DNA of 64,000 bases from Aminivibrio pyruvatiphilus (lineage in GTDB: Bacteria > Synergistota > Synergistia > Synergistales > Aminobacteriaceae). The notes beneath the pieces are model-generated. The model saw only the letters and a program-made list of their open reading frames with translations, was not told where the DNA came from and did not search any database. The position numbers were made by a program, and so were the translations under genes. The first letter of the stretch is position 1. Every line of letters starts with the position of its first letter. This document shows, piece by piece, positions 1 to 64,000 of the stretch. The stretch is taken from positions 1 through 64,000 of the forward strand of contig NZ_SORI01000017.1 of NCBI RefSeq assembly GCF_004366815.1. The letters run 5' to 3'.

Positions 1-95
1 TCGTGCCCATCGCCATGGATCCGGGTCTTCGTTTTGCGGTGCGCGAGGGCGGCCATACGGTCGGCGCCGGCGTCGTCACCGAGATTCTTGAATAA
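1..95 (+). CDS. tuf: Elongation factor Tu, 3' end only
   Basis: Only the last 30 codons are inside the window; the gene begins upstream. The readable C-terminus ([19 protein letters not shown], then GVVTEILE and a TAA stop) is the signature end of domain III of EF-Tu. EF-Tu is the GTPase that delivers aminoacyl-tRNA to the ribosome. Its position directly before rpmG, tRNA-Trp, secE and nusG is the common bacterial order, which supports the call. Confidence 0.95.
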
Positions 96-120
96 TTAAA
101 CTTCGAGGAGGCAACCATTT

Positions 121-270
121 ATGGCGGATATCGTCGGCCTCTCCTGCACCGAGTGCAAGAGGCGGAACTACACCACGACTGTAAATAAGAAGAAGCAGTC
201 GAAGAAACTGGAGCTCAATAAATTCTGCAAGTGGTGCGGTAAGCACACCTTGCACAAAGAAGGCAAGTAG
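121..270 (+). CDS. rpmG: 50S ribosomal protein L33
   Basis: A 49-residue basic protein starting [17 protein letters not shown]. Two Cys pairs (CTEC near residue 9 and CKWC near residue 36) form the zinc knuckle of the zinc-binding L33 class. A strong ribosome binding site (cgaggagg) lies just upstream. It sits 25 bases after tuf and 21 bases before tRNA-Trp. L33 is a component of the large ribosomal subunit near the E site. Confidence 0.95.
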
Positions 271-291
271 TGTAAAATACACTCTGCTCGC

Positions 292-367
292 AGGTCCGTA
301 GCTCAATTGGCAGAGCACTGGTCTCCAAAACCGGGGGTTGCAGGTTCGAGTCCTGCCGGGCCTGCCA
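292..367 (+). tRNA. tRNA-Trp (CCA anticodon)
   Basis: A 76-nt cloverleaf with encoded 3' CCA. The acceptor stem AGGTCCG pairs with CGGGCCT with one G-T wobble. The T arm contains GGTTCGAGTCC and the anticodon loop is TCTCCAAAA, giving anticodon CCA for tryptophan. It lies between rpmG and secE and is probably processed from the shared transcript. Confidence 0.95.
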
Positions 368-406
368 TTTTTTATTGTCAATGAAAAAAGATAGGAGGCC
401 GAGGTT

Positions 407-589
407 GTGGAAAATATCCTCACCTTCGTAAGAGAAGCCCGAGCCGAACTGAAAAAGGTAACATGGCCAGGAAAAAAGCAGGTGTGGTATTCCACGCTGG
501 TGGTAATCGCTTTCACCCTTTTTGTTTCCGCCTACCTTGGACTCGTGGACATGCTTTTAACGGGAGTTTTATCGCGTCTTATCAGATAA
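407..589 (+). CDS. secE: Preprotein translocase subunit SecE
   Basis: A 60-residue single-span membrane protein with a GTG start preceded by ataggagg. It has the bacterial SecE short form: an amphipathic N-terminal segment with the conserved ELKKVTWPGKKQV motif (around residues 14-26), then one transmembrane helix (WYSTLVVIAFTLFVSAYLG). SecE clamps SecY in the SecYEG protein-export channel. It is immediately followed by nusG, the standard partner. Confidence 0.95.
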   Translation: MENILTFVREARAELKKVTWPGKKQVWYSTLVVIAFTLFVSAYLGLVDMLLTGVLSRLIR

Positions 590-676
590 TGTACGCTGCC
601 GGTCCAGGCAGTTGCGTTCCAGGATCACTTCAGAGATCGGCAGGGAGGTGAGGGGGCCGCGAGACCCCCTTCATGT

Positions 677-1219
677 ATGGATAGCATCGAAGAACGCCGC
701 TGGTATATAGTACAGACATACGCAGGATACGAGAACCGCGTAAAGGCGAATCTCGAGCAGAGAATTGCCACCATGGGCATGGAGGACAGGATTTTCTCCG
801 TTCTTGTGCCTGTGGAAGAGCGTGTATCCGTTAAAGACGGAAAAAGCAAAAAGGTTACCCGCAAGCTTTTTCCCAGCTATGTTCTCGTGGAAATGCGCCT
901 TAATGACCAGTCATGGTACGTGGTGCGCCATACACCCGGTGTCACGGGTTTCGTCGGTTCCGGAAACCACCCTATTCCTCTCACTGAGAAGGAAGTCCGG
1001 GAGATTATGGGCAAGGTGGGTAAGGAGCAGGCAAAGCCCAAAATCGAACTGAACCTTCGCATCGGCGACGTCATCAAGGTCAAGAGCGGTCCCTTCGAGG
1101 GGCAGGTCGGGCCTGTGGTCGAGGTGCTTCCCGAAAAGGGCAAGGTGAAGTTCGCCGTCACTGTCTTCGGACGGGAGACGGCCGTGGAAACGGACTATAC
1201 GGAGCTTGAGAAGCTCTAG
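677..1219 (+). CDS. nusG: Transcription termination/antitermination factor NusG
   Basis: 180 residues, the usual bacterial length. The N-terminal NGN domain starts RRWYIVQTYAGYENRVK and contains the RNA-polymerase-contacting stretch around HTPGVTGFVG. The C-terminal KOW domain (about residues 125-180) starts GDVIKVKSGPFEGQVG. NusG binds RNA polymerase and couples it to Rho or to the ribosome (S10). The start at ATG 677 gives the canonical N-terminus; a purine-rich tract (ggcagggaggtgaggggg) lies upstream. Confidence 0.95.
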   Translation: MDSIEERRWYIVQTYAGYENRVKANLEQRIATMGMEDRIFSVLVPVEERVSVKDGKSKKVTRKLFPSYVLVEMRLNDQSWYVVRHTPGVTGFVGSGNHPIPLTEKEVREIMGKVGKEQAKPKIELNLRIGDVIKVKSGPFEGQVGPVVEVLPEKGKVKFAVTVFGRETAVETDYTELEKL

Positions 1220-1253
1220 CTATATATTCAACGCGAAAGAGGCGCTTGACTGG

Positions 1254-1283
1254 GAGGCAAGAGAGTTCTTGGCTCCTCTTTTT
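1254..1283 (+). terminator. Possible attenuator hairpin between nusG and rplK
   Basis: A GAGG-CAAGA arm pairs with TCTTG-(gct)-CCTC around a 4-nt loop, with a 3-nt bulge, and is followed directly by five Ts. It sits in the leader of the L11-L1 genes, where partial termination or L1-mediated control would be plausible. The bulge makes it weaker than the other terminators in this window. Confidence 0.4.
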
Positions 1284-1328
1284 CCCTGTTCGGATGCCGC
1301 TTTCAGTAACGAGAGGAGATCTTGAGGA

Positions 1329-1754
1329 ATGGCGAAAAAAGTAATTGGGCAGATCAAGCTGCAGTTGCCTGCAGGAAAGGCTACACCGGCTCCTCCTGTG
1401 GGACCTGCACTTGGTCAGCACGGAGTGAATATTATGGAGTTCGTGAAGCAGTTCAACGCTAAGACCGCTGATCAGGCAGGCCTTATTATTCCTGCAGTCA
1501 TCACGGTTTATGCGGACAGAAGCTTCACCTTCATATTGAAGACTCCCCCGGCGAGCGTGCTTCTGAAGAAGGCAGCCGGACTCGAGGCTGCATCTGGTGA
1601 ACCGAACAAGAAGAAGGTGGCGACACTCAACCGGGCCAAGGTCCGGGAGATAGCCGAGCTCAAGAAAGAGGACCTCAACTCCTACGACGTGGAAGCAGCG
1701 ATGCGCATGGTCGAAGGAACCGCACGGTCCATGGGAATCGACATCGTCGATTAG
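1329..1754 (+). CDS. rplK: 50S ribosomal protein L11
   Basis: 141 residues starting [29 protein letters not shown], with the N-terminal proline-rich hinge typical of L11, and ending SMGIDIVD. The rRNA-binding C-terminal domain covers roughly residues 70-141. L11 forms the GTPase-associated centre at the base of the L7/L12 stalk. The ribosome binding site is gagaggag. It is followed 57 bases later by rplA, the usual pair. Confidence 0.96.
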
Positions 1755-1811
1755 TTACGAAGAAATTCGTGGGAGGCCTTCGGGCCGTCTGACCACCGGG
1801 AGGGAAACGAA

Positions 1812-2522
1812 ATGGCAAAGATTAGCAAGAGGATGAAAACAGCGGCGGAAAAGATCGAGAAGGGCAAGCTTTATTCCATGAAGGAAGCCATCGCTCTTTT
1901 CAAGGAAACCGCAACGGCGAAGTTTGACGAATCCATCGAGGTTCACATCCGCCTCGGAGTCGACCCCAGGCATGCGGACCAGCAGGTCCGGAGTACTGTC
2001 GTTCTCCCCCACGGCACGGGCATTACCAAGAGAGTGCTCGTTCTTGCCCAGGGTGAGAAGGTGAAAGAAGCAGAAGAGGCCGGTGCAGATTTCGTCGGCG
2101 GCGAAGACCTCGTTGCAAAGATTTCAGGCGGCTGGCTCGAATTTGACGCTGTCATCGCCACCCCTGACATGATGAAATCCGTGGGCCGCCTCGGAAAACT
2201 CCTCGGGCCCAGGGGCCTTATGCCCAGCGCCAAGACCGGCACGGTAACCTTCGAGCTCGGCGATGCGGTCAAGGAAATCAAGGCCGGGCGGGTTGAGTTC
2301 AGGGTCGACAAGTTCGGAATCGTCCACAACGGCGCAGGCAAGAAGAGCTTTACGGAAGAGCAGCTTTATGATAACGTCAAGACTATCTTCCAGGCGGTTT
2401 TGAAGGCTCGTCCCGCTTCCGTCAAGGGAACCTACGTCAAGAGCTTTTCAATAGCATCTTCCATGGGACCCGGAATCAAGATCGATCCCGCGGCTGCCCA
2501 GAAGGAAATGGCCGGCGAGTAG
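1812..2522 (+). CDS. rplA: 50S ribosomal protein L1
   Basis: 236 residues, the usual L1 length. The characteristic motifs include [13 protein letters not shown] in domain [15 protein letters not shown], and the conserved [19 protein letters not shown] (around residues 123-141). L1 binds 23S rRNA at the mobile L1 stalk and in many bacteria represses its own L11-L1 message. The ribosome binding site is gggaggg, 7 bases before the ATG. Confidence 0.96.
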
Positions 2523-2539
2523 AGTTCGTTCCCGGCACC

Positions 2540-2680
2540 TGACAACAGAAATACCACGTGAACTGCAGACAGCGGGTCCCCTTCGGGGACAATGGATCCG
2601 TTCCGCCCGCCGAGGTTCCGGCTGAAATGCGGCTGTAAAGCTGTTTTTTATCCCGGGCCCGGTGTGCCCGGGATTTTTTT
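2540..2680 (+). promoter_or_regulatory. Ribosomal L10 leader with terminator-like hairpin
   Basis: The 185-base gap between rplA and rplJ is the standard place for the L10 autoregulatory leader. It contains several pairing segments, such as GGTCCCC-ttc-GGGGAC at about 2574-2589. It ends in a strong hairpin at 2650-2674 (ATCCCGGGC paired with GCCCGGGAT) followed by seven Ts. That layout fits L10/L12-dependent attenuation of rplJL. The leader boundaries are approximate because I assigned the element from position and hairpins, not from a covariance model. Confidence 0.6.
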
Positions 2681-2707
2681 AATGCTATGAGGCAAGGAGG
2701 TGAGTAC

Positions 2708-3241
2708 ATGCCGGCACAAGTAAAATTTGAACAGGTAGAAGAACTTCGCGAAAGGCTGTCAAAGACCCAGGCGGTCTTTGTGGCCGAATACCGCGGAATG
2801 ACAGTCGCACAGATCACTGCCCTGCGGGCCCAGGTCCGCGCAGCTGGCGGCGAAATGAAGGTGGCCAAGAACACCCTCATGAAGATCGCCATGGAGCAGG
2901 AAGGGCTTACCGCCTTCCCCGATGAGATGGCCTACGGTCCCAACGTTTTCGCCCTTGCCTACGGTGACCCCGTAGCGGTGGCCAAGGCACTCCGCGATTT
3001 TTCCAGGGAAAAGACCAACAAGGCCTTCCTTCTCAAGGGAGGTGCCCTGGGCCATTCCATTCTCGGCGTCGACCAGGTTAGCGCTCTTGCCGATCTTCCC
3101 AGCAAGGACGTCCTTATTGGACAGGTTGTCCGTACCATTGCAGCACCGATCTCCGGGTTCCTTTCCGTGCTCAACGGGCCCATCCGGGGACTGGCGACCT
3201 GCCTCAACCAGATCAAGGAAAAGAAAGAACAGGCTGCATAG
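2708..3241 (+). CDS. rplJ: 50S ribosomal protein L10
   Basis: 177 residues from ATG 2708, which has a perfect aaggaggtg upstream; an in-frame ATG at 2687 lies before that site and is rejected. Family features are the N-terminal YRGMTVAQITALRAQVRAAG and KVAKNTLMKIA segments, and a C-terminal helical tail (LNQIKEKKEQ) that carries L7/L12 dimers. L10 anchors the stalk and is also the translational repressor acting on the leader just upstream. Confidence 0.95.
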   Translation: MPAQVKFEQVEELRERLSKTQAVFVAEYRGMTVAQITALRAQVRAAGGEMKVAKNTLMKIAMEQEGLTAFPDEMAYGPNVFALAYGDPVAVAKALRDFSREKTNKAFLLKGGALGHSILGVDQVSALADLPSKDVLIGQVVRTIAAPISGFLSVLNGPIRGLATCLNQIKEKKEQAA

Positions 3242-3304
3242 CAGCGTAAGGCCGCGCTCAGGCGTACACAAATTGCTGATACATATCCAAGGAGGATAAA
3301 TAGA

Positions 3305-3685
3305 ATGACCCGTGATGAAATGATCCAGGCTATTGAAACCATGACTGTTCTCGAGCTTTCCGAGCTCGTGAAAGCCCTTGAGGACAAGTTTGGCGTGTCT
3401 GCTTCCGCTCCTGCAATGGCTATGCCCATGATGGCCATGGCCGGTGCTCCCGCAGCCGCAGCCGAAGAAGAGAAGACCGAGTTCGACGTGGTCTACAAGG
3501 CTCCCGGCGCCAACAAGATCAACGTGATCAAGGTTGTCCGCGAACTTACCGGCCTTGGTCTGAAGGAAGCCAAGGAACTCGTCGACAATCCCCCCAAGGC
3601 CGTCAAGGAAGGCGTCACCAAGGAAGAGGCCGAAGAAGTCAAGAAGAAGCTCGTCGAGGCCGGCGCCGAAGTCGAAGTCAAGTAG
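3305..3685 (+). CDS. rplL: 50S ribosomal protein L7/L12
   Basis: 126 residues. The N-terminal dimerisation domain contains [19 protein letters not shown]. An Ala/Met-rich hinge (about residues 36-58) leads to the C-terminal factor-binding domain with the conserved [23 protein letters not shown]7/L12 recruits translational GTPases to the ribosome. A strong terminator follows. In most bacteria rpoB and rpoC follow rplL in the same operon, but here they do not. Confidence 0.96.
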
Positions 3686-3714
3686 TTTCACTTTTCCTGT
3701 TTTCAGCTATACTG

Positions 3715-3748
3715 AAGGCGGCGCGTTCCAGGCGCCGTCTTCTTTTTT
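3715..3748 (+). terminator. Terminator after rplL
   Basis: A ten-pair stem AAGGCGGCGC / GCGCCGTCTT (one G-T wobble) encloses a short loop and runs into TTCTTTTTT. It closes the tuf-to-rplL ribosomal block and separates it from the amidohydrolase gene that starts 23 bases later. Confidence 0.8.
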
Positions 3749-3770
3749 ACCCATTTGACGGAGGTATGCC

Positions 3771-4622
3771 ATGATCGTCGACTGCCATGTCCATGTGTAC
3801 CCGCCCGAAGTCATCCGGGACGCGGAAAAAATAGCCCGGACGGAAGAACATTTTGCACTGCTCATCGGCGGGAAAGTCCATAAATGGGCTGCGGCCGAAG
3901 ATCTGGTGGAGCAGATGGAAAGGGACGGGGTAGATGTTTCATGGATTTTCGGTTTTGCCTTCAAGGATCCGGGGCTGTGTGCACTGTGCAATGACTATGT
4001 CATCGACGCGGTACGCAGGTTCCCAGGCCGTTTCCGGGGCCTCGCGGTGGTTCCGCCCATGGCGAGGGGAAGTGACCGCGAGATCCTCCGGTGCAGGGAA
4101 GCCGGTCTTGTGGGCATAGGGGAGATTTTTCCCCAGGGACAAAACCTCGACATTGCGGACATAAGGCAAACCTGGCGGCTCGCGGGAGCAGCCCATGAGC
4201 TTGATATGTTCCTTTTGTTCCATTCTGCGGAGCCGGTAGGCCATGACTATGCCGGCAAAGGCAATGTCGGCCCCAGGGAGGCTGCGGAATTCTGTATCCA
4301 CCATCCCGAGACCCGGGTGATCTTTGCCCATTTCGGCGGCGGGTTATGGATGTACGAGCTCATGCCCGAGATGAAGCTCTATCTCTCCAACGCCCGGTAT
4401 GATTCCGCCGCGTGGCCCTGGCTCTACGAGCCGGCAGTTTTTTCCGCCATGGCTGCCGCCGGGGTGGGGGATAAGATTCTCTACGGTTCCGACTTTCCCA
4501 TTCTCTCCTTTCCCCGATACAAAAAACTCCTTGATGCTTCCGGCGCCTCCGATGAGGCCGGAGCTCAATTTCTTTCCGGAAACGCCCTTTCTTTTCTCAG
4601 AGAAGACCACCCCCTTTCATAG
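3771..4622 (+). CDS. Amidohydrolase-2 family metal-dependent hydrolase
   Basis: 283 residues with the TIM-barrel amidohydrolase layout of the ACMSD/PF04909 group. The N-terminal metal motif is DCHVHVYP (His6, His8). Later ligand candidates are LLFHSAEP (about residue 150), FAHFGGG (about residue 189) and a catalytic-type GSDFP near residue 240. Such enzymes hydrolyse or decarboxylate small ring or carboxylate substrates; the substrate cannot be read from sequence. The start has gacggagg upstream. It follows the rplL terminator and is read alone. Confidence 0.8.
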   Translation: MIVDCHVHVYPPEVIRDAEKIARTEEHFALLIGGKVHKWAAAEDLVEQMERDGVDVSWIFGFAFKDPGLCALCNDYVIDAVRRFPGRFRGLAVVPPMARGSDREILRCREAGLVGIGEIFPQGQNLDIADIRQTWRLAGAAHELDMFLLFHSAEPVGHDYAGKGNVGPREAAEFCIHHPETRVIFAHFGGGLWMYELMPEMKLYLSNARYDSAAWPWLYEPAVFSAMAAAGVGDKILYGSDFPILSFPRYKKLLDASGASDEAGAQFLSGNALSFLREDHPLS

Positions 4623-4697
4623 GCTGATTCATGCCCTCATGCTTCTGCTGAATAGAAGACAGCTGCTCTGATCTCTTGTCCGGGCGGAGGAGGGCTA

Positions 4698-4726
4698 TTT
4701 ACGAAAATAAAGATGGATACTATACT
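4698..4726 (+). promoter_or_regulatory. Sigma-70-type promoter for the beta-helix gene
   Basis: TTTACG at 4698-4703 and TATACT at 4721-4726 are separated by exactly 17 bases in the 181-base gap before the ATG at 4804. The predicted transcript start is near 4733, leaving a leader of about 70 nt. Confidence 0.55.
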
Positions 4727-4803
4727 GCAAATAATGAATATAGAATAAGGTGGGTCATTAGGGTTGTATCCAGAGAGTATTGTGAGCAGAGAGGGTGGGT
4801 AAA

Positions 4804-6705
4804 ATGGCAACCAGAAAGGCATCAGGCGCTTTCCTGTCCCTTTTTATTCTCCTGGGCTTCCTTGTCCTTTCGCTTTTTTCACGGCACGCAGAAGGGGCGA
4901 TCTTCCGTGTAACCCAGAACGGGGCCGGGCTGCGCGACGGCTCGTCGTGGACAAATGCATGTGACGCAGGGAGATTCCCGCAGCTTCTCTCAGGCGCAAC
5001 CCCGGGAACGGAGATATGGATAGCCGAAGGGAGATACAGGCCGGGCAGTCCGAACCGCCCCTATTCAGCGTTCATACTTCCTCCGGGTGTATCCTTGTAC
5101 GGAGGTTTTGCAGGAAATGAAGTTTCGGTGGAGCAGAGGGATCCCCTTGCTCACGTCTCAGTTCTTACCGGGGATCTGAGCCTTGATGACACTGTCAATT
5201 CCCATGGGGTGACGGAAAGGGTCGAAGATATAGTAGGTCAGAACAGCTATACGGTAATACGATGCGAGGGCGAACCGAGGGAAGGGGATGTTTCCATACC
5301 GGCTCCCGAAAGACCCCAGTCGGTCATCGACGGACTGGTTATTACCGGCGGGAATTCGGAGGTGATATGTTACGCATCCCTCCACGGAGAGTCCCCGATA
5401 AAAGCAGAGGATCCGGTAATCCAGACCGGGGGCCTTCACATAGAGAACGCACGGGTAGAAGTCCGGCAAACCTCCTTTACCGGGAACCAGGGGTTTAGGG
5501 GAGGAGCGGTATGGAACGCGTCAGGCGTAACCCGTATCCAGAAATGCACTTTTTCCGCGAACAGGGCCATTATGAGCGGTGGCAGCATCTATAACTGGAC
5601 AAACGTCGGGGGAACTGGTGTTGCAGCTGAAAGTGAAATGACCATCACAGAAAGCCTTTTCTCTTCCAACAATGCCAGGGATGACGGAGGCGCCATTGAC
5701 AACCATTTCAGTGAAGTTTCCGTCAGGAGGTGTACCTTTTCCGAAAATACCGCCGGAAACGGAGGCGGCATTCGTAATTACCAGGGAAAAATGACTGTAG
5801 AAGCCTGTACTTTCTCAGGCAATGCGGCAGTGGGCGACTTTTACAGAAGCGACATTCGCGGCGGAGGAATTTACAATCAGGGCTCCAATACAGACGCAGT
5901 GATTGTTAACTGCACATTCTATGGAAACAGCGCAGATTTCGGCGGAGGGGCGGCGAATTGGGGGAAGATGCTGCTGATAAACTCCACGCTTTCCGAAAAC
6001 TCAGCAGCTCACGGAGAGGAACTGGCCGACGGAAAGGATTATCTCACGGAGGTTGTGAACTGCATCTTGTGGCACGGATATCCGGGAGATGAAATTTATA
6101 CGGATCAATCATATCCCGTCGATGTGAGGTATTCCATTATTAAAGGAGGATACCCCGGAGAAGGCAACCTCGATGTATCCCCCCTTCTGGGAACACCTTC
6201 CTGGAACGGAGGCCCCACGAGGACCTGCGCACTTCTGCCCGGCAGCCCGGCCATCGACAGCGGAACATCTTCAGGAGCCCCGGTCACTGACCAGAGAGGT
6301 ATCCAGCGTCCCCAGAAAAGCGGGTTCGACCGCGGAGCCTACGAGGTTTCGGTCCGGAAATTTCTCGTGATGAGAGCCCCCTTTCCCGGTGTGTTCAGAT
6401 TCAGTACAGCCACCGAGCAATTCGAGAGCGGAGAGGGTACGGCATGGGGATTCCCGGAAGGGATTCCTGTCACGGTAACTTTCCTCCCCCAAGCGGGAAA
6501 AAGACTGAAGGATGTTCTGGTGGACAGGCGTTCAGTCGGAGCTGTTTCTTCCTATACATTTCCGAACCTGGACCGGGACCATGAGATTGAAACCGTGTTT
6601 ATGGAAACCCTGTCCTCCTCCGGTGGGGGCGGGTGTTCCGCCGGCAGCGGATTCTTCTCTTTTCTGCTGCTGATTCCCCTGCTGCTCATCGGCAGGAGAA
6701 GGTGA
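4804..6705 (+). CDS. Secreted parallel beta-helix protein with Synerg-CTERM anchor
   Basis: 633 residues from ATG 4804; the in-frame GTG 4795 overlaps the ribosome binding site gagggtggg. It has an N-terminal signal peptide (hydrophobic LFILLGFLVLSLF), then a right-handed beta-helix region with about seven rungs marked by CTFSxN...GGGIxN repeats (roughly residues 215-395). A choice-of-anchor Q-like segment (GSPAIDSGT, DQRGIQRP, DRGAYE) follows. The C-terminus is SSSGGGGCSAGSG, then a hydrophobic stretch and GRRR, matching the Synergistota sorting signal. It is likely a surface-exposed adhesin or glycan-binding protein; the ligand is unknown. It converges on rtcB, 18 bases away. Confidence 0.85.
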   Translation: MATRKASGAFLSLFILLGFLVLSLFSRHAEGAIFRVTQNGAGLRDGSSWTNACDAGRFPQLLSGATPGTEIWIAEGRYRPGSPNRPYSAFILPPGVSLYGGFAGNEVSVEQRDPLAHVSVLTGDLSLDDTVNSHGVTERVEDIVGQNSYTVIRCEGEPREGDVSIPAPERPQSVIDGLVITGGNSEVICYASLHGESPIKAEDPVIQTGGLHIENARVEVRQTSFTGNQGFRGGAVWNASGVTRIQKCTFSANRAIMSGGSIYNWTNVGGTGVAAESEMTITESLFSSNNARDDGGAIDNHFSEVSVRRCTFSENTAGNGGGIRNYQGKMTVEACTFSGNAAVGDFYRSDIRGGGIYNQGSNTDAVIVNCTFYGNSADFGGGAANWGKMLLINSTLSENSAAHGEELADGKDYLTEVVNCILWHGYPGDEIYTDQSYPVDVRYSIIKGGYPGEGNLDVSPLLGTPSWNGGPTRTCALLPGSPAIDSGTSSGAPVTDQRGIQRPQKSGFDRGAYEVSVRKFLVMRAPFPGVFRFSTATEQFESGEGTAWGFPEGIPVTVTFLPQAGKRLKDVLVDRRSVGAVSSYTFPNLDRDHEIETVFMETLSSSGGGGCSAGSGFFSFLLLIPLLLIGRRR

Positions 6706-6723
6706 ACCGGGGGGCCTGTCCCG

Positions 6724-8124
6724 TCACCCTTTCATGACTGCAAGAGGCCGGAGACGGGCCACTTTCCGGGCGAGGCCCGCACCGTGGACAACTTCCACCA
6801 CCGCGGAAACGTCCTTGTAGGCTTCCGGGGCTTCTTCTCCCAGTGTTCCGGCCTTTTCGGCCATGACGGATATGCCTTTGGCGGAGAGTTCCTTCGGTAT
6901 ATTCCTTCCTGAGGTTCTCCGTATGGCTTCGTTCCTCCCGAGCACCCTTCCTGCGCCGTGGCACGCCGACCCGAAGGTTTCCCTTTCCGCCCCCGGTGTC
7001 CCTTCCAGGACATAGCTTGCCGTGCCCATGCTTCCGGGGATCAGCACGGGAAGCCCGTTGAATGCCCTGGTGGCCCCTTTCCTGTGAACGCAGAGCTGTC
7101 TCTTTTTTCCTTCCCAGACATGGTTTTCCATGGATGCAAGGTTGTGGCTCACATCGTAGACGGTGGTGAGTTTTTCCCCTGGAAAGAACCCGGCAAAGAC
7201 GTCCCGTACGGCTTCAGCAATAGCCTGGCGGTTGGCCGCGGCGAAATTCGCCGCGGCTTTCATGGCCCCGAGATATTGCCGCCCTTCCTGTGAGTCCACG
7301 GGGGCGCAGCAAAGCTGCCGGTCAGGCACGGCGATCCCGTACTTCGTCATGGCTCCCCGCATGACCTTCAGGTAATCATCGCATACCTGGTGCCCAAGCC
7401 CCCGGCTTCCGCAGTGGATCATCACGGCGATGCATCCTTTGGAAAGCCCCATGGAGGCTGCTTTTTCGGGGAGGAACAGTTCCTCCGTTTCCTGAACCTC
7501 GATAAAGTGATTGCCTGAACCCAGGGTGCCGAGCTGCCCTTTGCCCCGTTCCTTTGCCCGCGGAGAAACGGCGCCCGGCTCGGCCCCCACGAGGCATCCC
7601 CCTTCCTCCGTCCGCCGGATGTCGCCTTCCGTTCCCCTGCCGGAGCGGACGACTCTGACAGCTCCTTCCTCAAGGATCCTGTCCAGTTCCTTCACGCCGA
7701 GGGAATCCTTCACGGATCCGACGCCGCATGGGACGGCGGAGAAGAGGGCGGCCAGCACCCGATCAGCATTGGGACGGAATTCTTCCGCCGGAATTTTTGA
7801 GGCGAGGAGCCTGACGCCGCAGGAAATGTCGTACCCCACTCCTCCGGGGGATATGATCCCGCCGGAGACGTCGAAGGCCGCCACTCCGCCGATGGGGAAG
7901 CCATACCCCTGGTGGATGTCCGGCATGGCCATGCTGTACCCCACAATACCGGGCAGGCAGGCCACATTGGCCACCTGGGAGAGCACGTCTTCTCCCTTGA
8001 GAATGGATTCTATGTAGTCATCGGCGAAAATGAGCCCCGGAACGGCCATTCCCGGCACGGCGCCGGGGTCGAGAACAAGACGCCACTGGTCGATACGCCT
8101 GAGAAAACTGTTCAATTTGTTCAC
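6724..8124 (-). CDS. rtcB: RtcB-type RNA 3'-phosphate ligase
   Basis: About 466 residues. Metal and guanylate-site motifs are all present: DIHQGYGFPIGGV, GGVGYDISCGVRLL, GSGNHFIEVQ, IHCGSRGLGHQ, YDVSHN and the guanylated-His motif ACHGAGR. RtcB joins 2',3'-cyclic or 3'-phosphate RNA ends to 5'-OH ends using GTP and Mn, in RNA repair. The GTG at 8124 is the longest start. A TTG at 8115 has a better-placed gaggtg and may be the true one. The archease gene lies 7 bases upstream in the same direction. Confidence 0.92.
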   Translation of the reverse strand: MNKLNSFLRRIDQWRLVLDPGAVPGMAVPGLIFADDYIESILKGEDVLSQVANVACLPGIVGYSMAMPDIHQGYGFPIGGVAAFDVSGGIISPGGVGYDISCGVRLLASKIPAEEFRPNADRVLAALFSAVPCGVGSVKDSLGVKELDRILEEGAVRVVRSGRGTEGDIRRTEEGGCLVGAEPGAVSPRAKERGKGQLGTLGSGNHFIEVQETEELFLPEKAASMGLSKGCIAVMIHCGSRGLGHQVCDDYLKVMRGAMTKYGIAVPDRQLCCAPVDSQEGRQYLGAMKAAANFAAANRQAIAEAVRDVFAGFFPGEKLTTVYDVSHNLASMENHVWEGKKRQLCVHRKGATRAFNGLPVLIPGSMGTASYVLEGTPGAERETFGSACHGAGRVLGRNEAIRRTSGRNIPKELSAKGISVMAEKAGTLGEEAPEAYKDVSAVVEVVHGAGLARKVARLRPLAVMKG

Positions 8125-8131
8125 CTCGCTG

Positions 8132-8542
8132 TCAGAGATCGAGGATCATCCTCAGAAAAGGACGGGGAGAAGTACGGAGTACGAGCCCTCCGTACGTGGC
8201 GGCCTTGACGGAGAGAACCCGGCCGTTGAGGGGGACGGTTCTTCCCGAGGCAGCAATGGCTGGGGGGGAGAGGGACACAGTGACCTTCACGGGGAGAAAA
8301 AATACCGACCGCGTCTCCGCCAGGAAGAGCAGTTCGTTGAGCCAGGAGACTGCCAGTTCTTCTCCGTCTGGTGAGGAAAGAAAGAGTTCGCTTTTTTCCC
8401 CTGATCCGGGGAAATCCCCGGGTGTCAGTCCAGCGGCAAGGAAAAGGAACGCTTCGGCGGCGTCGAGGAAAACCTCGGCCAGGGTGTCAGCCTCCGCCTC
8501 GAATCCGGCATCCGCGGTATGTTCCAGCAGTCTCCAGGCCAT
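8132..8542 (-). CDS. Archease, RtcB cofactor
   Basis: 136 residues starting MAWRLLEHTADAGFEAEA. The LEHTAD motif and the acidic metal-binding positions are typical of archease. The start at 8542 is set by an aaaggagg on the minus strand; longer readings upstream lack family similarity. Archease speeds guanylation and turnover of RtcB and broadens its nucleotide use. The pair with rtcB forms an RNA-repair or tRNA-splicing-type operon. Confidence 0.9.
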   Translation of the reverse strand: MAWRLLEHTADAGFEAEADTLAEVFLDAAEAFLFLAAGLTPGDFPGSGEKSELFLSSPDGEELAVSWLNELLFLAETRSVFFLPVKVTVSLSPPAIAASGRTVPLNGRVLSVKAATYGGLVLRTSPRPFLRMILDL

Positions 8543-8612
8543 GGCCTCCCCAGCCTCCTTTTCTACGGATATCCTTTGATCCTTAATGTTACCACGGAGA
8601 GGAACAGAGGAC

Positions 8613-8641
8613 TTGACAAAGGTTAGATGTCGAACTATTAT
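8613..8641 (+). promoter_or_regulatory. Near-consensus promoter of the marR gene
   Basis: A perfect TTGACA (8613-8618), a 17-base spacer and TATTAT (8636-8641). The expected transcript start is 8648-8649, which coincides with the ATG at 8649, so the mRNA would be leaderless. The spacer contains a TGTCGAA that is roughly inverted to TTGACA and could be part of an operator; that part is weak. Confidence 0.8.
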
Positions 8642-8648
8642 TATGTCC

Positions 8649-9092
8649 ATGGAAAAAACACAACAGATTATCCGCCGCATAGGCGGAATTCACGATTCAA
8701 TACACCGTTTTATCTCCGGATATATTGAGCAATGCGAGAAGGAATGCCTTGTTCCCTCCCACGGAGAACTTCTCACAGCCCTTTTTTCAGGGAGGGAATT
8801 CACCATGGGCGACCTCGCCCGGGAGATCCGGAAAACAAAGCCCACGGTGACGGTGCTTGTCGAGAAGCTTGTCCGCTGCGGGTACGTTATCAGGGAACGG
8901 GATGCCCGGGACGGGCGAATTTCCTATATCCGGCTCACCGAAAAAGGCTGGGGGCTGAAACCTGTTCTTGAGGATACTTTGAGTTCCCTTGAAATGAGAC
9001 TTTTTTCAGGTTTTACTGTGCAGGAAAAAAACAATCTGGAGGAAATGCTGTTCCGGATTGAAGAAAATTCGAAGGAGGAGAAGAGAATATGA
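8649..9092 (+). CDS. MarR-family transcriptional regulator
   Basis: 147 residues from ATG 8649 (alternative ATG 8643). It is a winged helix-turn-helix of MarR type: the recognition region contains FTMGDLAREIRKTKPTVTVLVEKLVRCGYV and the wing is RERDARDGRISYIRLTEKG. Helical dimerisation segments lie at both ends. No Shine-Dalgarno precedes either ATG and the promoter -10 box almost abuts the start, so translation is probably leaderless. It overlaps the nitroreductase gene by ATGA, suggesting that it controls this operon, a common MarR arrangement. Confidence 0.88.
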   Translation: MEKTQQIIRRIGGIHDSIHRFISGYIEQCEKECLVPSHGELLTALFSGREFTMGDLAREIRKTKPTVTVLVEKLVRCGYVIRERDARDGRISYIRLTEKGWGLKPVLEDTLSSLEMRLFSGFTVQEKNNLEEMLFRIEENSKEEKRI

Positions 9093-9685
9093 AGGATTTT
9101 TTTGCGGCGGTGAAGGACCGGAGGACCTACTACGGCATTTCCAAGGCGAGCCCCGTTTCTGACGACAGGATAAAGGAGATAGTTCATTTCGCGGTGAAGC
9201 ATGTTCCCTCGGCGTTCAATTCCCAGAGCGGGAGAGCGGTGCTTCTCCTCGGAAAATCCAGCGACGATTTCTGGTCCATGGTGAAGGAGTCCCTCAGGAA
9301 GATCGTGCCTGCGGACAAGTTCGCCCCCACTGAGGAAAAGATCGACGGGTTCGGAAGCGGCTACGGTACAGTGCTCTTCTTCGAGGACTCACGGCCCGTA
9401 AAAAATCTCCAGGAGCAGTTCCCAGCCTATGCCGCTCATTTCCCCGTGTGGTCCGATCATTCGTCGGGAATGCTTCAGTATATTGTCTGGGCCGGGCTGG
9501 AGTCAGAGGGATTCGGTGCCTCGCTCCAGCATTACGCTCCAGTGGTGGAAGATGATGTCAGGAAGAAATGGGACATCCCCGCCCAGTGGAGGCTGATAGC
9601 CCAGATGCCCTTCGGCGTTCCCGTCGCCGGCCCCGGTGAAAAGGAGTTCCTCCCCCTGGAAGACCGGGTCTGGATCCGGGAGTGA
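9089..9685 (+). CDS. Nitroreductase-family protein (Frm2/Hbn1-like)
   Basis: 198 residues. The N-terminus MKDFFAAVKDRRTYYGI with VKHVPSAFNSQSGRAVLLLG is typical of the nitroreductase subfamily that includes yeast Frm2/Hbn1 (FMN-binding, NAD(P)H-dependent). The central segment HSSGMLQYIVWAGLESEGFGASLQHY and the ending GPGEKEFLPLEDRV also fit. It is likely an oxidoreductase for nitro or quinone compounds. It starts inside the last codons of marR, so the pair is translationally coupled. Confidence 0.85.
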   Translation: MKDFFAAVKDRRTYYGISKASPVSDDRIKEIVHFAVKHVPSAFNSQSGRAVLLLGKSSDDFWSMVKESLRKIVPADKFAPTEEKIDGFGSGYGTVLFFEDSRPVKNLQEQFPAYAAHFPVWSDHSSGMLQYIVWAGLESEGFGASLQHYAPVVEDDVRKKWDIPAQWRLIAQMPFGVPVAGPGEKEFLPLEDRVWIRE

Positions 9686-9702
9686 AGGGACCGGAAATTT
9701 GA

Positions 9703-9736
9703 AAAGCCCCGCGTCTTCAAAGACGCGGGGCTTTCG
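9703..9736. terminator. Bidirectional terminator
   Basis: A long perfect stem AAAGCCCCGCGTCTT / AAGACGCGGGGCTTT with a very small loop. It is flanked by A- and T-rich sequence and lies between the convergent nitroreductase gene and the minus-strand gene ending at 9741, so it can serve both. Confidence 0.85.
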
Positions 9737-9740
9737 CCAT

Positions 9741-10226
9741 TCAGGCCCGGAAGACTTCTCCCAGGGCGGACTGAAGGGCTTCCCGCACATTTTTCTCGTT
9801 GCCCCTGAGGCTGAAGGTGAGCTTCTCTCCGGTGTGCTCCACTGCAAGGCTGCATTCGAACACATCCATCTCCTGATTTTTGTCATATACGAGTTTTTTG
9901 ATTATCCGGACGGAGCGGAGCCGGCCGAGAGGTATGGCAATGCTCTCCTTTCCCCTGGCGGCTATTTCTTCCACCGGCATGTCCCAATAATTCCTGACAT
10001 AGTCGTACCCCGAAGAAAGAACAGCTCCCCAGCGGCCGAAGAATCCCTTCCCTTCGGCTTTTGCCTTTGCCGCCGCTTCTTTCGCGAAGGCCGAGGCTTC
10101 CTTCGGGTCTTCGTGGACGAAGAGCATTCTTTCATCCGTAACGACGAGGGTGTAGGCGGTGTGGCTGAACCAGCCCGTTTTTCTGCTCAGCGACGGTATA
10201 ACTGCCCGCACGTTCTCTTCGCTCAT
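9741..10226 (-). CDS. Conserved hypothetical protein, PH-like fold suspected
   Basis: 161 residues with no signal peptide or membrane helix. The start at 10226 has gggaggg upstream. An N-terminal segment reads SHTAYTLVVTDERMLFVHED, followed by an Ala/Lys-rich helix (about residues 42-62). The second half, AIPLGRLRSVRI and LAVEHTGEKLTFSLRG, alternates as beta strands in the way bacterial PH-like domains do. I do not recognise a named family. It is transcribed alone, between two terminator or promoter regions. Confidence 0.6.
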   Translation of the reverse strand: MSEENVRAVIPSLSRKTGWFSHTAYTLVVTDERMLFVHEDPKEASAFAKEAAAKAKAEGKGFFGRWGAVLSSGYDYVRNYWDMPVEEIAARGKESIAIPLGRLRSVRIIKKLVYDKNQEMDVFECSLAVEHTGEKLTFSLRGNEKNVREALQSALGEVFRA

Positions 10227-10279
10227 GGAGATCCCTCCCGGAAAAAATATTCTTTTACCTTACCCTAAAGTGCCTGAAA

Positions 10280-10321
10280 CCGCCAGGGAATTCTTGACTT
10301 GGCGGCCGAAAGGCTCATAAT
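10280..10321 (+). promoter_or_regulatory. Promoter with inverted repeat before the CDF gene
   Basis: TTGACT (10294-10299), a 16-base spacer and CATAAT (10316-10321) form a plausible promoter for the metal exporter. A perfect inverted repeat, CCGCCA at 10280-10285 and TGGCGG at 10300-10305, brackets the -35 box and could be an operator. Confidence 0.45.
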
Positions 10322-10367
10322 GACGGGAAATCGTTGACGGCTGAGTTCGGGGCAGAGGAGGATGGGC

Positions 10368-11270
10368 ATGGAACGGAACGGAGAAGCGAGAAGAATCACA
10401 TTTCTGGGGCTTGTAATCAATGTTTTTCTGACAACCGCAAAATATCTCGCAGGAATTTTCGGCCGGAGCGCCGCCATGATCGCCGACGCAACCCACTCGC
10501 TGTCCGACCTGCTGACCGATCTCGTGGTGTTCTTCGGGCTCTCGGCGGCGGGAAAACCTGCCGATTCCCGCCATCCCTACGGCCACGGCAAGATTGAGGC
10601 CGTCCTTTCGGCCGTGTGCGGCATTTCCCTTCTCCTTGCGGCGGGAGGAATCTTCTTCTCGGGAGCGGCCCGGATATGGTCCCTCCTGTTCAGGGGCGCG
10701 GAAACAGCCGGTCCCGGCATAATCGCCCTGGCAGCCGCTGGAGTATCCGTGCTGCTGAAAGAATGGCTTTTTCGCTACACCATCGAGGGAGGGCGGCGTC
10801 TCCAGAGCAGTGCCCTGATCGCCAAGGCATGGGACCACCGCTCCGATGCCCTCTCTTCGGTGGGCACCCTTGCGGGAATTGCCGGGGCCTTTTTCGGCGG
10901 GGAACGGTGGCAAATTCTCGACCCCCTGGCTGCCCTGGTGGTGAGCGTCTTCATCGTGACTGCGGCCCTTCCCATCCTGAGGGACAGCCTTGACGAGCTC
11001 ATCGAGGCTGCCCTTCCCGGGGAGCTGGAAAAAAAACTCCAGTCGGTCATCGTTTCCGTTCCGGGGGTTCGTTCTTTCCACAAGCTGAAGACCCGGAGGA
11101 TTGGAAGCTCCATCGCCGTGGACGTACATATACAGATGAACGGGTCCCTGTCCCTGGACGAAGCCCATGAAATTTCCCGGAAGGTTGAGCGGGAGATCTG
11201 GGAGCTTTTCGGTCGCGACGCCCATATTTCCCTCCACATGGAACCCGTCTCGCCGGCGGCTGCCCGGTGA
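10368..11270 (+). CDS. Cation diffusion facilitator (metal exporter)
   Basis: 300 residues. Six membrane spans are visible, followed by a cytoplasmic C-terminal domain of about 90 residues. The CDF metal site appears as AMIADATHSLSDLLTD in the second span and KAWDHRSDALSS in the fifth, each giving the HxxxD or DxxxD pair. A His-containing GKPADSRHPYGHGKIE loop lies between. It exports divalent cations (Zn, Fe, Mn or similar) in exchange for protons. ATG 10368 is preferred over 10362 because gaggagg abuts the latter. Confidence 0.92.
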   Translation: MERNGEARRITFLGLVINVFLTTAKYLAGIFGRSAAMIADATHSLSDLLTDLVVFFGLSAAGKPADSRHPYGHGKIEAVLSAVCGISLLLAAGGIFFSGAARIWSLLFRGAETAGPGIIALAAAGVSVLLKEWLFRYTIEGGRRLQSSALIAKAWDHRSDALSSVGTLAGIAGAFFGGERWQILDPLAALVVSVFIVTAALPILRDSLDELIEAALPGELEKKLQSVIVSVPGVRSFHKLKTRRIGSSIAVDVHIQMNGSLSLDEAHEISRKVEREIWELFGRDAHISLHMEPVSPAAAR

Positions 11271-11360
11271 GTTTTACAATTCGCCTTCTCCGTGCAAAAA
11301 TAGAACGGATCAACAGGTGTTCATTCCAATTACCGCCAAGCAAAGGAGCGTTTTGAATTG

Positions 11361-13049
11361 ATGGAAAGCCAGTCCGCGAAAGGGCCTCATTTTATTGAAC
11401 AGATTATCCTGGACGACCTGAAAAACGGTGTGGTGAAGGAAATCCGCACCCGTTTTCCTCCGGAGCCGAACGGATACCTCCACATCGGTCACGCCAAGTC
11501 CATCTGCCTGAACTTCGGCCTCGCGGAGCAGTTCGGGGGAACGTGCAATCTCCGCTTCGACGACACGAACCCGGCCAAGGAAGAGACGGAATACGTGGAG
11601 TCCATCATGCGTGACGTCCAGTGGCTCGGTTTCCGGTGGCACAGGCTGTGCTTCGCCTCCGATTACTTCCACCGGTTCTACGAGTGGGCCCTCGAGCTGA
11701 TTCATGCCGGGAAGGCCTACGTGGACCACCAGTCCGCCGACGATATTCGTGAGACCCGGGGAACCCTCACGGCCCCCGGCAAAGAGTCTCCCTACAGGAA
11801 CCGCACTGCGGACGAAAACCTCGCCCTTTTCGAAAGCATGAAAAGAGGAGAACTCGAGGACGGTACCTGCGTCCTCAGGGCGAAGATCGACATGGGGCAC
11901 CCCAACCTCAACATGAGGGACCCGGTGCTGTACCGGATTCTTCACAGGCACCACTTCCGGTCCGGTGACGAGTGGTGCATCTACCCCATGTATGACTTTG
12001 CCCACGGCTACGAGGATGCCATCGAGGGCGTAACCCATTCCATCTGCACCCTCGAGTTCGAGGATCACAGGCCCCTTTACGAGTGGCTGCTGGACAATGT
12101 TTCCGTTCCATGCAAGCCGAGGCAGTTCGAGTTCGCCCGGCTGAACCTCACCTATACGGTGATGAGCAAGCGCCTCCTGCTCACCCTGGTCAACGAGAAG
12201 ATAGTCTCCGGCTGGGATGATCCGAGGATGCCCACCATCAGCGGAATTCGCAGGAGAGGATACACTCCCTCGGCTCTCCGCAGGTTCTGCCAGGAAATCG
12301 GCGTTTCAAAGTCCAACAGCATGGTGGATATCGAGTTTCTTCAGTACATCATCCGGGAGGAGCTGAACCTGGAGGCCCGGCGGGCCATGGCGGTCCTCGA
12401 TCCCCTGAAGGTGGTCATAGAAAACTACCCTGAAGGACAGACCGAGATGCTCGACGCGGAGAACAACCCGGAAAGGCCGGAGGACGGAACACGGCAGATT
12501 CCCTTCTCCCGGGAGATTTACATTGAACGGGACGATTTCATGGAAAACCCGCCGAAGAAATTTTTCCGTCTTTCTCCGGGCATGGAAGTGCGGCTGAAGC
12601 ATGCCTACCTGATCACCTGCACCGAAGTTGTCAGGAACGGGGATGGAGAGATCACAGAACTTCGCTGCACCTACGATCCTTTGAGCCGCGGAGGGGAGGC
12701 TCCCGACGGAAGGCGGGTTAAAGGCACCCTTCACTGGGTTTCGGTTCCTCACGCCGTGAAGGCCGAAGTGCGCCTGTACGACAACCTGTTCACCCTGCGG
12801 GATATGTCCGCCATGGAGGAGGGCAAGACCTTCAGGGATTACCTGAATCCCGGTTCCCTGAAAGTGCTGGAGAACTGCTTCGTCGAGCCCGGGCTCGCGG
12901 AGACGGGACCGCTGGAGAAGTTTCAGTTTCTGCGGCAGGGATATTTTTGTGCTGACCCGGATTCCACCCCGGAAAGGCCCGTGTTCAACCGGACCGTCGC
13001 CCTGAAGGATTCCTGGGCGAAGGAAGTCCGGAAGGAACAGGCAAACTGA
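11361..13049 (+). CDS. glnS: Glutaminyl-tRNA synthetase
   Basis: 562 residues. It is a class I synthetase with [18 protein letters not shown] (HIGH motif at residues 41-44) and VMSKR as the KMSKS equivalent near residue 266. GlnRS-specific features include FDDTNPAKE and, in the C-terminal beta-barrel anticodon domain, [15 protein letters not shown]. It charges tRNA-Gln directly, in contrast to the GatCAB route. ATG 11361 or TTG 11358 could be the start; aaaggag lies 9-12 bases upstream. The separate gltX in this window makes this the dedicated Gln enzyme. Confidence 0.95.
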
Positions 13050-13054
13050 CCGCG

Positions 13055-13082
13055 GGGAGGGGAGAACCCCCTCCCTTTTTTC
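13055..13082 (+). terminator. Terminator after glnS
   Basis: GGGAGGGG and CCCCTCCC form an eight-pair GC stem with a short loop, followed by TTTTTTCTTT, starting 6 bases after the glnS stop. Confidence 0.75.
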
Positions 13083-13222
13083 TTTCCCGCCGTTTCCCTG
13101 CACTGTTCCGCTCCAATTCCCTTTTTCCTGGTTCTTCTTCATTACTTTATTTGTCCCGGGGAATATTCCCTTTTCTTTGTCCTTTTTTACCGAGAAGTGC
13201 TGAGAAGTTGAAGGAAGGGAAG

Positions 13223-13231
13223 TGCTACAAT
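13223..13231 (+). promoter_or_regulatory. Extended -10 promoter candidate
   Basis: TGCTACAAT is an extended -10 element (TGN followed by TACAAT) in the 250-base gap before the zinc-ribbon gene. I see no good -35 box 17 bases upstream. The rest of the gap, apart from the glnS terminator, shows nothing else. Confidence 0.35.
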
Positions 13232-13299
13232 AAAAAAAGGTTTTCTATGCGGTTCCCTATGGGAAATCTTCGGAAATGCGCAGAGGAGGTTCGCCCGAT

Positions 13300-14775
13300 A
13301 TGGTTGATTACGACGAAAAGGGTTTTTCCCCCAGCGGAGGGAATAATGGAAGAAAATGCCCCGAGTGCGGCGAAGAGGTGAGCGGAAGGTTTCGCTTTTG
13401 CCCGGCCTGCGGAACGGCGATCCCTGAGGTGCCTGCCAATGTTCCCCTTCGCCCCCGGGCGGCAGTGTCCCGGCAGGAGCCGGTTTCCAGGGAACAGTTC
13501 GTCCCGAGGCATGGCGGTGCCAGGTTCGCGGAGAATGGAAGCGAACCGGAGCAGGGGAGACGGTTCCGGACTAATGCCGACAAGACGGAGGCAAGCTTCC
13601 GGGAGTTCAACGCCGTGGCCAGTTCGAGGCGCAGGAAGGACGACCGGAAGAGTGCCCTCCCCCTTATCATGATCCTTCTTGTCTTTTTGGTTTCCATCGG
13701 CGGTGGGGTGTACTGGTTCCTGCGGCAGGCGGAGGATTTGCCCTGGGACAGTGCCGTAGTGCAGAAGCCGGAGAAAACTCCCCCCGCGTCAGGCCCGGCC
13801 CCGGAGCAGCTTTCACCTGCCGGCGCTCCCACGGCTGAAAATCCCGGGGGCACTGCCGCGGTCCCGGGAGAGGCAGCGCAGCCGGCTGTCCCGGCAACTT
13901 CCACTCCTGTGCCTGTCGCATCTGCCGTTCCCGGTGAAATTCCCGAGGTCACCGGGCCTACCCGGGGAATTGTCATCGGCTCCAGCGTCAATCTCCGCGG
14001 TTCCCACACCATCGAAAGCCCTGTGGTGGGGAGGGTTTCCGCCGGAAACCGGCTGGAGGTTGCCGAATCCTGGACTCCTGACGACAGTGCCGAAGCGGTA
14101 ACTCTCGCGGACGTGGAGTTGACCGCACCGGACGGAAAGAAAGTCAAGGTTGCACGGGGGAAAGGCGTTACAGTGACCGGTCTTCCCGACGCTTCAGGGA
14201 TGGTGAACGTCATCCTGCCCGAGGACAGGAACAAGGTGGTCTACAGTGTATCCTCCAAGTCATTGAGCGATCCCCAGGCTTGGCCCTGGTACAGGGTGAA
14301 GCCCCAGGGAGGCGGAAAGGAAGGCTGGATTTTCGGCAAATTCCTGACCGTGCTGGATACCCGGGAAGAATCGCTGTCCGTGCTGTACCTTGACAGCGCC
14401 CTCACCTCCTATGGCACCACGAAGGAGCAGGTCCAGGAGGTACTGGGAAAACCCCAGAAAACTTCATCCCGCAAGGTAAAGGCTTCCGGGGGCGAGGGCA
14501 CCGAAACAACCCTCACCTTCAGCGGGGGAACCTTTGTGGTCTACGAAGGCCCGGGCGGTCCCGAAGTGAAGAAGATCACCCTTACCTCGGCGAAGCATCC
14601 CCTTGACGGGGGCCTTGCTGTGGGAATGGAGAGGCGGCAGGTCCTCTCGCTCCTGGGCCACCCCAACGATCTCGAAAAGGGAGAAGAAATCTACAGGGCA
14701 AACAAGACCGCCGGCATAAGGATCAAGTACGAAAACTACAGGGTGAAATCTGTGACCGCCGGGGTGCTCAATTGA
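13300..14775 (+). CDS. Zinc-ribbon, single-span membrane protein with SH3-like domain
   Basis: 491 residues from ATG 13300 (gaggagg 10 bases upstream). An N-terminal zinc ribbon reads CPECGEEVSGRFRFCPACG. A basic stretch and one membrane helix follow (LPLIMILLVFLVSIGGGVYWF, near residue 130). Next come a long Pro/Ala-rich linker, an SH3-like segment (SSVNLRGSHTIESPVVGRVSAG) and two C-terminal repeats with BamE-like spacing (TTKEQVQEVLGKP and MERRQVLSLLGHP). It may link a cytoplasmic sensor to the envelope, but no function can be assigned. It overlaps the next gene by TTGA. Confidence 0.7.
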   Translation: MVDYDEKGFSPSGGNNGRKCPECGEEVSGRFRFCPACGTAIPEVPANVPLRPRAAVSRQEPVSREQFVPRHGGARFAENGSEPEQGRRFRTNADKTEASFREFNAVASSRRRKDDRKSALPLIMILLVFLVSIGGGVYWFLRQAEDLPWDSAVVQKPEKTPPASGPAPEQLSPAGAPTAENPGGTAAVPGEAAQPAVPATSTPVPVASAVPGEIPEVTGPTRGIVIGSSVNLRGSHTIESPVVGRVSAGNRLEVAESWTPDDSAEAVTLADVELTAPDGKKVKVARGKGVTVTGLPDASGMVNVILPEDRNKVVYSVSSKSLSDPQAWPWYRVKPQGGGKEGWIFGKFLTVLDTREESLSVLYLDSALTSYGTTKEQVQEVLGKPQKTSSRKVKASGGEGTETTLTFSGGTFVVYEGPGGPEVKKITLTSAKHPLDGGLAVGMERRQVLSLLGHPNDLEKGEEIYRANKTAGIRIKYENYRVKSVTAGVLN

Positions 14776-16760
14776 CAGACCTTTCGACAATGTCGGTCCC
14801 GCCCGTTCCCGGAACTTCCTTCTTTCCCGTGAGCAGGGAAGAAATGGAGGCAAGAGGATGGGCGGGGCTTGATTTCCTTCTGATCAGCGGAGATGCTTAC
14901 GTGGACCACCCGAGCTTCGGCCCGGCTGTCATCGCCAGGGTTCTCGAGAGCAGGGGATTCAGGGTGGGCATTCTCCCCCAGCCTGACTGGAGAAGCAGGG
15001 ATTCCTTCCTCGCCATGGGCAGGCCCCGGCTTGCCGCCCTGGTAACCGCCGGAAACCTGGATTCCATGCTCAACAGGTTTACCGCTTCGAAAAAAAGCCG
15101 GAGCAGCGACAGCTATTCCCCGGGAGGGAAGGCCGGGCTGCGTCCCGACAGGGCCACCATTGTCTACGGCAGCCGGGTGCGGGAATGCTGGAAGGATCTC
15201 CCCCTGATCATCGGCGGAGTGGAAGCGAGCCTCCGACGGTTTGCCCATTACGATTACTGGTCCGATGAAGTCCGCCGCTCCATACTGGTGGACAGCGGGG
15301 CGGACCTCCTGGTCTATGGAATGGGCGAGAAGCAGATCGCTGAGATAGCCGCCCTGCTGGAACGGGGAGTACCTGTGGAAAAGATCCGCTCCGTCCGGGG
15401 AACCATGTACCGGACCGCCGCGCTTCCCGAAGATGGGAGGACGGTGGAGGTGCCTTCATGGGAGGATGTCTCCGCTGACAAAAGGAAATTCGCCGAGGCC
15501 TTCAGGCTCCAGTATCCTGAGCAGGATCCCTTCCACGGGAGAGCGGTCGCCCAGCGCTTCGGGACCGTCTGGACCATCCAGAACCCTCCTCCCCGTCCTC
15601 TGACAATGGATGAAATGGACGGGATTTACGGCTATCCCTATACCAGGACCTACCATCCCATGTACGAGAAGGACGGAGGCGTGCCCGCCATCGAGGAAGT
15701 CCGCTTCAGTCTCACCAGCCACAGGGGGTGTTTCGGGAGCTGTTCGTTCTGCGCCATCCACTACCACCAGGGAAGAATCATCCAGGCCAGAAGCCACGGT
15801 TCCCTGGTGGAAGAAGCCCGGCTCCTCACCACGCTGCCCGATTTCAAGGGGTATATTCATGACGTGGGAGGCCCCACGGCAAACTTCCGGATTCCTTCCT
15901 GCGACGACCAGCTTGTCCGGGGCACCTGCAGGGGTCGCCAGTGCCTGTTCCCCACTCCTTGCCCGAAACTCCGGGCGGATCACAGCGACTACCTTGAACT
16001 GCTCGGAAAGCTCAGGGCCCTCCCGGGAGTGAAGAAGGTCTTCATCAGGTCGGGAATCCGCTTTGACTACCTCATGGCGGACAAAAAAACGCCGTTCCTG
16101 GAAGAGCTCTGCGCCCATCACGTGAGCGGACAGCTCAAGGTGGCGCCGGAGCACGTGTCGCCGGGCGTCCTGTCCGTCATGGGAAAGCCCGGATGCGAAG
16201 TGTACGGGAAGTTCATGGAGGCGTACGCCGAGGTGAACAGGAAGCTGGGGAAGAAGCAGTATCTTGTCCCCTACTTCATTTCTTCCCACCCGGGAGCGGA
16301 TCTGAAGGATGCTGTGCAACTCGCGGAGTTTCTGCGGGACATCAGGTTCCAGCCCGAACAGGTCCAGGATTTCATTCCCACGCCCGGAAGCCTGTCCACA
16401 TGCATTTATTACACGGGAATCGACCCGTTTTCAGGGAAGAAGGTCCACGTACCGAAGGACAGAAATGAACGCAAAATGCAGCGGGCTCTCCTGCAGTACC
16501 GGGAGCCGAAAAACAGGGAGACCGTCATCAGTGCCCTGAAGGCTGCCGGGAGGCCGGACCTCGTCGGTGAAGGGCCCCGCTGCCTTGTTCGGGAGCAGCA
16601 TAAAGAAACCCGCCGGGGAAGGGAATCCTCTCCGGCGGACAGCTCTGGAAAAAGGAAACGGGGGGGAAAGTCTACGGCTTCTCCCCGGCAGGGAGGCGGC
16701 CGGAAAGAGCCCTCGCGAGGGCCGGGCCGGTCTCCGTCAGAAGGACGGCGGCCAGGATAA
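14772..16760 (+). CDS. YgiQ-family (UPF0313) radical SAM protein
   Basis: 662 residues from a TTG start coupled to the stop of the previous gene (ATG 14790 is the alternative). The N-terminal B12-binding-like region contains DFLLISGDAYVDHPSFGPAVIAR. The radical SAM cluster motif is CFGSCSFCAIHYHQGR (CxxxCxxC, around residues 323-330), and a family-typical CRGRQCLFPTPCPKL follows. The tail from about residue 610 is Lys/Arg/Ser-rich and disordered. The reaction is unknown. The last 89 bases overlap the 3' end of the convergent transporter gene. Confidence 0.88.
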   Translation: MTDLSTMSVPPVPGTSFFPVSREEMEARGWAGLDFLLISGDAYVDHPSFGPAVIARVLESRGFRVGILPQPDWRSRDSFLAMGRPRLAALVTAGNLDSMLNRFTASKKSRSSDSYSPGGKAGLRPDRATIVYGSRVRECWKDLPLIIGGVEASLRRFAHYDYWSDEVRRSILVDSGADLLVYGMGEKQIAEIAALLERGVPVEKIRSVRGTMYRTAALPEDGRTVEVPSWEDVSADKRKFAEAFRLQYPEQDPFHGRAVAQRFGTVWTIQNPPPRPLTMDEMDGIYGYPYTRTYHPMYEKDGGVPAIEEVRFSLTSHRGCFGSCSFCAIHYHQGRIIQARSHGSLVEEARLLTTLPDFKGYIHDVGGPTANFRIPSCDDQLVRGTCRGRQCLFPTPCPKLRADHSDYLELLGKLRALPGVKKVFIRSGIRFDYLMADKKTPFLEELCAHHVSGQLKVAPEHVSPGVLSVMGKPGCEVYGKFMEAYAEVNRKLGKKQYLVPYFISSHPGADLKDAVQLAEFLRDIRFQPEQVQDFIPTPGSLSTCIYYTGIDPFSGKKVHVPKDRNERKMQRALLQYREPKNRETVISALKAAGRPDLVGEGPRCLVREQHKETRRGRESSPADSSGKRKRGGKSTASPRQGGGRKEPSRGPGRSPSEGRRPG

Positions 16761-17583
16761 GGGCGCAGCCCGCAGCCATCCTCGAGGTGAATATCTCTCC
16801 CATGAAATAGATTCCCGCAAAGGCGCCGAAGACCGACTCCAGGCTCAGTATTATCGCCGTGTGGGTTGAGGGTGTGAATTTCTGGGCCACGTTCTGTACG
16901 GCGAAGGCGAAAACGGTGCAGAAGAGCACTGTGAAGGCGATGCTCCACAGGCCGGACCCGCCGTTGAAGCCGGGCCATGTCTCGAAGGCCAGGGCGAAGG
17001 GAAGGCTGAGGAGCCCCACCATGAAGATCTGGATAATGGCCAGGATTACGGGGTCGGTCTTTGCGGCGAAGTGTTCAATTGCCAGTATGTGGCAGGCGAA
17101 GAAGACAGCGCAGACCAGCGTAAGGGTGTCTCCGGCGCCGACGGCAAGTCCCTCCTGAAGGGTGAGCATTGCCATGCCCGAAAGGCAGACGGCCGACGCG
17201 ACGAAGGAGAGCAGACCGGGAAACCGCTTCCTGAAGACCCATGAGAGCAGTGGAACGATGACCACGTAGGTGGCTGTGAGAAAGGCCTGCTTTCCCGGCG
17301 TTGTGTAGTTGAGGCCGAGAGTCTGGGTGGAAAACCCGAGAAAGAGAAAGACCCCGATGAGCACTCCCGCCTTGATGTCCGCGGTGGATACTCCGGCGAG
17401 CCTCTTCCGGAACAGTGCAGCCATGAGGGCCGCCCCGGAACCGAAGCGGAGCACGAGCAGCCAGAAGGTCGGGTAGCTTTCGAGAGCATCCTTCATAGCC
17501 ACGAAGCCGAGCCCCCAGAAGAGGGCGACGAGCATCAGGGAAAAATCCGCGAGAAACGTTTTCAAACCTGCAGAAAAAACCAT
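16672..17583 (-). CDS. DMT-superfamily (EamA) transporter
   Basis: 303 residues with about ten membrane helices in two EamA repeats. The first repeat starts SLMLVALFWGLGFVAMKDAL. The second contains the typical ending TPSTHTAIILSLESVFGAFAGIYFMGE. This superfamily exports or imports amino acids, nucleotides or drugs; the substrate is not readable. The start at 17583 is set by cgggagtg upstream; a longer reading to 17691 runs into the promoter of the hydrogenase operon. Confidence 0.88.
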   Translation of the reverse strand: MVFSAGLKTFLADFSLMLVALFWGLGFVAMKDALESYPTFWLLVLRFGSGAALMAALFRKRLAGVSTADIKAGVLIGVFLFLGFSTQTLGLNYTTPGKQAFLTATYVVIVPLLSWVFRKRFPGLLSFVASAVCLSGMAMLTLQEGLAVGAGDTLTLVCAVFFACHILAIEHFAAKTDPVILAIIQIFMVGLLSLPFALAFETWPGFNGGSGLWSIAFTVLFCTVFAFAVQNVAQKFTPSTHTAIILSLESVFGAFAGIYFMGEIFTSRMAAGCALILAAVLLTETGPALARALSGRLPAGEKP

Positions 17584-17690
17584 GTTTTTCACTCCCGTTG
17601 GAAATAGCTCGGGAGAGTATACCACTTTCCGGGCCTGTTTATAAGGAAGTTTTTCAATTCGTTTACATTTTGTGAGGATATTAACTTTCA

Positions 17691-17718
17691 TTTACAATGG
17701 ATCGAACCGTAGTATAAT
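17691..17718 (+). promoter_or_regulatory. Promoter of the Mrp/Mbh hydrogenase operon
   Basis: TTTACA (17691-17696), a 16-base spacer and a perfect TATAAT (17713-17718). The start site would be near 17725, giving a leader of about 73 nt before the GTG of the first gene. A second TTTACA copy occurs 29 bases upstream (17662). Both lie in the AT-rich gap shared with the divergent transporter gene. Confidence 0.7.
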
Positions 17719-17797
17719 GTATCCGATGTTTTTTCACTCTCCGGATTTCCGGAATTCCATTCGGAATGTTCAAAATTCAAGGCGGGAGGTGGAGTAT

Positions 17798-18283
17798 GTG
17801 TTCATTTTCGTAGTCTCCTTTCTGATGTACCTTCTCCTTGTCTGGTCGGGAGGGGCCATACCCATGATCGAAGTGCTTATCGCACTGATCCTGGCGTCTG
17901 TCATCACTGTGGCCTTCCGTTCCTGGCACAAGGGAAGGAAAATCAGCATGAGGGGACTGGACCCAAAAAGGTGGTTCGGATTTTTCCACTACCTGTTCGG
18001 GCCCTTTGCGGTCGGGTTGGCCAAGGCCAACATCGACGTGGCGAAAAGGGTCATAACGGGGGATATCCGGCCCGGAATCGTCAAGGTGAACCCCGGCCTG
18101 ACGACCGATGTCGCCAGGACCATGCTGGCGGATTCCATAACCCTTACCCCGGGAACACTCACCGTGGACGTTGACGAGGAGGGAGCTTTCTACATCCACT
18201 GGATCTATGTGGAGGATGAAAATCCCACCGAAGAGCAGCTCTACGGAACATTTGGCCATTGGGCGAGGAGGTTGGCGGAGTGA
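17798..18283 (+). CDS. mrpE: MrpE-like subunit (MbhA position) of membrane hydrogenase
   Basis: 161 residues from GTG 17798, five bases after gggaggtgg. Membrane helices lie near the N-terminus (FIFVVSFLMYLLLVW and a second span through about residue 50). A cytosolic domain follows with the conserved GLTTDVARTMLADSITLTPGTLTVDV of Na+/H+ antiporter MnhE/MrpE. It is the first of a 14-gene series in the Pyrococcus mbhA-N order. In Mbh this subunit belongs to the ion-translocating membrane module. The preceding ORF extension is rejected because it spans the promoter. Confidence 0.88.
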   Translation: MFIFVVSFLMYLLLVWSGGAIPMIEVLIALILASVITVAFRSWHKGRKISMRGLDPKRWFGFFHYLFGPFAVGLAKANIDVAKRVITGDIRPGIVKVNPGLTTDVARTMLADSITLTPGTLTVDVDEEGAFYIHWIYVEDENPTEEQLYGTFGHWARRLAE

Positions 18284-18540
18284 CAAACCTGATCTTTATG
18301 TTCGCTGCGGCGTTCAGCGGCCTTCTGGCCGTAGCGGTGCTGGGGCGTCTCGTAGCCGGTCCCACCGTTGCCGACAGGGCAGTGGCCCTGGATACCATGA
18401 ACACCCTGGTGGTCGGGCTGATGATGATCCTCGCGGCGGTCTACGATTCGGTAGTAATGGTTGACGTGGCCATAGTCTATGCCGGGCTTTCCTTTGTCGG
18501 GACCATGTTCATCGCCCGGTTCATCGAAGGGGAGGTGTGA
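18280..18540 (+). CDS. mrpF: MrpF-like subunit (MbhB position)
   Basis: 86 residues starting at a GTG that overlaps the mrpE stop (GTGA). Three membrane helices span nearly the whole length. The family hallmark is VLGRLVAGPTVADRAVALDTMN, followed by AIVYAGLSFVGTMFIARFIEG. In Mrp complexes MrpF packs with MrpE and MrpG. The ribosome binding site gaggaggtt lies inside mrpE. Confidence 0.9.
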   Translation: MTNLIFMFAAAFSGLLAVAVLGRLVAGPTVADRAVALDTMNTLVVGLMMILAAVYDSVVMVDVAIVYAGLSFVGTMFIARFIEGEV

Positions 18541-18544
18541 GGGG

Positions 18545-18916
18545 ATGTTTCTTATCGTTGGAATCCTCATCCTCATCGGCCTTGGCTTCAATGCGCTGGG
18601 AGCTTTTTCCCTCTACAGGTTCCCCGATGTCTACACGAGACTTCACGGCGCCACGAAGTGTACCACCTTCGGGACGCTTTTCACCATGTTCGCGGTGGTT
18701 GCGTACTCTCTCGGCAAGCTTGTCTCCACGGGGGAGGCCCGTTTCGGAGTCTTTATCATTCACGGCGCCGTGGCAGCCCTTGTCCTTCTTATTACCAATG
18801 CCACCGGTGCCCACGCTATAGCCCGCGCCGCCCACAGGAGCGGTATTTTCCCTGCCCTTGCAGTGGTTGACCGCCTGGAAGAAAAAGAAGAAGCGAAAGG
18901 AGGCTCGTCCAGATGA
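18545..18916 (+). CDS. mrpG: MrpG-like subunit (MbhC position)
   Basis: 123 residues, ATG 18545, four bases after mrpF. Three membrane helices and the MnhG signature FNALGAFSLYRFPDVYTRLHGATKCTTFG are visible. The C-terminal tail is charged (VVDRLEEKEEAKGG). Together with MrpE and MrpF it forms the small-subunit part of the ion-pumping module. It overlaps the next gene by ATGA. Confidence 0.9.
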   Translation: MFLIVGILILIGLGFNALGAFSLYRFPDVYTRLHGATKCTTFGTLFTMFAVVAYSLGKLVSTGEARFGVFIIHGAVAALVLLITNATGAHAIARAAHRSGIFPALAVVDRLEEKEEAKGGSSR

Positions 18917-19176
18917 ACAACATGCTGCACCTGCTGGTACTGACTCTCCTGGTGCTGTCCGCCTTCTTTGCCCTCTGGTTCAAGGACCTCATTTCATCGG
19001 TGATTGCCCTTGCTGTGTTCAGCGTTATGACCGCCCTGGAATTCTATATCCTCCAGGCTCCTGACGTAGCCATTGCCGAGGCCGCCATCGGAGCCGGCCT
19101 GAGCACCGCCATCTTCATCATCGCCATCAGGGCCTGCGGAAAGGTCAAGAAGAGCGACGGAGGTGACGGAAGATGA
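18913..19176 (+). CDS. mbhD: DUF4040 / MbhD-like membrane subunit
   Basis: 87 residues with two to three membrane helices. The sequence LKDLISSVIALAVFSVMTALEFYILQAPDVAIAEAAIGAGLSTAIF matches the DUF4040 segment found at the C-terminus of MrpA and as a free subunit, MbhD, in membrane hydrogenases. The glutamate in DVAIAEAAIG is conserved in the family and is thought to lie on an ion path. It overlaps both neighbours by 4 bases. Confidence 0.85.
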   Translation: MNNMLHLLVLTLLVLSAFFALWFKDLISSVIALAVFSVMTALEFYILQAPDVAIAEAAIGAGLSTAIFIIAIRACGKVKKSDGGDGR

Positions 19177-19445
19177 AGAAGATCATTTTCATCGTCTCGG
19201 CGATTATCCTCGGAGCCCTGGTGGTGGGAGCGGTGGACAACATACGCCCCTTCGGGGAGCCCGGCGCGGCGCCCATGGACGACCATTTCATCGCCAGGGC
19301 ACTTACGGAAAGATCATCGGAAAACGTGGTGACCTCCATCGTTTTCGACTACAGGGGTTTTGACACCATAGGAGAAGCGGCGGTTCTCTTCACGGCCCTT
19401 TGCGCCATTACCGCCCTCTTCCGTGAAGGGAGGAAAAAGCAGTGA
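19173..19445 (+). CDS. mbhE: MbhE-like membrane subunit
   Basis: 90 residues. One N-terminal helix is followed by a periplasmic-type loop and a second helix with the motif VVTSIVFDYRGFDTIGEAAVLFTALCAI, which corresponds to the extreme C-terminal part of MrpA or the MbhE subunit. It overlaps mbhD by ATGA and mrpB by GTGA, so translation is coupled throughout. Confidence 0.82.
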   Translation: MKKIIFIVSAIILGALVVGAVDNIRPFGEPGAAPMDDHFIARALTERSSENVVTSIVFDYRGFDTIGEAAVLFTALCAITALFREGRKKQ

Positions 19446-19924
19446 GGCCGCTTTCTGTCGTCGTCAGAACCGGCTGCGACCTTTTCGCCTGGTTCCTGAT
19501 CGTCTTCGGCGCGAGCGTTATCATCCACGGTGACGTCACCCCCGGGGGAGGATTCCAGGGAGGAGCCGTGGCAGCCACCTTTATCACCCTGCTCCTTGTC
19601 GCCTACGGCGGAAAGAAGGTTTTTTCGTGGGTCAGGATGGGGATCTTCAACGGCATGCTCCTTTTCGGCCTCATGGCCTTTTTCCTTCTCGGCCTCATGG
19701 GGTTCCCCAATGCCTTCCTCTACAACTTCCTGGCCATTCCCCACGAAGTAGTCCAGGCTACCGGACACGGTGTGATTCCCCCGTCGGGCACCATCGCCCT
19801 CATGGACATTGCCGTCGGTATCGAGGTGGCGGGAGCTCTTTCCATTATCGTGCTTTCCATGTTCAGAGGCATCCGGCTTTTCCGTGAGGGGCCTATGGAG
19901 GAGGAATCAGGCCATGATCGGTAA
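19442..19924 (+). CDS. mrpB: MrpB-like subunit (MbhF position)
   Basis: 160 residues from a GTG start overlapping the previous stop. Four membrane helices are present, with the MnhB signature FGASVIIHGDVTPGGGFQGGAVAA near residues 22-45, which marks the family unambiguously. In Mrp antiporters MrpB contacts MrpA and MrpC and is needed for Na+/H+ exchange. It overlaps mrpC by 11 bases. Confidence 0.92.
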   Translation: MRPLSVVVRTGCDLFAWFLIVFGASVIIHGDVTPGGGFQGGAVAATFITLLLVAYGGKKVFSWVRMGIFNGMLLFGLMAFFLLGLMGFPNAFLYNFLAIPHEVVQATGHGVIPPSGTIALMDIAVGIEVAGALSIIVLSMFRGIRLFREGPMEEESGHDR

Positions 19925-20261
19925 CGCACCGTTTTTCGTCGTCGGAGTTCTTTTCCTTATGGGACTCGTGGGCATTTTTATGTCGAAGAATCTCATCAAG
20001 ATCGCCATCGCCGTGAGCATCCTCGGAAGCGCCGTCAACATCTTCCTGGTCGCTCTCGGGTATCGCGCGGGAGGGACGATCCCCGTCCATTTCCTGGCCG
20101 GAGAGGGTACCACCATGGTCCTCCCCACGCCCCAGGCAATGACCCTGACCGCCATCGTCATCGCCCTTGCGACCACGGCCCTTCTGCTGTCGCTAATCAT
20201 GCTCGTCTGGCGCCATTACGGAACCCTTGACGTGGACGAGATCCGGAGGTTGAGAGGATGA
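19914..20261 (+). CDS. mrpC: MrpC/NuoK-like subunit (MbhG position)
   Basis: 115 residues from ATG 19914, with three membrane helices of NuoK type. Family features are MSKNLIKIAIAVSILGSAVNIFLVALGY and PTPQAMTLTAIVIALATTALLLSL. NuoK-like subunits carry part of the ion channel in complex I relatives. It overlaps mrpB upstream and mrpD downstream. Confidence 0.92.
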   Translation: MIGNAPFFVVGVLFLMGLVGIFMSKNLIKIAIAVSILGSAVNIFLVALGYRAGGTIPVHFLAGEGTTMVLPTPQAMTLTAIVIALATTALLLSLIMLVWRHYGTLDVDEIRRLRG

Positions 20262-21823
20262 ACTGGAACGAACATCTTCCTGCGCTGCTTCTGATTATTC
20301 CTCTCTTCGGCGCCTTCCTCGCGCCGGTCTGCTCCATGGGAGGAAAACTGGCCCGGAACATCCTGCTTGTGGCAGCGACCTTCCTCACGCTGCTGGTAGC
20401 CTTCCTGCTCTGGAGGAGCGTCCTCGCCAGCGGGATTCAGTATTATGTCATGGGCGGCGAGAGCTTCAGGCTCGCCCTTCCGTCGGGAATGGCCCTTCCG
20501 GTGAGAATCATTCTCGAAGTTGACGCCTTCAGCGCTTTCATGGTTCTGTGCGGCGCCATCGCATCATTTGCAGGAGCACTCTTCTCGGTGAACTACATGA
20601 GCAGGTTCTCCGGTCTGAGCCGTTTCGCATCTCTTTACCTTCTGCTCACCACGGGCATGCTGGGAATGATGGTGACGGGCGACATGTTCAACTTCTTCAT
20701 CTTCATCGAGATTTCGTCCATAGCCTCCTTCGGACTGATCGCCTTCTGGAGGGACAAGCCGTCGGCCATCGAGGCGAGTTTCAAGTACGCCCTGATCTCC
20801 CAGGTCGGGTCCATGATGATCCTCATCGCCGCCGGTTCCCTCTACGGGAAGTACAATGCCCTGAACATGGCGGCCCTGGGAAGCGTCCTGACCATGGGGA
20901 CCATGGAAAAGCTCGCCCTTGTTTTCCTGGTGGGATCCCTTGCCATGAAGTGCGGCACCTTCCCCATGCATATGTGGCTTCCCGATGCCTATGCGGAAGC
21001 TCCCACGGGTGTGACATGCCTGCTGGTGGCGGTGAGCCAGGCATCGCTCTACGGCCTGATGAGAGTCTGCTTCTCCATCTACGGAGTGGCCATGGGCAGC
21101 ACCTTCGTTCCCTGGATGATCATCATCTTCGGCCTCGCGTCCATGTTCTTCGGCGTCACCATGGCGGTGGTGCAGCATGAGATCAAGAGGCTGATAGGCT
21201 ACCATTCCGTCTCCCAGGTCGGCTACATGCTCCTCGGCCTCGGAGTGGGCATGCTCGTCCTCGGCGACCCCCGCGGCATGGCAGACTTCGGCTTCACCGC
21301 CATCAAGGGCGGCGTGTTCCATATCTTCAACTACACCATGTACAAGGCCCTGCTGTTCCTCGCTGCAGGCGCGGTCTATTACGCCACCGGCAAGAGAGAC
21401 CTCAACGATCTCGGTGGTCTTGCCAGAAAGATGCCCTATACGACCTTCATGTTCGTCATAGCCGCGGCGGCCATCTCCGGACTTCCCCCCTTCAACGGGT
21501 TCGTGTCCAAGCTGCTCATCTACGAGTCTTCCTTCGCCGTGCATCCTTCACTCGCAGTGGTGGCTCTCGTGACCTCCGTCCTTACCCTGGCATCCTTCGT
21601 CAAGGTCTTCCAGACGGCGTTCCTCGGTCCCGAGAAGAACAGCCTGCTCCACGTCCGGGAAGTTCCTCCCGCCATGCTCGCAGGAATGGCGGTTCTTACG
21701 GTCGCCGTTCTCGGTGCCACTCTGTTCCCCTCCTGGACTCTATCCAACCTTGTGGAGCCTGCGGCCAGGGCCCTTGTTGACCAGAGCGGATACATCGGCG
21801 CCATCATGGGAGGTGGAATGTGA
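20258..21823 (+). CDS. mrpD: MrpD/NuoN-like antiporter subunit (MbhH position)
   Basis: 521 residues with about 14 membrane helices. Key elements of the proton/Na antiporter fold are present: FFIFIEISSIASFGLIAFW with the conserved glutamate near residue 150, KCGTFPMHMWLPDAYAEAPTGVT with lysine and proline of the broken helix, and HEIKRLIGYHSVSQVGYMLLG. It is the only large antiporter-like subunit in this operon, as in archaeal Mbh (MbhH). Na+ or H+ specificity cannot be told from sequence. Confidence 0.93.
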   Translation: MNWNEHLPALLLIIPLFGAFLAPVCSMGGKLARNILLVAATFLTLLVAFLLWRSVLASGIQYYVMGGESFRLALPSGMALPVRIILEVDAFSAFMVLCGAIASFAGALFSVNYMSRFSGLSRFASLYLLLTTGMLGMMVTGDMFNFFIFIEISSIASFGLIAFWRDKPSAIEASFKYALISQVGSMMILIAAGSLYGKYNALNMAALGSVLTMGTMEKLALVFLVGSLAMKCGTFPMHMWLPDAYAEAPTGVTCLLVAVSQASLYGLMRVCFSIYGVAMGSTFVPWMIIIFGLASMFFGVTMAVVQHEIKRLIGYHSVSQVGYMLLGLGVGMLVLGDPRGMADFGFTAIKGGVFHIFNYTMYKALLFLAAGAVYYATGKRDLNDLGGLARKMPYTTFMFVIAAAAISGLPPFNGFVSKLLIYESSFAVHPSLAVVALVTSVLTLASFVKVFQTAFLGPEKNSLLHVREVPPAMLAGMAVLTVAVLGATLFPSWTLSNLVEPAARALVDQSGYIGAIMGGGM

Positions 21824-22161
21824 TGGGAAAGGTCTATACCGGATTCGGCTACTGGGACGTAGGGGCGTGGATTCTCTTCTTCGCCGTGGCGGCCTTCTAC
21901 ATTCTCTGGCTGCGCGCCCAGGGCAGGTCCGATTTTAAAAAAGGCACCGACCAGGATGAAATCTACTGGTCAGGAAACGAGGTCCCCGAGGACGGAGCGG
22001 AACTATCCGTTCCTGCTTCCTCCGCATACTGGGGCTTCAGGAAGGCCCTTGAGCCGTTTTACAAAGGGCTTCTCGGAATGCACACAGGCATAGCGACTGA
22101 CATGGTTGGGTATTACGTCCTTTCCGTCGCGTTCATGGCCGTGTTCATTCTGCTGGTGTAG
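21823..22161 (+). CDS. mbhI: MbhI-like small membrane subunit
   Basis: 112 residues starting at ATG 21823 (TGATG overlap; GTG 21820 is also possible). An N-terminal helix (AWILFFAVAAFYILWLRAQG) precedes a soluble acidic stretch, and a second helix lies at the C-terminus (YYVLSVAFMAVFILLV). Position and layout match MbhI, the linker that bridges the antiporter and hydrogenase halves in Mbh. Sequence identity to the family could not be tested, so the name rests mainly on context. Confidence 0.7.
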   Translation: MGKVYTGFGYWDVGAWILFFAVAAFYILWLRAQGRSDFKKGTDQDEIYWSGNEVPEDGAELSVPASSAYWGFRKALEPFYKGLLGMHTGIATDMVGYYVLSVAFMAVFILLV

Positions 22162-22172
22162 GAGGTCGGCCC

Positions 22173-22637
22173 ATGTTGAAACTTGAAAAATACCTGGAAA
22201 TCCTGCCGAAATCTCTGTGGGTGACCACCTGCAATTCCGGTTCGTGCAACGGGTGTGACATCGAAATTGTTGCCACCATCAGCCCGCGGTACGACATCGA
22301 ACGGCTGGGCATGAAGCTGGTGGGAACGCCCCGCCACGCGGACGTGCTGATCGTCACGGGCCCCGTGACGAAGTTCATGAAGGAAAAGCTTCTCAGAATC
22401 TACAACCAGATGCCCGACCCGAAGGCGGTCGTGGTGGTGGGAAACTGCGGAGCCTCCGGCGACGTGTTCTACAAATCCTATAATCTCGAAGGTCCGGTGG
22501 ACAGGATCATTCCGGTGGATGTTTTCGTCCACGGATGTCCCCCCCGGCCCGAAGCGATCATCGAAGGGGTAGCCAAGGCAGTGCTGAAGCTCGAACGCCT
22601 CAGGGGCGACCTTCAGAAAGCGGGTGAGGGTCAATAA
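22173..22637 (+). CDS. mbhJ: [NiFe]-hydrogenase small subunit, NuoB-like (MbhJ)
   Basis: 154 residues. The proximal [4Fe-4S] ligands are visible: Cys25 and Cys28 in GSCNGCDIE, Cys92 in VVGNCGASGD and Cys122 in VHGCPPRP. The SCNGCDIE form is typical of group 4 hydrogenase small subunits rather than complex I NuoB. It passes electrons from the ferredoxin subunit to the NiFe site in the large subunit. The following gene starts on the last base of its stop codon. Confidence 0.93.
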   Translation: MLKLEKYLEILPKSLWVTTCNSGSCNGCDIEIVATISPRYDIERLGMKLVGTPRHADVLIVTGPVTKFMKEKLLRIYNQMPDPKAVVVVGNCGASGDVFYKSYNLEGPVDRIIPVDVFVHGCPPRPEAIIEGVAKAVLKLERLRGDLQKAGEGQ

Positions 22638-23191
22638 TGAGTTTCCCGATGAATTCCGTGGACAACGTCACGGTCGCAAAATCTCCGGCTGAAGTGGCGG
22701 ACCGCATCCGTTCCGTCTTCGGCCAGGGAGCGGTGCTCGAAGTCCGTGAGAGGAAAGCCGGAAAGGACGATACCGTGGGCCATCACGACATCTGGGCGAA
22801 GGTTGAGAGAGACCGTTTCCTTGATTTCGTTGACACTCTGGCCGAGTTCGATTTCCCCCAGTTTCATATTATTTCCGGAAACGACGACGGGGGCGTGGTG
22901 ACTCTGTACTATCACTTCACCCTCTTCCAGGTTGCCGGCAGACGGAACCGCATCGGCGTGGCCGTTGCCGTTCCGGTGGATAAAAAAGACCTCGTCATGC
23001 CGTCTCTTTTCTCCCGGATTCCCGGGGTGGAGTACAGCGAGCGGGAGACCCGCGAAATGTTCGGCGTGGATTTTGACGGCCTGCCGAACAAGGCTCTCGT
23101 CTTCCTTCCCGAGGAATGGGACGAGTCCATCAAGCCATGGCGCAGGGACGAGGCCGGGCCTTCCGCGAACGACGTGCGGGAGCTTTCCTAG
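22637..23191 (+). CDS. mbhK: NuoC-like hydrogenase subunit (MbhK)
   Basis: 184 residues, soluble. The NuoC/30-kDa region contains VTLYYHFTLFQV and the strongly conserved SRIPGVEYSERETREMFGVDFDG, followed by FLPEEWDE. This subunit scaffolds the small and large hydrogenase subunits. It is separate from the NuoD-like gene, as in Mbh, rather than fused as in HycE. Confidence 0.9.
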   Translation: MSFPMNSVDNVTVAKSPAEVADRIRSVFGQGAVLEVRERKAGKDDTVGHHDIWAKVERDRFLDFVDTLAEFDFPQFHIISGNDDGGVVTLYYHFTLFQVAGRRNRIGVAVAVPVDKKDLVMPSLFSRIPGVEYSERETREMFGVDFDGLPNKALVFLPEEWDESIKPWRRDEAGPSANDVRELS

Positions 23192-23202
23192 GAGGGTAAG
23201 TC

Positions 23203-24438
23203 ATGGAGAAAAAATATAAAGTTCCCATAGGTCCGGTGCATGTCGGCCTGAAAGAACCCATTACCGCCTGGCTGGACCTCGAGGGCGAAAAGATCGTGGG
23301 AGCCACGGTCCGCCCCGGAGCCATCCACAGGGGAATCGAATTCATGGCCAGGGACCGGAATCCGATCCAGGTTATCTATCTTTCGGAGCGCATCTGCGGC
23401 ATCTGCTCCTTCAGCCACGTCATCGCGTTCCTGCGGGCCGTGGAGGACGCAGCCTCCGTCCCGGTGCCGCCGAGGGCCCAGTACATCCGCTCCCTTGTTC
23501 TTGAGCTCGAGCGGCTTCACTCCCATATGCTATGGGCCGGCGTCGCGTGCTATACCATCGGGTTCGATTCCGCCTTCCACCTGGGTATGGCACTGCGGGA
23601 AAAGGTCATGGACGTTCTCGAAGTCCTGTCCGGAAACCGAGTGAACTACGGTGTGGCCACGGTAGGCGGGGTCAGGTGGGATGTCACCCCCGAGCTTGCG
23701 AAGACGGTAAAGCAGATGGTGAAGTACTACAAGCAGGAATTCGCTCCTTTCTACGACGTGGTTACAGCCGACCCCATCGCCAAGGCCAGGCTGCGGGACG
23801 TGGGCGTCCTTACCTACGAAGAGGCTATCCGATACAGCGCCGTGGGGCCCACGGCAAGGGCGAGCGGAGTGAGGTGCGACCTCAGGGAGAGTTCTCCCTA
23901 CGAAGCATACGGAGACATAGGCGTCCGGGCAGTGGTCCCTCAGGACTACTACGGAAAGGCCTACGGCGACGTGTTTGACCGCTTCCTTGTCCGGGTCCAC
24001 GAGGTGTACCAGTCCCTCGACATCATCGACAAGATCATGGCCGGTCTTCCAGAAGGGGACATCATGTGGGAGAAGAACCTGAACAAGGTCCTCGCCTTCC
24101 TCAAGAAAGCCGAGGGCACAGGCTGGGCATCCATCGAGGCACCCCGGGGAGACGACACTCACGTGGTTCACCTCAAGGGCGGAGACGAGAACGTGACCTG
24201 GTGGAAGGTCCGTGCCCCTACATACGCCAACGCCGTTTCCTGGCCCCTCATGTTCCGGAACAACGAGCTTGCGGACGCACCGCTCATCATCAACAGCATC
24301 GACCCCTGCATCTCATGCATGGAGCGCATGCTGGCCACGGACAGCTCGACGGGAGCCCGGAAAGTGGTCACCCGGGCCGAACTGCTGGAGAAGTGCAGAG
24401 AGAAAACAAGGAGGCTGATGCAGAATGGTGGTCGTTAG
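23203..24438 (+). CDS. mbhL: [NiFe]-hydrogenase large subunit, NuoD-like (MbhL)
   Basis: 411 residues. Both NiFe-binding motifs are intact: RICGICSFSH (Cys65, Cys68) and DPCISCMER (Cys369, Cys372). This separates it from complex I NuoD and from the sulfur-reducing Mbs/Mbx type, which lack a full ligand set. About 36 residues follow the second motif and may be removed by a maturation protease. The N-terminal PGAIHRGIEFM and LSGNRVNYGVATVGGVRWDV also fit. It catalyses proton reduction or H2 oxidation at the membrane. It overlaps mbhM by 14 bases. Confidence 0.94.
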   Translation: MEKKYKVPIGPVHVGLKEPITAWLDLEGEKIVGATVRPGAIHRGIEFMARDRNPIQVIYLSERICGICSFSHVIAFLRAVEDAASVPVPPRAQYIRSLVLELERLHSHMLWAGVACYTIGFDSAFHLGMALREKVMDVLEVLSGNRVNYGVATVGGVRWDVTPELAKTVKQMVKYYKQEFAPFYDVVTADPIAKARLRDVGVLTYEEAIRYSAVGPTARASGVRCDLRESSPYEAYGDIGVRAVVPQDYYGKAYGDVFDRFLVRVHEVYQSLDIIDKIMAGLPEGDIMWEKNLNKVLAFLKKAEGTGWASIEAPRGDDTHVVHLKGGDENVTWWKVRAPTYANAVSWPLMFRNNELADAPLIINSIDPCISCMERMLATDSSTGARKVVTRAELLEKCREKTRRLMQNGGR

Positions 24439-25423
24439 CCTTATTATGCGCCTTATTGCGGGCGCGGCGCTTATGCTCCTCGTGGCTGCCCTTGCCTTCC
24501 TCTTCGAGGGAGTGGACCGGGTGGTTCATGCAAGGATGCAGCGGAGGATCGGCCCCCCCGTCTTCCAGCCCTTTCTGGATCTGGTAAAGCTGCTGGGCAA
24601 GGAAAACATCGTTCCCCGGCGGGCGGTGGCGTGGGCCTTCAACGGCGCCCCCTGGGTAGCCGCTGCCACCATGCTGCTCGTGTTCCTCTATATACCCATC
24701 GGTTCTCTCCCTCCCATCCTGGGCGGTGAAGGGGACATGATCCTCATCATCTACCTCCTTGGCCTCTCCGGCGTCGCCATGGCCGTGGGCGGCTTCGCCA
24801 GCGGCAACCCCATCGCCAACGTGGGCGCACAGCGGGAAATGATCCTGATGATGAGCTACGAGCTTCCCCTGGCGGTAGTGGTCAGCACCCTGGCCTACGT
24901 CGCCTACAAGACCGGCATGCCGGGCGAGCCCTTCAGCCTGGAGACTTTCTCCGGAATGTCAGTGTGGGGCGTTGTCGGCAAAGTGGGTTTCCTGGGCATT
25001 CTCTGCCTCTTCCTCGCCCTTGTCCTTGTGGTCCCCGGCGAGACCGGCAAGGGGCCCATGGACATCCCCGAGGCGAAAACGGAAATACTGGAAGGACTCA
25101 TCATCGAGTATTCCGGCACAAACCTCGCCATGTTCAAGATAACCTTCGCCCTGAGAGCAACGGCCATGGCCGCCATCATCACGGCCATTTTCTTCCCGTG
25201 GTCTCTCGGCTCCTTCCTCGGCTTCGGGAGCATTTTCCTCTATGCCCTGGATTTCCTCTGGTTCTGGGTGAAGGTCTTCGTGGTGCAGATCATATTCGTC
25301 ACCTTCATGCGGACCGCCTTCGGCCGGTTTAAGATCTGGCAGGCGTCCGAATTTTACCTGATCAAGGTTGCGGGTCTTTCCATCGCCGGAATGATCCTTG
25401 CATCTGTCGGTCTGGTGATCTAG
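24425..25423 (+). CDS. mbhM: NuoH-like membrane subunit (MbhM)
   Basis: 332 residues with about eight membrane helices. NuoH features include DRVVHARMQRRIGPPVFQPFLDLVKLLGKE in the first loop, GAQREMILMMSYELPLAVVV, and MDIPEAKTEILEGLIIEYSG, the acidic loop that couples redox and ion transport. It anchors the hydrogenase arm to the membrane module. Confidence 0.94.
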   Translation: MVVVSLIMRLIAGAALMLLVAALAFLFEGVDRVVHARMQRRIGPPVFQPFLDLVKLLGKENIVPRRAVAWAFNGAPWVAAATMLLVFLYIPIGSLPPILGGEGDMILIIYLLGLSGVAMAVGGFASGNPIANVGAQREMILMMSYELPLAVVVSTLAYVAYKTGMPGEPFSLETFSGMSVWGVVGKVGFLGILCLFLALVLVVPGETGKGPMDIPEAKTEILEGLIIEYSGTNLAMFKITFALRATAMAAIITAIFFPWSLGSFLGFGSIFLYALDFLWFWVKVFVVQIIFVTFMRTAFGRFKIWQASEFYLIKVAGLSIAGMILASVGLVI

Positions 25424-25439
25424 AAAGGGGGAGGAAAGA

Positions 25440-26078
25440 ATGCTGAACCGGATGGCAATGCTTCTGCTCCGGCAGGTCGCTGAAAAAACGGTAACCAACC
25501 CCTTCCCCGTGCAGGCTATGCCCGATTCGCTTTCGGACGCTCTTCAGGCCGCCCAGGACGGGGAGATTGAACTCAACCCGCCCGTGGAAACGACGGAAAG
25601 GTTCCGCGGAAGGCTGAACTACGACAAGTCTGCCTGCATCGGCTGTAAGCTCTGCATCAAGGTCTGCCCCGCGAACGCGACGGTCTTTCTTCCCGAAGAG
25701 AAGAAGATCCAGATCCATAATGACCGCTGCTGTTTCTGCGCCCAGTGTACCGAGATCTGCCCGGTGAAGTGCCTCACCATGTCGTCCGAATACCTTATCT
25801 CCTCCTACGACAGGAAGGCCCAGATCACCACCGACACCGGCAAACCCCAGCCCGGGGAGGGCCCGCAGAAAAAAACGGTCTACCGGGTTATGTCCGACAA
25901 ATGCATAGGATGCACGAAATGTGCCAGGAACTGCCCCGTGGGCTGCATTTCCGGAAAGGTCAAAGAACCCCACGTCATTGACGAATCGGCCTGCATCGGC
26001 TGTGGAAAATGCGCCGAAGTCTGCCCGAAGGATGCCGTGGAGGCTGTGGAGATCGACGTTCCGGCGGACGGAAAGTAA
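25440..26078 (+). CDS. mbhN: NuoI/MbhN-like ferredoxin subunit with four [4Fe-4S] motifs
   Basis: 212 residues. The N-terminal part is the expected NuoI/MbhN domain, with CxxCxxCxxxC motifs at Cys66-76 and Cys97-107. After a linker rich in Gly, Pro and Lys (about 130-147), a second 2x[4Fe-4S] domain follows at Cys155-165 and Cys185-195. Its context (VMSDKCIGCTKCARNCP, ISGKVKEPHVID, CIGCGKCAEVCP) resembles the C-terminal ferredoxin domain of NuoF/HydB-type NADH-dehydrogenase and hydrogenase subunits. The usual MbhN has only the first two clusters. It ends the operon before a strong terminator. Confidence 0.92.
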   Translation: MLNRMAMLLLRQVAEKTVTNPFPVQAMPDSLSDALQAAQDGEIELNPPVETTERFRGRLNYDKSACIGCKLCIKVCPANATVFLPEEKKIQIHNDRCCFCAQCTEICPVKCLTMSSEYLISSYDRKAQITTDTGKPQPGEGPQKKTVYRVMSDKCIGCTKCARNCPVGCISGKVKEPHVIDESACIGCGKCAEVCPKDAVEAVEIDVPADGK

Positions 26079-26100
26079 AACGCCTGCCGGGACGGAAGCT

Positions 26101-26144
26101 AAAAGCGGACGGACCGGGTAGATTTCCGGTCCGTCCGCTTTTTG
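26101..26144. terminator. Bidirectional terminator between mbhN and gltX
   Basis: A stem of about 17 pairs, AAAAGCGGACGGACCGG with CCGGTCCGTCCGCTTTTT, and an eight-base loop. Ts follow on the plus strand and the A-run gives Us on the minus strand, so it serves the convergent hydrogenase operon and gltX. Confidence 0.88.
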
Positions 26145-26161
26145 TCTGTTCGGGAGTTTCT

Positions 26162-27487
26162 CTAGCCTTCCGATCCGACGAAGCCGAAATGGGCAAGGCG
26201 TCTCCGGCTTTCATCCCGCCCGAGGTGTTCCGCCACCTCGAAGACTCCGGGGCTGACCTTCATGCCGGTGAGGGCCATCCTCAGGGGCATGGCGATGTCC
26301 TTCATTTTGACGGAATGGTTTTCGCTCCACGTGCGGGTGAATTCTTCCAGCGGGTGGGCTTTCCATTCGGGAAGTGCGAGGAGTTCCCCGTAGAATTTCC
26401 GGAGGATCCCCCTTCCCGCGTCGTCCACGTCCGAACCGTCGTACCTGGCCTTTACAGCGTCAAAGGTGACAAAATAATCCGAGTACCCCGCAGCCTCCTT
26501 CGCCGTCTGTCCCCTTCCGCAGAGGACCACGAGTGACTGGGCGAGGTATTCCCGTGAATGATCGTCCACGGGAAGCCCCATTTCCCTCCAGAAGGGTTCC
26601 ACGAGCTCGAGCCTCGTGTAGGGATCGAGGCGCTTCAGGTGCTCCTGGTTGATGAAGTTGAGTTTTTCCATGTCGAACACGGCGGCCCGCTTCGTCACCC
26701 TTGAAAGCTCGAAAAGGGCCACGGCTTCGTCCCGGCTGAAAATCTCGTTGTTCTCTCCGGCGGACCAGCCGAGCAGGGCGAGGAAATTGAAGACCGAGTC
26801 CGGCATGTAGCCCATGTCACGGAACTCGTAGACGCTGGTAGCCCCATGGCGCTTGGAGAGTTTTTTCTTGTCCTTCCCGAGGATCATGGGAAGATGCCCG
26901 AAAGCGGGGTAGTCCCATCCGAGAGCGTCATAGATGAGGAGTTGCTTGGGCGTGTTGGAAATATGGTCCTCGCCCCGGATGACGTGGGTGATTCCCATGC
27001 AGTGGTCGTCGATGACGACGGCGTAGTTGTAGGTCGGCATGCCGTCGCTCTTTATGAGCACCGTATCCTTCAGGGTTTCGCTCATGACCTCGATATGGCC
27101 GTAGACCACGTCGTCGAAGGCAAGTTTCACGCCTTCGGGGTTTTTGAAGATGACGGCATCTCCTTCCCTGTAGGCTTTTCCTTCGGCAACGAGCTGGTCT
27201 GCATACTTGTGGTACAGGGGAAGCCGCTCGGACTGCCTGTAGGGGCCGTAATCGCCCCCCGCGTCGGGGCCTTCGTCCCAGTCGAGGCCGAGCCAGCGCA
27301 TGCCCGACATGATGGTTTCCTCATATTCCTTGGTGGACCGCTCCCGGTCGGTGTCCTCGATCCTGAGAATGAACCTTCCGCCCATGTGGCGGGCCCAGAG
27401 CCAGTTGAACAGGGCGGTGTGCCCTCCGCCGATGTGGAGCGCTCCCGTAGGGCTCGGAGCGAATCTTACCCTTACCGTATCCGTCAT
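26162..27487 (-). CDS. gltX: Glutamyl-tRNA synthetase
   Basis: 441 residues from the start at 27487 (agggagg upstream on the minus strand). Motifs are VRVRFAPSPTGALHIGGGHTA (HIGH class) and KDKKKLSKRHGA (KMSKS class), with GEDHISNTPKQ between. It charges tRNA-Glu; since a GlnRS is also encoded, it need not misacylate tRNA-Gln. It is shorter than the roughly 470-490 residues common in bacteria, mainly in the anticodon-binding part. A longer upstream reading to 28351 is antisense to polA and rejected. Confidence 0.94.
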   Translation of the reverse strand: MTDTVRVRFAPSPTGALHIGGGHTALFNWLWARHMGGRFILRIEDTDRERSTKEYEETIMSGMRWLGLDWDEGPDAGGDYGPYRQSERLPLYHKYADQLVAEGKAYREGDAVIFKNPEGVKLAFDDVVYGHIEVMSETLKDTVLIKSDGMPTYNYAVVIDDHCMGITHVIRGEDHISNTPKQLLIYDALGWDYPAFGHLPMILGKDKKKLSKRHGATSVYEFRDMGYMPDSVFNFLALLGWSAGENNEIFSRDEAVALFELSRVTKRAAVFDMEKLNFINQEHLKRLDPYTRLELVEPFWREMGLPVDDHSREYLAQSLVVLCGRGQTAKEAAGYSDYFVTFDAVKARYDGSDVDDAGRGILRKFYGELLALPEWKAHPLEEFTRTWSENHSVKMKDIAMPLRMALTGMKVSPGVFEVAEHLGRDESRRRLAHFGFVGSEG

Positions 27488-27546
27488 TTTCGTTCCTCCC
27501 TGACGTTGGATAGTGCAGAACTCTTTTGTGCATGAATCCCGACAAT

Positions 27547-27561
27547 GGGTTATTATAACCC
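27547..27561. repeat. Perfect palindrome in the gltX-polA gap
   Basis: GGGTTA-TTA-TAACCC is a perfect six-base inverted repeat in the divergent intergenic region. On the minus strand it contains TATAAT and on the plus strand TATTAT, so it could hold -10 boxes for both genes, an operator, or both. No good -35 boxes were found on either side. Confidence 0.5.
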
Positions 27562-27604
27562 AGTCAGGCCGAAAAGGACCAAAAAGAAAAAGGATGTGAT
27601 CCCC

Positions 27605-30145
27605 ATGAAGGGGAAGAAGCTGCTTCTCGTCGACGGGCACGGGCTTGCTTTCCGTGCCTTCTACGCCCTCCCGGAGCTTACCGCCCCGGACGGCACGCCC
27701 ACGAACGCCGTGGTCGGCTTTTTCAACATGTTCCAGAAAGTACGGGAAGACTGGAAACCCGACCTGTGCGGCGTGATATTCGACGCCCCCGGGCCCACGT
27801 TCCGCCACGAAGCCTACGAAGAATACAAAGCCGGCAGGAAGCCTACGCCACCGGAGTTCAAGGTCCAGGTTCCCCTCATTTCCGAGCTTCTTTCCCTCAT
27901 GGGCATACCGGTGGTCATGCGGCAGGGAGTGGAGGCGGACGACGTTCTTGCTTCCGTGGCCTGCACGGCCGCCGGGGAGCAGCTTGAAACTCTGATTCTT
28001 TCCTCCGACAAGGACATACTCCAGATACTGGGGCCGGGGCTTTCCGTACTCCGTCCCGGCAAGGGGATTACTTCCTTCAAACTCATGGATGAAGGGAGCT
28101 TTGTGGAGGAATACGGTTTCCTCCCGTCGGCCATGACCGACTATCTTGCTCTTCTCGGCGACGCCGCGGACAATGTGCCGGGCGTTCCTGGCGTGGGAGA
28201 GAAAACCGCAAAGGCCCTTCTCGCAGAGTACGGGAGCCTTGACGCCATCTATGACCGGCTTGAATCCCTCAAACCGGGGCTGAGGAAAAAGTTCGAGGAA
28301 AACCGGGAACAGGCCTACAGGAGCAGAGAACTGGTGACCCTTCTCTGCCATACCAGGGAAAATCTCGGGGATTTCCTTCCCGGAGAGCCTGACCGGGAAG
28401 GCTTCCTTGAAAGATGCAGATCCCTCGGGCTGCAGAAGATGGCCGGAAAGATGGTTCCCGGAGAAGGGCGAGGGCAGGCACCGGCGCCTGTCGCTGAACT
28501 GCTTCCGAAGGGAAGCCGCGGCGAAAAAAGCTCCCTGCCTTCCGGGGTATTTGTTCCCGTCATCAGCGGAAAATACCCCGTCAGCCTTACCATGGAGGAG
28601 TTCTGCCTTACGGGGCCTGACGGAGACAGGGCAGGAAAAACCAGGGATGAAGCTCTTTCCGCCCTCGCCGGACGGGGAAACGGAAAGGTTCTGCTGCCGG
28701 ACTACAAGGAGGCCGCGGCCTGCCTTGGAAGCTCCTTCCTTCCCCCTTCAGCCGTACTGGATTTCAAGACTGCCCATTACCTTCTTCATCCGGACGGCGG
28801 CGTCCACCACCCCGAAGGGCTGTTCACGGAATATGCCTCCCTTTCCCCAGCGGAAAAGGGAGGGTTTCTCGCCGCCAGGTTCGGGGAACTCGCGGGGGAG
28901 ATGGGGGACCACGAGGGCCTCTCCATCCTCATGGAGCAGACGGATCTTCCCCTCGTTCCTGTCCTCGTGGACATGGAAAAGCACGGCATCGGCTGCAGCA
29001 TCCCCGCCTTCGGCGCCCTGGAGGCGGACCTCTCTTCCAGGTTGAAGGGCATCGAGGAGGAGATCACCGCCAGGGGAGGGGAGAAGATCAACCTCAATTC
29101 CCCGAAGCAGGTGGCGTGGCTTCTCTTTGAAAAACTTGGCCTCCCGGCAGGAAAGACCACCAAGACAGGCTACTCCACGGACATCTCCGTCCTCGAAGGG
29201 CTTTCCGCCATGGGAAGACCCTATGACGAGGTGCCCAACCTTCTCATCGAGTACCGGGAGCTCTCGAAGATGCTCTCCGGCTTCGTCCAGCCCCTCGTGA
29301 AGGCGGCCCGGGACGGGGACGGAATCATCCACGGCGTTTTCGAGCCGGCGGTGACCGGCACGGGGCGGCTCAGCAGCAGGGACCCCAACCTTCAGAACCT
29401 GCCCTCCTTCGGCGAGTGGTCCGGGAGGATAAAGAAGGGGCTCCTCCCCACCGGCGAGGGGAATGTTTTCGTGGCGGCGGACTATTCCCAGATCGAACTC
29501 CGGGTGCTGGCCCATCTCTGCGGCGACAGGAGACTGCTGGACGCCTTCGCCCAGGGAAGGGACATCCATACGGAGACGGCGTCCTGGGTCTTCTCCATGG
29601 AGACAGCCCTCGTCACGCCGGAGCTCCGCCGGGTAGCGAAGATGATCAACTTCGGGCTCCTCTACGGCATGAGCTCCTTCGGCCTTGCCCAGAGACTGGG
29701 CATAGGCCGCCAGGAGGCCTCTGACATCATCCGCAGGTATTTCGAAGCCCTGCCGGGGGTGAAAGACTACCTGGAGAAGAGCTACGACGATGCCCGGAAG
29801 AGGGGATTCACCCTGACCCTGGCAGGGAGGATACGCCCCCTGGCCGAAGTGTCAGTGAGCCCCAGGGACAGGGACGCCCTGCGGAGGGTGGCTGTGAACA
29901 CACCCATCCAGGGAACGGCGGCCGATATTGCCAGGAAGGCCATGGTGGACTTCGCGGGGGCCTTCCCGTCCTCCGGAACGGTCAGTCTTGTCCTCCAGGT
30001 TCACGACTCCCTGGTCTGCGAATGCCACGCAGAGGACGCGGAAGATGTGAAGCGGTCCCTCGAGGGGATCATGGAGCGGGCGGCGGACCTTGCCGTGCCA
30101 CTGAAGGTGGAGTCGAAAACGGGGAGCAGCCTCGCCGAAGTCTAA
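27605..30145 (+). CDS. polA: DNA polymerase I
   Basis: 846 residues from ATG 27605. The 5'-3' exonuclease domain (about 1-290) starts KKLLLVDGHGLAFRAFYAL and has GDAADNVPGVPGVGEKTA. The middle domain (about 300-450) lacks the DxE exonuclease motifs, so proofreading is probably absent. The polymerase domain has motif A DYSQIELRVLAHL, motif B RRVAKMINFGLLYGMSSFGLA and motif C QVHDSLV. In motif C the usual HDE is HDS (His800, Asp801, Ser802), losing the second carboxylate. It functions in repair and Okazaki fragment processing. Confidence 0.94.
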   Translation: MKGKKLLLVDGHGLAFRAFYALPELTAPDGTPTNAVVGFFNMFQKVREDWKPDLCGVIFDAPGPTFRHEAYEEYKAGRKPTPPEFKVQVPLISELLSLMGIPVVMRQGVEADDVLASVACTAAGEQLETLILSSDKDILQILGPGLSVLRPGKGITSFKLMDEGSFVEEYGFLPSAMTDYLALLGDAADNVPGVPGVGEKTAKALLAEYGSLDAIYDRLESLKPGLRKKFEENREQAYRSRELVTLLCHTRENLGDFLPGEPDREGFLERCRSLGLQKMAGKMVPGEGRGQAPAPVAELLPKGSRGEKSSLPSGVFVPVISGKYPVSLTMEEFCLTGPDGDRAGKTRDEALSALAGRGNGKVLLPDYKEAAACLGSSFLPPSAVLDFKTAHYLLHPDGGVHHPEGLFTEYASLSPAEKGGFLAARFGELAGEMGDHEGLSILMEQTDLPLVPVLVDMEKHGIGCSIPAFGALEADLSSRLKGIEEEITARGGEKINLNSPKQVAWLLFEKLGLPAGKTTKTGYSTDISVLEGLSAMGRPYDEVPNLLIEYRELSKMLSGFVQPLVKAARDGDGIIHGVFEPAVTGTGRLSSRDPNLQNLPSFGEWSGRIKKGLLPTGEGNVFVAADYSQIELRVLAHLCGDRRLLDAFAQGRDIHTETASWVFSMETALVTPELRRVAKMINFGLLYGMSSFGLAQRLGIGRQEASDIIRRYFEALPGVKDYLEKSYDDARKRGFTLTLAGRIRPLAEVSVSPRDRDALRRVAVNTPIQGTAADIARKAMVDFAGAFPSSGTVSLVLQVHDSLVCECHAEDAEDVKRSLEGIMERAADLAVPLKVESKTGSSLAEV

Positions 30146-30218
30146 CGCCTCATTTGAACCATACTATGGTAAAATACCCCATTGGAATCCGGAAATCAGA
30201 AAGAGAGGAAGATGTCCC

Positions 30219-31298
30219 TTGTTGATGAGAACCCTGAGGTCTCAGGTCCGCTGGATTATGATCGCCATCGTCGTCCTTTTTGTCCTGTCCATTTTTGGAA
30301 TGTACGGCTTTGACAGTGGTCCCCGAAGAGGATCATCCGGCGGCGAAGACTACATCGTTGCAGAAATAGACGGCAAGGCCGTAATGCGCTCCATGCTCGA
30401 CGAACAGCTCCGCAACTACGTGGAGAGGGCTAACATCAGGGATATTGCCTCCGGCGACGTGCCCCGCCTCTACCAGGCCGCCCTGGAGAACATCGCCCTT
30501 GTCTCCCGGCTCGCCAAGGAAGCCGAGGAATCCGGGCTGAAGGCGACGGAAGAGGAGATCAACGCCGCCGTGAAGGAAGTCAGCGAACAGTTCCCCACAA
30601 AGGAAGCCTTCATGCAGTACCTCGACCGTTCAGGGATCAAGATGAGCGCCTTCCGGGAGAGCATGGCCCAGCAGGTCGTCCAGATGAAGCTCATGGAAAA
30701 GGCCGTCGGCACCACTGATGTCAAGGAAGAGGAAGTGAAGGAGTTTTACGAGAAGCTGAAGCTCCTCTTCTTCCATTCTCCCGCCGGGTACTCCATGGAT
30801 TTCATCCGCCTGAAGACGAAGGATGAGGCCGACAGGCTTCTTGCCGTTCTCGCCGAAGGGAAGGACTGGAAAGAGGCCGTGGAGGCCGTGACATCAGGGG
30901 ACGTGATCGAGAAGACACCGGAGAGCGGGCCAGTCTTCATCCCCGAGTCCAGCTTCAGGGACGCCCTGGCCCCCCTTGCGGATCTTGCCGTCGGCGAAGT
31001 GAGCCCCGCGGTGGAGATCGCGAGCAACGACATCCTCATCGCCGTGAAACGCGGGAAGGTGGAAGAGAAGACCGCCCCCTTCGAGGAAGTCAGCGGCGAC
31101 GTGAAGGCTCTCCTTACGGAAGAAAAGAGCAGGGAAGCCCAGTCCAATTTCTTCAGGGAACTCAGGGAAAGGACCAGCATTGTAATCCACGACCATGACC
31201 TTTTCCCCAAGCCCGAGGCAAAGACGGAAGCCCCCGCCCCCTCATCTGAGAAGAGCGGCGATGTGCAGACTCCCGCAGGCGGAGAAGAGAAGAAGTAA
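30219..31298 (+). CDS. SurA/PpiD-like membrane-anchored peptidyl-prolyl isomerase or chaperone
   Basis: 359 residues. A single N-terminal membrane helix (WIMIAIVVLFVLSIFGMYGF) anchors a periplasmic domain. A SurA N-terminal-like helical region covers residues 45-165. A parvulin-like PPIC segment around residues 180-290 (SMDFIRLKTKDEADRLLAVLAEGKDWKEA, then LADLAVGEVSPAVEI) follows. The tail is Lys/Ala/Pro-rich. It probably helps fold exported proteins. TTG 30219 fits the gagagga better, while ATG 30225 is a conventional alternative. Confidence 0.8.
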   Translation: MLMRTLRSQVRWIMIAIVVLFVLSIFGMYGFDSGPRRGSSGGEDYIVAEIDGKAVMRSMLDEQLRNYVERANIRDIASGDVPRLYQAALENIALVSRLAKEAEESGLKATEEEINAAVKEVSEQFPTKEAFMQYLDRSGIKMSAFRESMAQQVVQMKLMEKAVGTTDVKEEEVKEFYEKLKLLFFHSPAGYSMDFIRLKTKDEADRLLAVLAEGKDWKEAVEAVTSGDVIEKTPESGPVFIPESSFRDALAPLADLAVGEVSPAVEIASNDILIAVKRGKVEEKTAPFEEVSGDVKALLTEEKSREAQSNFFRELRERTSIVIHDHDLFPKPEAKTEAPAPSSEKSGDVQTPAGGEEKK

Positions 31299-31321
31299 GC
31301 TGACAGACATTTTTGAGGCTA

Positions 31322-31350
31322 TTGACATAAGTTCCGTACCTTACTAGAAT
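31322..31350 (+). promoter_or_regulatory. Promoter of the tRNA-Ser/tRNA-Arg unit
   Basis: A perfect TTGACA (31322-31327), a 17-base spacer and TAGAAT (31345-31350). The predicted start is near 31357, only about 9 bases before mature tRNA-Ser. It is a strong stable-RNA type promoter. Confidence 0.85.
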
Positions 31351-31365
31351 AGACTCCGCGATTGT

Positions 31366-31460
31366 GGTGGGTTGGCCGAGTAGGCTGAAGGCACTCGCCT
31401 GCTAAGCGAGTAGGGGGGCTTAAACCTCCCTCGAGGGTTCGAATCCCTCACCCACCGCCA
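31366..31460 (+). tRNA. tRNA-Ser (GCT anticodon)
   Basis: A 95-nt class II tRNA with a long variable arm. The acceptor GGTGGGT pairs with ACCCACC, and CCA is encoded. The anticodon stem-loop CTCGC-CTGCTAA-GCGAG gives GCT, reading AGC and AGU serine codons. The T loop is GGGTTCGAATCCC. Confidence 0.96.
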
Positions 31461-31474
31461 TCAACAACCGACAG

Positions 31475-31551
31475 GCGCCGGTAGCTCAGATGGATAGAGC
31501 GGCGGTCTACGGAACCGCAGGTCACGAGTTCGAATCTTGTCCGGCGCGCCA
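31475..31551 (+). tRNA. tRNA-Arg (ACG anticodon)
   Basis: A 77-nt cloverleaf with acceptor GCGCCGG / CCGGCGC and encoded CCA. The anticodon arm GCGGT-CTACGGA-ACCGC gives ACG, whose first A is normally deaminated to inosine by TadA to read CGU, CGC and CGA. A TadA domain is encoded in this window at 37754. Confidence 0.96.
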
Positions 31552-31561
31552 CTGACAGCAC

Positions 31562-31595
31562 AACCCCCGCAATATCTGCGGGGGTTTTTCTTTTT
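31562..31595 (+). terminator. Terminator of the tRNA pair
   Basis: AACCCCCGCA and TGCGGGGGTT form a ten-pair stem around a short AT loop, followed by TTTCTTTTT, 11 bases after tRNA-Arg. Confidence 0.88.
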
Positions 31596-31777
31596 CCGCA
31601 TACGGCACGTTCACGGCAGGAATTTCGTGCTCCGGCGGACAGGAATGCAAACGGAGCGTATTTACGCAATCCGCCTTTTTCCGTATACCCTCCGCTTCCG
31701 GTGTCTGTTATACTTCCCTGCGAATCCGGCTGAAATGAACCCGTCCGAAACGAGCAGTTCATTCAAGGAGAATGCCC

Positions 31778-33577
31778 ATGACCCTCAGAAATACCCCTTG
31801 TTCCGACTTCCGTTCCTATTCGCCCCGCACTCTGAAGAAGAGTTCCCTTGTATTGCTCCTTCTCCTGGTTCTTCTGTCCGCCGGGGAAGCTTTTGGAGCC
31901 CAAACCGTACGAAAGGATGCATTCATAGCCCAGCTTTTCCAGGCCAGAGGTTTTGCCGCTCCCTCGGGGGAAAAAGACCTGGTAAGGGCCGCCCTCGAAC
32001 TCGATGTGATCCCTGTTCCGGAGGGAAGGCTCGATGCCCCGATCACCATGAAGGAAGCCATCGTGTTTGCCGTCCACAGCCTGGGCCTTGCCTCCGTGGC
32101 GGATGTTCTCTCGGGGGCGCCTCTGCCCTTCCGGGATGTGGGAAGCCTGAAGCCCCTCGAAAGGGGATACCTGGCGGCAGCCCTGAACATGAATCCCCCC
32201 CTGCTGAAAAAAAACGTCACCTCCTTCGGCCCTGCGAAAAAGGTAACCCCTAAGGAGGCGCAGAATATCGCCGCCATCGTCCGGGCTGCCCGGAAGGGGC
32301 TGTCCCTCTCCGCGAAGTATTCTCCGGTAAAGGGAATGACGGTGCAGGTGCACAGGGAGGGCCTCCAAGACAGGCCTCCGAAGTGGCGGGCGGCAGCCAA
32401 CGGTTTTGAGTCCAGGGAGGAGGCGGAGCTGTTCCGGGATGCCCTGGCCGGCAAGGGGGTGGAGGGAACGGTGGACAGCCAGAACTATGACTGGCGGGTC
32501 AGGTCGGCTCTTTCCGATACCTACGGGCCCATTCGGGAATTCCTGGCCGCCTGCGAAAGCCTTGGCAGGAAAGGCGTGGTGTTTCCCTCGCCCGTAAGCT
32601 GGGACACTCCGGGAGCTCCCCGGTTCTGGATCATGGTCATACTGGATCCCGCCCGGTTCGACATCCGGCCCGTCTTCGCACCGGAGGGCCTGTACACCCT
32701 GGCTCCCCTCAGCTCCATGACCACGGGAGCCATGGCGGCCGTCAACGGCGGGTATTTCAGCATCAGCGGCAAGGAGCGGGGAGCGCCCATCGGCGCCATC
32801 ATCGAGAGGGGCGTCATGGTGAACCCCCCCTATAAAGGGCGGACCATTCTCGGCTGGAACGGGAAGAACCAGGCGGCCTTCGGCCAGATGGAGTGGAGGG
32901 CCGAAGTACATTTCCCCGGCGGAGGCTTCATGGACGTCACCGGGCTGAACAGGACTGTTCGGGGAGACGGAGTGGTGATCTTCACCAGGCATTTCGGCGA
33001 ATGTACTCCCCCGTTTTCCGGTCCCGTGGTGGAGGTTGTCCTCGACGGCGATACCTGCGTGGAGGTCCGGCGGGAGGGAGGGAATCCCATACCTCCGGGA
33101 AAAAGGGTCCTTGCCGTCTACGGCACCCCGGCCCGTTTTGCCGAATCAATCGTTCCGGGGGACCGTATCAGAATTGCCCAGACGGTGAACGACGGAGATC
33201 CCTACTGGACATCCATGACGAATGCCATCCAGGGGGGGCCGTTCCTGGTGCGAAAGGGCATCCTTTCCATGGAAACGGAAAATCTCAACGATTCCATAGT
33301 GAACAAGCGTCATCCGAGGTCGGTCATCGGCCTCACAGAAAAAGGCCAATGGTTTTTCTTCGTGGGTGACGGCCGCAACGCGGTCCACAGCGTGGGGTTC
33401 ACCCTTGCGGAAACGGCGGAGATATTGAAGAAAAACGGGGTGTCCTACGCACTGAACCTCGACGGCGGCGGCTCTTCAACTCTCTTTGCGGGAGGGCGGA
33501 TCATGAACGTTCTTTCCGATGGAAGGGAACGGCCTGTAAGCTACGGCGTCGGCGCTTTTCCGAAGGGAGGAAACTGA
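31778..33577 (+). CDS. Secreted phosphodiester glycosidase (NAGPA-domain) protein
   Basis: 599 residues from ATG 31778 (aaggag 7 bases upstream). The signal sequence contains SSLVLLLLLVLLSAGEAFGA. An N-terminal region of about 200 residues has no clear family, and a SPOR-like segment (ANGFESREEAELFRDALAGKGVEG) may bind peptidoglycan. The C-terminal NAGPA/DUF2233 domain has MAAVNGGYFSISG, TMTNAIQGGPFLV, NKRHPRSVIGL and the catalytic-type ALNLDGGGSSTLF. It probably cleaves phosphodiester-linked sugars in the cell envelope; the substrate is unknown. Confidence 0.82.
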   Translation: MTLRNTPCSDFRSYSPRTLKKSSLVLLLLLVLLSAGEAFGAQTVRKDAFIAQLFQARGFAAPSGEKDLVRAALELDVIPVPEGRLDAPITMKEAIVFAVHSLGLASVADVLSGAPLPFRDVGSLKPLERGYLAAALNMNPPLLKKNVTSFGPAKKVTPKEAQNIAAIVRAARKGLSLSAKYSPVKGMTVQVHREGLQDRPPKWRAAANGFESREEAELFRDALAGKGVEGTVDSQNYDWRVRSALSDTYGPIREFLAACESLGRKGVVFPSPVSWDTPGAPRFWIMVILDPARFDIRPVFAPEGLYTLAPLSSMTTGAMAAVNGGYFSISGKERGAPIGAIIERGVMVNPPYKGRTILGWNGKNQAAFGQMEWRAEVHFPGGGFMDVTGLNRTVRGDGVVIFTRHFGECTPPFSGPVVEVVLDGDTCVEVRREGGNPIPPGKRVLAVYGTPARFAESIVPGDRIRIAQTVNDGDPYWTSMTNAIQGGPFLVRKGILSMETENLNDSIVNKRHPRSVIGLTEKGQWFFFVGDGRNAVHSVGFTLAETAEILKKNGVSYALNLDGGGSSTLFAGGRIMNVLSDGRERPVSYGVGAFPKGGN

Positions 33578-33692
33578 CGGGAAAAACTGAAAATATGAAT
33601 AATCCCGTGGAGAAGAACCGAATACGCCGTTTTATGATAGACTACACGACGCAAGAAAAAGAAAAAAATATGGAAGGAGTTGTACCAGTCAA

Positions 33693-34190
33693 ATGAAAAA
33701 ACAGTCCCGCCTTATCACCCTTTTTGTCCTCGCGCTTCTCGCCCTTGTCCTCTCGGTTTCCGCAGCCTTCGCATCGGCAGCCCCCCAGCCGGTGAACTTC
33801 GGCCAGGATGCAAACAAGATGCAGTGGTACCTTGTGAACTACGGCAAGAATGACGACGGCCACTTCGCCTGTACCAGGAAATATTACACCAACCCCGAAG
33901 AGAAGAAGAAGACCATCGATCTCATCGTCGAGAAGTTCGCTATCGACCAGGAGACCGCTTCCGGCCTGTACTTCACGGAATACGGCTACGTCTATTCCGC
34001 CGACGGAAAGGACTTTGCCGTCACGTACGTCAATCACTACGACATGGTGGGCAACGTGATCAAGTCCACCGAATACGATGCTGCCGGCAGGGAGTTCATA
34101 AAGATGTCCAAGGAAATGATCCCCTTCAAGGCTCATCCCTACGCCACCGGCAAGCTTCCCGCGAAGAAGCCCGCCCCGAAGAAGAAGTAG
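33693..34190 (+). CDS. Small secreted protein of unknown function
   Basis: 165 residues with a clear signal peptide (LITLFVLALLALVLSVSAAFASA, cleavage probably after ASA). The mature part is soluble, with DGHFACTRKYYTNPEEKKKTIDLIVEKFAID and repeated strand-like Tyr-rich stretches (GLYFTEYGYVYSADGKDF). The C-terminus is a Lys/Pro tail (KLPAKKPAPKKK) that could contact the negatively charged wall or membrane. The ribosome binding site is ggaaggag. I do not recognise a family. A strong terminator follows, so it is transcribed alone or with the glycosidase. Confidence 0.75.
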   Translation: MKKQSRLITLFVLALLALVLSVSAAFASAAPQPVNFGQDANKMQWYLVNYGKNDDGHFACTRKYYTNPEEKKKTIDLIVEKFAIDQETASGLYFTEYGYVYSADGKDFAVTYVNHYDMVGNVIKSTEYDAAGREFIKMSKEMIPFKAHPYATGKLPAKKPAPKKK

Positions 34191-34204
34191 CATTCATGAT
34201 GCGG

Positions 34205-34233
34205 AAGCCCGGCCCCGAGCCGGGCTTTTTTTT
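34205..34233 (+). terminator. Terminator after the small secreted protein
   Basis: AGCCCGGC and GCCGGGCT form a GC-rich stem with a five-base loop and are followed by eight Ts. Confidence 0.88.
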
Positions 34234-34243
34234 ATGCCTTCCG

Positions 34244-34272
34244 TTGCGTTTCGCCCTGAAATACAGTAATCT
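34244..34272 (+). promoter_or_regulatory. Candidate promoter of the tautomerase-ArsA-PseC operon
   Basis: TTGCGT (34244-34249), a 17-base spacer and TAATCT (34267-34272), 28 bases before the first start codon. Each box matches four of six consensus bases. Confidence 0.4.
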
Positions 34273-34299
34273 TCATTAAAAGAAGAGGAGGCGGTTTCC

Positions 34300-34491
34300 A
34301 TGCCCATAGTCAATATCTACATGTACGAAGGACGTTCACTGGATCAGAAAAGAAAACTCGCCGCAGAGGTGACCGAAGCGATCTGCAGGGCGCTTGACGT
34401 GGGGCCTGACGTGGTCAGGATCATGATCAACGACATGCCCAGGGAGAACATGGCGGTTGCCGGGGTGCTGAATATCGACAAGGGGAAATAG
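34300..34491 (+). CDS. 4-oxalocrotonate tautomerase family protein
   Basis: 63 residues starting MPIVNIYMYEGRSLDQKRKLAAEVTEA. The proline directly after the initiator Met is the catalytic base of this superfamily, and the length matches the single-unit 4-OT class, which assembles as hexamers. The C-terminal part DVVRIMINDMPRENMAVAG is also typical. It catalyses keto-enol tautomerisation of small acids; the physiological substrate is unknown. The ribosome binding site is agaggagg. It is the first gene of a compact operon. Confidence 0.9.
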   Translation: MPIVNIYMYEGRSLDQKRKLAAEVTEAICRALDVGPDVVRIMINDMPRENMAVAGVLNIDKGK

Positions 34492-34513
34492 CCCCCTTCC
34501 GGGACGGAATTCC

Positions 34514-34804
34514 ATGGATAAATTTCTGAAAGCGCTCCGTACGGGGTGGGAGTTTTTCGTCCTCTTCCACCATGGTACCTTTGTTGATAAAAATATGGCC
34601 GTGGTCCGGAAAGAGGCCTTCGACATCAACGACAACCTCATGCTGCTTCTTTTCGGTGATTATCTCGGCATCCCGAATCCCATGTCCTATTACATGCTCG
34701 AGCTTCTTCCCTACGTGGCGGACGACCTTGAACCCTGGGAGCGGAGGATCCAGAACAGGAAGTTCATTATCGCCGAAAAGGCCGCTCAATATGATTTCGA
34801 CTGA
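34514..34804 (+). CDS. Small conserved protein next to an ArsA-type ATPase
   Basis: 96 residues, mainly helical, with no cysteine. The core NLMLLLFGDYLGIPNPMSYYMLELLPYVADDLEPWERR resembles small proteins that I recall being encoded next to ArsA-type ATPases (called cory-CC-star in some annotations); that name is from memory and uncertain. It lies 22 bases after the tautomerase and 13 bases before the ATPase. The conserved linkage suggests a partner or adaptor of the ATPase. Confidence 0.6.
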   Translation: MDKFLKALRTGWEFFVLFHHGTFVDKNMAVVRKEAFDINDNLMLLLFGDYLGIPNPMSYYMLELLPYVADDLEPWERRIQNRKFIIAEKAAQYDFD

Positions 34805-34817
34805 GGTGACGCGGACA

Positions 34818-35756
34818 ATGAAACAATTTACGTTCTTTGGAGGAAAAGGCGGTACCGGCAAGACCTCCTGCGCCGCGTCCTACGCCCTCTCACTGGCGGC
34901 GCGGGGTGTGCGGACTCTCGTGGTTTCCACGGACCCGGCCCATTCTCTTGCCGATGCCTTCGATAAGCCCATCGGCTTCCAGACGGTTCCCCTGTGCCCG
35001 AACCTCTGGGGCCTGGAGATCGATGCCGAGGTAGAAGCAAAAAAGTACATGAAATCGATACAGGACAAAATGCTCGACCTGGTGAGCGCCACCATCGTGG
35101 ACGAGATAAAGCGGCAGATCGAGATCGCCTACATGTCTCCGGGGGCAGAAGAGGCGGCCATCTTCGACAAGTTCATAGAGCTCATGGAATCGGTGGGCAG
35201 GGACTATGACGTCATAGTCTTCGATACCGCTCCCACCGGACATACTCTCAGGCTTTTGACCCTTCCCGAAATTCTCGGAGCCTGGATCGAACATCTCATC
35301 GAGAAGCGGCAGAAGGCCATGAACCTGATGAAGATGGCTGCCAGGTACGACAAGCCCCTGGCCGAGCGGATAGCCAACGATCCCATCATCCAGACCCTTA
35401 CCGCCCGGAGGGACAAGTTCGCCCTGGCGAGAAAATACCTCACCGACCGGGAAGCATCGGTATTCTATTTCGTGCTGAACCCGGAGAAGCTCCCCATCCT
35501 GGAAACGGCCAGGGCGGTGGATCTGCTTTCAAGGCACGGCATCGCCGTGGGGGGCGTGGTGGTGAACAAGGTAATTCCTCCTGATGCAGGGCCTTTTCTC
35601 GAGAAAAAGCGGCTTTCCCAGGAAGGATATCTCCGGGAGATCCGCAGCCGGTTTTCCCCCATGCCCATCATCGAACTTCCCATGCTTGACGATGATATCC
35701 AGGGAATGGATCAGCTTCAGACGATTTCCGCCCTTATGGGGGGACTGGATTCATGA
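34818..35756 (+). CDS. ArsA/GET3-family ATPase
   Basis: 312 residues. The deviant Walker A motif GGKGGTGKTS is at residues 8-17, switch I is STDPAHSLADAF and switch II is FDTAPTGHTLRLLTLPE. It is a single ATPase unit, unlike E. coli ArsA with two. No CxxC zinc motif of eukaryotic GET3 is seen, and no arsB or arsR is nearby. A role in protein targeting or metal or cofactor handling is more likely than arsenite export. The longer reading upstream overlaps the 96-residue gene. It overlaps the next gene by ATGA. Confidence 0.88.
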   Translation: MKQFTFFGGKGGTGKTSCAASYALSLAARGVRTLVVSTDPAHSLADAFDKPIGFQTVPLCPNLWGLEIDAEVEAKKYMKSIQDKMLDLVSATIVDEIKRQIEIAYMSPGAEEAAIFDKFIELMESVGRDYDVIVFDTAPTGHTLRLLTLPEILGAWIEHLIEKRQKAMNLMKMAARYDKPLAERIANDPIIQTLTARRDKFALARKYLTDREASVFYFVLNPEKLPILETARAVDLLSRHGIAVGGVVVNKVIPPDAGPFLEKKRLSQEGYLREIRSRFSPMPIIELPMLDDDIQGMDQLQTISALMGGLDS

Positions 35757-36211
35757 TCACCGACACCCTGGACAGGCTCGGCGCCTATTATTGCCTCGGC
35801 GGCAGCCTCGGCAGGGCCCTTGAGTTTCTTGCGTCCCGGCCCCTGGATGCCCTTCCGGAAGGCCGGACGGACATCGACGGGGACGATGCCTTTTTGCTCG
35901 TCCAGTCGAGAGAAACCCGGCCCTCCTCCGAGGAACCCTTCGAGACCCACAGGAAGTATGCCGACATCCATATCACCCTGGAGGGAGAGGAGTGGATGGG
36001 CTATGCCCCTGAAGCGGACCTCGAACCTCTGTCCGGGTATTCCTCGGAAAAGGACTGCCGGACTTATTCCGGAGACGGCGTTTTCTTTCGGGGAGGGCCC
36101 GACAGGTTTTTTCTCTTCTTTCCCTGGGACGGTCATAAGGGCTGCATCTCCATGGGGGCCGGCGGCCGGGTTCGGAAAATAGTGGTCAAGGCGGCCCTTG
36201 AAGGAAGGTGA
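35753..36211 (+). CDS. YhcH/YjgK/YiaL (DUF386) family protein
   Basis: 152 residues. The family motifs are readable: FETHRKYADIHITLEGEEWMGYAP, then FLFFPWDGHKGCI with the conserved His and a downstream VRKIVVKAAL. The cupin-like fold carries a metal site in this family (related to EbgC), and members are linked to sialic acid and other sugar metabolism. The His/Asp residues for metal binding (HRKYADIH) are present. It is coupled by 4-base overlaps to the ATPase and to the nitrilase gene. Confidence 0.88.
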   Translation: MITDTLDRLGAYYCLGGSLGRALEFLASRPLDALPEGRTDIDGDDAFLLVQSRETRPSSEEPFETHRKYADIHITLEGEEWMGYAPEADLEPLSGYSSEKDCRTYSGDGVFFRGGPDRFFLFFPWDGHKGCISMGAGGRVRKIVVKAALEGR

Positions 36212-37761
36212 AAGCCCTGAAGATCGGGTGTGTTCAGCCCCGCGCCCTTGACGTGCCGGAGTGGAAAGAAGCCCTTGAACGGGCTCTGGAACTGGCGGAC
36301 GAGGCCGTTGCGGGGGGCGCGGAACTCGTCCTTCTGCCGGAGGCCCTTTTCCCGGCCTATTACCTCGGCGGCGGTGAGAAATCCGCGGCATCGTGGCGGA
36401 AGGCAGACCCCCGGGCGCTTTTCTCCGGCTTTGCCGCAGAACGGCGAATTTATCTCGCGGCAGGGCTCGTTCTGCAGGAAAGGGAAGCCCTGTACAACGG
36501 GGCGATCCTCTGGGGACCGGACGGACGGGAACTGCTGCGGACCTTCAAGTCGAACCTCTGGCATTTCGACGGACGGTATGTCCTGCCGGGAAGCTCCTTT
36601 CCCGTGGCGGAAACGGAATTCGGCCCGGTGGGCATGATGGTGTGCGCTGACGGGCGGATTCCCGAAATCAGCCGTATCCTCGCCCTGAAGGGGGCGAAAA
36701 TGATCCTTGACCTGACAAACCTGACTTCCACGGGACGAAACAGGGATACCCTGTCCAATCCCCAGCTCGAGTACATGCTGCCCGCCAGGGCGGCGGAGAA
36801 CGGGGTCTGGATCGCCGTGGCCGACAAGGTGGGCCTCGAGGCTGAAACCGTGCTGAACTGCGGCGGCAGCCGCCTGATCGATCCGCTGGGAAACGTGGTG
36901 GCGTCCCTTGGTTCGTCAGAGGAAGGGGTTCTGGTGGCCGAGGCCGGCCTTGAAGCGCCCCGCCCGCCGATGCCCGGACGGACACCGAAACTCTATTCCA
37001 TTCTCACGGCGGACACGGTTTCCACCGGAGCCTACCTCGCCCAGTTCGACCCCCTGTCCGCTTCCGATGACGAGGTTTTTGCCGCCCTGTGCCGTTTTCG
37101 AGCTGCCGGCATGGAGGAATATCTCGAAAAGGCGTCCCGTTTTCTTGTGAGGGCGGCGGACCAGGGCAACAGGCTGGTCTGTCTCCCTCCCATGGAGGAG
37201 GAAGGCTGCAGCCGGGCTGCGGAAAAGCTGTCGGGCTTCCTGTCGGGAAGCGGTGTGGTCGCCGTCCTGAACGGTCCGGCGGGGAAGGGGAGGGAAACCG
37301 TCGTCTTTTCCTCCGATGGTATCATCGGCAGGTTTCGGGGGGAAGGTTTTGAGCCCCTGGATACACCTGCCGGAAGAATCGGGGCTGTATGGGGGGACGA
37401 CGGCTGGAACCCCGAACCTGCCCGCTGCATGATGCTCGGAGGAGCCGAAGTGGTGGTATGGTACGGGGACGGGAAGCGTCCCCGGGAGATATCCGTAAGA
37501 GTTGCCCGCACCAGGGCCGCGGAGAACAGGATTTTCCTGCTGTATTTCCACGGCTGGGGGGATGCCCTTGCCGCGGGGCCTTCCGGTGCGGTGCTGGCGG
37601 AGGCCCTTGATAAAGGAGACCAGGCTGTGTCCGCCATGATCCGGAGATCGGAAAGCCGCGGAAAAACAGTGGTGCCCGGGACGAACATTGTTTCCGGCAG
37701 GCTGCCCTCCGTCTATGGAGACCTTGTCTCCGCTGACGGTGATACCGGCTCTCATGAATGA
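36208..37761 (+). CDS. Tandem carbon-nitrogen hydrolase (nitrilase superfamily)
   Basis: 517 residues from a GTG start. The first half (1-270) is a complete CN-hydrolase domain with catalytic Glu45 (LLPEALFPA), Lys114 (TFKSNLWHFDG) and Cys146 (MMVCADGRIPE). The second half (about 285-505) repeats the fold with VCLPPMEEEG and IGAVWGDDGWNPEPA, but the catalytic Cys position is Gly, so it looks catalytically dead. The enzyme probably hydrolyses an amide or nitrile, or transfers the group. It starts 4 bases inside the YhcH gene and overlaps the tadA start by 8 bases. Confidence 0.85.
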   Translation: MKALKIGCVQPRALDVPEWKEALERALELADEAVAGGAELVLLPEALFPAYYLGGGEKSAASWRKADPRALFSGFAAERRIYLAAGLVLQEREALYNGAILWGPDGRELLRTFKSNLWHFDGRYVLPGSSFPVAETEFGPVGMMVCADGRIPEISRILALKGAKMILDLTNLTSTGRNRDTLSNPQLEYMLPARAAENGVWIAVADKVGLEAETVLNCGGSRLIDPLGNVVASLGSSEEGVLVAEAGLEAPRPPMPGRTPKLYSILTADTVSTGAYLAQFDPLSASDDEVFAALCRFRAAGMEEYLEKASRFLVRAADQGNRLVCLPPMEEEGCSRAAEKLSGFLSGSGVVAVLNGPAGKGRETVVFSSDGIIGRFRGEGFEPLDTPAGRIGAVWGDDGWNPEPARCMMLGGAEVVVWYGDGKRPREISVRVARTRAAENRIFLLYFHGWGDALAAGPSGAVLAEALDKGDQAVSAMIRRSESRGKTVVPGTNIVSGRLPSVYGDLVSADGDTGSHE

Positions 37762-39373
37762 CAGGGATGAACGGTTCATGGCCCTGGCCCTTGAAGAAGC
37801 GCGCGTCGCGGCCCGGCGGGGAGACGTTCCCATCGCGGCCTTGGTGGTGCGGGACGGAGAGGTGCTTTCCACGGGAAGCAACCGGAAAGAAAAGGATCCG
37901 ACCGCCCATGCGGAAATCCTGGCCCTTCGGGGAGCTGCGGAGGCCGTGGGGACATGGAACCTCCGGGGGTGCACCCTCTACGTCACCGTGGAACCATGCC
38001 CCATGTGCGCAGGTGCGCTCGTTCTTGCCAGGGTGGACCGTCTCGTCTACGGATGCGCCGATCCCAGGGCCGGGGCGTGCGGCACCCTGTACGACATCGT
38101 CAGGGATTCGAGGCTCAATCACCGGTGCGCTGTCCGGAGCGGGGTTCTTGAGAGGGAGTGTGCCCGGCTCCTCACGGACTATTTCCTTGAACGCAGAAAG
38201 AGCCGCCTTGCACGCGGCGGGGAAGAAAGGGTGAAGGAAATGAAATTTCTGTCCTACGGCCATCAGTATATCGATGAGGAAGATATCCGGGCCGTCGCGG
38301 AGGTGCTCAGGGGTGACTGGCTCACCCAGGGGCCGTCGGTGGACGCTTTTGAGAAAGCCTTCGCGGAGTATGTGGGGACCCGCCATGCGGTGGCCTTCGC
38401 CAACGGTACGGCGGCCCTCCACGGGGCCTATTTCGCGGCGGGAGTGGGGCCGGGAGACGAAGTGGTCACTTCTCCCATGACCTTTGCTGCCACCAGCAAC
38501 GCCGCCCTCTATCTCGGGGGATCCGTGCGCTTTGCGGACATGGACCCGGCTACCCTCTGCCTTGACCCCGGGAAGGCAAAGGAAAAGATTACTTCCAGGA
38601 CAAAAGTGATCGCCCCCGTGAGTTTCGCGGGATATCCGGCCGATATGGCCGCCTTCCGGGAAGCGGCGGCAGAGTGCGGCGCCGTCCTTGTGGAGGACGC
38701 CTGCCACGCCCTCGGAGCGAAGAGGGGAAGGACCCCCGTGGGAAAGGAAGCTGACCTGACCGCCTTCAGCTTCCACCCGGTGAAGCACATCACCACCGGC
38801 GAGGGCGGCATGGTCACCACCGACTCGGACGAATATGCCGAACGGCTGCGGCTTTTCCGCACCCACGGCATCACGAAGGACCCGTCGAAAATGGAAGGGG
38901 AGCCCGACGGGCCGTGGTCTACGGAGATGCAGGCCCTCGGCTTCAACTACAGGCTGAGCGACATCCACGCAGCCCTCGGGCTGAGCCAGATGAAGAAGCT
39001 CGACCGGTTCGTGAGCCGGAGAAAGGAGATCGCATCCCTGTATGACGGCCTTTTCTCTTCGGTACGGGGCCTGGAAATCCCTCCCCGCCACGAGGGGCAT
39101 GCCTACCACCTCTATCCCCTCCGGGTACCTGCGGAACGGCGGAAGGAATTTATCCTGAAGCTGAAGGAGAGAGGCATCGGGGGAATGGTTCACTACCCGC
39201 CGGTGCACCTGCATCCCTACTACAGGAAGAATTTCGGCTGGAAGCAGGGTGATTTTCCCGCCGCGGAGACCTTCTATTCCAGGGAGATAAGCCTTCCCAT
39301 GTTTTACGGGCTGTCCGACGACGACGTCGCACGAGTGGCGGAGGAAATCCGCCGCATCGCCGACGCCGGGTGA
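37754..39373 (+). CDS. TadA-PseC fusion: tRNA adenosine deaminase and sugar aminotransferase in one frame
   Basis: 539 residues read without a stop. Residues 1-160 are a full TadA deaminase with zinc and catalytic residues His52, Glu54 (TAHAEILAL) and Cys82, Cys85 (PCPMCAGA). After a basic linker (RKSRLARGGEERVKE), residues 163-539 are a DegT-family aminotransferase of PseC type: WLTQGPSVDAFEKAF, PLP lysine 344 in SFHPVKHITTGEGGM, and NYRLSDIHAALG. PseC makes the 4-amino sugar of pseudaminic acid. An internal ATG at 38240, with aaagggtg upstream, could also initiate PseC separately. A lost stop codon or frameshift is an alternative explanation. Confidence 0.85.
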   Translation: MNDRDERFMALALEEARVAARRGDVPIAALVVRDGEVLSTGSNRKEKDPTAHAEILALRGAAEAVGTWNLRGCTLYVTVEPCPMCAGALVLARVDRLVYGCADPRAGACGTLYDIVRDSRLNHRCAVRSGVLERECARLLTDYFLERRKSRLARGGEERVKEMKFLSYGHQYIDEEDIRAVAEVLRGDWLTQGPSVDAFEKAFAEYVGTRHAVAFANGTAALHGAYFAAGVGPGDEVVTSPMTFAATSNAALYLGGSVRFADMDPATLCLDPGKAKEKITSRTKVIAPVSFAGYPADMAAFREAAAECGAVLVEDACHALGAKRGRTPVGKEADLTAFSFHPVKHITTGEGGMVTTDSDEYAERLRLFRTHGITKDPSKMEGEPDGPWSTEMQALGFNYRLSDIHAALGLSQMKKLDRFVSRRKEIASLYDGLFSSVRGLEIPPRHEGHAYHLYPLRVPAERRKEFILKLKERGIGGMVHYPPVHLHPYYRKNFGWKQGDFPAAETFYSREISLPMFYGLSDDDVARVAEEIRRIADAG

Positions 39374-39391
39374 TTTACCCGTAAATTTACC

Positions 39392-39420
39392 TGGACTTTC
39401 GTGCGGTTTACCGCTACAAT
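39392..39420 (+). promoter_or_regulatory. Candidate promoter of ompH
   Basis: TGGACT (39392-39397), a 17-base spacer and TACAAT (39415-39420) in the 93-base gap after the fusion gene. The start would be near 39427, giving a leader of about 40 nt. Confidence 0.45.
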
Positions 39421-39466
39421 CTCAACCGTGTCCGATATTTCAGCGACGTATCGAGGGGGTAGTTGT

Positions 39467-39910
39467 ATGTTTTCTGTTAAGCGTTTGGGCGTTCTTCTTT
39501 CTGTAGCGTTTCTGTTCGTCGTTTTCACTTCCGTTATGGCCGCAGCCAACGAGAAGATCGGAGTGATCGACTCCCAGAAGATCATTTTCCAGCATCCGAA
39601 ATTCGAGGCCGTGACGAAGCAGCTCCAGCAGATCAGCAGGACGAAGGAAAACGAGATGAAACTCGCCGTTGACAAGGAACCCGACCAGAACAAGAAGGCC
39701 CAGATCTTCAACACGAAGAGGAACGAGCTTGCCCAGGAAGAGCAGAGGCTTATGCAGCCCATCTTCAAGGAGGCCGAGCTTGCTGTCCGGACCGTTGCAA
39801 AGGTTAAGGCAGTGACAGTGGTCATCGAGAAGTCGGCGGTCTATTTCGGCGGCATCGACATCACCGACGACGTGATCCAGGAGCTCAAGAAGAACGCGGC
39901 GAAGAAATAG
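39467..39910 (+). CDS. OmpH/Skp-like periplasmic chaperone
   Basis: 147 residues from ATG 39467. The signal peptide is LGVLLSVAFLFVVFTSVMAAA. The mature part begins EKIGVIDSQKIIFQHPKFEAVTKQLQQ, the Skp/OmpH hallmark, followed by a Lys/Glu-rich coiled-coil region. Skp-like proteins hold unfolded outer-membrane proteins in the periplasm, consistent with a diderm organism. The ribosome binding site lies in gagggggta. It is followed by a strong terminator. Confidence 0.88.
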   Translation: MFSVKRLGVLLSVAFLFVVFTSVMAAANEKIGVIDSQKIIFQHPKFEAVTKQLQQISRTKENEMKLAVDKEPDQNKKAQIFNTKRNELAQEEQRLMQPIFKEAELAVRTVAKVKAVTVVIEKSAVYFGGIDITDDVIQELKKNAAKK

Positions 39911-39958
39911 AGTTCAGCCTCGCGCCGCTCCGGCGGTCATGAGGAGGAAGAGAACCAC

Positions 39959-40015
39959 GGAGGCCCGCCTCCCCCCTGTGAACGGGGGGTCGTCCCGGCC
40001 TCCTTTTTTTCTTTT
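39959..40015 (+). terminator. Terminator after ompH
   Basis: An extended hairpin: outer arms GGAGGCC-G / C-GGCCTCC and inner arms CCCCCC / GGGGGG around TGTGAAC, then seven Ts, a C and four Ts. The HAD gene starts only 14 bases later, so readthrough could feed it. Confidence 0.85.
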
Positions 40016-40028
40016 GGAGAGTGAGAAA

Positions 40029-40862
40029 ATGGCGATGAAACTGCTAGTGACCGATATTGACGAAACCCTTTCCCGGGGCGAGTCCGTGTCCCCGGAGGTG
40101 GAGCGTGCCTGCGCCCGCCTGAGGGAGAACGGCTGGAGCCTCATGGTGGCCACAGGAAGAATTCTTGCGACGGCAATTTCCCATATCAGGGGGATAGGCT
40201 CTTCCCTTCCCGCCATAGTGTATGACGGGGGCAGAGTGATGGACCCCTCCAGCGGGAAGTCTCTCTGCGAGACTCCCATGGATCCTTCCCTTGCTCTGGA
40301 AATTGTCGGCGCAGGGTGGCATCATCCCGTGGAACTTCAGATCATCGGGGACGAGAAGGCCTATTGCCGCTACAGCGACGTGATGACAAGGGACTTTTTC
40401 TCCGCCTCCGGCGTGCCCGTGGATGACTCCATGGAAAGTCCTTCTTCTCCCGCGACAGTGTACAGGGTGATTTTCCACGGTGTTCCCGGCTGCATCAGGA
40501 CCCTCCAGCACGAACTCAAGAGCCGGTTCTCCGGCAGGGCGGAGGTCGTTCAGGCAGGGGAAGGCTTTCTTGACATCCTGCCCCCGGGAGTGTCCAAGGG
40601 AGCGGCCCTTGCGGCATGGATCGATACCCTTCCCGAGAGGCCGGAGCTGGTGGTGGCGGCGGGAGACCATCACAACGACCTGGAACTTCTCGCAGCGGCC
40701 CATATCGCCGCCGCCCCTGAAGACGCAGCGGGTGACGTGCTGAAAATCGCCCGTGTCATCATGCCGTCGGCGGACAGGCACGGGTTCGCGGCCCTGGCGG
40801 ACTGGCTGCTGGAGTGGGAAGGAAGCCGTTACGAAATCGCCTCCCCTGTTGTATTATTATAG
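40029..40862 (+). CDS. HAD-superfamily Cof-type phosphatase
   Basis: 277 residues from ATG 40029 (ggagag upstream; 40035 is an alternative). Motif I is VTDIDETLSRG with the nucleophile/acid DxD pair, motif II lies in MVATGRI, and motif IV is AAGDHHNDLELL. A cap domain fills the middle (Cof/C2 type). Such enzymes dephosphorylate sugar phosphates, nucleotides or FMN; the substrate is not clear. GDHHND replaces the commoner GDSxND, keeping the acidic residues. Confidence 0.82.
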   Translation: MAMKLLVTDIDETLSRGESVSPEVERACARLRENGWSLMVATGRILATAISHIRGIGSSLPAIVYDGGRVMDPSSGKSLCETPMDPSLALEIVGAGWHHPVELQIIGDEKAYCRYSDVMTRDFFSASGVPVDDSMESPSSPATVYRVIFHGVPGCIRTLQHELKSRFSGRAEVVQAGEGFLDILPPGVSKGAALAAWIDTLPERPELVVAAGDHHNDLELLAAAHIAAAPEDAAGDVLKIARVIMPSADRHGFAALADWLLEWEGSRYEIASPVVLL

Positions 40863-40955
40863 AGATTCCTTTCCCTTTTCAGGAAAAGAAAACACGCTCC
40901 TGTCAAAAACAAGTTTCGTAAATCAGCGATTCATTACACGAGGAGGAAAATAGCC

Positions 40956-41453
40956 ATGCCGGAAATCACAAGGTGGTCCCTTGTGCAGCTGGAGTTCCCC
41001 GAGGACTGCAATATCATCCTGGGGCAGAGCCACTTTATCAAGACGGTGGAGGATCTTTTCGAGGCCCTCGTAACCTCTTCGCCATCCCTCCGTTTCGGAA
41101 TCGCCTTCTGCGAAGCTTCGGGAGACTGCCTCATCCGGAGGGACGGAAACGATGAAGATCTGGTGGCAGCGGCCACTGCGAACGCGGAAAAAATAGCCTG
41201 CGGGCATTCATTCTTGGTGGTTCTCCGGAACGGCTATCCCATCAATGTCCTCAACAGGATCAAGGACTGCCAGGAGGTTTGCCGGATTTTCGCCGCCACC
41301 GCGAACCCGATACAGGCTATCGTGTGCGAGAGCGCCCAGGGGAGAGGTATCGCCGGTGTTATCGACGGCTTTGTTCCCAGGGGCGTGGAAACCGGTGAAG
41401 ATGAGGAGAAAAGAAAATTTCTCCTCCGCTCGATCATCGGTTACAAAAGGTGA
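40956..41453 (+). CDS. Adenosine-specific kinase family protein (DUF355)
   Basis: 165 residues, matching the compact family known from Pyrobaculum. Recognisable parts are LEFPEDCNIILGQSHFIKTVEDLFEAL, LRFGIAFCEASGDCLIRRDGND, FLVVLRNGYPINVLNRIKDC and CRIFAATANPIQAIVCE. The fold is unrelated to normal kinases and binds adenosine, AMP or ADP. The ribosome binding site is gaggagg. Its local role is unknown; the next gene follows 19 bases later. Confidence 0.88.
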   Translation: MPEITRWSLVQLEFPEDCNIILGQSHFIKTVEDLFEALVTSSPSLRFGIAFCEASGDCLIRRDGNDEDLVAAATANAEKIACGHSFLVVLRNGYPINVLNRIKDCQEVCRIFAATANPIQAIVCESAQGRGIAGVIDGFVPRGVETGEDEEKRKFLLRSIIGYKR

Positions 41454-41472
41454 CCCTTCCCTGCTCCGGCTG

Positions 41473-42651
41473 ATGTACTTAAAAAGAATTTTTCTTCTTC
41501 TGGTTCTGCCGTTCCTGCTTTTCCCCCGCCCGGTTTTCGCGGGGGATCTTGCCATAGGGGTGGAGGACGGATGGATCTGGCAGGTGGCGGTGCTGCCTCC
41601 TCCGGAAGGCTGGGAGAGCGAGAGAGGAAAGTCTGCTCTCGGGGCTGTCCGCTATGCAGAGTGGAAGGTGAAGGACAGTGCCGACGGCGTGGCCGGCCGG
41701 GACATCCGTTTTTTGAAGGAGGAACCCCTTTCCCGGGGTGACGCTGAGGAGCGTGTAGCCCGCTGGAGGGAAAATGGGATCGCCGCTGTGCTTTCCCTGG
41801 GTGGAACCGAAGACGTTTCTGTCCTTCGCCCCCTTCTCGGCAGGTCGGGGCCCGTTTTTCTGTCCGCCTACGGCGAGGGAAGCGACATCGGCGAAGGAGG
41901 GGTTCCCCTTCCCATGATGTTTGCCCTGGATCTCTACAGGGACTTCCGGATCGCGGCTTTTGCTGAATATGCAAAGAGGACTCTGGGCCCGGCATCCGGG
42001 GTGGCAATCCTCGGAGACCGTTTCGACCCCTCCCTGGAACGTTTTGCCAGAAACCTGGGTGACATGCTGTCCTCTTCCGGCTATTCCGTCAGCCACTTCT
42101 GGCTGCCGGGAGCGGGGCCTGATTCTTTCCGGATGATCGAAGCCGAGGCCATATCGGAAGGTGCGTCCGTTCTTGTGTCCTGGGCAGGTTCCATGGTCGT
42201 CCGGGATATCTGGAGAGCAGTCCGGAGAAAAGAAGGAGCATTTCGGATATGGTACGGAGGGGAACCCGGGCGGATCCTTCTTTCCTTTAACGGCATCATC
42301 GCAGCAGACCAGAACGTTCCCCTCGTGCGTGACCGGACTTTCGTCACCCTTGGGCGGGAAATTTGGAGGCGAACCAGGACGGTTGTCAAGGATGAGAGCG
42401 CCGCCGGCAGGGCCTACGCTGCATGCGATTGGATCTTCGAGGGTTTCCGAAGGGCAGGATCCAAGGATCCGGGACCCCTTGCGAGAGCCATGGAGTCCGT
42501 TTCGGGCATAGCTCTCGGTTCTTCAACCCTTTCGGTCAATCCTGCAACCCACCGTCCCTTTGCCAGGGAAGCCGCCATTCTTGAGGTGGACAACCGGGCG
42601 TTCCGGCTGGTTGATTTTTTCCAGGTCACCGGCCCGGAATATTTACCATGA
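41473..42651 (+). CDS. Periplasmic binding protein-like secreted protein (type 1 fold)
   Basis: 392 residues from ATG 41473, which starts with a short signal (YLKRIFLLLVLPFLLFPRPVFA). Two-lobed features of the branched-chain amino-acid receptor type can be seen: WIWQVAVLPPPE, then GRDIRFLKEEPLSRGDAEERVARWRENGIAAVLSLGG, ASGVAILGDRFDPSLERFARNLGDML and a C-terminal PATHRPFAREAAILEV. The ribosome binding site is poor and translation may be coupled to the gene ending at 41453. No ABC permease or ATPase lies nearby, so it may serve as a sensor rather than a transporter component. Confidence 0.7.
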   Translation: MYLKRIFLLLVLPFLLFPRPVFAGDLAIGVEDGWIWQVAVLPPPEGWESERGKSALGAVRYAEWKVKDSADGVAGRDIRFLKEEPLSRGDAEERVARWRENGIAAVLSLGGTEDVSVLRPLLGRSGPVFLSAYGEGSDIGEGGVPLPMMFALDLYRDFRIAAFAEYAKRTLGPASGVAILGDRFDPSLERFARNLGDMLSSSGYSVSHFWLPGAGPDSFRMIEAEAISEGASVLVSWAGSMVVRDIWRAVRRKEGAFRIWYGGEPGRILLSFNGIIAADQNVPLVRDRTFVTLGREIWRRTRTVVKDESAAGRAYAACDWIFEGFRRAGSKDPGPLARAMESVSGIALGSSTLSVNPATHRPFAREAAILEVDNRAFRLVDFFQVTGPEYLP

Positions 42652-42691
42652 GGAAATGTCGCTGTTTTCAACCATTGAGGAGGATGACAAT

Positions 42692-43057
42692 ATGAAATTG
42701 CGGGACGTGGTACAGAACATACGGGCAGAAGTGCTGTACGGAGAGGAACTGCTCGACTCCATCGATATCGAGTGCGCCTACGGCGCCGACCTCATGAGCG
42801 ACGTGCTGGCCTTCGCCCGTCCGGGATCCCTTCTCCTCACCGGATTGACGAACATCCAGATTGTCAGGACCGCCCAGATGCTCGACCTCCCCGCGGTGGT
42901 TTTCGTCCGCGGTAAGAAACCCCAGGAGGCGGCAGTGAAGCTTGCGTCTCAGATCAAGATGCCGGTGCTTCTGTGCCAGATGAGCATGTTCGAGACGTGC
43001 GGCCTTCTCTTCGCAAAAGGAATTCTGCCCTGTCATATACCTGACAGAGGGGTGTAG
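42692..43057 (+). CDS. DRTGG-domain protein
   Basis: 121 residues with gaggagg upstream. The sequence MKLRDVVQNIRAEVLYGEELLDSIDIECAYGADLMSDVLAF, with GSLLLTGLTNIQIVRTAQMLDLPAVVFVRGKKP, has the Rossmann-like DRTGG layout found alone or next to CBS and phosphotransacetylase domains. Its ligand is unknown. In fermentative bacteria such proteins recur beside anti-sigma-type ATPases, [FeFe]-hydrogenase-like proteins and PHP proteins, exactly the order seen here. Confidence 0.8.
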   Translation: MKLRDVVQNIRAEVLYGEELLDSIDIECAYGADLMSDVLAFARPGSLLLTGLTNIQIVRTAQMLDLPAVVFVRGKKPQEAAVKLASQIKMPVLLCQMSMFETCGLLFAKGILPCHIPDRGV

Positions 43058-43060
43058 AGC

Positions 43061-43495
43061 GTGGGGCAGGAGCCGTACGTCGAAGAGTACACCATCCAGG
43101 CGGGGGATTTTACCGCTATCGGCGAAGCCTCCACGAAATTCCGGGCGACCCTCAAGATGCTCGGAATTCCCTCGGAAGTTGTCCGGAGGGCGGCGGTGGT
43201 GGCCTATGAAGCTGAGATGAACGCCATGATCCATGCAGGTGGCGGGACTCTCCGAATGACGGTGGCATCGGATCATCTGGAGATCATGGCTGCGGACCAG
43301 GGGCCGGGCATTCCCGACGTGGCCCTGGCCATGCAGGAAGGATATTCCACCGCTTCGGACGAGATCCGGGAACTTGGGTTCGGGGCGGGCATGGGATTGC
43401 CCAATATCGAACGGAATTCCGACGGGATGAACATCGAGACGGAAGTGGGGATCGGAACGATCCTGACAGCGAGAATCAACTTTCCGGGACAGTGA
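43061..43495 (+). CDS. Anti-sigma-factor-type ATP-binding protein (HATPase_c)
   Basis: 144 residues from a GTG start 3 bases after the DRTGG gene. It has the GHKL ATP-binding N box (VVAYEAEMNAMIHAGGG), a G1 box (MAADQGPGIPDV) and a G2 box (LGFGAGMGLPNIER). It resembles RsbW/SpoIIAB serine kinases but lacks a visible partner anti-anti-sigma factor. A signalling role in the module is inferred. Confidence 0.85.
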   Translation: MGQEPYVEEYTIQAGDFTAIGEASTKFRATLKMLGIPSEVVRRAAVVAYEAEMNAMIHAGGGTLRMTVASDHLEIMAADQGPGIPDVALAMQEGYSTASDEIRELGFGAGMGLPNIERNSDGMNIETEVGIGTILTARINFPGQ

Positions 43496-43553
43496 GCTTT
43501 CCACCCGTCATGAACGGCATTCAGTACTGGAATGACACGAAGGAGTGGTGAAG

Positions 43554-44873
43554 GTGTCCGGAGGAATTAGGGTTCGTGAGGCCCGGTGCCGAGGGTGCGC
43601 CAACTGCATAAAATCGTGTCCCACCGAAGCGATCCGGGTGATCGACGGGCTGATACGCATTATCCCCGACCTCTGCATTGACTGCGGGGAATGCATACGA
43701 AGCTGCAGGGACAAGGCCATCACCGTGAACGAGGATGAATGGGATCTCCTCCGGTCCAGGGAAGGACTGATTCTCATGGCCGACCCGACCTTTTACGTGC
43801 AGGTGGGCGCTTATTCCCGCCCGCGGCTGATGAAAGAGGCCCTGGAATTTCACGGGCTCAGGGACATTGCCGAGTTTGCATCAATAGCGTTTGACCTTGC
43901 GGCATATGCTTCGGCTGCCATTATCAGGGAAGGGGGAGACAATCTTCCCTACATCTCCACCTACTGTCCTGCCGTCATCAGGCTCATCCAGATCAACTTT
44001 CCCGAACTCGTGGGGAGGATCCTCCCGGTGGAATCTCCCCTGGAGACTGCGGTCACCATCTGGAGGAACGCCACGGGCGGAAAGGAAAAAGTGACCCTCG
44101 TCGCACCCTGTCCCGCAAAGGCGACTCTCGTCCGGAATCCCGTGGGGAGAGGGAAAAGCTCTCTTGAGTACGTGGTGAGCGTAAAAAAGGTCATCCGCGA
44201 CCTTCTCGCCTACAACGTCAAGGTCACGGGTACGAAGACCAGGGCTATCAGCAGGCGGTGGCTGCTCTGGTCCATTACCGGCGGGGAGGCCAGGCACATT
44301 TCGTCCTTCTCCGACAAGGGGCTGACTTCCGTCGCCGTTTCGGGCCTGCGGAATACCATGGACCTGCTCAACGAGCTGGAGCTCGGTCGGCTCGGGGGAG
44401 TGGACTTTATCGAGTGCAGGGCCTGTGACCTCGGGTGCATTGGTGGAACGGGAACCTACGAGTCCCGGTTCCTTTCCCAGCTCCGCCTGGAGAACATCGA
44501 GACGGAGTGGCTTCCCTCCCACGAGGAGATGGAAGAAATCCGCTCCTGGTACGACAAGGGAATATGGCGCCTGGATAATCCCATCCAGGTTAAGGAGCGG
44601 CTGCCCCTTTCCCAGGACCTGGGAGAGGCCATGGCCAAACTCCGGGAGATGGACGCCATCTATGCCGGGTTACCCCACATCGACTGCGGTTCCTGCGGAC
44701 GCCCCTCCTGCCGGGCCCTGGCGGAGGATATTGTCCGCGGGCAGGGAGACGAGACGGACTGCATCTTCAAGCTGAGGGAGCGGATTACCGCCCTCAGCGG
44801 GGAGATACGGTCCCTTTCCTCCAAGCTTCCCCACACCCTTCACCCCTCGGGAAAAAGGAGGCAGGGAACATGA
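43554..44873 (+). CDS. [FeFe]-hydrogenase-like iron-sulfur protein, sensory type suspected
   Basis: 439 residues from GTG 43554 (aaggag 8 bases upstream). An N-terminal 2x[4Fe-4S] ferredoxin domain has Cys12/15/18/22 and Cys41/44/47/51. The central [Fe]-hydrogenase large-subunit domain keeps reduced forms of the H-cluster motifs: L1 STYCPAV (Cys138), L2 APCPAKA (Cys186) and L3 ECRACDLGCIGG (Cys291, Cys295). The proton-relay Cys of L1 is Tyr. A C-terminal CGSCGRPSC...C motif (Cys378-403) resembles the RnfB-type cluster domain seen in group C sensory hydrogenases. No PAS domain is attached. Confidence 0.85.
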   Translation: MSGGIRVREARCRGCANCIKSCPTEAIRVIDGLIRIIPDLCIDCGECIRSCRDKAITVNEDEWDLLRSREGLILMADPTFYVQVGAYSRPRLMKEALEFHGLRDIAEFASIAFDLAAYASAAIIREGGDNLPYISTYCPAVIRLIQINFPELVGRILPVESPLETAVTIWRNATGGKEKVTLVAPCPAKATLVRNPVGRGKSSLEYVVSVKKVIRDLLAYNVKVTGTKTRAISRRWLLWSITGGEARHISSFSDKGLTSVAVSGLRNTMDLLNELELGRLGGVDFIECRACDLGCIGGTGTYESRFLSQLRLENIETEWLPSHEEMEEIRSWYDKGIWRLDNPIQVKERLPLSQDLGEAMAKLREMDAIYAGLPHIDCGSCGRPSCRALAEDIVRGQGDETDCIFKLRERITALSGEIRSLSSKLPHTLHPSGKRRQGT

Positions 44874-45211
44874 AGATTTCCGACATTACAGAGCTTCTCG
44901 GTCTCACGGTCTATTCCACCGGAGATCCGGCCAGGGAGCTCGGAGGCGTCATTACAGGAGACCTGCTGAGCTTCATCATGGCGGAGGCCAGGGAAGGATG
45001 GCTCTGGATAACCATACAGGTTCATCTCAACGTGGCGGCGGTAGCGGTGCTGAAAGAAGTTCCCTTCGTTCTCACCGCGTCAGGGAGAAAGCCCGAAAAA
45101 GACCTTGTGGACCGCTGTCTTGCGGAAGGCATCACCCTGGCAGGCACTGACCTGTCATCCTTCGAGGCCGCCGGGCGGCTCTGGGAGGCCGGCCTGGGAA
45201 GGCCGTCATGA
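44870..45211 (+). CDS. Second DRTGG-domain protein
   Basis: 113 residues, overlapping the iron-sulfur gene by ATGA. It begins MKISDITELLGLTVYSTGDPARELGGVITGDLLSFIMAEAREGWLWIT, the DRTGG pattern, with a helical C-terminus (DLSSFEAAGRLWEAGL). It is a paralogue of the first DRTGG protein in the module but clearly diverged. Translation is coupled on both sides. Confidence 0.78.
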   Translation: MKISDITELLGLTVYSTGDPARELGGVITGDLLSFIMAEAREGWLWITIQVHLNVAAVAVLKEVPFVLTASGRKPEKDLVDRCLAEGITLAGTDLSSFEAAGRLWEAGLGRPS

Positions 45212-45993
45212 GTCTTTCCCCCTTCTGGGTGGACCTTCATCTTCACACAGTCCTCTCTCCCTGCGGAGAGCTGGAAATGGGGGCTCCGGAGATCGTGGCG
45301 GCCTACAGGAAGGCGGATATCGCCCTCTGCGCGGTTACCGACCATAATGCGTCGGATAACGCGGAAGCCGTGGCCGGCGCCGCAGGAGTCAGCCCGGTCG
45401 TTCTCCCGGGGATGGAAGTCCAGACTGCCGAAGATATTCATATCGTCGTGATATTCCCCGGTCTTTCTGAGGCCGGGGATTTTCAGGCGTGGCTTTGGAA
45501 GAAAATGCCGCCTGTGGCAAACCGTCCGGAAATTTTCGGAGACCAGCTGATCATCAACAAGGACAACGGCATTACCGGAGAGCAGGATATTCTACTTGTC
45601 CAGGGAGCGGGATATTCCGCCGACGAGACGGCGGAAGAGGTCCGGAGCAGGGGAGGCCTTGTCATCCTCGCCCACCTGGACAGGCCGTCCTTTTCCTACG
45701 AGGCGGTTCTCGGTCCTGTGCCGGACGATTTTCCCTGCCACGCCCTGGAACTTTCCCCCGCCGTTTCCCACCGCGAATTCGCCCGATGGAGAGAGCGATA
45801 TCCGGACCGGGTCTTCATCCGTTCTTCAGATTCCCACAGGCTTACCACCATCTCCCGGGACAGATGCACCGCCATGATGCTCGAATCTCCATGCTTCCGG
45901 GAAATTGAACTGGCTCTCTGCGGTCAGGAGGGACGCTCTGTAGTCTGCCCCTGGGGTGACGGTTTGTCGTGGCGCCGTTCCAGTTCGGCGTAG
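45208..45993 (+). CDS. PHP-domain metal-dependent phosphoesterase
   Basis: 261 residues. PHP motifs are present: WVDLHLHTVLSPCGELEMG (HxH), AVTDHNASDN, GMEVQT, AHLDRPS and IRSSDSHRL, giving the His/Asp ligands of a trinuclear metal site. It probably hydrolyses a phosphate ester or a signalling nucleotide. The gene overlaps the DRTGG gene by 4 bases, and its last 70 bases overlap the 3' end of hisIE on the opposite strand. Confidence 0.88.
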   Translation: MSLSPFWVDLHLHTVLSPCGELEMGAPEIVAAYRKADIALCAVTDHNASDNAEAVAGAAGVSPVVLPGMEVQTAEDIHIVVIFPGLSEAGDFQAWLWKKMPPVANRPEIFGDQLIINKDNGITGEQDILLVQGAGYSADETAEEVRSRGGLVILAHLDRPSFSYEAVLGPVPDDFPCHALELSPAVSHREFARWRERYPDRVFIRSSDSHRLTTISRDRCTAMMLESPCFREIELALCGQEGRSVVCPWGDGLSWRRSSSA

Positions 45994-46580
45994 ATTTCCC
46001 TGGGGCTCACGCCTGAAGCAAGCAGGGCCGCCTCGAGGTGGTAGAGGAGGTCCGCCGCCTCGCATATGGTCTCCTTCCTGTCTCCGGCCGCCACGGCGAG
46101 GGCGGTCTCAACCCCTTCCTCACCGACCTTCTGTGCCACCCTCCGCAGTCCCTTTGAAAGGAGCCGGGCGGTGTAGCTTTCAGCCGGGTCGTCGAGACGC
46201 CGTTTCTCCAGGTATCTCCAGAGAACCCCCGGAAAGGTGCCCCTCCCTTCGCAGGGGGGTGTGAGGAGCTTGTGGAAACACGACCGCTCTCCCGTATGGC
46301 AGGCGGGCCCGGCCGGTTCAACCATGGCGAGAAGAGCATCCCCGTCGCAGTCCAGCCGGAGTTCCTGGAGGGCGAGGGTGTTGCCGCTTGTTTCCCCCTT
46401 CTTCCATATCTCATTCCGTGACCTGCTCCAGAAGGTCATCATGCCCGAGGAAAGGGTGGTTTCCAGGGATTCCCTGTTCGCCCAGGCCATCATGAGTACC
46501 TCACCTGAAAGCACGTCCTGCACGATGACGGGAACCAGACCGTCGCTGCCGAATTTCACATCGTCCAATGAGAATGCCAC
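45924..46580 (-). CDS. hisI: Bifunctional phosphoribosyl-AMP cyclohydrolase / phosphoribosyl-ATP pyrophosphatase
   Basis: 218 residues. The N-terminal cyclohydrolase (about 1-115) has VLMMAWANRES, FWSRSRNEIWKKGETSGN, DCDGDALL and CHTGERSCF, which supply the zinc and Mg ligands. The C-terminal HisE domain (about 118-205) has SYTARLLSKGLRRVAQKVGEEGVETALA and EAADLLYHL. It performs steps 2 and 3 of histidine synthesis. It is the last gene of the minus-strand his operon and overlaps the convergent PHP gene by 70 bases. Confidence 0.95.
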   Translation of the reverse strand: MAFSLDDVKFGSDGLVPVIVQDVLSGEVLMMAWANRESLETTLSSGMMTFWSRSRNEIWKKGETSGNTLALQELRLDCDGDALLAMVEPAGPACHTGERSCFHKLLTPPCEGRGTFPGVLWRYLEKRRLDDPAESYTARLLSKGLRRVAQKVGEEGVETALAVAAGDRKETICEAADLLYHLEAALLASGVSPREIYAELERRHDKPSPQGQTTERPS

Positions 46581-46586
46581 GTCCTA

Positions 46587-47348
46587 TCACCTCGACGGGC
46601 GGACGGGAACGCCCCGTTCCGCAAGATAGCGTTTCAGATCCGGGATGCGTATCTCCCCGAAATGAAAGATGGATGCCGCCAGGGCGGCGTCGCTTCCTGC
46701 CCGGAATGTGTCCAGGATGTGCTCCATGGATCCCGCTCCGCCTGAGGCGATGAGGGGAACGGAGACCATTCCCGAAACGAGGGCGTTGAGCTCGTCGTCG
46801 TAGCCTGTTTTTACACCGTCCCTGTCCATGGAGGTCAGCAGAATTTCCCCGCACCCCCTGCGGACGCCTTCGCTGATCCACTCCAGGGCATCCAGACCTG
46901 CAGCGGTTCTTCCTCCGTCAATAAAGACCTCCCACTTTCCATTTCCGCATCGCCTTGCGTCCACCGCCAGGACTACTGCCTGCTTTCCGAGCAGGGCGGC
47001 GCATTCTCCGATAAGGGAAGGATTGCGGACCGCGGCAGAGTTCAGCGAGATTTTGTCCGCCCCGAGGGTGATAATGTCCCTTGCCTGTTCCACCGAGGAA
47101 ATTCCGCCTCCCACGGTGAAGGGGATGAACAGAGCGTCGGCCACCGCCGAAACCCAGGCGGTCATTGTTTTCCTGCGTTCCGCCGAGGCCGTGATGTCGA
47201 GGAAAACCAGTTCATCGGCTCCTTCCGCCATGTAGGCCGCAGCCATCCGGGCAGGATCGCCGGCGTCCCTGAGGTTCACAAAGTTCACTCCCTTGACCAC
47301 TCTTCCCTCCTTGACGTCCAGGCAGGGGATGATTCTTTTCGTCAGCAT
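46587..47348 (-). CDS. hisF: Imidazole glycerol phosphate synthase cyclase subunit HisF
   Basis: 253 residues, a TIM barrel. Diagnostic parts are [19 protein letters not shown] with the first catalytic Asp, [25 protein letters not shown] with the second Asp, and [15 protein letters not shown]. It works with HisH: ammonia passes through the barrel to form the imidazole ring. It overlaps hisA by 7 bases. Confidence 0.96.
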
Positions 47349-48061
47349 GCCGAAGCCTCCTTCAGGGCGTCCTCGAGCCGCATCGTTCCATCGTACAGTG
47401 CCCTGCCCAGAACGGCGCCGGCCATCCCGTCCCGGGCAAGGGCGTGGATGTCCTTCAGGGACGAAATGCCCCCGGCGGCGATAACGGAAATGCCGGGGAA
47501 AGAGGTGCTCAGCCTCCGGTACATTTCCCGGTCAGGCCCCGTTCCCGTTCCATCCCTATGGACGGCGGTGACAAGAAAGAGGGAAAAACCCGAAGCTGTC
47601 AATCCTTCCACGAGCCGTTCCGGGGAGAAGTTCGCCGTTTCCTGCCAGCCGGAGACGGCAACCCGGCCGTTCCGGATGTCTACCGCAGGGATGACTCTGG
47701 CCCCGTACCGGCTGAAGAATGCTTCCGCCCCGGCGGGGTCAGAAGCGAACAGGCTCCCTGAGTAAACTCTTTCTGCCCCCGCTGAAAAGGCTGCGTCAAG
47801 GTTTTCCGTCGTCCGGAGACCTCCGCCGTATTGGACCCTGAGTCCTGCGTCCAGCAGCGTTCCGATGACGGAAAGGTGGCAGGGGAATCCCTTCTTCGCC
47901 CCCTCGAGGTCGATGACGTGGATCCACTCCGCTCCCGCTTCCCGGAAAGAGCGGGCCGTTCCCGCGATGTCGGAGCCGAACACCGTCCGTTCCTCGAAAC
48001 GCCCTTCCCGGAGGCGGACGATCTCTCCTTCGAAAAGGTCCATGGCCGGGTAAATTTCCAT
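47342..48061 (-). CDS. hisA: ProFAR isomerase HisA
   Basis: 239 residues from the ATG at 48061, which overlaps the hisH stop as TGATG; a GTG at 48064 adds one residue. Family segments are [15 protein letters not shown] with the N-terminal catalytic Asp, [25 protein letters not shown], and [14 protein letters not shown], where the usual TDI reads TAV. It isomerises ProFAR to PRFAR in histidine synthesis. Confidence 0.94.
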
Positions 48062-48678
48062 CACGGGACCTCCTTCGCAATATGGGCGGCAACTCCGGAA
48101 AGAAGAGCCAGGCCCGCCCGGCCGCTTCGTTCCGGGTGGAACTGGAACCCGGCGATCCTTCCCCTGAGAACCATGGAGGTGAAGGATACTCCTCCGAGGG
48201 AGGTGTGCCCCGCGGCAAAGGCGGAATCAAACAGGGCGTAGCTGTGAACGAAGTAAAAATATTCTCCGGAGGAAACCGCAGGGGAGAATTCCGGAGGATT
48301 TCCCGTCCATTCCACCGAGTTCCACCCCATGTGGGGGATTTTCTCCGCTTCAAGAATGCGGATTTCTCCCGGTATGAGTCCCAGCCCGGGATGGATGCCT
48401 TCCTCGAGGCCCCGTTCGCAGAGGAGCTGCATGCCGAGGCAGATGCCGAGAAGAGGTTTTTCTTCCGCGGCCCAGGCGATGAGGCGGTCCGCCCAGCCGG
48501 ACGCCCTGAGTCTTGCCGATGCGGGGCCGAAGGCCCCCACTCCGGGAAGAACGGCCAGTGAGAATTCCGGCGTGAGTTCCGCCGGGGAGGATAGAAGCCT
48601 GGCTTCCTCCCCGAGGGAGCTGAAAGCCCGGCGGACGTTGCCTGTGTTGCCCACCTGGTAGTCGACGATGGCGATCAT
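48061..48678 (-). CDS. hisH: Imidazole glycerol phosphate synthase glutaminase subunit HisH
   Basis: 205 residues from the ATG at 48678. It is a class I glutamine amidotransferase with nucleophile Cys in LLGICLGMQLL and the His/Glu pair in GFQFHPERSG. The N-terminus IAIVDYQVGNTGNVRRAF is typical. It supplies ammonia to HisF. It is coupled by 4-base overlaps to hisB upstream and by one base to hisA downstream. Confidence 0.95.
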   Translation of the reverse strand: MIAIVDYQVGNTGNVRRAFSSLGEEARLLSSPAELTPEFSLAVLPGVGAFGPASARLRASGWADRLIAWAAEEKPLLGICLGMQLLCERGLEEGIHPGLGLIPGEIRILEAEKIPHMGWNSVEWTGNPPEFSPAVSSGEYFYFVHSYALFDSAFAAGHTSLGGVSFTSMVLRGRIAGFQFHPERSGRAGLALLSGVAAHIAKEVP

Positions 48679-49244
48679 GCAAAGGTACCCTTTGTGCTTT
48701 GTAGGTTCTCCGCCGGGAGGAACGCTTCTCTCAGGGCCCTTCCCGCACCCTTGAAAAGGGCCTCGGCGAGATGGTGGGCGTTGTCGCATGCGAGGGCCTG
48801 GGCGTGGAGGGTGATCCTGCTCTCCCTGCAGAAGGCCTTCCAGAATTCCGGGATGAGTTCCAGGTCAAAGTCGCCGCACTTTTCTGCCGGGAAAGTACCC
48901 TTCCACTCAAACTGCCCCCTGCCGCCCAGATCCGCCGCGGCCAGCACGAGGGAGCCGTCCATGGGGAGGGCGCACCATCCGTAACGCTTTCTCGGTGCTA
49001 CCGCCGCCGCCATGCCGAAGGCCCGTCCCAGGACGATGCCCAGGTCCTCGGTGAGGTGATGCCAGTCTACCTCCTCATCTCCGCTCGCCTCCGCCACCAG
49101 CCCCATGCCTGCATGGAAGGCGAACAGCTCCACCATGTGGCGGAGAAAACCGCAGGAAACCGTAACCCTGACTTCCCCTCCCTCGGGGAGAAGTTCCAGG
49201 GAAATCACCGTTTCTTTCGTTGTCCGCTCCAGCTTCACTGTCAT
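48675..49244 (-). CDS. hisB: Imidazoleglycerol-phosphate dehydratase
   Basis: 189 residues, a monofunctional IGPD without a phosphatase domain. The two Mn-binding His motifs are VDWHHLTEDLGIVLG and CDNAHHLAEALFKGAGRAL. The N-terminus KLERTTKETVISLELL is normal for the family. The usual FDRHG-type segment around residue 40 is replaced by FLRHMVELFAFHAGM, which keeps the HM element. The ATG overlaps the hisG stop. Confidence 0.93.
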   Translation of the reverse strand: MTVKLERTTKETVISLELLPEGGEVRVTVSCGFLRHMVELFAFHAGMGLVAEASGDEEVDWHHLTEDLGIVLGRAFGMAAAVAPRKRYGWCALPMDGSLVLAAADLGGRGQFEWKGTFPAEKCGDFDLELIPEFWKAFCRESRITLHAQALACDNAHHLAEALFKGAGRALREAFLPAENLQSTKGTFA

Positions 49245-49885
49245 GGTCGTTTCTCCTTCACAAGGGAGGCTATTTTGTTCATTACCGACTGTATCTCCTT
49301 CCACCTCAGCGCCGTACTTTTCCTGCTTGCCACGAGCCTCAGGGAAACGTCGCACACGTGCTCCAGGACTTCCAGGCTGTTTGCCCTGAGGGTGCTGCCC
49401 GTCTGGACGATGTCCAGGATGCAGTCGCTCAGGCCGAGCTTGGGGGCCAGCTCGATGGAGCCGTGGAGGTGGATGATGTCCACCTGCGCTCCCCGGGCGG
49501 AGAAGTGCCCGTCCGCGATGCGGGGGTATTTCGTGGCAACCTTCAGTCCCATGAGTTCAGAGGCGTGTCCCCGGAATCGTTCCGCCTGGCTCCTTGGTCC
49601 GGCCACCACCACGGAACACCTGCCGGACCCCGTGTCCAGCAGCTCCACCACAGGCATGGCGCTTTCAAGGAGGACGTCTCCCCCGGCAAAGGCCAGATCC
49701 GCCGTTCCATAGCTCACGTACAGGGGAACGTCGGAAGGCTTGGCGAGGATATACCGGAAATCGCCCGATTCGATGACGAGTTTTCTTCCCGGGGAGGCGA
49801 GCCCGTCGCAGGGCAGTCCGGCTCCGGAGATCATTTCCACGGCATCGGAAAATACCCGGCCCGTGGGAAGGGCTATGGTGAGCAT
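49241..49885 (-). CDS. hisG: ATP phosphoribosyltransferase, short form HisG(S)
   Basis: 214 residues, the short form lacking the C-terminal regulatory domain and thus dependent on HisZ, encoded directly upstream. Motifs are LTIALPTGRVFSDAVEMIS, YGTADLAFAGGDVLLE, KVATKYPRIADGHF and the PRPP-binding GLSDCILDIVQTGSTLRANSL. It catalyses the first committed step of histidine synthesis and is feedback-controlled through HisZ. The start at 49885 overlaps the hisZ stop (TGATG); the upstream extension is antisense noise. Confidence 0.95.
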   Translation of the reverse strand: MLTIALPTGRVFSDAVEMISGAGLPCDGLASPGRKLVIESGDFRYILAKPSDVPLYVSYGTADLAFAGGDVLLESAMPVVELLDTGSGRCSVVVAGPRSQAERFRGHASELMGLKVATKYPRIADGHFSARGAQVDIIHLHGSIELAPKLGLSDCILDIVQTGSTLRANSLEVLEHVCDVSLRLVASRKSTALRWKEIQSVMNKIASLVKEKRP

Positions 49886-51066
49886 CACAATGCTCCTCCC
49901 TTTCCGGCAGGGGAGAGAGTATAGGCCGTCCCCGAGGCAAGGTCGATCCATGAGCGGCATCCCCGTTTTTCCGCTGCCTGGAGGGATGCGCTCCTGTCGC
50001 TGTTCCAGTTCATTTCAAGCCTGGTTCCGTCGGAAGAAAGATCTGCAGCCCTCCGGAGGGCTTCCTCGGGGGAAAGGCCGCCCGCCCACGCCATTACCGG
50101 AGAACGGCGGGACCTGAAGCTGGAGAGTGACGCCGCCTGCTCCAGGTCGAGCGCGAACCCCATGGCCTGCCCTCTCAGGCCGCAGGACGAAAGAAGCCTG
50201 TCGTATCGCCCCCCGCCGCCGAGAGACCGGCCGGACTCCCATGAATAGACCTCGAAAAGGGGACCGCTGTAATAGCCCGGATCCCTGACAAGGGAAAGGT
50301 CGATGGAGATCCTGTCTCCGAAGCCCTGGCTCTCCAGGGTCGCCGCAGTGGTTTTGAGGGCCGAGAGGGGCGCTCCCCTGCCCCAGAGTTTTTCCGCCTC
50401 GGCCAATACCGAGATGTCCCCCCGGAGGCGGGGGATGGCCGAGAGGATCGTCCGGTAAAAGTCGGGGATGTTTCCTCTCTCGAGTACGGCGAAATAGTCG
50501 GGAAGGCTTCCTTTCCTGAGAGCGTCGGCTAGTCCCTCCGCAGAGGCGGATTCCGCCGATGCAAGGGCCCTCTGGAGAAATGTAGTGTCGCCGAGGGCGA
50601 TGGTCGTCCGTTCGAGCCCCAGGGCGTCGAGAACCCGGAGGAGCAGGGAGAGCATTTCGGCATCGGCGCCTTCTCCTTCCCAGCCGAGGAGTTCCGCCCC
50701 GATCTGGAAAGATTCGATGGACGTTCTCGGGGGAGCGGACTTCATATACACCCGGTCGCAGTAGCAGATGCGCAGGGGGCGTTCTTCCGGAGCGTAATGG
50801 GACGCAAGGTAGGCGACCGCCGCAAGGGTGATGTCTCCCCTCAGGCAGCACGGTTCGCCGTAGGGCGTGGTCAGGGCGACGAGCCTCGACCTTACCTGGG
50901 ACGGCAGCTTGTCCCAGGCCGATTCAAGGAGCTGGAGGCCTGACGGAAGAAAGGGGGAGTACCCCCAGTTTTCGAAGAAGGAGAGAAATATCCTTCTGCA
51001 CTCCTCCATGGCGGAAGCGAGCTCCCCGCCTACGTTGACGCAGCCTCTGGGCAGTCTGTTCACCAT
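49885..51066 (-). CDS. hisZ: ATP phosphoribosyltransferase regulatory subunit HisZ
   Basis: 393 residues, a paralogue of the HisRS catalytic domain. Class II-like parts are visible: CCLRGDITLAAVAYLASHY (motif 2 region), SFQIGAELLGWEGEGADAEMLSLLL, and GRSLGGGGRYDRLL (motif 3 region). It lacks the HisRS anticodon-binding domain, and it is adjacent to short hisG, so it is HisZ rather than a synthetase. It activates HisG and binds histidine. It is the first gene of the operon, 51 bases downstream of the predicted promoter start. Confidence 0.92.
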   Translation of the reverse strand: MVNRLPRGCVNVGGELASAMEECRRIFLSFFENWGYSPFLPSGLQLLESAWDKLPSQVRSRLVALTTPYGEPCCLRGDITLAAVAYLASHYAPEERPLRICYCDRVYMKSAPPRTSIESFQIGAELLGWEGEGADAEMLSLLLRVLDALGLERTTIALGDTTFLQRALASAESASAEGLADALRKGSLPDYFAVLERGNIPDFYRTILSAIPRLRGDISVLAEAEKLWGRGAPLSALKTTAATLESQGFGDRISIDLSLVRDPGYYSGPLFEVYSWESGRSLGGGGRYDRLLSSCGLRGQAMGFALDLEQAASLSSFRSRRSPVMAWAGGLSPEEALRRAADLSSDGTRLEMNWNSDRSASLQAAEKRGCRSWIDLASGTAYTLSPAGKGGAL

Positions 51067-51123
51067 GATCCGGCTCCCGGCAGGATTGTCTTCATGAGCT
51101 TTTCCTCGCTTTATTAAAGTGAT

Positions 51124-51164
51124 GTATTAGAGTGTTGAGATGATGACCTCAAGGATGGTATCAT
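51124..51164. promoter_or_regulatory. Divergent his/radA promoters sharing an inverted repeat
   Basis: Minus strand: TTGAGG (51152-51147), 17 bases, TAATAC (51129-51124), for the his operon. Plus strand: TTGAGA (51135-51140), 18 bases, TATCAT (51159-51164), for radA. The two -35 boxes are the arms of a TTGAG-N8-CTCAA palindrome at 51135-51152. One protein bound there would block both promoters. Confidence 0.6.
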
Positions 51165-51233
51165 TATATCCACCGGGTGTAAAGCTGCAGAAAAATCATT
51201 CTTCTGCAGCCCGGGGGGAAGGGAGGATAATCC

Positions 51234-52577
51234 GTGGCGAAGGGAGAAAAGGGGAGATACGTTTGTTCAGCCTGCGGAGCGGCTGCCGTCCTCTGGACGG
51301 GGAAATGTCCCTCCTGCGGCGAATGGGGGGCCCTGGAGAAGGAACCTGACGCTCCCGTTCCCGGGGCGCCTCTCCGCTCTTCCCGGGCGTCCAGGGTGGA
51401 CGTTGCCTCCGTGGTTCCCCCGGAAAGGATACCTGCCGGACTGGAGGAATTGGACCGGGTTCTCGGCGGGGGATGGGTCCCGGGTGGTGTTTTTCTCCTT
51501 GGAGGAAAGCCGGGGATCGGGAAATCCACCCTGCTTCTCCAAACCTGCGGGATGATGGCATCGGCCGGAAACAGGGTTCTCTATATTTCCGGAGAAGAAT
51601 CGGAATCCCAGGTGGCCCTGAGGGCCCGACGGCTTGGCTCGGCATCGGGGGGCCTGGACCTTTTCTGCGACAGTGACCTGTCTGCCGCCCTTTTCTGCCT
51701 GGACGGCCATCGCTTTTTCGTGGTGGACAGCGTCCAGGCCATGAGGGCCGACGGAGCGGAAGGGTGGGCGGGAAGTCCCGGCCAGGTCCGGGCATCGGCC
51801 CAGATGTGCATCGCCGCCGCCAAGGACCGGGGCATCCCTGCCGTCCTGGTGGGCCACATCACCAAGGAAGGCAGGATTGCGGGCCCCATGCTCCTGGAGC
51901 ACATGGTGGACGGTGTACTGACCTTCTCGGGGGACGACTATTCTCCGTACAGGATGCTCCGGGCGAGCAAGAACCGTTTCGGAAGCACCGACGAACTCGG
52001 GGTCTTCGAGATGGGGGAGAACGGCCTTTTTCCGGTGAAGGACGTGAGCGGCCTGTACTGGAACAAGGCGGAGGAGTCGGTTCCCGGTGTGGCCATGACG
52101 GTGGTCCTGGAGGGTACTCAGCCCCTGGTGGCGGAAATTCAGTCTTTGGCGGCCGCAACGGCTTTTCCCTACCCGAAGAGGACGGGGAGGGGAATCGACC
52201 TGAACAAGATACAGCTCTTCACCGCCGTGCTGGAAAAGCGGTGCGGAACAGGATGCGGCCTTTTCGACATTTACGTGAACGTGGCGGGAGGGCTCGCCCT
52301 CCGGGAGCCCGGGGCCGACCTTGCGCTCTGTGCGGCCCTCGCTTCGGCGGTACGTGATGTTTCCCTCCCTGAAAAATGCGTTTTTCTCGGGGAGGTGGGT
52401 CTGGCGGGAGAAGTACGGCCGGTGGTGCGGCTTGCCAGAAGGCTCCATGAAGCGGCACGGCTGGGTTTCACCAGGGCTGTGGTCAGCTCCAGGGAGGAAC
52501 TGGCGGCGAAGAAAGCCCCCATAGACATTGTGAGGGCGGCAACACTGAATGATGCCCTGAAGGCGGTGATGAGATGA
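51234..52577 (+). CDS. radA: DNA repair protein RadA
   Basis: 447 residues from a GTG start (gggagg upstream). The N-terminal zinc finger is YVCSACGAAAVLWTGKCPSCGEWG. The RecA-like ATPase has Walker A GGKPGIGKSTL, and the RadA-specific KNRFG motif (ASKNRFGSTDE) is present. The C-terminal Lon-like region covers about residues 280-447. It promotes branch migration in recombination. It overlaps nfeD by ATGA. Confidence 0.96.
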   Translation: MAKGEKGRYVCSACGAAAVLWTGKCPSCGEWGALEKEPDAPVPGAPLRSSRASRVDVASVVPPERIPAGLEELDRVLGGGWVPGGVFLLGGKPGIGKSTLLLQTCGMMASAGNRVLYISGEESESQVALRARRLGSASGGLDLFCDSDLSAALFCLDGHRFFVVDSVQAMRADGAEGWAGSPGQVRASAQMCIAAAKDRGIPAVLVGHITKEGRIAGPMLLEHMVDGVLTFSGDDYSPYRMLRASKNRFGSTDELGVFEMGENGLFPVKDVSGLYWNKAEESVPGVAMTVVLEGTQPLVAEIQSLAAATAFPYPKRTGRGIDLNKIQLFTAVLEKRCGTGCGLFDIYVNVAGGLALREPGADLALCAALASAVRDVSLPEKCVFLGEVGLAGEVRPVVRLARRLHEAARLGFTRAVVSSREELAAKKAPIDIVRAATLNDALKAVMR

Positions 52578-53920
52578 ACAGGAAGATTCGGACATGCTGG
52601 GGCGCCTTTTTTGCGGCTTTCCTGCTTTTTCTCCTTCCGGTGCCGGCGGCGGCTTTTGTGCTTGCCGCATCCCTGGAAGGAACGGTGGGCATCTCCATGG
52701 AAAAGTTCGCGGGAGACGTTCTGGACAGGGCTGCCAGGGAGGAGGCGGCAATGGTGGTCTTTCGGCTGGACACTCCGGGGGGCCTGGTGAGTTCCATGAG
52801 AGGGATCACCGCGGCGATACTGGAGTCAAAAGTTCCGGTGGTGGTATGGGTTTCGCCGAGCGGTGCGAGAGCGGCCTCTGCAGGAGCCTTCATACTCCAG
52901 GCGGCCCATGTGGCGGCCATGGCGCCGGGCACCAACGTGGGCGCGGCCCAGCCTGTGATGGCATCCGGGAAGGACGCTCCCGACACGGACATGAAAAAGA
53001 AAATAACCAACGATCTCGCCGCCCAAATCAGGTCTCTTGCCCAGCTGAAAAAGCGGAACGCTGACGTGGCTGAGAAGATGGTCACCGAGAGCCTCTCCAT
53101 TACGGCCGAGGAGGCCCTTTCTCTCGGAGTGGTGGACCTCGTGGCATCCGACGTGGAATCCCTTCTGCTCGGCCTTCGGGGAAGGGAGGTTGCGGTGGGC
53201 ACCCGGACGGTGTACCTCGATCCCCCTTCCGGCCCGCCCGTCGAGGTGTCCATGAGCCTGAGGGAGAGAATTCTCCAGTTTATCTCCAGCCCGGACATCG
53301 CGTACCTCCTCCTGACCGCGGGGGTGCTGGCGATTATTTTCGAGGTCATGTCGCCGGGGGGCTTTGTCCTCGGAACGGCGGGAGCCGTCATGGTCCTTCT
53401 TGGGGCCTTCGGCCTCCGGATGCTTCCTTTCAACTGGGCGGGCATCATCCTTCTTGTTGCAGGCGTGGGCGTTCTGGTTCTCGACCTGCTGGTGGGAGGA
53501 ATCGGTGTGCTCAGCCTGTTCGGCCTCGCGGCCCTTGTCACCGGGGGGCTCATTCTTTTCCGTGCTCCGGGAGGTGAACTGTTGAACGTGTCCATGAGCT
53601 TCATCGCAGGAATGTCCATTGCCCTGGGGCTTTTCTTTTTTGCCGCTCTCTACCTGGTTCTGCGGTCCCTGAAACGGAAAACCTCTTCCGGCAGGGAGGG
53701 GATGATCGGCATGGAAGCGGAAGTGGTGGAGGACCTGGCGCCCGTGGGGCTTGTCAAGTGCCGGGGAGAGATATGGAGGGCCAGGAGCGGTGACGGTGCT
53801 TCCATACCCCGGGGAAGAACGGGAAGCGTTGCAGCGGTCCAGGGAATGACCCTGGTCATAGAAGAAGACGGCGGGAAGGTCCTTCCGGCCGGGGGAAGTT
53901 CGGAAAAAACAGCAGATTAA
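52574..53920 (+). CDS. nfeD: NfeD family membrane serine protease-like protein
   Basis: 448 residues, the long NfeD form. A signal or anchor helix is followed by a ClpP-like domain (about 30-220) with FRLDTPGGLVSSM and a serine in SPSGARAASAGAFI, plus a lysine-containing MKKKITNDLAAQIRSLA. Five to six membrane helices follow (about 245-385), then an OB-fold tail (GMIGMEAEVVEDL to the end). In archaea such proteases cleave partner stomatin, and the slipin gene follows 15 bases later. Confidence 0.92.
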   Translation: MNRKIRTCWGAFFAAFLLFLLPVPAAAFVLAASLEGTVGISMEKFAGDVLDRAAREEAAMVVFRLDTPGGLVSSMRGITAAILESKVPVVVWVSPSGARAASAGAFILQAAHVAAMAPGTNVGAAQPVMASGKDAPDTDMKKKITNDLAAQIRSLAQLKKRNADVAEKMVTESLSITAEEALSLGVVDLVASDVESLLLGLRGREVAVGTRTVYLDPPSGPPVEVSMSLRERILQFISSPDIAYLLLTAGVLAIIFEVMSPGGFVLGTAGAVMVLLGAFGLRMLPFNWAGIILLVAGVGVLVLDLLVGGIGVLSLFGLAALVTGGLILFRAPGGELLNVSMSFIAGMSIALGLFFFAALYLVLRSLKRKTSSGREGMIGMEAEVVEDLAPVGLVKCRGEIWRARSGDGASIPRGRTGSVAAVQGMTLVIEEDGGKVLPAGGSSEKTAD

Positions 53921-53935
53921 AAAGGAGGAGAACCC

Positions 53936-54727
53936 ATGATTATCGACGCAGTGGAAATGATTCTCAGCATAGGCACGTCCTTCGGATTCCTTCTCATCGC
54001 GGTGTTCATCCTGGCATCGGCGGTGAAGGTGGTGCCCGAATACCAGCGGGTGGTGGTCTTCCGTCTCGGGAGGCTGGTGGGGTCCAAGGGACCCGGCATC
54101 GTCCTGGTCATTCCCGTCATCGACAGGGTGGTCAGGGTTGACCTGCGCGTCGTGACCCTGGACGTTCCCGTCCAGGAGGTCATCACGAAGGACAACGTTC
54201 CCATCAAGGTGAATGCCGTGGTGTATTTCCGGGTCATGGACCCGGCTTTCTCCGTGGTGGAAGTGGAAAACTACATTCTGGCCACGAGCCTCCTCTCCCA
54301 GACGACCCTCCGTTCCGTGGTGGGTTCGGCGGACCTTGACGAGGTCCTCTCTTCGAGGGAGAAGATCAACAGCGAGCTCCAGAAGATCATCGACGAGCGG
54401 ACCGATTCCTGGGGCATCAAGGTCAGCGCCGTGGAAGTCAAAGAGCTGGAGCTGCCGGAGAGCATGAAGCGGGCCATGGCGAAGCAGGCGGAAGCGGAGC
54501 GGGAGCGGAGGGCGAAGATCATCAACGCCGAGGGAGAGATGCAGGCAGCCCAAAAGCTCAGCGAAGCGGCGAAGCAGATGGAGACGTCCCCCATCACGCT
54601 GCAGCTGAGGTACCTCCAGACGCTCCGGGAGATCAGCGGGGACAAGAATTCCACCACCATATTCCCCCTGCCCCTTGATCTTGTGAAGCCCTTCATGGAC
54701 AGATTTTTCAGGAAGGATGAAGCGTAA
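53936..54727 (+). CDS. Slipin (stomatin/prohibitin/SPFH) family protein
   Basis: 263 residues. One N-terminal membrane helix precedes a SPFH domain (residues 30-200) with [54 protein letters not shown], and [19 protein letters not shown]. An Ala/Glu/Lys-rich coiled coil ([19 protein letters not shown]) follows. It forms oligomeric membrane scaffolds and is the standard partner of NfeD. aaaggagg precedes the ATG, and a strong terminator follows. Confidence 0.95.
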
Positions 54728-54751
54728 GGCGGGGAAAAGCTGTCATGGATG

Positions 54752-54799
54752 AAGGCCGTTCCGGGTGGCTTTTTCTCCCCCGGAACGGCCTCTTTTGGT
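54752..54799 (+). terminator. Terminator after the radA-nfeD-slipin unit
   Basis: AGGCCGTTCCGGG and CCCGGAACGGCCT form a perfect 13-pair stem, followed by CTTTTGG. The T-run is short, but the stem is very stable. Confidence 0.75.
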
Positions 54800-54847
54800 A
54801 TATAATGCCTGAAAAGGCCGGTTCGTTACGGAAAGAACGGACAGCTG

Positions 54848-54904
54848 AACGACCGACGCCCGGGCTGACGGTTTTCCGCCAGTTGTAAAGGGCGGCTGGT
54901 CGTT
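54848..54904 (+). promoter_or_regulatory. Structured leader upstream of leuS
   Basis: AACGACC-GACGCCC pairs with GGGCGGC-T-GGTCGTT (14 pairs, one mismatch, one bulge) and encloses a second hairpin CTGACGG-ttttc-CGCCAG type at 54865-54882. A lone TATAAT at 54801-54806 could be the -10 box of the leuS promoter, so the transcript would include this structure. It ends 48 bases before the leuS ATG. No T-box consensus is present. Confidence 0.5.
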
Positions 54905-54951
54905 TGTGCGTTTGCAGGAAAAATGCAGTGTTCATCAAGGAGGAAGGGTTA

Positions 54952-57441
54952 ATGGGCTACGATTTTCAATCCATCGAGAAAAAATGGCAGCATACGTGGG
55001 AGAACGAAGGCACGTTCAATGCCGATGCCGACCCCTCAAGGGAAAAATTTTACTGTCTCGAGATGTTCCCCTACCCGAGCGGTGCCCTCCACATGGGGCA
55101 CCTGAGGAATTATTCCATCGGCGACATGTTGACCCGCTTCCTCTGGAAGAAGGGCCTGAACGTGCTTCATCCCATCGGCTTCGACGCTTTCGGCATGCCC
55201 GCGGAAAACGCCGCCATGAAATACAACACCCCTGCGGCGGAGTGGACCTGGCGGAACATCGAGCACATGACGGAGCAGCTCAAGCACATGGGATGCAGCT
55301 ACGACTGGCGCAGGCGGGTCGAGACGTGCAATCCCGACTATTACCGGTGGACCCAGTGGATCTTCCTCCAGTTTTTCAAGAAGGGGCTTGCCTACAGGAA
55401 AAACGCTCCTGTGAACTGGTGTTCAAGCTGCAGCACCGTGCTTGCCAACGAGCAGGTCATCAACGACGGGCACTGCTGGAGATGCGGCACTCCCGTGGTG
55501 AAGCGCAACCTTGAGCAGTGGTTCCTGAGGATAACCGATTATGCCCAGGAACTGCTTGACGATCTTGAGAACCTTCCCGGCTGGCCCGAGCGGGTCAAGA
55601 TCATGCAGCGGAACTGGATCGGCCGCTCCGAGGGCGCCCGGCTCTCCTTCACCGAGAAGACCACCGGCGAAAGCATCGAAACCTTCACCACCCGTTTCGA
55701 CACGATTTTCGGCGTGACCTTCCTCGCTCTTGCCCCCGAGCATCCCTTCGTCCAGAAGATCATCAGCCTCTCCCCTGAAGGGGACAGGATTTCGGCCTTC
55801 GTTCAGAAGTGCGTTTCCCAGAGCTCCATCGAACGCACCGCGGTGGGCGGCGAAAAAGAAGGCATCTTCACCGGCTTTTCCGCTGTGAACCCCGTGACGG
55901 GGGAAGAGTTCCCTATCCTCATCGCCAACTACATCCTCATGGATTACGGCACCGGAGCCATCATGGGTGTGCCCGCTCACGACCAGAGGGACTTCGAGTT
56001 CGCCAGGAAATACGGCATCCCCGTGAAGCCCGTGATCAACCCCGCCGAAGGGGAACCGCTTGACGGAGACACCATGGAAAGGGCCTTCGAGGATGACGGA
56101 ATCACCTGCAACTCGGGGCAGTTCGACGGCCTTCCCACGTCGCAGGCGATCCCCGGGATGATCGACTGGGGCGTTCAGAAGGGATTCTGCACCAGGGAAG
56201 TGAACTTCAGAATCCGGGACTGGCTCATTTCCCGGCAGAGATACTGGGGAGCCCCCATTCCCGTGGTCTACTGCGAACACTGCGGTGTGGTACCCGTTCC
56301 GGAAGAGGAGCTTCCGGTGCTTCTTCCCGACAACGTGAAGATAACCGAGGTCGGTAAGTCGCCCCTTGCCGAGGACAGTGAATGGCTTTCCGTGCCCTGC
56401 CCGAAATGCGGCCGTCCGGGGCGCCGGGAAGCGGACACCATGGATACGTTCATCTGCTCCTCCTGGTACTTCTTCCGGTACTGTTCGCCCAGGAACGACG
56501 GCGAGGTGTTCTCGAAAGAAGAGGCAGCCTACTGGATGCCCGTGGACCAGTATATCGGCGGCATCGAGCACGCCTGTCTCCACCTGATCTATGCCCGGTT
56601 CTTCACCAAGTTTTTCGCCGACATCGGGCTGAGCACCGCCCGGGAGCCCTTTACCAACCTCCTGACCCAGGGCATGGTCATCAAAGACGGCGCAAAAATG
56701 TCCAAATCCCTGGGGAACGTGGTCGATCCCGATGAAATCATCTCGCGGTACGGTGCGGACACGGCACGGCTCTTTATTCTTTTTGCCGCTCCTCCCGCCA
56801 ATGACCTCGACTGGTCGGAGCGGGGAGTGGAGGGGGCCCACCGGTTCCTCAACCGGGTATGGCGCCTCGTTGAGGAGAATCTCCAGGTTCTGGGGAAACC
56901 CGGTCCGGCCGGGCCGGTACCCATGAAAGACCTGAAGGAACCCCGTCTTCGGGATCTCAAGAGAAAAATCCACACCACCATCAGGGACGTGACCAGGGAC
57001 ATCGACCAGGAAAAACAGTTCAACACCGCCGTGGCCCGCCTCATGGAGCTCCTGAACGCCCTCGGTTCCTTCAGGCCCGGGAGCGACGAAGAACATGCGC
57101 TGTTCCTCGAGGGAGTCGAGGTCCTTCTTTCCTGCCTGAATCCCTTCTGCCCCCATCTTACGGAAGAGCTGTGGGAGATGACGGCACACGGAGAACCGCT
57201 CGCGAAACTTCCATGGCCTTCGGCGGAAGAAGAGGCTCTCGAGGCCGATACGGTCACCGTGGTGGTGCAGATCAACGGCAAAGTCCGGGAAAAGACGGAA
57301 TTTCCCGCAGGGCTCGGCGAAGAGGAACTGAAGCGCATGGCCCTCGAACTCCCCGGAGTGGCGAAACGGATCGAGGGACTGGAGATCGTCAGGATCATCA
57401 CTGTTCCCGACAGGCTCGTCAACGTGGTGGTGAAGGGGTAG
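54952..57441 (+). CDS. leuS: Leucyl-tRNA synthetase
   Basis: 829 residues from ATG 54952 (aaggagg 7-8 bases upstream). The HIGH motif is in [21 protein letters not shown] and KMSKS in [23 protein letters not shown] zinc-binding insertion is visible ([23 protein letters not shown]). The CP1 editing domain (about 225-420) has the [20 protein letters not shown] motif. The protein charges tRNA-Leu and clears mischarged tRNA. The stop codon overlaps the start of holA. Confidence 0.96.
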
Positions 57442-58373
57442 TGCCCAGGCTGAAGGCGCTGACCACGTCCGGTGCCGCCGGGCGGCAGCTCCTGGAGGAC
57501 ACCCTCGCCGCTCTCGCGGCGGAGGGATACACCCGTTCCGGGGTCTCCGAAGGAGGCGAATGGTCCGCTCTTATTTCCGCGGGCAGGACGGGCAGCCTGT
57601 TCGATGAAAAACGGGTGACAGTTGTGGAAGGGGCCGAACTTCTCGGCCCCTTCCCCGATGCCCTGGAGCCCTTCCTCGAAGATGAGGGGGCCTCGGAAGT
57701 CATCCTCCTGGTCTATGAATCGGCCCCCACGAAACTCTTCGCTCCTGAGATAAAGAAAAAAGTCGGCTTCATGCGGGCGGGAACCACCTCCCTGGCTCCT
57801 TGGGAGCGGAAAGGGTGGCTCCTGACCCTGGCGAAAGGGATGAACGTCCGGCTGTCCGACGACGGGGCCGCCTTCCTGGCCGAGATGCTCGACGATCCCG
57901 GCGAACTCCGGTCCGAATTGGACAAGCTCGGCAGGTACGCAGCAGGGGAGGTGATCACCGGGGATATGGTGAATAACCTCTCCTTCGACGAGGGAAAGAG
58001 CAGGATGCTCTCTTTTCTGGATGCCTTCTGCACGGGCCGAACGGGGGAGATCTTCTCCTGCCTGGAGCACCTCAAAAAGGAAGACAGCGTCCTTCCCCTT
58101 GTCACTGCCCTGTACAACAGGATCCGTCCGGCGCTTTACCTCGGGCTCTTCCCTGAAAGGGGCGGCGACTGGGTACGCCTCGTCCTCCAGATCAAGGAAT
58201 ACCCCCTCAAAATGTCCAGGGAAGCCCTCAGGCGCTACCCGGCACAGGCTTTGGCCGATCTCGCCGCCGGTCTGATCTCCCTTTCCTGGAAGGAGAAAAC
58301 TTCTTCGGCAGAAGGCTGGTTCGGCTTTGAGGCCCTTCTGGCCCGGTGCATGGAAAGCGGCGGGAGCAAATAA
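57441..58373 (+). CDS. holA: DNA polymerase III delta subunit
   Basis: 310 residues from GTG 57441, which shares one base with the leuS stop. Typical HolA traits are the N-terminal domain with SLFDEKRVTVVEGAELLG, the clamp-wrench region VILLVYESAPTKLFAPEIKKKV, and a C-terminal helical collar with DEGKSRMLSFLDAFCTGRTGEIFSCLEHLKKE and IKEYPLKMSREALRRYP. It is diverged, as the family usually is. It opens the beta clamp within the clamp loader. Confidence 0.85.
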   Translation: MPRLKALTTSGAAGRQLLEDTLAALAAEGYTRSGVSEGGEWSALISAGRTGSLFDEKRVTVVEGAELLGPFPDALEPFLEDEGASEVILLVYESAPTKLFAPEIKKKVGFMRAGTTSLAPWERKGWLLTLAKGMNVRLSDDGAAFLAEMLDDPGELRSELDKLGRYAAGEVITGDMVNNLSFDEGKSRMLSFLDAFCTGRTGEIFSCLEHLKKEDSVLPLVTALYNRIRPALYLGLFPERGGDWVRLVLQIKEYPLKMSREALRRYPAQALADLAAGLISLSWKEKTSSAEGWFGFEALLARCMESGGSK

Positions 58374-58405
58374 AAAAAGCCGAGAGGACGTCTGTCCGCT
58401 CAGCT
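58372..58405 (-). terminator. Terminator of rpsT
   Basis: Read on the minus strand, AGCTGAGCGGAC pairs with GTCCTCTCGGCT (one mismatch, one wobble) around a four-base loop and runs into seven Ts. The T-run sits on the holA stop codon in the opposite orientation. Confidence 0.8.
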
Positions 58406-58438
58406 TGCAATGCCCTGCCGTGCCGTAATGGTGAGAAA

Positions 58439-58714
58439 TCAGGCCGACTGAGTGTAAAGGGTTTTCACCCTGTTCGTGATCATGGACTTTCTTCTGGAAC
58501 CGGTGTTTCCATGCATAACGCCCTTGACAACCGCCTTGTCGATGACGCTCTGGGCGATGGCAAGACGCTTCTCAGCGAGGGCCGTATCCTTGTTTTCAAC
58601 AGCTTCAAGGACTTTCTTCACGGCGTTCTTGCAGCGCGTCGTCCAGAAACGGTTGTAGAGCCTATTCTTTTCGCTGGTTTTCATCCTTTTCGCTGCGGAC
58701 TTCTTATTGGGCAT
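58439..58714 (-). CDS. rpsT: 30S ribosomal protein S20
   Basis: 91 residues, Lys/Arg-rich and helical, starting MPNKKSAAKRMKTSEKNRLYNRFW. It is the usual S20 size and pattern, with LAEKRLAIAQSVIDKAVVKGVMHGNTGSRRKS near the end. The start at 58714 has ggaggagg upstream on the minus strand. It is lone, between the convergent holA and the divergent helicase gene, a common setting next to holA. Confidence 0.95.
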   Translation of the reverse strand: MPNKKSAAKRMKTSEKNRLYNRFWTTRCKNAVKKVLEAVENKDTALAEKRLAIAQSVIDKAVVKGVMHGNTGSRRKSMITNRVKTLYTQSA

Positions 58715-58788
58715 GAACCTCACCTCCTCCCGCCAGAACCACGACATTCTAGCACGATTTCTGTTATATTAGCAAGGGATGGAAAACA

Positions 58789-60789
58789 ATGTCCCGAAAA
58801 AAAGGAAGAGAGAAAAACGTGATGGACATACCCCCAATGGAGAACTTCTTCGGCCCTGCCGGCCGGCTCGCCGGGATATTCCCCTCCTTTGAATACAGAA
58901 AGCAGCAGGCGGACCTTGCCGAGGAGGTGCGGCAAACTCTTCTCGGAGGACCGGGCGAGGTTCTCGCCGCCGAGGCGCCCCCGGGAGTGGGAAAGACCTT
59001 TGCCCTGCTCATCCCTGCCATGCTTGAAGCGGCGGCCTCGGGAAAGAAAATTCTCTTCCTCACCGCAGGCATTCCCCTCCAGGAGCAGCTTATCCTCAAA
59101 GACCTTCCCGCCCTCAACCGGGTGCTTGGGCTCTCCCTTCCCTTCGGGCTTCTGAAGGGGAAGGGAAACTACGCCTGCCTGGTCAGGGCCGCCGAGGCCT
59201 CGGAAAGCGGCAGGGGAGGTTTTCTCTCCTTCGGGGACGGAGGTGCTGCATCAATGCTCATCACCCAGTGGCTCGAGACCACGGAGACGGGGGATCTCTC
59301 GGAACTGCACCTGCCCCCTGATTCTCCGGCGGTGGCGGCAGTGGCGGCCTCTTCGAGAGCCTGTCTCGGCTTCCGCTGCCCCTTCAAGGACAGGTGCTTC
59401 TCCCGGAAGGCCTTCCGGGAGGCCCAGGACTGGTCCGTGGTCGTGGCAAACTACCACCTCTTTTTCTCCTACCTGCTCGGGGCAGGAAAGCCCTTTCCCG
59501 TCTCCTGCGACATCCTGATCTGCGACGAGGCTCACAGGATCCCCGAGGCCGCGAGATCCTCCATGGCCATGTCGGTTTCCGCCGATGACTTTTCCAGGCT
59601 GCTCCGGCATCGTGCCGTGTCGGGAGGAGCTTCGCTCCTGGAGCATGGTTCATCCGCCGGAAGGATCGCCGCCCTGTCGGGAGAAATACGTCAGGAGACG
59701 GCCCGTTTCTTCGACCTGCTCGAGGTCAAGGTGCCGGCGAAAAAGGCATCCTTCACCGGGCCCTGCGAAGAGCTGAGGTACCAGCAGGCGGTTGTTTCGG
59801 AGAAGGTGCTGGAGCTTCTGAGGCTCTTCGCTCCTCTCGTGGACGAGCAGGATGAACCGGATCCCGGGCAGTCCGCCGCGGCGGTATGGGCTGAGGAGCT
59901 TCGCCGGGTTCGGTATGCCCTCCAGTGGTGCACCGAGGTGAAAAACTATCCATCCTGGGCGTACTGGAAGGAAGGCCGTTCTCTTGCCAGCGCTCCCGCC
60001 GCTCCCTTTGCGGAACTGGCTGACAGCTTTCTCTCCGGAGCCCCGGACTCGATTTTCTTCATGTCGGCCACCCTTACCGCGGGAGGAAAGTGGGATTACT
60101 GGATGCGGGAAACAAAAATCGAGCCCACCCGGTTTTTTATCGCCGGATCCCCCTTCGACCTGGCCGGCCAGATGGAAATCCTGGTGGTGGATACCGGTAT
60201 GGACGTTATGAATCCGGCCTATGACGATACGGTCTGTTCGGTTATAGAAAAACTCGTGGAGAGCAACGGCGGAAGCACCCTCGTCCTGCTGAGCTCCCTG
60301 CGCCTCCTCGGGAAAGCGGCGGGGACGCTCCGGCGGAAGGAGAGAAGCTACACCGTTCTTGTCCAGGGGGAGCTGCCCCGGTCGGATCTGCTCAAGATGT
60401 TCAGGGAGGACAGGACATCGGTACTCATCGGAAGCGCCTCCTTCCGGGAGGGAGTGGATATTCCCGGGGACGGCCTGACCCAGGTCATCATCGACAGGAT
60501 TCCCTTCCCTCATCCCGGGGATCCCCTTGTCCAGGCACGGAACGCTCTCGAAGGGAGCGCCGCCTTTTCGAGGACAATCCTGCCCGAGGCAAAAATGCTC
60601 CTCAAACAGGCTGCCGGGAGGCTTATCCGCTCACGTGAGGACAGGGGCAGGGTCGCCATCATTGACGGGAGGGTACTCCAGAGAAGGGACTGGAACATTC
60701 CGGCGGCTCTGCCGCAGGTAAAATACCGCCGCCTTGTAGTCTCCTCGAACCTTGCCGCAAAATCTGTTGCTCCCGCCGGATCGGTGTGA
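58789..60789 (+). CDS. DinG/XPD-type helicase
   Basis: 666 residues. Walker A is EAPPGVGKTFALL near residue 68. The four Cys of the FeS cluster are in NYACLVRA and ACLGFRCPFKDRCFS. The DEAH box is LICDEAHRIPEA, and the later helicase motifs are FMSATLTAG, SSLRLLGKAAG and IGSASFREGVDIPGDGL ending in QAAGRLIRSREDRG. It unwinds DNA with 5'-3' polarity in repair. There is no exonuclease domain. It is transcribed away from rpsT. Confidence 0.92.
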   Translation: MSRKKGREKNVMDIPPMENFFGPAGRLAGIFPSFEYRKQQADLAEEVRQTLLGGPGEVLAAEAPPGVGKTFALLIPAMLEAAASGKKILFLTAGIPLQEQLILKDLPALNRVLGLSLPFGLLKGKGNYACLVRAAEASESGRGGFLSFGDGGAASMLITQWLETTETGDLSELHLPPDSPAVAAVAASSRACLGFRCPFKDRCFSRKAFREAQDWSVVVANYHLFFSYLLGAGKPFPVSCDILICDEAHRIPEAARSSMAMSVSADDFSRLLRHRAVSGGASLLEHGSSAGRIAALSGEIRQETARFFDLLEVKVPAKKASFTGPCEELRYQQAVVSEKVLELLRLFAPLVDEQDEPDPGQSAAAVWAEELRRVRYALQWCTEVKNYPSWAYWKEGRSLASAPAAPFAELADSFLSGAPDSIFFMSATLTAGGKWDYWMRETKIEPTRFFIAGSPFDLAGQMEILVVDTGMDVMNPAYDDTVCSVIEKLVESNGGSTLVLLSSLRLLGKAAGTLRRKERSYTVLVQGELPRSDLLKMFREDRTSVLIGSASFREGVDIPGDGLTQVIIDRIPFPHPGDPLVQARNALEGSAAFSRTILPEAKMLLKQAAGRLIRSREDRGRVAIIDGRVLQRRDWNIPAALPQVKYRRLVVSSNLAAKSVAPAGSV

Positions 60790-60795
60790 TATAGT
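60767..60795 (+). promoter_or_regulatory. Promoter of rpmH
   Basis: TTGCTC (60767-60772), a 17-base spacer and TATAGT (60790-60795), with TGA just before the -10 making an extended -10 element. The predicted start is near 60802. A small hairpin AAGCCG/CGGCTT at 60813-60834 lies in the 5' leader or ends the helicase transcript. Confidence 0.55.
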
Positions 60796-60864
60796 ATCAA
60801 GGCTGAAAAAAAGAAGCCGTTGAAAAGCGGCTTATGTTCTTTATTGCCATTGGGAGGTGTCATC

Positions 60865-60999
60865 GTGAAACAGACGTTTCAGCCCCACAACAGACCGAGG
60901 AAAAGAAAGATGGGCTTCCTCGCCAGGTCGAGCTCTCCGACAGGACGGCGGGTTCTGCGCAACCGCAGGAGAAAGGGCCGCGCACGGCTGGCCGTGTAA
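60865..60999 (+). CDS. rpmH: 50S ribosomal protein L34
   Basis: 44 residues from GTG 60865 (tgggaggtg 5 bases upstream). It reads KQTFQPHNRPRKRKMGFLARSSSPTGRRVLRNRRRKGRARLAV, the canonical L34. It lies 3 bases before rnpA, the almost universal arrangement. The gene is too short to show up in standard long-ORF scans. Confidence 0.97.
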   Translation: MKQTFQPHNRPRKRKMGFLARSSSPTGRRVLRNRRRKGRARLAV

Positions 61000-61002
61000 T
61001 CG

Positions 61003-61401
61003 TTGAGATTTCCTTTTCCCCGGTCTTCGCGCCTTCAACGAGGGTGGGAGTATGACCTTGTCTTCCGCACCGGCAACCGACTGAAAGGCGAGCTGGTGCG
61101 GTTGCTGTTTCTGGAGGCTCCCGACGGCAGGACGCGCGTGGGGTTCGCCGTGGGGAAGCGCCAGGGAAAGTCTCACGAGAGAAACAGGGGACGGCGGATT
61201 CTGAAGGAAGGCTTTCGCCGCCTTCTGCCGTGGATGAAGGCGGGCGTATGGGTTGTAGCCTCCCTTCGGACCGGGGGAATGAACGCAGGCGCCAGAGAAG
61301 TGTATTACGATCTTGCCCGGGCGCTCGGCAACCGGGGAATAATGGCCGGGGGATGGCCCGGCCCCGACTGGGACTGTACCGAAGAGGGAAGGAAGGAATG
61401 A
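61003..61401 (+). CDS. rnpA: Ribonuclease P protein component
   Basis: 132 residues from TTG 61003, immediately after rpmH. The RNR motif is [19 protein letters not shown] (around residues 58-76), and [12 protein letters not shown] is the other conserved segment. It binds RNase P RNA and aids tRNA 5' processing. The overlap with yidD (ATGA) is conserved in many bacteria. The TTG start is weak, which could limit expression. Confidence 0.9.
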
Positions 61402-61670
61402 CCGTGAGCGCCGCCTCCCGGATAGGCATTGGACTCATCAGAGGCTACCAGCTTTTTGTTTCGCCCCTTCTCGGGCATAACTGCCGCTTTTATCCCTCCT
61501 GTTCGCAGTATGCCGCAGAAGCGATGGCGGTACACGGTTTTTTGAAAGGTGTTTTTCTGGCAGCAAAAAGGATAGGAAAATGTGCCCCGTGGCATCCGGG
61601 GGGATACGACCCCGTGCCGCCCCGGTCTGATAACAGCGGGGCTTATATCTCCGAGGAAGGTGATCGATAG
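61398..61670 (+). CDS. yidD: Membrane protein insertion efficiency factor YidD
   Basis: 90 residues. The family motif [31 protein letters not shown] is followed by [16 protein letters not shown]. It is a peripheral, amphipathic protein helping YidC-mediated insertion. It starts inside the last codons of rnpA, and its stop overlaps the yidC start. Confidence 0.95.
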
Positions 61671-62458
61671 TGGGTTCAATCTGGAAATTGGGTGGAGACC
61701 TGATGATGAGGCTCATGGAGATTGTCCATGGCTTTACCGGGTCCTGGGGCCTCGCAATTATTACGCTGACGCTCATCGTCAGGCTTCTTCTGCACCCCCT
61801 GACGCAGAAGCAGATGGCAAGCATGCAGAAGATGCAGAAACTCCAGCCGCGCATCAAAATGCTTCAGGAAAAGTACAAAGGTGACAAGGAATCCCTCAAC
61901 AGGGAAATGATGGCCCTCTACAGGGAAAACAAGGTAAATCCCGCAGCCGGGTGCCTTCCCCTCCTGGTGCAGCTTCCCGTGTTCATCCTTCTCTACCAGG
62001 TGCTGACGAATTATGACTTTTCCGGTGTCTCCTTCCTCGGAATCCAGCTCGACGGCTCGGTGCTCTCAACCCTCGGGCATGCACTCGGCCTGGCTGTCGA
62101 AAAGGAGGAACTCGGCATCATGGCGGTGGCTTACGGCATCATGGCGAACCCGGCAGGGCTCCTGAACATCGGGGTCTATCTCGCCAATACCCTTCTTCTC
62201 GCGGGCATCGGGTTCCTGACGTGGTACCAGCAGCAGCTCACCGCCAGCGGAAATCCCCAGATGGCCATGATGAACTGGTTCATGCCTCTCTTCCTCACGT
62301 TCATCTGTCTCAGTCTTCCGGGAGGCGTTCTTCTCTACTGGGGTGTTTCATCCCTGCTCGGCGTGGTCCAGCAGCTTCGCATGTCACGGAAAACGGCGGC
62401 GGAAATGCAGCAGAAGCCGGCCCTTTTCAAGGACAAGCCTACGAAAAGCGGCGACTGA
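61670..62458 (+). CDS. yidC: Membrane protein insertase YidC
   Basis: 262 residues from a GTG start. It is the short form without the large periplasmic domain of proteobacterial YidC. The five-helix core has LTLIVRLLLHPLTQKQMASMQKMQKLQPRI with the functional Arg, then GCLPLLVQLPVFILLYQVL and a C-terminal pair of helices. No lipoprotein Cys or signal peptide was seen at the N-terminus. It inserts membrane proteins alone or with SecYEG. Confidence 0.93.
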   Translation: MGSIWKLGGDLMMRLMEIVHGFTGSWGLAIITLTLIVRLLLHPLTQKQMASMQKMQKLQPRIKMLQEKYKGDKESLNREMMALYRENKVNPAAGCLPLLVQLPVFILLYQVLTNYDFSGVSFLGIQLDGSVLSTLGHALGLAVEKEELGIMAVAYGIMANPAGLLNIGVYLANTLLLAGIGFLTWYQQQLTASGNPQMAMMNWFMPLFLTFICLSLPGGVLLYWGVSSLLGVVQQLRMSRKTAAEMQQKPALFKDKPTKSGD

Positions 62459-62497
62459 AGACTGATCGCCCCTTCCTCTCCTGAAAGGAGGATTGCT

Positions 62498-63163
62498 GTG
62501 AACGATAACGAAGTTCTCGTCCTCGACGTTCCCTCCGTGGAAGAAGCCCGGAAAGCGGCAGCCGGCCAGTGGGGGCTCGATCCCTCGGATGTTGCCGTCA
62601 AGGTGATTGAGGAGGAAAAGAGCTTTTTCGGCCTCCTCGGGAGGAAGCTCCGGGTGGAAGCCCGACCCGTGGCGCCGCTCTCGGCACTCCGGGGAAAGGC
62701 CATGGCGGCCCGCCTCCTGGAGATGATGGAACTCCACATCATCCCGGAACTGTCTGATGACAACAGGATCAACCTTACCGGCCAGGATGCGGGGATCATC
62801 ATAGGAAAATACGGTGAAACCCTCAAATCCATGGAATTTCTGCTGAACCTCATGACGAGGGGAGTGGACGAGGGGGAGAGGATCTACCTTGACAGCGACG
62901 GCTACAGGGAGCGCAGGGAGCTCAGCCTTCAGCGCCTTGCCCTTGCCGCGGCCAGAAAGTCGGTGAAGCGGGGCAAGCCCACTTACCTCGAGCCCATGAC
63001 CAGCTGGGAGCGGAGGGTGATCCACATGACTCTCAAGGACGACAGCACTGTGGAAACCAAATCTGTGGGAGAAGCTCCCTCCAGGAAGGTTGTCGTCTGG
63101 CCCGTAGCTCCGGCCCGTTCCTCATCGGGCCCGGCGCGGCGCCCGGGACGGAGGCGCGCCTGA
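62498..63163 (+). CDS. jag: Jag/KhpB RNA-binding protein
   Basis: 221 residues from a GTG start with aaaggagg upstream. The Jag-N domain (VLDVPSVEEARKAAAGQWGLDPSDVAVKVIEEEKSFFGLLGRK), the KH domain with IIIGKYGETLKSMEFLLN, and the R3H domain (RELSLQRLALAAARKSVKRGKP, MTSWERRVIHMTL) are in order. The C-terminus is an Arg/Ser/Pro tail. It is linked to cell elongation and sRNA control in other bacteria. It follows yidC as expected. Confidence 0.93.
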   Translation: MNDNEVLVLDVPSVEEARKAAAGQWGLDPSDVAVKVIEEEKSFFGLLGRKLRVEARPVAPLSALRGKAMAARLLEMMELHIIPELSDDNRINLTGQDAGIIIGKYGETLKSMEFLLNLMTRGVDEGERIYLDSDGYRERRELSLQRLALAAARKSVKRGKPTYLEPMTSWERRVIHMTLKDDSTVETKSVGEAPSRKVVVWPVAPARSSSGPARRPGRRRA

Positions 63164-63165
63164 AG

Positions 63166-63945
63166 GTGCGCCCTGTTCTTTTTGAAATCGGCGGAATACA
63201 GGTCCACAGCTATTATGTGCTGTGGACCTTCGCTTTGTGTCTCGCGGTGTTTCTGACCAGGAGAAGGATGACGGAGCTCTACGGAGTGCACGACGATGAC
63301 GCCAGGGTTATCATCGCCCTCTCCTTCGCCGGCATGCTCATTGGCGCAAGGGCCGGATCGGCTGTGGAATTCCGGGAAATCTATTCCGCAGAACCATGGC
63401 GGCTTCTCCGTTTCTGGGAAGGAGGGCTCTCCGCCGTTCCCGCCTTTCTCGGCGCCGGAGCGGCAGGCATTGTCGCTTCATGGAAGCGGGGCATCCCGGT
63501 GTGGGTTACCGCGGACAGTGCCGCCGTGCCTGCGGCATTCACGGTTGCCCTGGGCCGATGGGGATGTTTTCTCAACGGATGCTGCGGAGGAACGGCAGCG
63601 TCCGTTCCATGGGCTGTCGCATTCTCGGGAGATCCTGCCGGGGTGCTCCGCCATCCGACACAGCTGTATTATGCCTTCGGAGCCCTCTTCATCGGCGCCG
63701 CACTCCAGTGGACAGAGCAGACCCGCCTCAGCTTCGGCGGTGACAGGCGCATCCGGGGAGCTGTTCTCTGGCCTCTTTTCATGGTATTGTACGCCCTTCT
63801 CCGGATTGTTGCCGATCCTTTCAGGGCCGAGTATGGAACCGCAGGACTCAGGGGGGCCCGGCTTATCCTGTTCGCCGTTCTCGCAGCAGGTAGTCTCTGG
63901 CTCGCATTTTCTCTCCTTTTCCGGAGGGAGCGAAAGAAATGCTGA
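63166..63945 (+). CDS. Lgt-like prolipoprotein diacylglyceryl transferase family protein
   Basis: 259 residues from GTG 63166, 2 bases after jag. Seven membrane helices fit the Lgt layout: YVLWTFALCLAVFLTRRRM, AGMLIGARAGSAVEF with the essential-type Arg, and the signature region VALGRWGCFLNGCCGG. In classical Lgt this is GRxGNFxNxE, so Asn and Glu are replaced by Cys. The HPTQLYYA and FADPFRAEYGT-like end (RIVADPFRAEYG) are conserved. It is probably Lgt or a specialised paralogue. Confidence 0.8.
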   Translation: MRPVLFEIGGIQVHSYYVLWTFALCLAVFLTRRRMTELYGVHDDDARVIIALSFAGMLIGARAGSAVEFREIYSAEPWRLLRFWEGGLSAVPAFLGAGAAGIVASWKRGIPVWVTADSAAVPAAFTVALGRWGCFLNGCCGGTAASVPWAVAFSGDPAGVLRHPTQLYYAFGALFIGAALQWTEQTRLSFGGDRRIRGAVLWPLFMVLYALLRIVADPFRAEYGTAGLRGARLILFAVLAAGSLWLAFSLLFRRERKKC

Positions 63946-64000
63946 AACGGGGATACGTAAAAAAAACGATGTATTACCGCTCCTTCCGAATACAATAAGA

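Follow-up and report, generated by a model that had tools for sequence, protein, structure and literature searches.

A HydB-type dicluster ferredoxin domain fused to MbhN of a predicted Mrp-linked [NiFe] membrane hydrogenase in Aminivibrio pyruvatiphilus and other Synergistota

The window analyzed here, a stretch of 64,000 nucleotides from Aminivibrio pyruvatiphilus (contig NZ_SORI01000017.1, positions 1 to 64,000), carries on its forward strand an operon that combines Mrp-type antiporter subunits with MbhH, MbhI, and MbhJ to MbhN. An MrpE-like subunit (17672..18283; PF01899 MNHE, E = 3.8e-33; taken from the first start of the ORF, the true start probably lying later) has homologues in the same gene order in those loci of relatives that extend that far. 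Six further genes are named from position and have syntenic homologues: MrpF-like (18259..18540), MrpG-like (18479..18916; overlapping MrpF, with an uncertain start), MbhD-like (18913..19176), MbhE-like (19173..19445), MbhF/MrpB-like (19442..19924), and MbhG/MrpC-like (19809..20261; homologues are mostly shorter, and the true start is probably later). The remaining genes encode MbhH, an antiporter-like membrane subunit (20258..21823; NF006240, 712 bits, cut-off 662; PF00361); MbhI (21820..22161; NF053600, 118.4 bits, cut-off 95); MbhJ, the small subunit, expected to hold the proximal [4Fe-4S] cluster (22173..22637; PF01058, E = 3.9e-31); MbhK, of the 30 kDa type (22637..23191; PF00329, E = 1.9e-20); MbhL, the [NiFe] large subunit (23203..24438; PF00346 and PF00374); the NuoH-like membrane subunit MbhM (24425..25423; PF00146, E = 8e-62); and MbhN (25440..26078), the last gene of the operon. 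Since MbhL retains both [NiFe] cysteine pairs (CGIC at 65, Cys65-68; CISC at 369, Cys369-372) within this operon order, the complex looks like a hydrogenase and not like a complex-I-like or sulfur-reducing relative. Its gene content identifies it as a group-4, Mrp-linked [NiFe] membrane hydrogenase with predicted H2/ion coupling.

Downstream of the operon lie ORFs that resemble, by eye, glutamyl-tRNA synthetase (on the opposite strand) and DNA polymerase I, which we take to be gltX-like and polA-like genes. Such neighbors recur, again by eye, 3' of mbhN in many relatives, which fits vertical descent. Elsewhere in the window (43061-44873), an anti-sigma-factor-like ORF (TIGR01925, 44.5 bits, far below the cut-off) adjoins a protein of 442 residues whose match to [FeFe] hydrogenase group B1 (96.9 bits) likewise falls below the cut-off; the pair is possibly a regulatory hydrogenase-like gene.

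The mbhN frame encodes 212 residues with no internal stop, and its translation contains the four complete CxxCxxCxxxC sets that an earlier note on this DNA had described (Cys66-76, 97-107, 155-165, and 185-195). Pfam likewise finds four Fer4 stretches, with E = 2.9e-25 for the entire protein. In a whole-genome scan each pair of sets passed the Fer4_7 cut-off by itself: the first, which forms the core of the NuoI/MbhN type (25635..25772) and aligns with the Pyrococcus furiosus subunit 6cfw_N, at E = 9.5e-9, and the second, at 25899-26036, at E = 1.7e-9. The second pair belongs to a C-terminal 2[4Fe-4S] domain of the HydB/BfuB type (residues 148-204; 25881..26051). MbhN scores 140.8 bits against the MbhN-type family NF006221 (cut-off 124; best stretch, residues 7-128); the top match of that family in a six-frame search of the genome reached 122.3 bits, below the cut-off. 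NF006221 describes proteins of about 136 residues with two [4Fe-4S] sets, a profile to which four sets in 212 residues do not conform, and with a core that passes the family cut-off the protein classifies as a variant of MbhN. No match to the NuoF-type (FMN/NADH 51 kDa) protein was found in MbhN among 17 Pfam families up to E = 0.01.

The two pairs are joined by a fast-evolving tether (residues 129-147; 25824..25880), which the earlier note had called Gly/Pro-rich. The window linker does contain Gly and Pro; across 34 four-set proteins, however, linkers of 22 to 104 residues consist mainly of Glu, Lys, Pro, and Ala, together with Val, Thr, and Gly. The spacing between the pairs is 47 residues in the window and 48 to 129 residues in 32 relatives. 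HydB has a zinc hinge with three Cys ligands and one His in the available excerpts of its description (PMC9499530); linker Cys is absent from 33 of the 34 four-set proteins (present in 1/34) and His occurs in 5/34, so the hinge has not been carried over. We compared dN and dS in six pairs of near relatives, many dS values being saturated. Between the window and L031, the linker has a dN of 0.20 (dS, 0.68), versus 0.02 before it and 0.03 after it, and the C-terminal domain has a dN of 0.030 with a dS of 0.72; the contrast is less clear against L032 (linker dN, 0.125 versus 0.10 and 0.09). Over the six pairs, protein-level change in the C-terminal domain is roughly as slow as in the core and mostly faster in the linker. 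These values indicate purifying selection on the C-terminal domain.

An AlphaFold2 model of the single chain (29 sequences; mean pLDDT, 79.2; pTM, 0.44) predicts two confident domains (residues 61-110 and 151-200; pLDDT, 87 to 93) separated by a region at 70 to 79, with an uncertain mutual arrangement. In searches with Foldseek and VIA-align 2, the first part matches 6cfw_N, NuoI, and formate-hydrogenlyase subunits, and the second matches HydB, StnB, Nfn-ABC, tungsten-Bfu B subunits, RnfB, and small ferredoxins. The modeled C-terminal domain superimposes on HydB (8a6t_B) with an rmsd of 0.9 Å over 56 columns and on solved HydB-type C-terminal domains in general at 0.9 to 1.0 Å (Foldseek); against the HydB-type 9mqx_B the comparison gave Z = 12.0 and 1.3 Å over 64 aligned residues. 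Dicluster folds are common, so the fold alone does not show a function. With a net charge of -2 to +4 (n = 32), the domain does not exceed the core pair (-1 to +5) in basicity, and no clear charge signature of a new ferredoxin site emerged from this comparison (the HydB charge set, n = 31, includes L236, which is not HydB and was excluded from the final domain tree). No contact surface for the domain on Mbh was identified.

A search with the 212-aa MbhN in 185 Synergistota genomes, with at most 16 candidates scored per genome, gave matches at E = 1e-25 or better in at least 72. MbhN was read in 69 of these; the other three (G040, G042, and G043) were judged to be two-set proteins from a match range ending at residue 127. 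Of the 69 genomes, 34 encode an MbhN with four sets in a single frame and 35 encode one with two sets, a count that provides the survey of the fusion across the phylum that the earlier note had proposed. The four-set genomes span six family-level groups (f1, f3, f6, f7, f8, and f10), and the four-set fusion is real and conserved. One four-set protein (L076, genome G062) has Arg in place of the first Cys of the second set, which may be an error, as the assembly is given as 8% contaminated. A contig scan with two DNA patterns, both drawn from the first cluster pair and favoring Synergistota, supplied the named loci (80 of 180 confirmed loci were taken). Among them, Thermovirga (L128) and Dethiosulfovibrio (L126) have four sets, and Acetomicrobium hydrogeniformans strain OS1 (L147), presumably the type strain, and Pyramidobacter (L154) have two. 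A metagenome-assembled genome labeled A. hydrogeniformans (L131, G030) has four sets and falls into a family-level group different from that of OS1. A search of titles and abstract openings, which most subscription papers lay outside, found no published record of a four-cluster MbhN.

A tree of 68 tips was built from MbhH, MbhJ, MbhL, and MbhM and rooted on two deeper tips; L037 (a second piece of G001) and L095 (G118) were too short to be included, L059 and L076 were set to the four-set state by hand, and the assignment of loci to genomes, the family labels, and the set of Rnf-bearing genomes were likewise entered by hand. Parsimony with equal costs requires nine changes; in the reconstruction traced here, the domain was acquired once, by the ancestor of 56 tips (node support, 0.95), and lost eight times. 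Some of the nodes that place losses are weak (e.g., 0.01 for G037 with G054), and raising the gain cost 10-fold favors an older origin with 12 losses. The distribution thus fits a single gain within Synergistota followed by repeated loss. One inferred loss has left a visible trace: the MbhN of G115 (L092; ORF 8350-8940, minus strand) keeps, by eye, the linker and a shortened tail without cluster sets, which is a decayed C-terminal domain. This genome has an Rnf match and no PF10589 HydB match at E = 1e-8. The two-set MbhN of L073 (G057) bears a long, Gln/Glu-rich, low-complexity tail with a basic end, and its sister species have the extra domain. A tblastn search for domain remnants in 15 of the 35 two-set loci returned only MbhN's own first pair or weak matches elsewhere; L048 has a separate downstream ferredoxin-like gene with 28% identity. 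In family f5 (L057, L058, and L090), Mbh is of a distinct and divergent kind, placed on a long branch (MbhL identity, 44 to 45% in L057 and L058); its genes lie near the same polA-like neighbor.

Outside Synergistota, in a sample without Thermococcota and Thermotogota as groups, matches were found in at least 32 of 294 genomes of the phylum of G186 (L156, titled Methanoregulaceae archaeon; at most 10 candidates each) and in at least 2 of 398 genomes of the phylum of G483 (L162, titled Firmicutes bacterium; at most 7 candidates each). MbhN was read in 24 of the 32 former genomes; in the other 8 the match range ends at 127-128 (three), covers 5-83 (two), or ends at 136-151 (three). The 29 outside loci with MbhN read include 27 two-set proteins, representing 26 distinct loci (L258 and L280 are the same place), whose large subunits show the C-terminal [NiFe] CxxC; most stretches from L258 to L277 are too short to include the N-terminal CxxC. 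The statement that MbhN-type subunits usually have two clusters thus agrees with 26 group-4 hydrogenase loci outside the phylum, and MbhN homologues do not generally carry four clusters among those read. The other two loci (L278, 8784-9461; L279, 8188-8976) encode NuoI-like proteins with four sets in archaeal complex-I-like operons. Like the MbhN of the window, they are NuoI-type subunits extended by another cluster pair at the C-terminus. Their identity is 26 to 29%, and no [NiFe] cysteine pairs were found in the accompanying large subunits, which points to a probably independent fusion.

Compared with ORFs near HydB-type matches and with other ferredoxin-like proteins, the C-terminal domain has its best matches in HydB C-termini. 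It shares 62, 62, and 46% identity with the formate-dehydrogenase-linked, Stn-like, and NiFe-Hyd-like HydB-type proteins of its own genome, which, with the Foldseek superposition on 8a6t_B, upholds the proposed resemblance of the second pair to HydB-type C-terminal domains. In a FastTree domain tree of fewer than 60 columns, with several weak nodes, 33 distinct MbhN C-terminal domains form one group (support, 0.63) that joins the HydB of L216 at 0.94 and falls inside the HydB C-terminal domains, apart from MbhN first pairs and eight Rnf-locus domains. L216 and L229 are part of formate dehydrogenase modules according to a family search, and L207 and L222 probably are by eye. In L251 (3196-6000, minus strand), the formate dehydrogenase alpha subunit is divided into two ORFs (391 and 526 aa) adjoining HydB and NuoE-like genes, perhaps at a selenocysteine stop. 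The family models do not single out HydB: the whole protein also passes the cut-offs of the RnfB model TIGR01944 (77.4 versus 68.7 bits; best stretch, residues 143-204), a small-ferredoxin family (69.7 versus 65 bits), and PorD/KorD (62.2 versus 60.05 bits), the best stretch lying in the domain in the latter two cases as well. These scores left our estimates unchanged, given that the domain already stands apart from those of the Rnf loci in the tree. An RnfB origin was rejected on the basis of that separation. Nor is the protein classified as RnfB: it groups apart from the RnfB domains of the phylum and lies in an Mbh operon, and the source genome (G000) has no PF03116 Rnf match. The domain thus appears to derive from the C-terminal domain of HydB/BfuB in soluble bifurcating enzymes.

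The reading we favor, at a probability of about 0.6, is that MbhN carries the ferredoxin-exchange domain of HydB/BfuB on a flexible tether as a mobile ferredoxin-docking relay that feeds the core clusters. In the available excerpts, the P. furiosus MbhN is where ferredoxin docks, and three clusters conduct electrons to the [NiFe] site (PMC11228991); the C-terminal domain of HydB and StnB is described as a proposed or putative ferredoxin site and, in HydB, as flexible (PMC9499530, PMC8880783, and PMC10482914). Taken together, these descriptions make a mobile relay the simplest reading. The domain keeps all eight Cys in the window and would bind two [4Fe-4S] clusters, giving five clusters per complex. 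Reduced ferredoxin would pass electrons to the tethered domain, which would swing to MbhN's own two clusters; from there, electrons would reach the MbhJ cluster and the [NiFe] site, where H2 formation would drive ion pumping, or the reverse. The gain might be faster capture, or buffering, of low-potential electrons, and the inferred losses imply that the domain is dispensable. Of the two roles that the earlier note had offered for the extra domain, a second ferredoxin input comes near to this putative relay into MbhN's clusters.

The other role, a docking port, appears unlikely. Here the domain, by mimicking the HydB C-terminal domain, would recruit one of the soluble bifurcating modules (formate dehydrogenase, Stn transhydrogenase, or NiFe-Hyd) and thereby give electrons from NADH or formate a direct route to the membrane hydrogenase. 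The nearest HydB relatives in the tree are indeed formate-dehydrogenase-linked, and a combined Mbh-Bfu complex has been predicted in Chloroflexi (PMC9304861, as far as its available text goes). HydB-type matches occur in 34/34 four-set genomes, but also in 36/38 other genomes with MbhN; the presence of HydB therefore does not discriminate and was discarded as a correlate of the domain. Against docking, the C-terminal domain of HydB/StnB is described as the ferredoxin side in the excerpts cited above, and the zinc hinge and FMN part are absent. Moreover, no HydB-like or multi-cluster ORF was found among up to four ORFs after mbhN in any four-set locus (judged by eye, in a comparison restricted to the downstream side and cut short in some loci by the end of the contig). 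A dedicated NADH- or formate-linked module is thus not borne out. A transient, membrane-anchored system resembling Mbh-Bfu, in which the domain trades electrons directly with formate-dehydrogenase, Stn, or NiFe-Hyd modules, is similarly doubtful; if it were true, electrons from formate or from NADH plus ferredoxin would feed an ion-pumping hydrogenase in species most of which have no Rnf.

Rnf (PF03116) was found in 20 of the 72 genomes with MbhN. On the tree, 3/33 four-set and 17/35 two-set tips have it, i.e., 30/33 four-set tips do not. Two of the three Rnf-bearing four-set tips belong to one genus, and the third is the contaminated assembly G062. Domain loss is associated with Rnf over 63 tips (Fisher P = 0.0014), 16 of which are two-set tips without Rnf, but the association weakens to P = 0.09 in simulations of Rnf on the tree. 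The link between Rnf absence and domain retention is therefore suggestive, not significant with phylogeny, and Rnf is not claimed as a correlate of loss.

An electron buffer or weakly selected accessory seems quite improbable. On this reading, the extra clusters would serve as an electron store or shield the core clusters, would hardly influence which partner is used, and would frequently be lost. The eight inferred losses, including the decayed remnant in G115, and the two-set state of 35/69 genomes would suit such a role; yet the dN of the domain is about as low as that of the core in the six pairs (many with saturated dS), and all eight domain Cys are kept in 34 of the 35 proteins with any trace of the domain (partly by class definition). 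Internal duplication of MbhN's own cluster pair was rejected as very improbable: both pairs are ferredoxin-type 2[4Fe-4S] folds, but the window domain averages 27% identity to 31 MbhN first pairs versus 49% (maximum, 61%) to 26 HydB C-terminal domains, and the two occupy separate parts of the domain tree, which indicates that the second pair is no duplicate of the first. Finally, the possibility that a sequencing error joined two genes, which the earlier note had raised against itself, can be dismissed, since the same single open frame recurs in 34 genomes and no supporting point was found.

These findings suggest that the ferredoxin-exchange part of Bfu enzymes was transferred, as a module of its own, to an ion-pumping hydrogenase. 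Because four-set, two-set, and decayed versions occur naturally within one order, a ready comparison exists for asking what limits ferredoxin-to-H2 flow in Mbh and whether electron circuits in solution and in the membrane make contact. If the domain does serve as a mobile ferredoxin relay, the module could be tried out on other Mbh enzymes.

Among known systems, the closest counterpart of the two-cluster part is the MbhN of the P. furiosus membrane-bound hydrogenase, the ferredoxin-facing subunit of the same kind of complex (6cfw_N; window residues 45-126 align at E = 4.5e-23). Its 139-residue chain holds two clusters, followed by one in MbhJ, and lacks both the tether and the second dicluster domain. 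The RnfB ferredoxin domain is a similar dicluster domain on a separate branch; the window domain shares on average 38% identity (maximum, 47%) with eight Synergistota Rnf-locus domains, seven of them in RnfB-sized ORFs. The C-terminal domain of HydB/BfuB (in HydABC, StnABC, Wor-Bfu, and Nfn-ABC), a 2[4Fe-4S] ferredoxin-like domain, is homologous, with 41 to 62% identity to Synergistota HydB-type proteins; in the window it belongs to a membrane hydrogenase subunit, and neither the FMN/NADH domain nor a Cys-bearing hinge accompanies it. The Mbh-Bfu of Dehalococcoides, a prediction given in the available portion of PMC9304861, likewise combines a group-4 membrane hydrogenase with bifurcating Bfu parts. 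As described there, however, whole BfuABC genes lie in the hydrogenase cluster, whereas in the window only the ferredoxin domain is present, fused to MbhN.

Follow-up and report, generated by a model that had tools for sequence, protein, structure and literature searches.

Adjacent genes of an operon can fuse by loss of a stop codon or by a change of frame, and many of the fusions that are retained unite enzymes of one pathway. Overlapping operon gene pairs are known as translationally coupled systems (PMC10666635, PMC12548453), with termination-reinitiation being the usual mode of coupling when two genes lie very close together (PMC10666635). In the window analysed here, a stretch of 64,000 nucleotides from contig NZ_SORI01000017.1 of Aminivibrio pyruvatiphilus (genome G000 below), adjacent tadA and pseC genes of the same strand are joined in frame without rearrangement, in the manner of operon-gene fusions. 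The tadA-pseC pairs of the relatives, with overlaps of -4 nt (ATGA) or very short spacing, resemble coupled operon pairs; here, by contrast, the upstream stop is missing while the Shine-Dalgarno (SD) sequence has been kept, as in a coupled pair that has since changed. Unlike the partners in many retained fusions, TadA and PseC share, to our knowledge, no pathway. The features of the locus are given below in window coordinates.

36208–37761, + strand: nitrilase-family (carbon-nitrogen hydrolase) gene, the upstream neighbour, whose stop overlaps the tadA start (8 nt)
37754–39373, + strand: TadA + PseC-family fusion frame, ATG at 37754, TGA at 39371–39373, 539 codons, no internal stops
37754–38206, + strand: TadA (tRNA adenosine-34 deaminase) half, residues 1–151; Pfam MafB19-deam/dCMP_cyt_deam_1, NF008113
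38207–38239, + strand: linker of ~11 residues, 152–162 (LARGGEERVKE), from the codon table of three species
38222–38224, + strand: seam codon, GAA in G000 and G002, TAA (stop) in G001
38225–38239, + strand: SD-like pseC ribosome-binding region GAAAGGGTGAAGGAA, 15 nt identical in G000, G001 and G002
38232–38234, + strand: TGA lying in the +1 frame 8 nt ahead of pseC (-8), relic of the ancestral tadA stop
38240–39373, + strand: PseC-family (DegT/DnrJ/EryC1/StrS) aminotransferase, 377 aa plus stop; Pfam PF01041 (409 bits), TIGR03588

The initial annotation described two full-length enzymes read through one stop-free frame, and this description is borne out by the 539 codons and by the scores on both family models. 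Residues 4–154 of the fusion match the TadA model NF008113 with 150.2 bits (cut-off 150), and the zinc/catalytic motifs HxE and PCxxC are both present (H52-A-E54 and P81-C82-P-M-C85). Thus, with its full domain, its zinc motifs and a score at the NCBIfam cut-off, the N-terminal half is, by its sequence, a complete TadA, predicted to act as an A34 deaminase; it differs from known TadA in having a second enzyme attached at its C-terminus. The separate TadA protein of G001 scores 153.2 on the same model, and the solved relatives of this half are 7cph, 2b3j and 1z3a. Matches to the TadA model at E ≤ 1e-25 come from one locus of the genome only, namely the fusion. Since this sole tadA has no stop of its own, the TadA of the cell should be the fusion protein, unless it is cleaved. 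A backup TadA was sought in the deaminase-fold match that ranks second in the genome (C4), and this was set aside, as it looks dCMP-deaminase-like by eye. The substrate of TadA, tRNA-Arg(acg), is encoded at 31475–31551 (+ strand), 6.2 kb upstream of tadA. This tRNA gene lies near tadA in G004 too and is found on the corresponding contig in G002.

The aminotransferase half (residues 163–539) is likewise complete by domain. Residues 165–535 match the PseC model TIGR03588 with 467.8 bits (cut-off 423.5), the PLP-binding lysine is K344, located in SFHPVKH (pattern SFHPxKH) within SFHPVKHITTGEGG, and the ATG at 38240 lines up with the starts of stand-alone pseC genes. Solved relatives are 2fn6, which we take to be PseC of H. 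pylori, and ArnB (1mdo). In its full domain, PLP lysine and score above the cut-off this half resembles known PseC; unlike known PseC it is an orphan, in a genome having neither PseB nor PseI above the cut-off. The best PseB match in the genome reaches 199.9 against a cut-off of 407.75 and is a 620-aa CapD-type protein, while the match of the PseI model (266.8 against 340.25) is a NeuB (460.2 against 399.65). A PseB match at E ≤ 1e-90 was found in none of the five genomes sampled from the genus (G000, this one, to G004), all of which have a PseC-family enzyme; adjacent pseB-pseC pairs occur in other Synergistota, e.g. G048, G178 and G179. The pseudaminic-acid synthesis originally attributed to this half finds no support: the enzyme is of the PseC family, but in the absence of PseB and PseI above the cut-offs the pseudaminic-acid label is unproven and the sugar substrate uncertain, and the genes for nonulosonic acid in this genome (LegB-, LegC-, NeuC-, NeuB-, NeuD- and PseF-like) are of the legionaminic/sialic type and sit on a different contig. 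This cluster, which also has a WbuX-type amidotransferase, adjoins a flagellin-like gene at L163 (contig C14, 33000–48000), a neighbourhood that suggests flagellin glycosylation. It is possible that the substrate of the PseC-family enzyme comes from the CapD-type 4,6-dehydratase on contig C38, and in this genus the enzyme may serve another 4-keto sugar. Nothing relevant to an orphan PseC was found in the literature.

Both halves are under purifying selection of a similar level, dN/dS being 0.08–0.11 in the tadA half and in the pseC half for every pair among three close species. An OmpH/Skp-like gene comes after pseC, and the locus is a compact run of same-strand genes, in which the nitrilase-family gene and tadA presumably belong to one transcription unit. 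The protein encoded at 36208–37761 itself contains two CN_hydrolase stretches, i.e. tandem domains. In the AlphaFold model of the fusion the seam (residues 154–161) has a pLDDT below 50 and the PseC half is confident; the TadA half is modelled poorly because no more than three relatives were aligned there, so the model says little on the packing of the domains.

Comparison with the relatives is most informative with regard to the seam. G002, a second species of the genus, has the same open frame (538 aligned residues, 91% identity, ~11% DNA divergence), so that the absence of a stop extends beyond this assembly. In G001 (JAHDLC010000008.1, a Synergistaceae MAG), which is also 91% identical, tadA is in the frame of pseC and the seam codon is TAA. 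In nine further genomes from four genera (G003, G004 and seven from three other genera) tadA immediately precedes pseC but is not in its frame, the tadA stop falling anywhere from 43 nt before to ~30 nt past the pseC start; G004 and G021 show the classical ATGA overlap (-4 nt). A single alignment over both halves was obtained in three of 188 Synergistota genomes (G000, G001 and G002), with the frame open in two of the three and no other TadA-PseC fusion among the 188. The long PseC frame of G016, examined as a candidate, proved to be an ordinary 395-aa gene. Among the best 80 loci from a scan of the genome collection, those outside Synergistota miss the catalytic part of TadA, although fusions may still occur in other phyla beyond these loci. 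Nothing relevant to TadA fusions was found in the literature. As the missing stop comes down to one base, GAA versus TAA, an assembly or sequencing error might be invoked; given that the independently assembled and ~11% diverged G002 is also open with GAA, the chance of such an error is next to negligible.

The linker exists as first described, but its length is ~11 residues (152–162) rather than 12–15. Its codons 152–156 vary among the three close species at about half of the positions, altering the amino acids, and nine variable sites fall in the 24 nt at 38199–38222, compared with no substitution in the 17 nt at 38226–38242. Such a lack of change in the SD stretch is no more than moderately unusual, as 113 of 1601 windows of 17 nt are invariant too. 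The ATG noted inside the frame at 38240 is correct and is likewise unchanged in G000, G001 and G002; the SD-like stretch preceding it is 38225–38239. In G001, where the frame stops at the seam codon, GAAAGGGTGAAGGAA is untranslated, and hence it is kept there as a ribosome-binding site and not as a linker. The anti-SD duplex at the internal start (-8.9 kcal/mol) is comparable with that at the start of tadA itself (-8.7 kcal/mol), and -8.9 kcal/mol is reached by seven of 201 other internal in-frame ATGs in chosen genes of the window. The +1-frame TGA reported just before the ATG is indeed there (38232–38234). The stop of tadA in G003 and G036 is a TGA situated 8 nt ahead of the pseC start, and the same TGA is present out of the TadA frame in G000–G002; it therefore reads as the old tadA stop. 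A GCCGC/GCGGC inverted repeat with a variable loop (38202–38220), which precedes the SD in G000, G001, G002 and G004, was considered as a hairpin candidate and rejected, because it folds like its shuffles (z = 0.12, -1.13, 0.05 and -1.31, respectively).

The initial annotation offered three explanations: a genuine bifunctional protein, a pair of cistrons sharing a frame with the second initiated internally, and a recent stop-loss. The second and third fit best when taken jointly. Relatives with a stop or with separate genes are what the annotation itself named as refuting evidence, and their existence speaks against an old dedicated bifunctional protein. We give a probability of roughly 78% to the reading that a translationally coupled ancestral tadA-pseC pair turned into one open frame, with the pseC start retained; it builds on the observed frames and stops, the relatives, the conserved start region and the single tadA. 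In the ancestor shared by the three sister species, a frame shift of net one base within the variable end of tadA would have moved TadA off its old stop, the TGA at -8, and brought it in frame with pseC. The TAA at the seam would then have disappeared in the line of G000 and G002 or arisen in G001. The tree of the tadA-pseC pair joins G001 with G002 (86/91) and the tree of the 8.5-kb region joins G000 with G002 (90/93); since the two conflict, either order is compatible with the data. With no stop after TadA, ribosomes would run on into PseC, and TadA would be made solely as the 539-residue TadA-PseC protein; with the SD and the ATG at 38240, PseC would additionally be started by itself.

As the upstream stop is missing, termination-reinitiation is impossible here, and read-through and internal initiation remain. 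The internal start might thus be a decayed relic, with PseC made via read-through only and the fusion being the sole source of both activities, their cooperation unselected. Such decay would agree with the loss of the usual mode of coupling of close pairs (PMC10666635), which the open frame rules out, and with an SD weaker than that of five out-of-frame relatives (-8.9 versus -10.4 to -13.0 kcal/mol). However, the SD and the ATG are the same as in G001, whose stop requires them to work, and a decayed start seems unlikely. PseC alone is probably still made by internal initiation beside the read-through fusion.

A fusion selected as a bifunctional enzyme, physically coupling tRNA wobble editing with nucleotide-sugar amination, could be argued from a frame that stays open in two species whose proteins are 91% identical and from the adjacency of tadA and pseC retained in at least four genera. 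Nevertheless, the comparison of relatives speaks against a genuine bifunctional protein: a conserved fusion is expected to have a stop-free junction across close relatives, yet the sister species G001 has a TAA at the seam, the two genes have different frames in G003 and G004, and every other adjacent tadA-pseC pair checked is separate and out of frame. Furthermore, the residues of the seam vary freely and its conserved portion is the ribosome-binding site, a PseB/PseI partner above the cut-off is absent from the genome, and we know of no substrate or pathway common to the two reactions, which also counts against such an enzyme. We therefore regard this explanation as quite improbable, and a lineage-selected TadA-PseC, bifunctional or cross-regulated, that ties tRNA-Arg wobble editing to surface-sugar synthesis as highly improbable. 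What does count against the preferred reading of a merged coupled pair is that the frame is open in two species ~11% apart, so that a maintained fusion is conceivable. Under that preferred reading, the fusion would be tolerated since each domain would fold on its own, with a flexible linker between them, and biochemical cooperation between the halves is presumably absent.

The data lend no support to a functional connection of tRNA editing with pseudaminic acid, and the locus has little bearing on a new pathway link; rather, it warns against taking this fusion as evidence of a functional association. For the most part it appears to be a commonplace accident among closely packed genes. What it offers is a gene fusion in progress, seen among a few related species as separate out-of-frame genes, as an in-frame pair with a stop and as a fully open frame, in which the former tadA stop can still be recognised in another frame. 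It would also provide a natural case of a cell whose only TadA is made solely with another enzyme at its C-terminus. The TadA-PseC merger is thus a fresh example of a process already familiar in evolution, and the obligate C-terminal fusion of TadA is a consequence of modest interest.
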